Shown here: in pieces, positions 1-30,563 of the stretch
Layout: the number at the start of each line of letters is the position of its first letter
How positions within the stretch are numbered: position 1 is the stretch's first letter
Source: Amoeboaphelidium occidentale
Taxonomy: Eukaryota; Aphelidiomycota; Aphelidea
Direction of reading: 5' to 3'
Assembly: GCA_023515795.1 (NCBI GenBank)
Contig: JALGPX010000050.1
Coordinates: 12,653-43,215, forward strand
DNA: 30,563 nucleotides
The notes under the pieces: generated by a model
The model's input: only the letters and a program-made list of their open reading frames with translations
Told to the model about the DNA's origin: nothing
Databases searched by the model: none
Made by a program: the position numbers and the translations under genes

Positions 1-301
1 TATATGATGTCGAATGGTTGTGTGTCGCGTATTCTGCATGTTGGCCTACTTTTGGTGCGAAATACTGAACATGGTTTGATGCTACTCGTGATCAATTAAA
101 TCATGCCATGGTAGTCCTTGTTTTAATACATGATCACCATGAGCGTGCTGCGACTTACCAGCATAATTCCATCCGTTACAGTTCCCAATTGAAGCTCTGC
201 TGTTTGAAGTGGCGCAATCGAAAACATTTGAGGCAACAACTTTGTATTCTTCGTATCACTTTGCTTGAACAGCTTCAACGAATTCCTCCGGCTCATTTTC
301 C
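1..301. other. Left edge, 5' region of the CARM1-like gene
   Basis: No complete gene is visible. A short open stretch from base 4 to about 99 (plus strand) and another at 232-306 could be small exons. The second reads NNFVFFVSLCLNSFNEFLR and has a strand-then-helix look that would suit the end of a PH-like domain, which animal CARM1 carries before its catalytic core. No convincing splice chain joins these pieces, so they are not called as coding. Confidence 0.3.
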
Positions 302-1986
302 ATGAAGTCCAACACTGACCAGAAGAGCGATAAGATGACGTCACAGCAGAATGTTACTCCTAATACGACTCAAACTTCAATTAGCGATGCTTCAGTAGCA
401 GCAGCGACTCAGAATGGTGTTCCTAATGCTGATGATACCCAAAGAGATCCAGGCAATTTTTAGAATGATTTATTGTTAATTAATTAATGTGTGTTCAGCC
501 TACTTTCAGTATTATTCACAGTTGATACATCAGCAGAATATGTTGTCTGATTATGTTCGCACAAATTTATACCAACAGGTTGTTCAACTGAATGCACAGG
601 AATGCTTCCAAGATAAAATTGTTATGGACATTGGGGCTGGTTCAGGTGTGTTGTCCTTCTTCTCATGCCAAGCGGGAGCGCGCAGAGTTTTTGCAATTGA
701 AGCATCCCAAATGGCAGAGAAGATGAAAATGTTAATTGAAAAGAGTCTGCAGTTGGGAAATGCAAATGCGAAATGGTTGGGTGCTGGTGGAGAAGATAAG
801 ATTAAAGTTTATCAGGACAAGATTGAGAATTTGGTTACGAAACAGCAGATTGCGCCAAAGAGTGTCGACACGATTATATCTGAACCTATTGGGGTATGAC
901 ATTCTGTTTTATGGTTAAGTTTACTTTTGAGGTTTTTCTGGTTCACGAGCGCATGTTGGAGAGTTTTATATTGGCTCGTGATCATTACTTGAAACCAGGC
1001 GGTCGCATATTTCCAACAACTGGCGTAATTCACTTGGCTCCGTTCTCTGATCAAACTCTGTATGCGGAAACTATACAGAAAGCCAGGTTTCTACTCGGTT
1101 TTGTGTTTTCACTCATTCTGTAGATGGTGGCAACAACAGGATTTCTTTGGTATCGATTTTTCTTCATTCTTTAGCACTGCTGCAAAGGAAGCATTTTCAA
1201 TGGCTGTTGTTGGAAGTTTCTCGCCATTTATTTTGCTTTCAAATCATACTGTTTCAACTTCCTCTTACACTATTGATTTCAGATACGCTACAGTACCTGA
1301 TTTGCAAGAGTAACATTCTAATCCCGATGTCATAAGTTAATGTTTTTAGGATTTTCATACCTATTCGATGGGTTATTTCTTACACTGGTATTCTACATGG
1401 AATAGCATCATGGTTTGATTGTCATTTCTTTCCTGGTCCAGTTTATGAGAATGAAAGGGAGAACACTGGTGATGCTCAGTATGAAGATATTGTTCTATCA
1501 ACACATCCTTCATCTCCACTGACACACTGGCAGCAAATTCGATTTTTGTTTCAAGAGCCTTTAGCTGTAAATGCAAATGATGTAATTGTAGGCTGGCTAA
1601 GAGGGAAAACTAATTCTATGCGCTCTTATTCACTAGAATCAGAAATCTGGATTGAAGATTCTTATCCTACGCCTAATTCCACAGAAATGATATCCCAGGC
1701 ACGCCCAAATTCAAAGCGTGCTGGAAAATGGGAACTTCAAGATCAAACTTATTATTATCCCAATAATGCAACTCCTGGTGGCGCTGCATTAGGTCAGAAT
1801 TTACAGAATTTGAGCAGTATGAGTTTGAAACAAGGAGCAGGACAGAACCAAATGTACGGCAGCTCTTCTGCAAGCACTCAACAAGAGGCAACTTTTAATG
1901 CTGGTAATCAGACATCACCTCAGCCAAGAATTCAAAGCGCTCAGGAGCAAGCTGGCATTTATGCTCTAATGGATTTCGGTCAATGA
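302..1986 (+). CDS. CARM1: CARM1/PRMT4-like protein arginine methyltransferase, 5 exons
   Basis: Type I protein arginine methyltransferase, which transfers methyl groups from S-adenosylmethionine to arginines of histones and RNA-binding proteins. Proposed exons are 302-416, 499-893, 932-1086, 1124-1309 and 1350-1986 (495 aa), all in consistent phase. The core follows CARM1 closely: YFQYYSQLIHQQNMLSDYVR, motif I VMDIGAGSGVLSFF, double-E loop SEPIG...HERMLES, the strand HLAPFSDQTLY and the THW loop SPLTHWQQIRFLF. After the core comes a Q/S/N-rich tail of about 120 residues. Introns 2-4 are 37-40 nt. The usual tyrosine after SEPxG reads as valine across intron 2. The first intron is uncertain: a GT donor at 417 or a GC donor at 453 both keep frame, the latter adding 12 residues. 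Met302 follows an in-frame stop, but the N-terminal PH-like domain of animal CARM1 is missing or lies in unplaced exons upstream. The assignment of the catalytic core is firm. Confidence 0.9.
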
Positions 1987-1987
1987 T

Positions 1988-1993
1988 AATAAA
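1988..1993 (+). terminator. AATAAA polyadenylation signal of the CARM1-like gene
   Basis: AATAAA begins two bases after the TGA stop. The next gene ends convergently 38 bp away, so the two 3' ends must nearly touch or overlap. Confidence 0.5.
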
Positions 1994-2012
1994 ATAAGCA
2001 CAATCCTGTACA

Positions 2013-2018
2013 TTTATT
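2013..2018 (-). terminator. AATAAA polyadenylation signal of SHO1
   Basis: TTTATT on the plus strand reads AATAAA on the minus strand, 6 bases beyond the SHO1 stop codon. Confidence 0.5.
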
Positions 2019-2024
2019 GCTTTT

Positions 2025-3054
2025 TTAAGAAATCAACTGTAAATAGTTTGATGGTGCAATACCCATTTGCCCAGTAGCTTTCTTCACGTGCCACCAACGA
2101 CCCTTGTTGTCTAAAACATCAAATTCTTCATTCTTCTCAAAAGACAGTTCATTGGGGTCTTCTGGATTTGCTGTGTATGAATACAACGCTTTCGCACGAA
2201 GACCAGTGGATGAAGTTGAAGCAGGTTGCTTCTCATTCTTTCCACCGACGGCAGGCTGTGCAGGGGTAGAGGAAGACGATGGAACATAAGGAGGGGCTTG
2301 CTCTGAAACAGAGTTCGAAGGACCTTGAGATTGTTGAGAAGGTTCCACTGATACTTTCTCCAAATTCTGATTCTGTTTACGAGAAGGAGCAGGATAAGCT
2401 TCACTTGAACCTCCAGCAGCTGCACCAGCAGTAGGGAAAGGTGTAAAAGAACTACCCGCCATGCTCAAATTATTATATACAAACTGTGACACAAAAGAGT
2501 TGAAATCAGAGCCAAGGACAATGATCCACAGCATGTAGCACATCAAGCCCATAATAGCGCCAGCCAGGTAGGCCCTGGATGAAGCCAGAGTATTCGTAAA
2601 TACAGCAGGAGGAGTAACACCAGCTGGAACGTTGATTGCAGCCAATGCAACAACGGTACCATTGATTCCGTATGTGAAGAATGTTAACATAGCAGATACA
2701 TAAGAGAATAATCCAACGAATGATGATCGGTAAGCGAATAGGGACGCCTTCTGTGAAGTGGCGCTTGTTGAGACAATCGAAAGTATCAGCGCCGATAGGA
2801 TGAACAGTTGGAAGAACAGAATCCACCAGGCAAGACTCAAATCTAATACACCTGCTCCAGCTCCGGCTCCAGCACCTGCATTATTCTGATTTACTATACT
2901 CTGCAAAGAGCTCAAACCAGCCAACTGAATAATCCATCCAATCTTCAAACGAATTAGTACAACGATTGAGAAAGAACAGACTTACTACTGAGATGACAAG
3001 AGTAGCCGCCCAGAAGAAATTAGAGAAGAGATTTGATATTACAAAAGCTGGCAT
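2025..3054 (-). CDS. SHO1: Sho1-type osmosensor, 2 exons
   Basis: Plasma-membrane adaptor that feeds osmotic stress into the HOG MAP-kinase pathway; in yeast its SH3 domain docks the MAPKK Pbs2. Exon 1 is 3054-2986 and exon 2 is 2942-2025, with a 43-nt intron (GTAAGT...AAG) and 328 residues. The spliced start [20 protein letters not shown] completes the first membrane segment, which exon 2 alone would cut. Three further hydrophobic segments follow (about residues 60-85, 95-125 and 145-170), then a P/S-rich linker and an SH3 domain at about 267-326. The SH3 shows ALYSYTA, the paired tryptophans of GRWWHVKK and SNYLQL, very close to the yeast Sho1 SH3. A short Ala-Gly run lies between the first two membrane segments. 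First in a run of four minus-strand genes. Confidence 0.93.
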
Positions 3055-3206
3055 AATCCGTTAAGCTTGTTTGATCTTTCTAAAGAATCAGAGTGGCTGA
3101 GGTTGAGGTTGCACAAATGGCTTGAACGATTCTGAAAGATCTTGATACGTTTCAACTATGTAAGCAGGGCAAGGAGAACTTTAAAAGATACTACGTACAA
3201 GAGATA

Positions 3207-3212
3207 TTTATT
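3207..3212 (-). terminator. AATAAA overlapping the stop codon of the CAP gene
   Basis: The minus strand reads CAATAAATA where TAA is the stop codon, so the candidate polyadenylation signal overlaps the stop. RasGAP shows the same arrangement at 20204. Confidence 0.5.
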
Positions 3213-4044
3213 GTGTAACTGGTGGCTTAACATTATTGGCATAGTATGAACCACTCATTACATTGCCTTGCGGATTGTAATCACAAACTACATACACTGC
3301 TGACATTCTAAATCTTGATTGTCCACCGCAGTTGGCAATAGCACATCCGATCTTATCAGAAGCTGCCCATACAACTTGTGTGAAGTGGCCACACATACCA
3401 CGTGTGCATTGAGAAGTATTAAAGTCGTAGTTGGAAATTTCATCATACCAAGCTTTAACTGCGATCTCTGGACTTCCTCTCGAGCTGAACATTAAGTTTT
3501 GGCCAATTGGTACTGTTGTTCCTTCATCCTGATGTCCGAGAACACAAGTATTGGCGTGTGCTTGAGCTCTTTTTGCCATCTCTTCAGACCATTGGACATC
3601 TGGAGCACCATGACGACGTCTGTACATATTGTGCGCGTCAACGAATCTCTTCGCGATCGATTCATCAGACGTGTCTTGATTGCTTGATCCCGGAAGTTGT
3701 TGTGGTTGTTGTTGTGGTAGTTGTTGCGCTGGTTGTTGAGTTGGGGGTTGTTCTTTCGGGAGCTGCTGTGGTGGAAGTTGTGTTGGAAGTTGTTGCAATG
3801 GTTGTTGAGACGGAATCTGTTGTTTCGGCAATCCACCTGGAAGCGTGTTATTAGGAAAAGGACCTTCAAACGGCTGCTTTGTCTTCCTACCAGATCTTCT
3901 TCGATCTCTTTGTGAAGGCGTCATTTGTGGCACGCTTCCGACCGATTTTGCTCCCACAGGACATGGTGGAGAGACTGATCCTTGAGCCAATGCTGGAGAA
4001 CCAAAAGCAATTAAACAAGTTACAATAAACAGAGTAGAATACAT
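3208..4044 (-). CDS. Secreted CAP/SCP/PR-1 family protein
   Basis: Intronless, 278 aa. A signal peptide covers residues 1-20 (hydrophobic core, ALA end). A basic stretch around 46-56 could be a processing site, then a Q/P/L-rich low-complexity linker (about 72-118) precedes the CAP domain (about 128-268). CAP signatures are GHFTQVVW (219-226) and YVVCDYNPQGN (251-261), with Cys residues consistent with a disulphide-bonded secreted fold. Of the four CAP cavity residues, His171, Glu202 and His220 are present, but the Glu of the usual GENL motif is Gln182 (GQNL). Fungal relatives (Pry proteins, PR-1-like) bind sterols or fatty acids and are exported; a lipid-binding or host/environment-facing role is inference. 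An AATAAA overlaps the stop. Confidence 0.92.
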   Translation of the reverse strand: MYSTLFIVTCLIAFGSPALAQGSVSPPCPVGAKSVGSVPQMTPSQRDRRRSGRKTKQPFEGPFPNNTLPGGLPKQQIPSQQPLQQLPTQLPPQQLPKEQPPTQQPAQQLPQQQPQQLPGSSNQDTSDESIAKRFVDAHNMYRRRHGAPDVQWSEEMAKRAQAHANTCVLGHQDEGTTVPIGQNLMFSSRGSPEIAVKAWYDEISNYDFNTSQCTRGMCGHFTQVVWAASDKIGCAIANCGGQSRFRMSAVYVVCDYNPQGNVMSGSYYANNVKPPVTQ

Positions 4045-4328
4045 TTGAGAAAGAATTCAAATCTGTGCACCATTCTTTTGTATCTATATCTTGTGGTACA
4101 AGGTTTTACTAAGGGTTTCATGAGCGTAACACAGACAGATTGAAGAACCTTGATCAAAATCCAATTGGTCAAAAATACTAAAAGGTTACACAAAGTCCTA
4201 CTGCAGCGTAATACAAAAGGATGATTTCCTACAAACTGTTTCATAATTATTGTCTTACAACGCACAAAGATATGGCGCCATTGTGAATTCAATATCGCGT
4301 TAAGCTATGAAACTAAGACGTCTATTGC

Positions 4329-5096
4329 TCATTTACCAACTTCTCGAACATTTTTGGAGGTTACTCGTAATTGTACCAGAATTCCCATGGCTGCGATGAA
4401 TAACATACTGCCCAGCAGAGCATACGTATCCGGATTTTTAATTCGGTAAAGCTCTTGTTTGCCATTGAGAATAGAATAGACGCTTTGCCTGAAACCTGTG
4501 TTGGAAAAGCAATCAACTCCAAGACATAAGACGTAAGATCCAACTAAAGATGTCGCGCATATTATCGCAACATTGTCAAAGAAAAGAACGGCTATTCCGC
4601 CTATTAACGCTACGGTCAAGAGGAAGGAAGTCCTGGCTAAATCGTTCTGAATGATTAAACCAGATTGCCAAGAGCATACAAAGGCAGCAAACGTGAAACC
4701 AGCAAAGCCTCCCAACAGAAACAATCCAAACTTCCACGCAAATCTTACTATGCACCCGAAAACCAATCCAGAAACGAGACAAGACACAAAGTATATCGTT
4801 GTGCGATCATGCCATTTCGAGTGTCCATTCTCGTCGTATGGTTCCACGTTTGTTAGAATTGTAAAGAGCAGCACAGTTCCAAACAGAAATCCAGATAAAA
4901 ATAGAACTGTTTTGTATAGATATCTTCCAAAAAATGTGAACATGAAACCCAGAAGTATTGAGAATATTCCTGTTAATGCAGTGGACACTTGATATGATTG
5001 TTTGTTGGCGGCTTTTGAACCAGCCAATACCGAACTTACGCTGAGCAGCATGTATACCAGCAAAGTATTCCGTATAAATCTTACTCTATTGTTCAT
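4329..5096 (-). CDS. TMEM198-like seven-pass membrane protein (DUF4203 type)
   Basis: Intronless, 255 aa. It starts with a signal-like hydrophobic segment (residues 10-25, ending VLAGS), followed by about seven membrane helices between residues 38 and 245. Glycine-rich helices such as LFLLGGFAGFTFAAFVC and the FLSGFLFGTVLLF segment match the TMEM198/DUF4203 fold seen in animals and many fungi. Human TMEM198 has been linked to Wnt receptor phosphorylation; the fungal role is unknown, so no function is assigned. The coding end REVGK-stop contains a GTAAAT that could be a splice donor, so a short extra 3' exon cannot be excluded. It lies 77 bp downstream of the SGD1 stop on the same strand. Confidence 0.75.
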   Translation of the reverse strand: MNNRVRFIRNTLLVYMLLSVSSVLAGSKAANKQSYQVSTALTGIFSILLGFMFTFFGRYLYKTVLFLSGFLFGTVLLFTILTNVEPYDENGHSKWHDRTTIYFVSCLVSGLVFGCIVRFAWKFGLFLLGGFAGFTFAAFVCSWQSGLIIQNDLARTSFLLTVALIGGIAVLFFDNVAIICATSLVGSYVLCLGVDCFSNTGFRQSVYSILNGKQELYRIKNPDTYALLGSMLFIAAMGILVQLRVTSKNVREVGK

Positions 5097-5173
5097 TTCC
5101 TGTAATAGAATGACTAGTTCACGAAAGCATGATCGTTTCCATCAATCTTGCCATCAATCAGCGATATATCTGA

Positions 5174-7438
5174 TCAACGGCCAGTAAGAATTCTCTTAGC
5201 GTACATCAAGCGTTCTTGGAATAAATCACGGATATTCTCCTTCAACTTTGGATTTTGAGAGCCAAAATGTTTCACCCAAACACCAACTTCGTCATCAAGT
5301 CTATCTAAAATGACTTTGACAAGCACAACAATTAAACCATTTCGAAGTTCAGAATATTCTTCCTTCTTTGCCTTCAAGAAAATTGTGCGCAAATATTCTC
5401 TGACCTCTTTGTCTTCGAATAAAGTGGATGGCATCAATAAATACGAGATTACGACTTGTAGAAACACACACAAGCCATCTGGTAACTCAGTACTTTCAAA
5501 AGTTCTGACCAAGCTGACAAAATCCATACCTCTTAGAATTGAAATACTCAAGCTCTCATTTCCAATTAAATACGCATAAAACTGCGCAGTGTTCGTAATC
5601 TTTGTCAGTTCTTTTCCAGTAGCTTTCACCCCAAGTTTGATAGTCTTGAAAAAGTCCCACAGGATAAACTGTAGCGTAACTTTGTGGTGTGTCTTAAGAG
5701 CACAGAATTTTTGCGCAAGTTTTGTGTAGAAAGGGTTGTATGACTTTTCCCTGCTGCAGCAAAACACCAGAACTCTCATAATTTCTCGTTGTTGCACTTC
5801 AGTCAAGCTAAGCTTCATAATCTTCTCATATGCATCAAGTATATCGTCAGATGACATTATACATGCAAAAATATTTCTTCTGACTTCTGTATTGAGTCCT
5901 ATTTTCCTAGCGAGCATCAACAATGAATTGTTTCTTTGTATTTGTTCCATCCTGACAGCATTCTCCTGTACACTCTGTCTAACTTTGTGATCCACAGCAC
6001 AAGCGGCACCAACTAGCCACCATTTTCCTTTGTCATCAATTAGTCTGATATCTTCCAATGAGCATCTCAATGCCTCCAACTCCGAAGAGCCTCTCTTCTT
6101 GATAGAACCTTTTAGGACTTTCAGCATCATGTCGAATTCATCAGGACTTTGTGAAACTTTCAGGTTACCCTTATTGTTTTTTAAGTTTTCGACTTGTTCA
6201 AGTAAAAATTTGAAACGACCACTTTCAGCTCTGCCTTTCGCGTTTGCAAACAGTACGGTAATGAACTCTTTCAATGCATCAGTATCGGATGCACGCAATT
6301 TTTTCCCACAAATCTTTATGATCTTGAGCACCAATTCTACACCAGTTTCTGACAAGTCTTTCGTGAACAAGTTCAGAAGATCAAATACCAATACAGAGGA
6401 AACAACATTGAACATGAAAAGATAAGAAATCAAGCAAACCAAATTAAGGCACTTTTTGCTCATAACTTCGTTAGCCACTTCCTGATCATTAGTAGTAGCA
6501 GCACTTGCGCACAATTCCATGTGAACCTCTTCAATTCTGCAAACAAGCTCCTGCACGAATTGTGCGCCAACATCTTGCCCTACCATGTGGAAGAGATGTG
6601 CAACCAAACAAGAATAATTGAGAATGAATGAATCCATCAAATTGAATGAATCTGCGACAGCATTAATAATTCCGTTGATAAGAATTGAGGTGCAAGAATT
6701 TCTAGCATTGGACGCATACAACGACTCCAGAGTATTGAAAATAGATTCCAAATTGGAACTACTGAGCCTGTTTAGCTGCCCTTTGATCTGTTTGCTCAAG
6801 CGTATAAACTCTTCCGTGTTTTCATCAGAAGTTGTGAATTTGGGGCGTTCCTTGAAGAAATGCATGGGATCTCCCCTCACCGTAGAATCATTCGATAATT
6901 CCTCTTCGTCTTCTTCCTCTTCTTGTGAGGCGTACTCGGGTTCTTCTTCTTCAAAGCTCTCAGCGTACTCGTTGGAGCTTGCCATACCATCATCGCTACC
7001 AACACGGTCACTATCACTTTCAGAGTCTTCACTGTTTACGACATCCAAGAGGAAGTCAAGACCGTCTTTCTTAAAAGAATCTCCAACTTTGTTATGATCT
7101 TTGATCTTTAGCTTCTTGCTGTACTTCTTCAGCATTTGATCGTCCTGATCATCATCATCCATTGAAGCCCCGTGGCGTCCTTTGGATAGCACCTCTACGT
7201 CCTTCACGAGACCATCTTGTTTAAGCAATTTGTAAAAGTTTGGCTGTGATTTGGCCAATTTCCGTAACTTATCACTATCATCCAAGCCGTCGTTTTCCGT
7301 TTGGCGTTTACGTGACCGCGGCGTGCTTTCTGAAGAAGCAACTTTTACGGACTTTTTATAAGAAGCATTGAGGTTTGCTTTATTTCCGGAGCGCTTCAAC
7401 TTGCGTTGTTCTTTTCTAAGCGCGATTTTCGTCTTCAT
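5174..7438 (-). CDS. SGD1: Sgd1/NOM1 nucleolar protein, MIF4G and MA3 domains
   Basis: Intronless, 754 aa. Family members (yeast Sgd1, human NOM1) act in the nucleolus in 18S rRNA processing and interact with an eIF4A-like helicase. A very basic N-terminus (residues 1-60, KR-rich) is followed by long acidic tracts (about 95-190, runs of D/E), typical of nucleolar proteins. A MIF4G domain spans about 205-415, starting at NTEEFIRLSKQIKGQLNRLS and including NSCTSILINGIINAV and LISYLFMFNVVSSVLVFDLL. An MA3 domain lies at about 510-630 (RRNIFACIMSSDDILDAYEK). Length and order fit the family. The Met start is the first of the open frame and is directly followed by the basic stretch. Confidence 0.92.
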   Translation of the reverse strand: MKTKIALRKEQRKLKRSGNKANLNASYKKSVKVASSESTPRSRKRQTENDGLDDSDKLRKLAKSQPNFYKLLKQDGLVKDVEVLSKGRHGASMDDDDQDDQMLKKYSKKLKIKDHNKVGDSFKKDGLDFLLDVVNSEDSESDSDRVGSDDGMASSNEYAESFEEEEPEYASQEEEEDEEELSNDSTVRGDPMHFFKERPKFTTSDENTEEFIRLSKQIKGQLNRLSSSNLESIFNTLESLYASNARNSCTSILINGIINAVADSFNLMDSFILNYSCLVAHLFHMVGQDVGAQFVQELVCRIEEVHMELCASAATTNDQEVANEVMSKKCLNLVCLISYLFMFNVVSSVLVFDLLNLFTKDLSETGVELVLKIIKICGKKLRASDTDALKEFITVLFANAKGRAESGRFKFLLEQVENLKNNKGNLKVSQSPDEFDMMLKVLKGSIKKRGSSELEALRCSLEDIRLIDDKGKWWLVGAACAVDHKVRQSVQENAVRMEQIQRNNSLLMLARKIGLNTEVRRNIFACIMSSDDILDAYEKIMKLSLTEVQQREIMRVLVFCCSREKSYNPFYTKLAQKFCALKTHHKVTLQFILWDFFKTIKLGVKATGKELTKITNTAQFYAYLIGNESLSISILRGMDFVSLVRTFESTELPDGLCVFLQVVISYLLMPSTLFEDKEVREYLRTIFLKAKKEEYSELRNGLIVVLVKVILDRLDDEVGVWVKHFGSQNPKLKENIRDLFQERLMYAKRILTGR

Positions 7439-7827
7439 CTCAGAAAAGAGTTAAGCACGCAGAGGTCAAGTCAATAGGCGAGGCGCAGAACTTAGGAAAA
7501 TTTATTCTTATCGTGCAATATCAAAGTGAAGGGTTTGTCTCAAGTGTTATGACGATGATTTTGTTGCTAAAATGTCTTCGCCCCAATACGCAACCGAAAC
7601 ATGCCACGCGTAACCATAAAAGGGAAACTATTAGACACGGTAACGTTGTAGATCTTCTCTAGTTACATTGCCCCGCTTTACATCATCAGTCGCGATACGC
7701 TGATCGAAGATGCGATGGATCAATTCAGATTGATTTTGACCAGTCGATCTTACTGATGGATCAATCCATCCAAATCTTGATGGATACTTAAGCGTGAAAA
7801 TCTGCAGCCCACTTTTTCTTTCATCTA
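7439..7827. promoter_or_regulatory. Divergent intergenic region between SGD1 and the repeat glycoprotein gene
   Basis: 389 bp without an open frame of note. Two direct copies of GATGGATCAAT lie at 7714-7724 and 7755-7765. The second forms an inverted repeat GATGGA-TCAA-TCCATC (7755-7770), and another GATGGATAC follows at 7779. These sit 60-115 bp before the glycoprotein start and could be regulator sites; no factor is assigned. A pyrimidine-rich stretch (7811-7823) precedes the start codon. Confidence 0.4.
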
Positions 7828-9921
7828 ATGAAGGTCAGTTTGAAGTACTTTGCTCCTTTGCTACTTGTTGCATCCGCGCTAGCGTTGCCTCAAATGGCTG
7901 GCAACGATCCGCAAGTTCCAGATATTGATACTATACCAAGTGGTGGTGCACCTCCTAAAGAAGATATCCCGGCAGGCACTTATCCTGATGCAGCTCCTGT
8001 TGCCCCTGCTCCTGTTTCTGCTGATGGTGAGCAAGTTGCTCCTGTTGCTGTAGAGAAACCAACTGTTTCAGGTGATGAAACTCCAACCAAGACCTCTGAA
8101 GATAATGCAGAGGCTCCACCCGATGGCATTTACCCTCCATCCGAGCCTGGAGTATCTCCAGTTCCATCACACTCTCCAACTCCTTCCTCTGATCTTTATG
8201 TGGTTCCAGAAAACGCGACTTCAATCTACCCTCCTGGTAACATGAACAGCACTACTCCTGAACAACCTGTCTATCCTGAACAGCCTGAAGAAGCTATTGA
8301 TTATGATTTTATTAACAAGGCATTGCAATGCAGAAAAGACAAACGTCTAGATGATCCTGATTTCTTGTCAAAGTTGTCGGAACACAAGGAGCAGGGTCAA
8401 GACGATCCTGCTGCTGATGGTCCTCCTATTCCGAAGAATGACACTGTATATCCTGTTAATGGTACTCAAGAACTTCATAAGAGAGCTGTCATGACTGAAT
8501 TGTATCCAGCTAATGAAACTTCTGCCGAAAACCCAAGTGTTGAAGCTCCTGTCGGTGAAGGCAGTGCTAACGACCTGTATCCAACTGTTTCTCCAACTCC
8601 ATCTGTTCCAATGAATGAAAGCACAATCTATCCAACTGTTTCTCCAACTCCATCTGTTCCAATGAATGAAAGCACAATCTATCCAACACATAATGCTACC
8701 GAGACTCCTGAAGAGTGTAATTTGAATGAGTTTGATTTGTCCAAGGTTAACAATGCTACATTGAAGGAGTTGTTCAAGCAGATGATCGACAGAAACATTA
8801 CCAAGCCAAAGACTATGCAAAGAATTATTCGTCTCACAAAGATGAAGGGTGTTCCTGAAGAGCAAGCAAAGAAGGCTAGTCAAGAAGCTGCAAACGAAGC
8901 TGTCAAGAAGAATCCATCCACCGCTGAAGCTGCCAAGAAAGTCGCGTCATCAGTTAGTTCTGCTGCTAAGAAGACCAAGAATGAAAAACAGACTACAAAA
9001 CATACCAAGAAGACCAAGAAGGGTTGCAGAAAATACGTGCAGGATGGTTATGAATATGAAGAATGTTTCTCTTCTGTTGAAAGTGAAAGCAGCAGCTCTT
9101 CAGATTCTTCCAACAACGGTGCTGCAAGTTCAGCTGCTGGATCATCGGCTGCATCCCAAAATACTGAAACAGAACCTGCACCAGAAGATGGCGAAGATGA
9201 CATTTATCCAGTTGAAGATGTTCCTAATGTGGAAGAGGACGAAGATGATGTCCCTGCTGGAAGCCCTCCACCTTATTCAACTAATTCAATGCCTTCCAAC
9301 GACACTAATTCTATTTACCCATCAGGTGATAACTCAACTGCACCAGCAAAGAACGAAACTCTTGGTTTGTATCCACTGAGTGATTTGAACAGCTCCCTTC
9401 CTGATGCTATGAATGCAACAAAGCCTGAGAACGCAACTGATTCTTTGTACCCAACTGAGGGGAACAATGCAACTACACCTGATGCTCCAACTGAAGGATT
9501 ATATCCAACTGAAGGAAACAATGTGACTACTCCCGAGACTCCAACTGATTCTTTGTACCCAACTGAGGGGAAAAATGCAACTACACCTGATGCTCCAACT
9601 GAAGGATTATATCCAACTGAAGGAAACAATGTGACTACTCCCGAGACTCCACCAGAGGAAGTTTATCCAACTGGTGAAACTAACCCGACCGAACCTGTTG
9701 CTGCAGCTGCAGACAAAGACACCATTGAAATTCCAGACCTTGAAGCTGAGAAGGCACCAGAAGAGCCAACTGAAGAGCCTGCTGAAGGACCAACTGAACC
9801 AGCAGAAGAAGCTCCTGCTGAAGATGTTCCAGCTGCTGGAGTTGTTTATGATACAGCTGCCCCTCAAGAAGGTGAAGCTGAACCAGAGGCTAAAGCAGAA
9901 GACAGTCCATTTAACTTGTAA
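7828..9921 (+). CDS. Secreted repeat-rich, heavily N-glycosylatable protein
   Basis: Intronless, 697 aa, not recognised as any named family. The signal peptide is residues 1-19 (LLLVASALA). The mature protein is P/T/E/N-rich, with more than fifteen N-x-S/T sites and a recurring tyrosine-proline motif (YPTEG, YPAN, YPTVS, YPSGD). Two repeat blocks stand out: an exact 17-residue tandem duplication (251-284) and a 36-residue unit present twice (538-609), itself two 18-residue halves. A basic Ala/Lys-rich middle (about 307-400) with KTKKGCRKYVQDGYEYEECF contains most of the few cysteines, followed by a poly-Ser run. The C-terminus is acidic and ends SPFNL; no GPI-anchor signal or membrane segment is seen. 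A cell-wall or extracellular-matrix glycoprotein is a reasonable inference, no more. Codon use is pyrimidine-rich and orderly, suggesting high expression. Confidence 0.85.
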   Translation: MKVSLKYFAPLLLVASALALPQMAGNDPQVPDIDTIPSGGAPPKEDIPAGTYPDAAPVAPAPVSADGEQVAPVAVEKPTVSGDETPTKTSEDNAEAPPDGIYPPSEPGVSPVPSHSPTPSSDLYVVPENATSIYPPGNMNSTTPEQPVYPEQPEEAIDYDFINKALQCRKDKRLDDPDFLSKLSEHKEQGQDDPAADGPPIPKNDTVYPVNGTQELHKRAVMTELYPANETSAENPSVEAPVGEGSANDLYPTVSPTPSVPMNESTIYPTVSPTPSVPMNESTIYPTHNATETPEECNLNEFDLSKVNNATLKELFKQMIDRNITKPKTMQRIIRLTKMKGVPEEQAKKASQEAANEAVKKNPSTAEAAKKVASSVSSAAKKTKNEKQTTKHTKKTKKGCRKYVQDGYEYEECFSSVESESSSSSDSSNNGAASSAAGSSAASQNTETEPAPEDGEDDIYPVEDVPNVEEDEDDVPAGSPPPYSTNSMPSNDTNSIYPSGDNSTAPAKNETLGLYPLSDLNSSLPDAMNATKPENATDSLYPTEGNNATTPDAPTEGLYPTEGNNVTTPETPTDSLYPTEGKNATTPDAPTEGLYPTEGNNVTTPETPPEEVYPTGETNPTEPVAAAADKDTIEIPDLEAEKAPEEPTEEPAEGPTEPAEEAPAEDVPAAGVVYDTAAPQEGEAEPEAKAEDSPFNL
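8578..8679 (+). repeat. Exact 51-bp tandem duplication inside the repeat glycoprotein gene
   Basis: Copies at 8578-8628 and 8629-8679 are identical at every base and encode YPTVSPTPSVPMNESTI twice, in frame. Confidence 0.95.
9439..9654 (+). repeat. 108-bp tandem repeat (two copies) in the repeat glycoprotein gene
   Basis: Copies at 9439-9546 and 9547-9654 differ at one base (AAC versus AAA, Asn to Lys). Each holds two diverged 54-bp halves encoding SLYPTEG... and GLYPTEG..., so a half-unit duplication came first and a full-unit duplication was recent. Confidence 0.93.
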
Positions 9922-9934
9922 TATTAATTTGTTG

Positions 9935-9940
9935 AATAAA
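9935..9940 (+). terminator. AATAAA polyadenylation signal of the repeat glycoprotein gene
   Basis: AATAAA 13 bases after the TAA stop, in AT-rich DNA, only 44 bp before the convergent PI4K stop codon. Confidence 0.5.
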
Positions 9941-9984
9941 AAATATGTAAATTGAAACCATCTATTCCCAATGCCTCATAAAGC

Positions 9985-11999
9985 CTACCATGAAGAAAAC
10001 CAAGGTTGCGACTTAACAAAAGTTATAACTTTTCCTCTAAAAGCATCCAAGTTTCCACGCAGGCCTTTCTTTCCACTACCTTTAGTGGTTTCTGCATGCT
10101 CGTTTTCATCATTCTCAGAGAGCTCTGTCAAGAATTTCCCGTCTGGCGCTGCATCTGATCTTTTGGCTTTCTTACTACTGGAACCGACATCTTCCTCTCT
10201 TGTCATATGCCGTTCATGCTTATTCTTGTCAGGGTGTATGACTGCATCTATACCGCCAATAATGGTTGCTAATACACCATCTCTACCGGCAAAATCAACA
10301 CCAAATTTCCCAGAAACCAAATCTCTAACATCTTCATCCTCCCAAACAAGACATGGAGGCTGAAGTACCAAATCATAAGGAGCTCCCGGATTCTCTGCTA
10401 TCGATGGTTCATTATTCCGAGTAGGCAATAAAGGGTTGGTTGGTGAAGCTCTAGAATATTGTGAAGTTGGCGTATCTCGAGCTGTAGTTGGTTGGTTAGT
10501 TAAGCTCGAAACAGAAGGATTATTCTGAGAAATATATAAAGCACCACCATTCCCCATTCTAAGGACTTGGACCAAATTATAAACTTGTCCCTTCATTACA
10601 GCAACCTGTCTTCGGAACAATTTTTCATCAAAGTCTGCATCCAATTTGCAAATTTGCCTTAGATCTTTCATCAGATCGTCCCACCATAGTTTTGAAGTCA
10701 ATAGAGGCAAAAGCCTATCGCGAGTAGACTGCGAGAACGGAACTTTTGCTGCAGGGAGATAAGACCAGCCATAAGGATAAGATCTCCACTTGTCAGGATG
10801 CTTGAAAGGAAATGCAAGTCCATTATCAATCGCTGCAATATGAATTATAGAAGGCGTTGTGTTAACAGGAGACTGTAACGGAGTGTGATTTTCTAAAGCT
10901 GAAGGCGACCCAGAGTCAGCTTGAGGACCTTGGTTATCAGCGATAGTGTTAAAATCGTTTAGACTCCACGTTGTTGAATCCTCCACTCTTACCATCCAAT
11001 TATCCAGACCTCGATCAGTGTTCCTGATAATATAATCAAGAACAGCAAGACGTTCGAATTCAAACTGGAATTGTGCTTGAACCACATGATGCAAGCCACT
11101 AGTCTTATCATCAACAGGCAATCTTCCATCGTTTACCATCTGAGGTCCCTCTCGCAAAAACTTTGTAGCATCCATATAGCCTGTATATTAGAACTTTAAC
11201 CACCATAATAATTTACTTACCGTGCATGAAGAGTTGGAATGACCCAATTTTAGGAGGTAAAACTCCTCCGTTCTTACGTGCTGCCCTTAAATCCATGTAT
11301 GAGTAATAGAAACTTGGGCTGGCAAGCTCAATAACTTCAGTACGCGGCACAACATTTAAATTTAAATGCCTATCAACAAGACTTGCTGCAGCCTCACTGA
11401 TATAACCCAGATTTGGCATCAAACAACTCCGCCCAAAACAACAGGGACAACAAGTCTTATGTAACCATTTAGTCCATTTGGGATTCAGTTGACCATAAGG
11501 TTCCTCGTTCTTTGGTTTGAATACACCCACAATCTGATGCTGTCGATTTAAACAGAAGTATGATCCAGATGATCCCTGTTTTATGCGAACTGGCTGGATG
11601 CCCTGTGATATAGCCAATTTAACTTCCTCAACGATTAACAAGAACTGCTGAGCCGAGAATGGCCGATAAGTGACGAAGGGCGGAACAGGAGCAGCTGTGG
11701 ATTGTGGGGTTGTCGATAAAAGTGGTTTCTCGCTTTCGAAAGCATGGCCCTTTCCTTTAGCATCGGGGTCATTAGCCGCCCGTTCAGGTGAAGAGTCCCT
11801 ATCATTAGCAGAATGTGCAGCAGAAGTATTCGTTGATCTAATGAAACAATTAATGATTTCCTTTAGGTAAAAGATACTCCATGATATTCAATTCTGACAT
11901 GAAATCAGATTCTGTTTTGGTTATTTGAAGGTCGTAAATGTAATTCTCCAACTTCGACGATGATACTGCGGCGTCTGTTAATTCTATATAACCCTTCAT
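9985..11999 (-). CDS. LSB6: Type II phosphatidylinositol 4-kinase (Lsb6/PI4K2), 3 exons
   Basis: Makes phosphatidylinositol 4-phosphate on Golgi/endosomal/vacuolar membranes. Exons are 11999-11878, 11837-11221 and 11180-9985, two introns of exactly 40 nt, total 644 aa. Hallmarks: PFSAQQF start of the kinase core, G-loop QGSSGSYF (128-135), ATP-binding Lys148 in GVFKPKNEEPYG, the palmitoylation motif CCPCC (170-174), LGYISEAAASLVDRHL, catalytic RNTDRGLDNW (299-308) and metal-binding DNG (Asp365). The protein ends QPWFSSW, echoing the FFSWW terminus of animal PI4K2. It carries a long low-complexity insertion between the catalytic and DNG motifs and a second before the C-terminus (S/T/P-rich, then K/D-rich). 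The start is fixed by a stop codon immediately upstream of the ATG; the first 40 residues match no family I recognise. Confidence 0.95.
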
Positions 12000-12230
12000 T
12001 CACCACTAATCAAAGTGGCGCTGGTGTGGTTTTGAGGCGGACTTGAGTCGTGAAAAAGACGCAATTGATGTTTGATCTCGGTACTAGTCGAGATAACTTT
12101 AGAAGGGTGGATATTTTGAGGAAATATAACTGTGTACTTTCTAATGATCACATGTACACACGCCGGGATGTTGATTAAGGGGCTAGACTTCAGATTGAGC
12201 TAGTGATTCTTGACAATTTTTCCTCTTGAG

Positions 12231-13370
12231 ATGAAACTTATTACTGTATTGCTTCTGGCACTTACAATCGTAGTATCTTATCCTTCATCGGTTAGATGTC
12301 TTGATATTAATGGCTTTCCTTTTGCTGAAACAACCAATTTGATACTGAAACACGTTATAAAGTCGGTTTTCAAGGTTAAGGACACAACTTTTACGCCTCA
12401 AGAATATCACGATGAGTATGTCAAGTCATTAAAAGGGGAAGGCCCTATAAAAGATAAGCATGGAAGATTGATTCCACAGAACATGTACAAAATTCATCGG
12501 CTACCGCGAAACAGCAAGCATGTGATTCTTACAATGGCTGAAGCAGCTGGCATTGCATATTGTGAGCTCTACGGTTTGAAGCAAGCTTCTCAAGCGAATT
12601 TAAGACTGGGCAGGTTTAGAACTGTTTATACGAGTGTTCACGATGGTGCTGGTTATCACTTTCTGCTGCTAGAGAATTTGCAAAGAGACATGTTGATCGT
12701 GTCAATAAGAGGAAGCAAGACTTATGAGGATTGGAAGTACAATGTAGATTCATATGGCATTCCACCGCATAACGGCTCTTTTACTCATTTTCCTCCGGAG
12801 TCTCTAGTTCACCCAGGATTTCAGAAGCGATTCCTACACACAAAAATGCACATAATCACTGCATTGCGAAACTATTACGCTCAACCTGGCAAGAAATCAT
12901 ATAATCTTTACATTACTGGACACTCATTAGGCGGAGGGGTCGCTTCTCTAACTGCATTATTCTTGGCTCAGAACCCATTGGTCTTGAAGTTTGGTAACCA
13001 TGTTCCGAAAATTCAAGGCCTCTACAATTACAATATGCCAATGATCGGCAATAAGGTATTTGTTGAATGGGCAGTAGATCAAATAGGACACGATAAATTC
13101 ATTCGAGTCGTGAATGGTAATGATTTCGCTCCACATTTTGGCTTATCCTTATATGGTTCACACCCACACAATGTACCAGAGTACTTCTGGGACAAAAAAC
13201 AAAAGAAACTCATCAAATGCAAATATGGACTCAACATGTGCAGCGATAAGTTTTCTTACAGTGCAATTACAACTGGAAAACATTCATACGTTGGCTACTT
13301 GCAGACATCTCAAAAGCTCTGCAAGTTGCCATATCCAATTGATCAAAAATACTACGTCAACAATGATTGA
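12231..13370 (+). CDS. Secreted class 3 lipase, first of a tandem pair
   Basis: Intronless, 379 aa from Met12231, the first ATG of the frame, which opens directly on a signal peptide (KLITVLLLALTIVVSYPS). The alpha/beta-hydrolase fold of fungal class 3 (Rhizomucor-type) triacylglycerol lipases is clear: oxyanion region SIRGSKTYEDWKYN, nucleophile elbow GHSLGGGVASL with Ser232, acid Asp298 in NGNDFAPHFG, and His351 in HSYVGYL, mirroring the HLSYFG motif of the Rhizomucor enzyme. Short lipase-type additions surround the core, with a cysteine-bearing tail. Secretion and lipid hydrolysis are well supported; the true substrate (triacylglycerol, phospholipid or other ester) is not readable. The next lipase starts 33 bp after its stop. 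Confidence 0.92.
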   Translation: MKLITVLLLALTIVVSYPSSVRCLDINGFPFAETTNLILKHVIKSVFKVKDTTFTPQEYHDEYVKSLKGEGPIKDKHGRLIPQNMYKIHRLPRNSKHVILTMAEAAGIAYCELYGLKQASQANLRLGRFRTVYTSVHDGAGYHFLLLENLQRDMLIVSIRGSKTYEDWKYNVDSYGIPPHNGSFTHFPPESLVHPGFQKRFLHTKMHIITALRNYYAQPGKKSYNLYITGHSLGGGVASLTALFLAQNPLVLKFGNHVPKIQGLYNYNMPMIGNKVFVEWAVDQIGHDKFIRVVNGNDFAPHFGLSLYGSHPHNVPEYFWDKKQKKLIKCKYGLNMCSDKFSYSAITTGKHSYVGYLQTSQKLCKLPYPIDQKYYVNND

Positions 13371-13378
13371 ATTGCCAC

Positions 13379-13384
13379 CACGTG
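13379..13384. promoter_or_regulatory. CACGTG palindrome between the two lipase genes
   Basis: An E-box hexamer in the 33-bp gap between the lipase coding regions, 20 bp before the second start codon. It could be a bHLH site, but it is only six bases and may be chance. Confidence 0.25.
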
Positions 13385-13403
13385 ATTAAACGTTTTTTCT
13401 ATA

Positions 13404-14369
13404 ATGATTTTTCTCTCGCTTCTGTTTCTACTTCCTCTCTTAGAAAGCGTGCGCACGAACACTCTGAATTGTGCTCCAGAGTTAGCTTTTGAGCGTTTCG
13501 CGTCAAAGCTCACACCAACACCTGACGCTGTAGTGATTCACGGCTACAAGGAATCTCTTAAGATTGCGCCTAAACTTTACAGTCTTGACAAGGATCCTGA
13601 GTCTCTAGAGATGATTTATACAATGGCTGACATATCTGGTCTCGCGTATTTAAGGTCGGAAATGTTCCAACAGGTGTCGGACAATGACTTGCGAGCAGGC
13701 AAATTCAAAGTCTTGAAGGAAGGCATACAAGACTCTTATGGTCATCTTTACGTTATTGTACAAAATCTGGAGCTTAATTATACCGCTCTGGTTGTTCGCG
13801 GAAGCCAGACTTTGGATGATTGGAAAGTTAACCTTCAAACAGATCTAATTCCGTTCACATCGAAATGCCGGTCATGCAGAGTACACGAAGGTTTCTATGA
13901 GAGGTACAAAGAGATCCGGAATGACCTTTTCAATCAGACGTTTCAAATGAACACGAAATTCTTTATCGTTGGACACTCGCTTGGTGCATCAGTCGCTTTG
14001 CTTTTGGCTTTGGATTATCAGCCAGATTTTCTCTACACTTTCGCTTTACCTGTTGTTGGCAATCGGAATTTTAAAGAGCATGCAAAAGCAGAACTAAACA
14101 GAAGATGGATCAATGTGGTTAATGAGGGCGACTGGGCACCATACATTGCAGAGAATCCAAAGATAGACTGCATAGAAAGAAGGATTATCATAAGCAAGAA
14201 CGGAAATAAGACAAAATGCAATGACTTTAAATCAATTGGATGTGAAATACCAAATTGCGATCAGATGGATGTTCGCATGCACTCAAAGTTGGGTCCCATG
14301 TTTTACGGTAGTAAATCAAGAGTCAATACACGACCAATTCACATTCTTAAACCTGTCCCAACGATATGA
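13404..14369 (+). CDS. Secreted class 3 lipase, second of a tandem pair
   Basis: Intronless, 321 aa. The signal peptide is residues 1-16 or so (IFLSLLFLLPLLESV). It is a diverged paralogue of the preceding gene: VVRGSQTLDDWKVN, nucleophile elbow GHSLGASVALL (Ser192), Asp243 in NEGDWAPYIAENP and candidate His293. It is shorter by about 58 residues, lacks the third glycine of the GHSLGGG elbow and has a different disulphide pattern, with a CRSCR motif near residue 156. The coding end faces the Mago gene 22 bp away, and the nearest AATAAA (14463) lies inside the opposite-strand Mago exon. Secretion and esterase/lipase activity are likely; the substrate is unknown. Confidence 0.9.
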   Translation: MIFLSLLFLLPLLESVRTNTLNCAPELAFERFASKLTPTPDAVVIHGYKESLKIAPKLYSLDKDPESLEMIYTMADISGLAYLRSEMFQQVSDNDLRAGKFKVLKEGIQDSYGHLYVIVQNLELNYTALVVRGSQTLDDWKVNLQTDLIPFTSKCRSCRVHEGFYERYKEIRNDLFNQTFQMNTKFFIVGHSLGASVALLLALDYQPDFLYTFALPVVGNRNFKEHAKAELNRRWINVVNEGDWAPYIAENPKIDCIERRIIISKNGNKTKCNDFKSIGCEIPNCDQMDVRMHSKLGPMFYGSKSRVNTRPIHILKPVPTI

Positions 14370-14379
14370 ACATCTCAAC

Positions 14380-14385
14380 TTTATT
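14380..14385 (-). terminator. AATAAA polyadenylation signal of MAGO
   Basis: Minus-strand AATAAA six bases after the Mago stop codon and inside the 22-bp gap to the convergent lipase gene. Confidence 0.5.
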
Positions 14386-14391
14386 ATGGAG

Positions 14392-14971
14392 CTAGATAGG
14401 TTTAATCTTAAAATGCAACGAAACAAGAGATAAAACAAAACACTTTAGGTCTTGCACCAAATAATAAAACACGCGCAAACCATCAGGATCCTAAAAAGTA
14501 AGTGATCGAAAGCGATACAGAAGGCTAGCGAACCTTGCTCTTGTTAACATCCATAAAACTTCCAATCTTATTAGTGCAGAACGAAATGTGTTTGTCCCCG
14601 TAAACAATCTCCAATTCCTGTCGTCCAAATCTGTCTGGCTCAGGCCATAACGTATCATCCTCTTCCATAATCTCCGAGTCAGAAACAATCTTTGCCAATT
14701 GCTCAAGAACCAAAGGCGAAAGGAACACTACGAATTATTCAGAATCGATCTTAAACGGAAGCTGTCAAACCTTCTTTCTTTATGAGCGTATCATTCTTGT
14801 AGTTGGAATTATTTAAATAGAGACAACGACCATCAGGATGAAACTCAAACTCCAAGAACTCATGACCAAACTTCCCCTTATGTCCAGTGCTTTATAAAAT
14901 ATTAAGGTCTACTTGAATATGAAGTATAATTACTAGTAGCGCAAGTAAATTTCATGCGTCGTGTCCGCCAT
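14392..14971 (-). CDS. MAGO: Mago nashi, exon junction complex core, 4 exons
   Basis: Mago forms a heterodimer with Y14/Tsunagi and locks eIF4A3 on spliced mRNA. Exons are 14971-14934, 14889-14771, 14727-14534 and 14490-14392; introns of 44, 43 and 43 nt; 149 aa, the normal family length. The spliced protein follows Mago almost end to end: [92 protein letters not shown] and the ending HFKIKPI. Every splice keeps frame and restores a conserved segment, so the model is firm. Donors are loose (GTAATT, GTTTGA, GTTCGC). The start lies 115 bp from the divergent eS1 start, with a shared CCAAT palindrome between. Confidence 0.97.
14463..14468 (+). terminator. Plus-strand AATAAA inside Mago exon 4
   Basis: The first AATAAA after the second lipase stop (14369) lies 94 bases downstream, within the antisense coding exon of MAGO. 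If used, the lipase mRNA overlaps MAGO coding sequence. Confidence 0.3.
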
Positions 14972-15011
14972 TCAAGTTTTAGAAAAGGCTTGACGCTCAA
15001 GAAAGCACGGA

Positions 15012-15025
15012 CCAATCATGATTGG
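15012..15025. promoter_or_regulatory. Perfect 14-bp CCAAT palindrome in the MAGO/eS1 bidirectional promoter
   Basis: CCAATCATGATTGG equals its own reverse complement and places one CCAAT box on each strand near the middle of the 115-bp region between the divergent MAGO and eS1 start codons. CCAAT is the site of the HAP/NF-Y complex in fungi and animals; shared use by both genes is inference. Confidence 0.55.
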
Positions 15026-15086
15026 CTGGATCGTCCAACCGAAGCGGCAAAATTTTTTCTACTCAAATCGAAAACGTAGAACCAAT

Positions 15087-16062
15087 ATGGCAGTTGGAAA
15101 GAATAAGGTGCGCTCACTGTTGCGATTTAAACTAAAACCAATGTAGAGACTTTCAAAGGGAAAGAAGGGAATAAAGAAGAAGACCGTTGATCCATTCACC
15201 AAGAAGGACTGGTACGACTTGAAGATTCCAGCAATCTTTGAGAAGAAGTCTTTGGGAAAGACTCTTGTCAACCGTTCCGCTGGTCTTAAAAACGCGGAAG
15301 ATTATTTGAAGGGACGCGTTGTCGAAATGTCTTTGGGTGATTTGAACTCTGATGAGTCTCAAGCTTTCCGTAAGATGCAGTTTGTTGTTGAGGAAGTTCA
15401 GGGCAACACTTGCTTGATGAACTTTTACGGAATGGACTTTACTTCTGACAAGATTAGAAGCATGGTCAAGAAATGGCAAAGTTTGATCGAGGCTCACGTC
15501 GATATTAAGGTAGGCTCTTTGTGTTGCATTTATGGGAATTATGATGCTTTCTTAAGTATTCACACTGTATGACGCGTAATCGCATGATTCTTTTATCACG
15601 CTGAATTCCCTCTTAAAGCTCCCCTGTTGTTAAAGATCAGAACTAATTTCATTCTTGTAGACCACTGATGGTTATTTGGTCAGATTGTTCTTGATTGCAT
15701 TTACCAAGCGTCGCCCTGATCAAGTGAGAAAGACCACTTATGCACAATCCAGTCAAATAAGACAAATTAGACAAAAGATGTTCCAGGTTGTCCAGAAGGA
15801 GACTCAAGGTGTTGATTTGAAGCAGCTCTTTGAGAAGTTGGTTCCTGAGGTTATTGGTAAGGAAGTCGAGAAGGTGTCTCAGGGAATTTATCCTTTACAG
15901 AATTCTTTTGTCAGAAAGGTCAAGATCTTGAAGGGACCAAAGCCTGACTTGGGTCGCTTATTGGAATTGGTTGAAGGTTCTGGTCCTTCTGTCGCTCCAG
16001 CTGCTGACGGTACTGTCGTCAAGACTGGTGATTTCAAAGAGCAGGTTTTTACCAGTGTTTAA
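15087..16062 (+). CDS. RPS1: 40S ribosomal protein eS1 (RPS3A/Rps1), 3 exons
   Basis: Small-subunit ribosomal protein. Exons are 15087-15107, 15147-15509 and 15661-16062 (261 aa). Exon 1 encodes only MAVGKNK, exactly the conserved N-terminus; exon 2 resumes [20 protein letters not shown] as in yeast Rps1. Further matches: [48 protein letters not shown] then [25 protein letters not shown] and [19 protein letters not shown]. Length is normal. Intron 1 is 39 nt. Intron 2 (15510-15660) is 151 nt, more than three times any other confidently placed intron in the window, and carries a snoRNA-like element. It probably shares a bidirectional promoter with MAGO. Confidence 0.97.
15534..15610 (+). ncRNA. 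Candidate box C/D snoRNA in eS1 intron 2
   Basis: 77 nt wholly inside the 151-nt intron. A 6-bp terminal stem GGGAAT/ATTCCC (15534-15539 with 15605-15610) brackets a C box ATGATGC (15541-15547; consensus RTGATGA, one mismatch) and a perfect D box CTGA (15601-15604). A weaker internal pair is possible: D' CTGT at 15565 and C' ATGACGC at 15569. The bases before box D (ATTCTTTTATCACG) would be the guide, predicting a target containing CGUGAUAAAAGAAU; I did not recognise this in rRNA from memory. C/D snoRNAs commonly sit in introns of ribosomal protein genes, and human RPS3A hosts SNORD73. The transcript direction matches the host. Antisense target and expression are unverified. Confidence 0.75.
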
Positions 16063-16086
16063 ATACGCGTAAAGACTTAAAGAAGT

Positions 16087-16092
16087 AATAAA
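16087..16092 (+). terminator. AATAAA polyadenylation signal of eS1
   Basis: AATAAA 24 bases after the eS1 stop codon and 94 bases before the RasGAP start. Confidence 0.5.
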
Positions 16093-16186
16093 TCAGCATC
16101 AACAATATCGTGGTTCAGCTATCGTGCTTGGGAATTGCGATGAATGCCCTGCATCATGTTGTATATTTATAGATTTCTACAAAGAA

Positions 16187-19100
16187 ATGACCTTTGAGTC
16201 CTTGGCGAAACACACTGATGAAAGTATAAGGAGCAGTAGGGAGCTGCAAAAGTTCTTGTCTGCTAAAGCGCAGTTGGATGTGGAGTATGCTCAAAAGATG
16301 CGTATGTTCTGTTAAAATATGTATTCTTAATCGTTTCAGTGAAACTGTGCAACAGTACCATGACTGCTTATCCTGTTCTACAGCAAGAAAAGCAGAGTAA
16401 ATCAAAGGATACTGGTGATAAGAATGCTTTGCTTCGAACGTAAGTTCTTGGACTGTGATCAAACCAATTGTTAGATCCTTATGGCAATCCTTTGCAGAGC
16501 TGGTACAGCAGACGTGCGAAAGTGCAGTTACCATGGTAGGCTGTTATGATCACTCTTTTGCTATAACTCTGACTTGTGTAGAAGACCGTAGCTAATAACA
16601 TCACATCGGAGATCTGTATACCAATGTTGGCCTTCCTCAAAGAGATGGAAGCAGCACGAAAAGCATTGGTCGATGAAGGTGCTAAGCAAACGCATGTTCT
16701 ACAAGATCATTACACTGCTTTGAAAAAGGCGAAGCAGCAGCTAGATGATGTTAATGCAGCGTACTCTGAATCTAAAGACGCTGTGGTTAAGGCACAGAGG
16801 TCTCCGAATATTAAGGAGAAGGAAATCGAAAAGTTGAATCTTAAGGTAACACAGTACGCAGAGAAAGTTGCCGCCGCTGAACAGAATTTCAAAGAGATTG
16901 ACGAAGCTTGTAAGAACGCGCAATTGAGATACTTCCAACAATTGATTCCTGATTTGTTGCAACAACTATATAATGGGGAAGAGGAGCGATTCGTGACAAT
17001 ACATAATGTGCTGAAGAATTGGGCTTACATGGAGAAGCAGTTCTCGGAGTTTCGTAACAAAAATGCAGACTGGATGCAAGACAAAATCGACTCCGCTGAT
17101 GTTACCGGTGATTTGGAAGACATTTTCACTGAACATATGAATGCATCCGTTGTAGAGACTGATGATCCTTCAAAATCTAACGGAATCCCAAGCATTTCTG
17201 TGAGATCTTTGATAAATCCTATAAAGGCAGGACGTATGCAAAAGAAGGCAGACGAAAATGATACAACTTGGAAACCACGTTATTTTGTTCTTATGGGCGA
17301 TCGTGAAGCTCCGACAAATCCAAAGTATCAGCCTGCCTCTGGTAAATTGTATATATTTGATACAGAAGATGCTCTGAAACCAAAAGGTATCATTGATTTA
17401 TGTGTCGCATCAGTGTATTCTGTTGATGATTCACTTTATCCTGGAAAACAGAATCTATTTTTAATTTCGACTTCTTTAACTACCACGGAAGATAATGTTT
17501 TGGTAACCAAGCACAAAACTCATTATCTGGCTGCTGAAAGCCCCGAGGAAAGAGAAAGTTGGCTGTTGGCACTGAAGAGATACGCACTTTGCTGCTTACC
17601 TTGCATCAGTATTTACTTGGCGGAGCCAATATCTTTGAATTTAGATAACACCGAGAGGGTTGTAGCAAACTTTCCTAAAGCTTCAACAAGAGAAGTTTCT
17701 TACAGGACTTTGCGAAGTGTTCGAATGTGGATCATGGAAGGTAGAGATTTTGGTCGATTAGAACCCAAATTCGCTCATCATACAGAAAGTGTCTTTTTCG
17801 GAATGGGTCTCCAGAAGAATCAACTTAGTCCATTCTGTACTATTTACGTTAATGATGTTAAAATTGGAAAAACCACTACCAAAAATTCAAACTCTCCGTT
17901 CTGGGGCGAAGAGTTTTACTTTAACGAGCTAGCCGAATGTGAAACAGAATTTAGAATTGCTGTAAATACACACCTTAAGAGAAGAGATATTGAGCTTGGG
18001 CATATTGATATTAAGCTTTCACAATTTAAGGATATGGTATCAGAGAATCATGTTCACAAGAAGTTCGAAGCGTGGATTCCTTTGCAAGATTTTATTCTTA
18101 AAGATGTACCTTCAGATGATGAAGATTTTTCAAACAGAAGCTCAACTGGACCTAGTCCTGCTTTGCGTGTTCAAGCAATCTTGACCGAAGAATCGATTCT
18201 ACCTTTGTATGAATATCCTGTATTTGCCAACTGCCTTTTTGCGGAAGACTATAGAGTTTTAAGAACTATTGCAGGTTCAGCAGAGAAATGTACATCCTTT
18301 GCTAGAGATGAATTCGCTAGATCATTGATTTCAATTCTGTGTGCTACAGAAACTGATATAACTGGATTCCGCGCTTTACTTTCGGTAGATGTTGAAGGAA
18401 CAGATGATCCAAACATCATTTTCAGAGGAAATACTCTAGCGACAAAGGCTATCGATCAATACATGAAGTTTATTGGAAGTGAATATCTAAAGAACACCTT
18501 GTCTGGAGTGATTAAGTTAGTCTTTGAAAAAGCAGGTAGACAAGAATCTTGCGAAGTAGATCCAACAAGACTGGAAAGACCTGATGAAGAATTGCTTAGA
18601 AAACATCAAAAAAGATTACTCGCCTGGGTCCAAATGTTTTGGGATGCAATTCAAGGCAGTGTCGATAAATCTCCGCGAAACCTCAGAGAAACCCTTCAAA
18701 ATATTAGGGAAATTGTCAAAGCGTCTTTTGAAAGAAAAAATATTGAGCAAAAACTCATAAGCCAGGTGCAGCTTTCAGCAGTTTCTGGATTTATATTCTT
18801 GCGATTCTTTTGCCCTGCTATTTTAAATCCTAAATTGTTTGGATTATGGCCCGAAATTTCTGAAAATCCTGTGGCTACAAGAACACTAACCTTGGTAGCT
18901 AAAGTTATTCAAAACTTGGCAAACTTGAGTGATTTCAGAGGAAAGGAACCACACATGGAGTTCTGTAATGAATGGATTTTGTGGAATTTGGATTCTATGA
19001 GAGCTTGCATTCTCCAATTTTCTTCTACAAACCCAACAGATGAAAAAGTTAAGCCTGCCCATAGATACGCATTCTTGTTTGACGATCAGTCACTGAATAT

Positions 19101-20208
19101 CGACTTGAGCAGAGAGTTTAATTATCTATTCCTTCATATTCAAAACAACTATATGGACTTGAAGCAGGTTTATGAAGAACACAGCAAAAATGCTTCTTCA
19201 CCAATTTCTCCTGAGAACGGGGCGTCCGGGACTTCAAAGAAGATTGACCCGAAAGCTTTGTATTCTCTGTTCACTTGTTTGGAGACTCTTAACTTGATGT
19301 ACGCGAGGTATGATTTAGCTTTTAAAAATCATCGCGATAAATTAGAAAATTGCTCACATTTACAGAAGCAATTTACCTTAATGAACTTTGCCTCAGCATT
19401 GGGCTCAGTTGTACAGGATGACAAGAAGAAGAACACTCTCAAGAAAACAGCAACATCTCAATCAGCTAGAAGCAGAATGATATCTCAACCAACTCTTATC
19501 ACTAGCTCTAATACTGATATCGGAAACTCTAATAACGGATCATTACTTGACCTAGCACAAGCAGGTGCTGACGAACATAAAGAAAGGCGCCCAACGTTAT
19601 TGGCCCAACACAGTGTTTCTCTTCTAAATAAGGCGAGAGCTGTTAATAATAATTCAGCCGAACACGAATCAGATGCAACTGGAAACGGGACGCTCAGCAA
19701 TGATGCTACTTCAGCCTCAAGGAAAACAACAAGTGGGCCTCTTATCCGAGCAGACTTACAGGACCCTTCAAAACAAAGCAACAGAAATTCAATGGTACTG
19801 TCAGCGGCTAGTAGTGCTAGTAGAACTACGATGGACTTTGCGAAATCAATTGAAGAAGAACTGAACAGAAAGCTAGGCATTGAATCGCCATATGCCGCTT
19901 CAGCTTCCGATGAAAGGCCGCCTCAAATCTCGGTTTCTGCTAGGCTAACCAGTGCTCCAAGACCGGCATCGATATACGTGACATCATCGACTTCAACTAC
20001 ATCATCAGCTTCTGTGTCCGCAGTGAATCCGAAAATGACTCCCACAATTGCAGAAGAAGGAAGTCCTGGTCTGTCAAAGAGAGTCAAAAAATGGCTTGGT
20101 AGTGGCGGAAAATCGGAGAATAGTAGTGGAGAACTTCCAAATCCAGAAGAACCTCGAACAAAATACGAAAGAAGCGTTTCTTCTCCGCTTCTCAAAAAGG
20201 CGAAATAA
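16187..20208 (+). CDS. F-BAR/PH/C2/RasGAP protein, 4 exons
   Basis: Predicted GTPase-activating protein for Ras, recruited to membranes. Exons are 16187-16301, 16340-16439, 16475-16535 and 16582-20208, introns of 38, 35 and 46 nt, 1300 aa. Domains: an F-BAR-like helical region (1 to about 260) beginning TFESLAKHTDESIRSSRELQ...YAQKMLKLC; PH (about 308-428, GRMQKKA...WKPRYFVLMG...SPEERESWLLALKRY); C2 (about 464-602); RasGAP (about 644-948) with arginine finger Arg707 in IFRGNTLATKAIDQYMKFIG and the FLR-type signature SGFIFLRFFCPAILNPKLFGL. The catalytic half resembles the SynGAP/DAB2IP family, which have PH-C2-RasGAP but no F-BAR. A long Ser/Thr/Asn-rich tail (about 960-1300) is probably disordered. 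Met16187 is the first ATG of the frame; an upstream exon is possible. The stop TAA overlaps an AATAAA. Confidence 0.9.
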
Positions 20209-20209
20209 A
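20204..20209 (+). terminator. AATAAA overlapping the RasGAP stop codon
   Basis: The plus strand reads GCGAAATAAATT, where TAA (20206-20208) is the stop. The convergent SCAPER-like gene ends 30 bp further on. Confidence 0.45.
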
Positions 20210-20238
20210 TTAAGAATACTAGAATGTGTATTGATTAT

Positions 20239-22174
20239 CTACATATGCGACTTAAAGTACTCCAAAACCTCCGAAACATCGCCTCCTAGTCTCTGCAACG
20301 TTAACGAATCGACAGAATTAGCCTTATCTTGATGAAGAGTGTCTAGAAATTTGATGACGAGTTGCATGTTGATATCTCGCTTGAGCAATGAAATATTCTC
20401 TTCATCTTTAAAGCAAGCCGAGACCAAAGAAGGCACAAGTATCTCAGAGCAACTAAAACATTAGTCTTTCAGAATCGAATCATTACCTTTTACGAATAAA
20501 GTAATCCACGGGAAGCGAGCATATCTTTTGAAGAATTATGGGACTTCCTCCATATCTTAAGATACACTTGTTCTTTTCATTTCCACAAACATACCAGCCC
20601 AAGAAAATTATTGTTTCATGTAAAGTATTGGTGTAGATTATTGAATCTTTTCCTGTTTTCTGGAATCGTTCTATACAAAGTGTCAAATAGGAAGAGCAAA
20701 GTATAGCAAATTGTTTAAAAGATTCATCAAAAGGGACGATAATGTGTTGAACTTCTTTGAGATGTCCAAGACTTATCAAATTTAAAGAAGAAACCAAGAA
20801 ATGAAAAGCTCTTGTAAACCGTTGATAATCATGAGTGTGTGCAAATGTTGCAATAATAGTTAAAATTATCTTGCTGTCAATGATAGACTTTATCAATACA
20901 TCATCTTTGCTTTGAATGAATAGATGTACAAGTTCCGTAATCGTCTCAACCGTATCCAATGTGACCAAATCTGATTTGATTGAGTTTATAACGGCTGCCC
21001 AGTTAAATCTTACAAGAGTCATATCACGCAGCAAAAAGCAGAGAAATGATAATACAGTAGGAGCATTCGATGAGAATTGAGGTATGTTCTTTTTGATGAG
21101 AATCTTTCCCACGCTTTCAATAACTGTAACGATTTCTTCGTCTGCTCGCAAAGCTGGATCATTCAACAGAAGATAGCGCACCATCTGCATTACATCATTT
21201 GTTCTTGTGTTGATATAGTCGGAGCAGACTCGTAACAATTGGGATTTTTCCAGTGCCACAAGTTTCTTTCTGTTCTGTACAGTCTTGAGCAATGACAGGA
21301 ACGTATCTGAAAACACTTTAGAGGAGCTTCTATGCTGATTTAACGATTGAACTTGGGAAATACCATGGAGAATAGTTGGAAACAGCCTAATTGTAGATCC
21401 AGGAACAGACTTTGCAAGAACATCAGAGTATTTCAAGGTTGTAACAGGAACATCAACCACAGATGAAGCACAAGAGCCGCCAACAGGGGAAGTGCTTGAA
21501 GAAGCAGATTTCTTCTTTCTACTTTTTCCAGAAGAAGTTGCAGGGTTTTGCTTACACAGAACATCAGCATATGACTTGACTCCAGGCGATACCATGGTCG
21601 ATCTAATAGAGCTTGCTTGTTCGTCAATCTTGTAGGTAGAGTTATGAGGAGCATTATTCTTTTCTTGATTTGGCGCGGTAATAGAGGGCCATTGATCTAA
21701 ATTATCCGCTTCGTTTCTAGTGCTTTTCTGTGCCCTCCGATGCTTCTTGTTGCTTGTTCGAACCTCCATCATGAAACCGGAATCACTTTCATTATCATCA
21801 CTCAATGGTATGACCAATTCGACAATCTCATCGCTCTTTAAATGGAGTGTAGTTCCGTTGTTATGACTCTGATTTACACCAGGTTTCGAATGCTTTTGAT
21901 CGAAATCATGATTACTATGACCAAGCAACTCAGTTTCAGACTGTCTGTCCATACTCCTAGGCTCCTGCACCAACATGTAGTCCGCTAGCAAGGCCTTTAT
22001 AGCAGCGTTCTGCTTGACAGTTAGCGATGCTCGGTTCTGTTTCAAGTGATCAATTGTGGTTCTCAGAATTGCGATGGTGTAATCCAAGTTACTCTTGACT
22101 ATTGCATCTTGGGAAGGCGACAGTTCCTTGGAAGGCTCATGGTTTGACTTTTTAGTTTCGTTCAAGCTGATCAT
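20239..22174 (-). CDS. SCAPER-like protein, 2 exons
   Basis: Resembles the C-terminal region of SCAPER (S-phase cyclin A-associated protein in the ER). Exons are 22174-20487 and 20452-20239, one 34-nt intron, 633 aa. The match spans the splice: ILRYGGSPIILQKICSLPVDYF, then SEILVPSLVSACFKDEEN, parallel to QKLCQLPFQYF...VLFPSLIAACYNN of human SCAPER. Upstream is a helical-repeat region (about 290-600). The N-terminal third is S/N/K-rich and holds two copies of a Y-(A/S)-D-V-L motif (SPGVKSYADVL, TTLKYSDVL). The long coiled coil and C2H2 finger of animal SCAPER are absent, and the protein is less than half the length. Met22174 is chosen because the frame further upstream has no ATG. Human SCAPER binds cyclin A/CDK2; whether this protein does is unknown. 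Confidence 0.75.
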
Positions 22175-22261
22175 TTGCAGGTGAAACAAGGAAACAAATC
22201 CGTACAAGAAAGTTCTGGGAAACGGCGAATTGGAACGCCTAAAGCGAACTAAGCTAAAGAA

Positions 22262-22267
22262 TTTATT
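22262..22267 (-). terminator. AATAAA polyadenylation signal of SLA2
   Basis: Minus-strand AATAAA six bases beyond the SLA2 stop codon. Confidence 0.5.
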
Positions 22268-22273
22268 TCATAA

Positions 22274-25200
22274 TCAAGATTTTTCAGCAGAATTATTAAT
22301 GTAATCTCCGCCTTGGTGATAATTAACTCTTCTCATCTCGCCCAGCTTCTTTCTGGCATCTTGCAAAGTCTTCTCAAGAGTCAAAATATGAACTTGCTGC
22401 TCCATTTCTCTCTTCTTAAGTTCGTGAGGTGTCAGCTTGTCATACTCAACAACAACTTCTTTGTCTTTGGCGCTTTGAGCTCTTGCTTTCTCAGCGGCAT
22501 CAAGCAGTAGCTTGCAAGCATCTGTAACAGCTTTAGACGCCAATTCAAGTTTATCTTGTGTTTTACTTCCGCGAATAGATTTGACACGACTGGCTGCTAC
22601 AAGCTGAGCAACGGAAGAGCTAACTTCATGAGCACTGACCAAAAGCTGTTCCATACTCTTTGTGCCGTGAACAACACCATCTGCAGTATCAACTAAGAAT
22701 CTTGTCGCAGTTGCAACAGCTTTAGCAGCAGAAATCAAACCCTCCATCCATCTACTATTCTTTTTATAGAACGCAGCGCTGCTTCCTGTTCCTTTGCCAT
22801 TTGCGACAATTTCTTGTTGTGAATGAGTAGCACAGATAATCAGCCTTGCAATTGCATCAGTGATAGATTTGACCGACTCTAAAATAGAATTATGTACTTG
22901 AACGTCAGTCTGTGTGAGCTTAGGATCACGCGGAGCACCCAATAGCTTAGCAAGAAGAGCAGCAGCTTCTTCAATAGACTTTGCAGCGTTAGTCAATTCA
23001 TTATCAACAAAAGATGACAAATCTTCTTCCTTGCTAACTTCTACGGATTTCTGAACAAGGCCTTCTGTTACTTTGATCATTGGTTGAAGTGCAGAAAGGA
23101 ATGAGCCATTACAATCTTGTACTTTCTGAGGACGGTTAGGCAAAGCAGTTTGGTTTAGCTCTCGAGACTGCAATTGGCTGAAATAAGACTTTCCTTGTTG
23201 AGCAATCGATTTTGCAGCATTTATAATAGCTTCAGTGCCTTTCTCATCTCCTGATAATCTTGTCAAACCTTTTGCGTTGTTCAGGATGGTGTAGACTGCC
23301 TGAGCCAACAAATTTGCATGCCTAATAGCTTCTGCTTGATGTTCACCAGTAGTATCTCCACTCGTAAGATGCTTGGTGAAAGAAGATGAAAAATCATTTG
23401 AATTGAAAGTAAGCTTTTCAATTAATGACAGAACCAACTCTGGTGTGGCATTTTGGTTCCCTGGATTTGAAGGATTCTCCAACTCATAAAGAGAATCTAG
23501 AGACTTATTTTTACAGTCCTCCAAAACAGAGTCCATAATCTTATCCATTTGAGACCTATGTTCCAAGCTCAATTGGTCCATCTTGCCCATCAAAGAAGCT
23601 GTTTGGTCAGAGTTCTTTTGTTGCAAATGTTCAAGAGCATGTAAACTCTGGTCCATTGCAGACTTCAAAGTAAGTAACTCATTGTCTTTGGCCTGTAATT
23701 CTGTACGAGACTGATCCCATGCACTCTTTAAAGTCATCAACTCAGACTTCAGTTTTTCAAAATCTTCAAATTGCTGCTTGAAACGTGCTTCTTGGGCTAT
23801 CTTCTCTTCTTCATACTTTGCAACCAAGCTCTGAGTCTCAGCTCCTTTGCTCTTGGAGAGTTCATCGAATCTTGCCTTTTGTTCTCCCAAAGATCTAGTC
23901 AGTCTTGTCAATTCAGCAGCGTAATGATCTTTCTGCAGTTCTAAATCATTCTTGTACTTTTCTTTTTCCTTCACCAATTCACCAAACTCTGCTGTTTTCA
24001 TTTGTAGTTGACTAGCCATCTGTTCCTTTTCTTTTTGGAAAGCGGTTACCGATGTCATTGAGGTTTGGGTTTCTTTATACTTTTGCAACAAATCCAAATG
24101 CTCTTTTCTCAACTGGGCATACATCTTGGCTATGTTTTCATATTTTGTTTTCCACATGGCAACCTGTTCTTGCAAAGATGCTATTAATGTATCCCTTTCT
24201 CTATCTCTTCTTTCTCTTTCAGCGTCAAATCCTAAAGCGTTAGTTATGGAAACCAAGAAAATCAAACCTTGTTTCGAGTACAATTGCTGTTCATAAGACT
24301 GTCTCATTTGCTCATACTCTCTAAGATGTGCCTCCATTTCATTAATACGTGCTTGATACCCGTGTAACAACTGTTGTGCTTGGAAATTTTGCTGTCTCAA
24401 ATTGTTCAGTTCATTTTCTTTTTCATCGTTGTAGTGATGAGTTACTTGTTGTTGAGAATGTAGAATCATTTGTGAATTTTGGTCAAGCTGGGTCCATGGT
24501 TCAGGTGTTATCGATGATACGCTTCCCCAAATATCTTCAGCTTCTGGTGTCTTTTCACGAGGAGCTTCTCCCAGCATTTGAGATTTCGACCTTGGCAACG
24601 CCTTATTAAGAAAGTCAGTCGGTTGCGAGGGTAATCTTGGAACAGTAATCAATGAAGTCAAATATCTCAAGTTTGAACACTCAAAGTAAAACTTTTGCAA
24701 TGTGGAGTATTGTTTGATGTATCGCTCACGCAAAGGTTGAAGTGCATCATCTGCTGCGATACTTTGATGCATGGCATTTAGCATGCTTGTATTAAACTTG
24801 TAAATACCGTAGCTCTCTTCTACCAACGGTACCAGAGCAGATATGCGACACTCATTATTCGACGAAGGCCTAAAGGAACCGAAGATAACCTTTTGTAAAT
24901 CTTCTAAGCGATCCAACAAAGTCATTAATTCCATAATCGCAGTGTATCCTTCGTTGGGGTCATCCACCTTCCGAAGTGCCCTGTACTCTTCATAATCCAA
25001 ATCAGCCGTAAATTCCGGATGCATCGAATGAAACTCCAACTTATACTTTAGAAACTTCACATACGCCAAAATCAAGGAAGCATATCCTCTATGCGCATTG
25101 TACTGCATCTGTCTAGCAAGCGTATCAAAGAATGGAACTTCTGCCATTGTATCCTGCAACACCGATGAGTGACCATCCCTCATAACTTTGTGAATTGTTA

Positions 25201-25471
25201 TCAGCGCCTTGAAGCATTGAACATCATCGCTTAGAATCGGCTGAGATTTGACGGCATTCCAGAATGGCTGGGCAGTGCGGAAATCATGAGTAAACAGATA
25301 ACAAACTCTGACATGCTTTTGCTTTGGTGCAGTTTCGTCAGGGTTCAAAGCCTTCTTAACGGAAACGAATAAGTCCTGTTCAGCCCTCTCCCGGTCCTTA
25401 AGGGACACACTAAAGATTATTGAAGAGATAAGTTTATTGAAAGCTTACGAACGGTTCATGCTGGAAAACAT
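22274..25471 (-). CDS. SLA2: Sla2/HIP1R endocytic adaptor, 3 exons
   Basis: Links clathrin-coated pits to actin. Exons are 25471-25449, 25409-24268 and 24231-22274, 1040 aa. The first intron (39 nt) joins MFSSMNRS to VSLKDRERAEQDLF; the open frame of exon 2 alone has only a GTG at its head. The second intron (24232-24267, 36 nt) has no stop and a length divisible by three, so it is easily missed. It has GT/AG ends and an ACTAAC branch site, and removing it changes a hydrophobic interruption in the coiled coil to YSKQGFDAERERRDRERD. Domains: ANTH (about 12-290: APKQKHVRVCYLFTHD, CRISALVPLVEESYGIYKF, the latter nearly identical to yeast Sla2), a coiled coil (about 330-640) and a C-terminal I/LWEQ/THATCH actin-binding module (about 780-1030: WMEGLISAAKAVATAT, SSSVAQLVAASRVKS). 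Confidence 0.95.
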
Positions 25472-25548
25472 CTTGAGGAGAAGATTATTCGAATGATGCT
25501 AGAGTTTCTATTCAAATGATGTTTCAACCCATTTCCTTAGGCAAATCT

Positions 25549-26217
25549 TTACCAAAATGTCCAGTTTCGTTTGGGTTCTGGCCTACGAGTAAGTTTTCCT
25601 ATGATGCTATCGATACTGTGGCCAATGTATTCTATCACGCCCAGAACATCGCTTGATGCATTGTAAAATACGTCGAACACTAAGCCAATATACGATACAA
25701 GTCGTACTATTTGCCATATTATAACAGTTAACAAGATCATTTCCCAAACCGTAACAGCATATCGCATCCTCGGCGACAAAGACAGCATAAACCTCTCGTG
25801 CTTTTCTATGATCATGCTTATTGATGAAGCTATCAGACCAAAACCAAACACATCACTTAATGATATGTTCATGTTTATATTCTGTAACCCAAACAAGTTG
25901 ACCATTGTCGCTTTCGAACTGTTTGAAGTTGAAACTGATGCAGCAGGCAAAGCATTTGAGAACATGGAATCAGTTGATAGTTTCATTTTGGCTGTTTTAA
26001 GAAAAGTCTTGGCTTTTAATGTGTCGACTTTTTTGTATTGCTGTACTGTGAATTTTCCCATAGTTGGATGTTCAGCGTCTTTCGTGTTGGCAATATAATA
26101 CGTGTATTTATCATTAGTCTTGACTGCAACAAGTTTCTTCTTCTTACGCGAGTGTAACATATCGCTCATCTTTTCCAATAAACCTTTTGAATTATCGTCT
26201 TCCTTTATTACTGGCAT
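25549..26217 (-). CDS. Unrecognised membrane protein, 222 aa
   Basis: Intronless and not recognised. The N-terminal 100 residues are soluble and basic, with a KKKK run near 29 and a compact stretch YTYYIANTKDAEHPTMGKFTV. A first hydrophobic segment (about 123-137, VFGFGLIASSISMII) and a longer second one (about 153-182, YAVTVWEMILLTVIIWQIVR) suggest two membrane passes, the second followed by an amphipathic stretch. It ends in a basic/aromatic tail PEPKRNWTFW. No signal peptide is seen. It lies 77 bp upstream of SLA2 on the same strand and divergent from the GT25 gene. A short C-terminal W-rich tail after an R/K patch is the most distinctive feature. Coding status is inferred from length, frame integrity and plausible composition. 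Confidence 0.65.
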   Translation of the reverse strand: MPVIKEDDNSKGLLEKMSDMLHSRKKKKLVAVKTNDKYTYYIANTKDAEHPTMGKFTVQQYKKVDTLKAKTFLKTAKMKLSTDSMFSNALPAASVSTSNSSKATMVNLFGLQNINMNISLSDVFGFGLIASSISMIIEKHERFMLSLSPRMRYAVTVWEMILLTVIIWQIVRLVSYIGLVFDVFYNASSDVLGVIEYIGHSIDSIIGKLTRRPEPKRNWTFW

Positions 26218-26452
26218 ATCTTTATCAGTGGTCCTCGTGTGAAACGTCGAAAAAATCTATAAATAGCGCTAACCAAGTACGCAACGGCCGAGCGGTATCC
26301 TGTGGAATTATGTAAAGCCTCCTAAGCTATGCGCATTATTTTAATTTCTTGCCTTATAGTTGAATGATGTTGCAATGCTATGGTGCCCGGATTTTTTCAA
26401 AAAGTTTCCGATACTTACTGCAACTGAACTTGCCGGAAATTTCACGTTCGAA

Positions 26453-27538
26453 ATGTCGCTTTCACATCGCACTAAGAGACGATTTTCTGAAAGCGCTCTG
26501 ATGCTATTGGCTTTAGCTGTATTGTTATCTAAAGCCTCTGCTGCTCACGTTACGATGATGCTGGATCCGATATTTCCATGCCTGGAATCTTCTTATGAAT
26601 CGCTGATGTGCACGTTGCGCTCAATTGACTACTATTATTCCAATAAGTATTCAAAGCATCTTACTGCAAATGATTACCGTCTTATCATTAATACGACATT
26701 CCCGTATTGCGATATCTCCAAAGCAACCGAAGAACCCTTTAATGAATCTGTTCAATTTGGCTTGGAATCTTTCGATCTTTTGTCCATGTATGATATTTCT
26801 CTGATGTTTGAATGTGGCCTGAAGTTAAAGTATCCGATGACTGAGTCGTCCTTCTACAAGAAAATTCGGAAGGAATCTAGCCATGTTCCAAAGATCTATG
26901 GCAGCTACTCTGTGAACAAACTGGAACAGCGCGAAAAACGAAGGAAACGCGCACAGGCTGTGGGCTTAGAGGATATCGAATGGATCACGTTTGGTGAAGC
27001 TCAACAAGTTTATGAGAAGAAGGACTGGTTGGCTGCACACTTTTTCTCAAGTGCTGCTCAGATTTATGGGCCAACCGATCCAGCGATATCAAAGAACATG
27101 CTGAGTTCATTGAATGGTTTTGAATTTGTTAGAAAAGTGGCCGAAGGTAACGAAAAGTACGGCATAATGCTGGAAGATGACGCTTTGCCCGTGGTTGGAT
27201 TCCAAACGAAGTTTCGCGCTTTTGTTTCTAGCCTTCCTGAAGACACTGATCTTGCTTTCCTTGGTACATGTTTAGATATACACAATTGGTACTTGAAGAA
27301 TTGGTATGAGTCTGGTACTCCTTTCCTATTCGAATTCCCATCCACTCGTTGCTTCAATTCCGTTTTGATTTCTAAACAAGCAGCAAAGAAAATCCTGGAT
27401 ACGGGCGCATTGTTCTACCAATATACTCCAGTTGATCATTACTTCAACCACGCTATTGAATATCTTCAACTGAAAACTTACTGGGCAATGCCTCCACTGT
27501 TTTACGAATCATCAAAAGTCGCTGGTGTTATTGAATAG
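26453..27538 (+). CDS. Glycosyltransferase family 25-like protein, first copy
   Basis: Intronless. From Met26453 the protein is 361 aa and starts as a type II or secreted protein: short basic head (SHRTKRR) then a hydrophobic segment (ALMLLALAVLLSKASA). The frame also has an earlier ATG at 26375, adding 26 residues that would bury this segment, so the later start is preferred. GT25 features are the nucleotide-sugar half KIYGSYSVNKLEQREKRRKRA...VGLEDIEWI, the acidic motif IMLEDDALPV, and DLAFLGTCLDIHNW. GT25 enzymes transfer galactose or other sugars to lipooligosaccharide or hydroxylysine; the acceptor here is not readable. The paralogue at 28889 and the methyltransferase between them form a small cluster. 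Confidence 0.8.
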   Translation: MSLSHRTKRRFSESALMLLALAVLLSKASAAHVTMMLDPIFPCLESSYESLMCTLRSIDYYYSNKYSKHLTANDYRLIINTTFPYCDISKATEEPFNESVQFGLESFDLLSMYDISLMFECGLKLKYPMTESSFYKKIRKESSHVPKIYGSYSVNKLEQREKRRKRAQAVGLEDIEWITFGEAQQVYEKKDWLAAHFFSSAAQIYGPTDPAISKNMLSSLNGFEFVRKVAEGNEKYGIMLEDDALPVVGFQTKFRAFVSSLPEDTDLAFLGTCLDIHNWYLKNWYESGTPFLFEFPSTRCFNSVLISKQAAKKILDTGALFYQYTPVDHYFNHAIEYLQLKTYWAMPPLFYESSKVAGVIE

Positions 27539-27544
27539 AACACC

Positions 27545-27550
27545 TTTATT
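27545..27550 (-). terminator. AATAAA signal of the methyltransferase gene
   Basis: Minus-strand AATAAA 13 bases past the methyltransferase stop, within the 25-bp gap to the convergent GT25 gene. Confidence 0.5.
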
Positions 27551-27563
27551 GAGAGGATGAATA

Positions 27564-28568
27564 CTACAATTTCGGCCTCACGACAGTAAATTCACTACAA
27601 CAGCCAGGGGAAACAATATTGTACTCGTTCGAAGCTAAATAATATCCGGCTTTATCCAGCTTCAGAAACAATCTAGCCAACTTCTGTCCCAAGCTTTTAT
27701 CATCAACATCCTTATCATACCCACCAGGAGCAGCTAAATGAACTTCAAATGAAATTTGTACAGGAAGTTCATCTAGAACTTTATGCTCCAGAATCGCTGG
27801 TAATACGACCCATTCGAAACCTTCAATGTCCATCTTCAAGAAATCAATCTTTTTGATCTTTAAATCACTGAGTATTGAAGCCCATGACTTGAACTGTCTC
27901 TTATTTCCATCTACGAAGTCAGAGCTACCAAGACACACATTAACAAATGTTATTTGTTCTGAAGGAGGATCCCACTGACCGGTACAGTCAAAAGTGTAAA
28001 TCTTGGTATTAGACCCAAGCACTTTGATCATAGACTCTTCAAAGGAGAAGTCACCATTCGATCCGACACTAAAGACAACATTGGCAGGCTCATTTGACTT
28101 CCTGGGCTTCAAGAATTCACCACAGATCCATTTTCCTCCATCTCCATCACCACGATCACCAACCCTCATCAAAGTATTTCGATCACAGTCATAAGTAACA
28201 GGAATAGCCTTGTAAGCAATCTCAGAGTTTGTCAGAATATCAAGCGATGGATCCAGACCAAGATAGCTTTTTCTCACAGAATTTGCGTAGACTTGACGGA
28301 ATCGATTCCAGCTGTAAAGCGACGATATGAGCGGCTCAAAATGTACTTCTACAGGCGCAGAAGAATCCCTGAACGGATTCTTACTTCTATCAATCTTATC
28401 TTGAATAGAGCGGTCTTCAGGATCATCAGATTCTCTGTCCTGATCAGTATCCATCTGGCACTTGGCATAATAATCAGACACAGCCGTAGCGAGGAACAGC
28501 TGGAATACAATAAACAAGCCAATAAGCAAATATACGACTCTGTAACCGGAAAAAAGTGGAGGTGTCAT
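27564..28568 (-). CDS. Membrane-anchored METTL24/FkbM-like methyltransferase
   Basis: Intronless, 334 aa. An N-terminal signal anchor (residues 10-31, RVVYLLIGLFIVFQLFLATAV) predicts a type II protein of the ER/Golgi with the catalytic part in the lumen. The domain (about 125-330) shows MRVGDRGDGDGGKWICG, the glycine-rich VVFSVGSNGDFSFEESM (SAM-binding motif I), acidic IYTFDCTG at the next strand and LKMDIEGFEWVVLPA, the signature shared by METTL24-type (Methyltransf_22) and FkbM families. A methyltransferase acting on a sugar or secreted glycan fits both its topology and its two GT25 neighbours, but the substrate is inference. It is convergent with the first GT25 gene (25 bp) and divergent from the second. 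Confidence 0.82.
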   Translation of the reverse strand: MTPPLFSGYRVVYLLIGLFIVFQLFLATAVSDYYAKCQMDTDQDRESDDPEDRSIQDKIDRSKNPFRDSSAPVEVHFEPLISSLYSWNRFRQVYANSVRKSYLGLDPSLDILTNSEIAYKAIPVTYDCDRNTLMRVGDRGDGDGGKWICGEFLKPRKSNEPANVVFSVGSNGDFSFEESMIKVLGSNTKIYTFDCTGQWDPPSEQITFVNVCLGSSDFVDGNKRQFKSWASILSDLKIKKIDFLKMDIEGFEWVVLPAILEHKVLDELPVQISFEVHLAAPGGYDKDVDDKSLGQKLARLFLKLDKAGYYLASNEYNIVSPGCCSEFTVVRPKL

Positions 28569-28888
28569 CTTATTACTAAAAAAAATCGCTGGCCAGAAAA
28601 CGATTGACTGCGCGTACGAGAAAGCCAGTGGAAGTTCAATACGCCTTAACCAGTTTCAACTATCGACTCGTCAAAGTACGCAACTCGCAATATTGGTAAT
28701 AATCACATGCCAACATTGATGACTCTGATAATTGAATGTTACGCGAACGCCACAGATACCTTTGTCAAACTCTCAAACAAGCGAGCATCTTCGGAATTCT
28801 TGTGACCATTCAGCAACAAAAAGCTAAAACAGCTTGTTTGCCTTTTTAATTCGGTTGCATCGGCCCCTTATTGATACACAGGCTGACA
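28569..28888. promoter_or_regulatory. Divergent intergenic region between the methyltransferase and second GT25 genes
   Basis: 320 bp with no credible coding frame. A 6-bp inverted repeat AACATT/AATGTT (28712-28717 with 28735-28740) surrounds TGATGACTCTGA, too short for a C/D snoRNA. Presumed to hold both promoters; no known box was recognised. Confidence 0.35.
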
Positions 28889-30208
28889 ATGGTTGCAAGA
28901 AGCCATCTTCATTCAATTAAGAGCACTTGGCTTCTCTCGTTGATGGCTGTTTATAGCATGTCTGTGACTCTATTTTTTCTCATCTCTAACGATCTTGAAC
29001 ACAGTTTGCATCATTGGACTGTGGGCTTGTCACAAGAGACTCCACAAGATATGAATCTTACTTATGACAATTTGGTCACCGTTTCAACGAATAAGGAGTA
29101 TTTGCTGCCAAAGGGCTCACCGTTTATTCAAAGCTCTACAGCCAACTGCTCTTTTAGCGGAGACCTATCAGATACAGATGTGATATTGTCAACTGATGTT
29201 ATGGACTTTACTTTATACACAAGAACTGATCAGCTACATGGACTTGTTCAGTTGTCAAAGGAAAGAAAGATACCCTTTGGGTCGGTGTTCAATGCTGATT
29301 TGGATATCTCATGGACGAATTCTCACTTGAATTTTACTGGAAAGCTGAACTCAACTGTTTTTGAAAGGATGATTATGGGTATTGAAGTTGATCGTAATTC
29401 GTCATTGCTACTCCCAACATTCTTTCACGACTTGTGCGATCTGGCAAAGTATCGTTTAGATTCCGTTCGTTGCATGAATGATTATCTGAATAATGTTACA
29501 CTGCATCATCTCGATGAAAGGTTTAATACTACCGGCAAATGGCCGTTTATTGACCAAGTCTTTGTTTTGCACTACAAGAAGAAGCCTGAGCGCTTAAATC
29601 ATATGCGTGACCTTCTTTACCAATTTAACGTCTCTAGCAAGGTTATCAAAGATTTTGATAGAGACGAATTAACTCAAGACATTATTGAATGTGCGTATCC
29701 TGTTAACCGCACAATTGATAGTCGCAATTGGCAACCCAAGAATCTTAGCACAGGGGAGATCTCTTTAAGTCTGAAGCATTTTGCTGCATTTGACTATATT
29801 ATCAAGAACAAAATTGAGCATGCATTAATTTTTGAAGACGACGTGGTCATTGAAGGAAATTTAACAAGCTTTGACAAGTCCTTTCGTAACGCTATGTTGG
29901 ACTTACCTGCTGATTATGATTTGTATTTTGTTGGCGGTTGTTTAGATCTTCACTGTAAGGCTGTGACCGGAACTCTTGACGCCCCTAAAGCATGTCCGCA
30001 GAATAACAGAAGCAGATGTACGCACGCTTATGTCATCAGCTATCGCGGGGCACTCAAGATGGTCAAGAACCTACCGATACGGTGGGCTATTGATTGGCTT
30101 ATGAACTCTGAAGGCATTGGTTTAAAGATTTATCATGCTGAGCCTCCGTTGTTTTTACAAGGAAAATCGTTCGAGTCGACTGGTATCAGGCAAGGAATTG
30201 AAACATAA
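28889..30208 (+). CDS. Glycosyltransferase family 25-like protein, second copy
   Basis: Intronless, 439 aa from Met28889, the first ATG in frame. Type II topology: short head then the hydrophobic segment WLLSLMAVYSMSVTLFFLIS (about residues 14-33), and many N-x-S/T sites in the luminal part (NLT, NCS, NFT, NST, NSS, NVT, NTT, NVS, NRT, NLS). The GT25 domain (about 215-430) has VFVLHYKKKPERLNHMRDLL, the family-typical LSTGEISLSLKHFAAFDYI and HALIFEDDVVIEGN, then DLYFVGGCLDLHC. It has a stem region of about 180 residues, longer than in the first copy, and low overall identity to it, so the pair is an old duplication or independent recruitment. Confidence 0.85.
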   Translation: MVARSHLHSIKSTWLLSLMAVYSMSVTLFFLISNDLEHSLHHWTVGLSQETPQDMNLTYDNLVTVSTNKEYLLPKGSPFIQSSTANCSFSGDLSDTDVILSTDVMDFTLYTRTDQLHGLVQLSKERKIPFGSVFNADLDISWTNSHLNFTGKLNSTVFERMIMGIEVDRNSSLLLPTFFHDLCDLAKYRLDSVRCMNDYLNNVTLHHLDERFNTTGKWPFIDQVFVLHYKKKPERLNHMRDLLYQFNVSSKVIKDFDRDELTQDIIECAYPVNRTIDSRNWQPKNLSTGEISLSLKHFAAFDYIIKNKIEHALIFEDDVVIEGNLTSFDKSFRNAMLDLPADYDLYFVGGCLDLHCKAVTGTLDAPKACPQNNRSRCTHAYVISYRGALKMVKNLPIRWAIDWLMNSEGIGLKIYHAEPPLFLQGKSFESTGIRQGIET

Positions 30209-30224
30209 CCAGATCCCCATATCA

Positions 30225-30230
30225 AATAAA
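30225..30230 (+). terminator. AATAAA signal of the second GT25 gene
   Basis: AATAAA 16 bases after the stop codon. Downstream, at 30247-30262, a perfect 7-bp hairpin ATGGAGA-CA-TCTCCAT lies in the same intergenic stretch. Confidence 0.5.
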
Positions 30231-30442
30231 AAGCATCACTGATCAAATGGAGACATCTCCATCAAGAATTTAATGTCCAGCTAAGAAGTAAATGAATGGT
30301 ATGATCATGATGAATTTTGAGATCAAAGCGGTTTGTATTGTGTTATACCTGTTAGAAACATTAAACTAAATCAATAATACCAAGCAATGTTTTAAATCAT
30401 GTCCTTTAATTAAACTTGAATATCTTTTCTTGTGATCTAAAG

Positions 30443-30563
30443 ATGTCTGGGACAGGGCTCGTTAATCTTGTCGTCATGGAAAATTTTTATGCTCAACTTA
30501 GTTTCAAGGATGATCTCCATAAAGGCAATGTTGCTTTACTTTGTGGTTTCTTGCATACCACTT
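30443..30563 (+). CDS. Possible 5' end of a gene cut by the window edge
   Basis: An open frame beginning MSGTGLVNLVVMENFYAQLS runs to the end of the window (40 codons visible). It is not recognised. It could be exon 1 of a larger gene, given the spacing from the GT25 polyadenylation signal (about 210 bp), but a chance open frame of this length is not rare. Confidence 0.35.
   Translation, partial: MSGTGLVNLVVMENFYAQLSFKDDLHKGNVALLCGFLHTT

Follow-up and report, generated by a model that had tools for sequence, protein, structure and literature searches.

A probable snR51/U41-type box C/D snoRNA in an intron of the eS1 gene of Amoeboaphelidium occidentale

An intron of the ribosomal protein gene eS1 (RPS3A) of Amoeboaphelidium occidentale in all likelihood contains a box C/D snoRNA that corresponds to snR51 of fungi and U41 of animals and would direct the methylation equivalent to Um2729 of yeast. 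It is very probably a guide RNA of a known kind in an unexpected host gene, and otherwise ordinary biology. The gene was studied in a window of 30,563 nucleotides, the whole stretch of DNA that was analysed. Table 1 shows the features of the gene and of its snoRNA, in window positions, together with the related loci elsewhere in the genome, which carry locus labels.

Splicing out introns 15108-15146 and 15510-15660 gave a continuous eS1 protein of 261 aa. This product was matched to the Pfam family Ribosomal_S3Ae at 2.6e-75 and aligned collinearly with Amoeboaphelidium eS1 at 68% identity, with no gap at the junction of 15510-15660, and this intron is well supported by the continuity of the predicted protein, the Pfam match, and the alignment. 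Its length of 151 nt, as given in the initial annotation, was confirmed, and splicing left eS1 intact. The statement in the same annotation that it is the only long intron held among five introns, all of them in eS1 or the gene next to it (39, 151, 38, 35, and 46 nt, hence 35-46 nt for the other four). The sequence of the intron is single copy in the 11.3-Mb genome. Among named protein matches the best was to Amoeboaphelidium, by a narrow margin over many other fungi.

Table 1. Features of the eS1 gene and its intronic snoRNA, and related snoRNA loci in the same genome
Feature	Position	Strand	Basis or remark
eS1 (RPS3A) host gene, three exons	15087..16062	+	ATG at 15087 computed; TAA at 16060-16062 read by eye
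First eS1 intron, 39 nt	15108-15146	+	Unbroken frame when spliced out with 15510-15660
snoRNA-hosting intron, 151 nt, GTAGGC...TTGTAG	15510..15660	+	Branch-like CTAAT starts 18 nt from 3' end
Box C/D snoRNA, snR51/U41 type (predicted), 77 nt including stem	15534..15610	+	Boxes, stem, Rfam model search
Terminal stem 5' arm, GGGAAT	15534..15539	+	Folding, box and stem reading
Box C, ATGATGC	15541..15547	+	6/7 to RTGATGA, last position mismatched
D' guide, GTATTCACACTG	15556..15567	+	12-bp Watson-Crick duplex with LSU rRNA CAGTGTGAATAC
Box D', ATGA	15569..15572	+	Placed by D'+5 rule and the hairpin after it
Internal hairpin between D' and C', GCG-TAAT-CGC	15574..15583	+	In minimum-energy fold
Box C', ATGATTC	15584..15590	+	5/7 to RTGATGA
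Spacer or second guide before box D, TTTTATCACG	15591..15600	+	Position only
Box D, CTGA	15601..15604	+	Sequence
Terminal stem 3' arm, ATTCCC	15605..15610	+	6 Watson-Crick pairs with GGGAAT 15534-15539
snoR1 match, SNORD60 clan (snR48-like), directly before uS3 (RPS3) exon	L098 1501-1582		32.3 bits, cut-off 49; 8-bp terminal stem
SNORD31-like snoRNA between two HSP70 reading frames	L120 1501-1560	reverse complement	37.8 bits, cut-off 40
Cluster-I-like array	L114 1128-2129		snR75 47.6 bits, over cut-off 40
Array with SNORD36	L118		32 bits, over cut-off 30; weaker matches alongside

The 77-nt element, its C box, its D box, and its perfect 6-bp terminal stem had been noted from the sequence before, and all were found at the same coordinates. 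As expected of the box C/D class, the C box (one mismatch) and the D box CTGA lie near the ends, which are joined by the 6-bp stem. The final base of box C is off consensus, which was counted against the snR51 reading. The element also contains an internal unit of D', hairpin, and C' that was absent from the earlier description. Chance occurrence was estimated by simulating 40,000 sequences of 151 nt with a first-order Markov model of the window's composition: a C box with at most one mismatch, a D box, and a stem of 6 bp or more occurred together in 2.5e-4 of them. Approximately 0.18 sites with a stem of at least 6 bp would be expected by chance per window strand. At a stem of at least 4 bp, for which the chance expectation is 2.05 per strand, the window scan gave three sites, namely the eS1 element with its 6 bp and two others whose stems have 4 bp. 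The single-strand fold of the element was compared with shuffled sequences (z -1.30, with 15 of 200 shuffles folding as well), and fold energy speaks neither for nor against a C/D RNA at 15534-15610.

The claim of a box C/D snoRNA in the eS1 intron was supported by this architecture and by the guide match. The reverse complement of the D' guide, CAGTGTGAATAC, occurs over 12 bp in LSU rRNA printed for other eukaryotes: within the primer Cg28S_F2, published in work on the rDNA of lichens and yeasts (PMC8527467), and, with upstream sequence, in an earthworm transcriptome contig that we read as LSU rRNA (PMC5327576). By chance, approximately 0.007 12-base rRNA complements would be expected (33 nt against an assumed 5200 nt of rRNA, even base composition), and this evidence is independent of that from the boxes and stem. 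Under the D'+5 rule (PMC5199042; PMC2780460), the target base is selected by the fifth nucleotide upstream of D', here A15564, which faces the U of CAGU. The yeast sites Um2724 (snR67) and Um2729 (snR51) are five nucleotides apart (PMC5199042, Table 2). Of the U residues in the duplex, by our own reading of the printed segment, that of CAGU alone is preceded by a U at a distance of five positions, the spacing that this pair of sites demands, and it was therefore assigned as the Um2729 equivalent. Element 15534-15610 thus carries the D' guide for the Um2729-equivalent site that is expected of snR51, with the 12-bp complement and the position of the target base read on LSU rRNA of other eukaryotes. 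The same site is listed for Neurospora crassa CD6 (26S-Um2687, D' guide, 11/0 match, homologs snR51 and U41; PMC2780460, Table 1).

The initial annotation had pointed to the 14 nt before box D as the guide. The recognisable guide sits before D'; the box D side, TTTTATCACG, gave no target in the rRNA fragments of other organisms that were searched, which does not amount to a negative test. In the Rfam alignment the box D guide region reads UUUUAUCACG here versus UUUAAUGACU in the snR51 consensus, the guide for yeast 18S Am100, and no counterpart of the guide for this second yeast target was recognisable in the element. Table 1 of PMC2780460 does not list 18S Am100 for CD6, and a chicken table assigns the Am100 function of snR51 to a separate snoRNA, U57 (PMC2653536).

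The rRNA of the organism itself was searched for in the assembly. No match was obtained with the 5.8S model (39 of 450 candidates scored) or with an 18S and an LSU pattern, each at up to three mismatches, and CAGTGTGAATAC with GAAAG at most 8 nt downstream occurred once in the genome, on the opposite strand of the snoRNA gene; the assembly therefore probably lacks rDNA. Viral and prokaryote contigs were searched with LSU patterns, with 0, 0, 6, and 1 matches. Two of these contigs (L075, scanned and read, and L077, read) have the look of divergent or broken eukaryotic LSU, lack the target words sought, and were rejected as sources of the target site. In the other five, the sequence before the match measures just 23-67 nt and stops short of the site.

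Family identity was assessed with Rfam. A 97-base scan of the element gave snR51 (RF01214) as the top family at 30.8 bits (E 0.029), followed closely in E-value by SNORD64 (E 0.05) and SNORD60 (E 0.092), both 10 bits lower, and the guide core TATTCACACTGTA is identical to the snR51 family consensus in the Rfam alignment. Thus the covariance search of the element suggested in the initial annotation did place snR51 first, at a score that falls short of the gathering cut-off of 44 bits, so that the match goes unreported at gathering. The whole window searched against all 4227 Rfam families gave the snR51 match at E 9.2, and an 18.6-kb Rfam scan did not list it at E <= 5. For these reasons a family search alone would not prove snR51 identity. 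With the snR51 model searched against the 11.3-Mb genome (68 of 1429 candidates scored, 3 matches at E <= 10), the eS1 intron was the best match at 30.8 bits; the other two scored 25.5 bits, and nothing above Rfam cut-offs was found at those two places. The element is classed as snR51-type by its predicted guide and register, not as a member of RF01214 under the Rfam rule. The U14 copies of the same genome likewise score just below their cut-off (62.2 and 59.7 versus 64 bits), though at E <= 1e-10.

These U14 genes form a tandem intronic pair with splice-site-like ends at C1:22242-22567 (L094, L086, and L087), followed by a weak SNORD49 match (L087 1110-1181, 22.9 bits); no coding gene was recognised around the pair on inspection. 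In eS1 the C-box core lies 32 nt from the 5' splice site, versus 31 and 33 nt in the putative U14 introns, and intron length is 151 nt versus 163 and 166 nt. Box D lies 56 nt from the 3' splice site in eS1 and 44 and 45 nt from it in the U14 introns, which was counted against the main reading. Searching the genome for a C box and D box combined with a branch site yielded 30 matches versus 16 for a reversed control, so most of them are chance. After filtering, 5 of the 30 rows retained a stem of 5 bp or more, at four distinct places with donor- and acceptor-like sequences nearby; one further filtered row had a 4-bp stem and neither a donor-like nor an acceptor-like sequence. At L120, the upstream HSP70 frame was identified by Pfam scan and the downstream one by our own reading. 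The array at L114 also contains SNORD27 (40 bits, cut-off 52), Afu_300 (33.2 bits, cut-off 40), and a weak match to snR78 (26.7 bits, E 2.1). It is reminiscent of fungal cluster I, whose origin in fungi may thus be old. Equivalences such as snR48-U60 and snR74-U27 follow Table 1 of PMC2780460. Judging from the predicted loci, it seems usual in this genome for an intron to host a single C/D snoRNA.

Three other readings of the element were weighed. It might be a real box C/D snoRNA that is an orphan or is guided mainly from box D by TTTTATCACG, with an incidental likeness to snR51. The box D guide that differs from that of snR51 in the Rfam alignment would fit this, as would the two guides carried by some C/D snoRNAs (PMC2780460, Table 1); a 12-nt match, correctly registered to D', with a site known to be methylated, in the element that is also the best match to the snR51 model found in the genome, makes it very unlikely. 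A chance assemblage of C/D-like words in an unusually long intron, with no RNA product, would agree with the Rfam score under the cut-off, the whole-window E of 9.2, and a fold that barely beats shuffles, and is highly improbable against an architecture that alone stands at 2.5e-4, an independent 12-nt guide match, and an intron geometry like that of other snoRNA introns of the genome.

Rfam includes a SNORD73 model, and the list of six Rfam matches for the element at E <= 10 does not include SNORD73 (one same-clan overlap undisplayed). This bears on the idea that the element is U73 (SNORD73), inherited together with its host RPS3A from the ancestor of fungi and animals, for which the shared host gene speaks, chicken U73b lying in intron 5 of RPS3A (PMC2653536). 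As snR51 ranks first and the guide is that of snR51/U41, such an inheritance is barely conceivable. The suggestion in the initial annotation that the host choice could be ancient thus found no support as far as one inherited snoRNA is concerned: chicken U73b is an intronic C/D snoRNA in the same host family and a different one, listed as an orphan (PMC2653536), so the shared eS1/RPS3A host does not imply common descent of one snoRNA.

Read as snR51-type, the element shares with yeast snR51 (RF01214) the C and D boxes, the D' guide core TATTCACACTGTA, and the predicted target 25S Um2729. It differs from it in being shorter, in lying in a protein-gene intron, in a box D guide unrecognisable for 18S Am100, and in a score below the cut-off. 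In the Ascomycota, Basidiomycota, and Rhizopus covered by PMC3596301, snR51 is usually found in the non-coding cluster III, snR41-snR70-snR51. The element departs from this location as a single snoRNA in an eS1 intron, with none above cut-off in the window. N. crassa CD6, which is 76 nt long and has a D' guide for the same snR51/U41 site, differs from the element in its location, an exon belonging to a snoRNA cluster (PMC2780460), and human U41 (SNORD41) is a homolog for this site by table listing (PMC2780460, Table 1). The methylation guides snR39/snR59 are C/D snoRNAs in introns of a fungal ribosomal protein gene, RPL7, but guide, target, and host all differ from those of the eS1 element (PMC8476143). 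snoRNA-hosting introns are known in the fungal ribosome-related genes RPL7 and NOG2, and snoRNA genes move (PMC8476143). Either a move of snR51 into eS1 or a move out of it in later fungi would fit the single genome studied.

Several further searches were made. Genome-wide, the SNORD43 model, used in place of one for snR70, had 10 weak matches (best 20.9 bits), and of the 8 loci examined none has a C/D architecture with a stem of 5 bp or more. The best of seven weak matches to the U24 model (26.5 bits) looks by eye like coding sequence, and an snR67 match at 26797-26872 of the window (20.9 bits, cut-off 55) lies inside an open reading frame and was regarded as chance. In viral contigs searched for relatives, the eS1 pattern gave 6 matches, with 0 confirmed, and the 65 stretches matching the snoRNA pattern were taken as chance by our own estimate (17-base pattern with a variable gap).

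Intronic C/D snoRNAs are generally released by splicing, debranching, and exonuclease trimming. The eS1 snoRNA would be transcribed as part of the eS1 pre-mRNA, released by these steps, with trimming halted by the snoRNP on the C/D stem, and would take up the usual C/D proteins. Its D' guide would then form 12 bp with the segment CAGUGUGAAUAC of LSU rRNA and direct 2'-O-methylation of the U in CAGU, the predicted counterpart of yeast 25S Um2729.

On this account, the length of the eS1 intron would be explained by a conserved function, and the eS1 host would be a marker for the movement of methylation-guide genes between fungal introns. Sharing the host gene (RPS3A/eS1) and sharing the snoRNA are kept apart as two questions. 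A wider, tentative proposal is that in this probably early-branching fungal lineage several guides sit singly in introns of housekeeping genes (snR51-type in eS1, snR48/U60-like at uS3, and SNORD31-like in HSP70) while a cluster-I-like set stays arrayed. If true, animal-like hosting in protein genes would be either ancestral for guides later clustered in fungi or the result of a parallel move, and the pairing of snR51 with eS1 would be a marker able to decide between the two.
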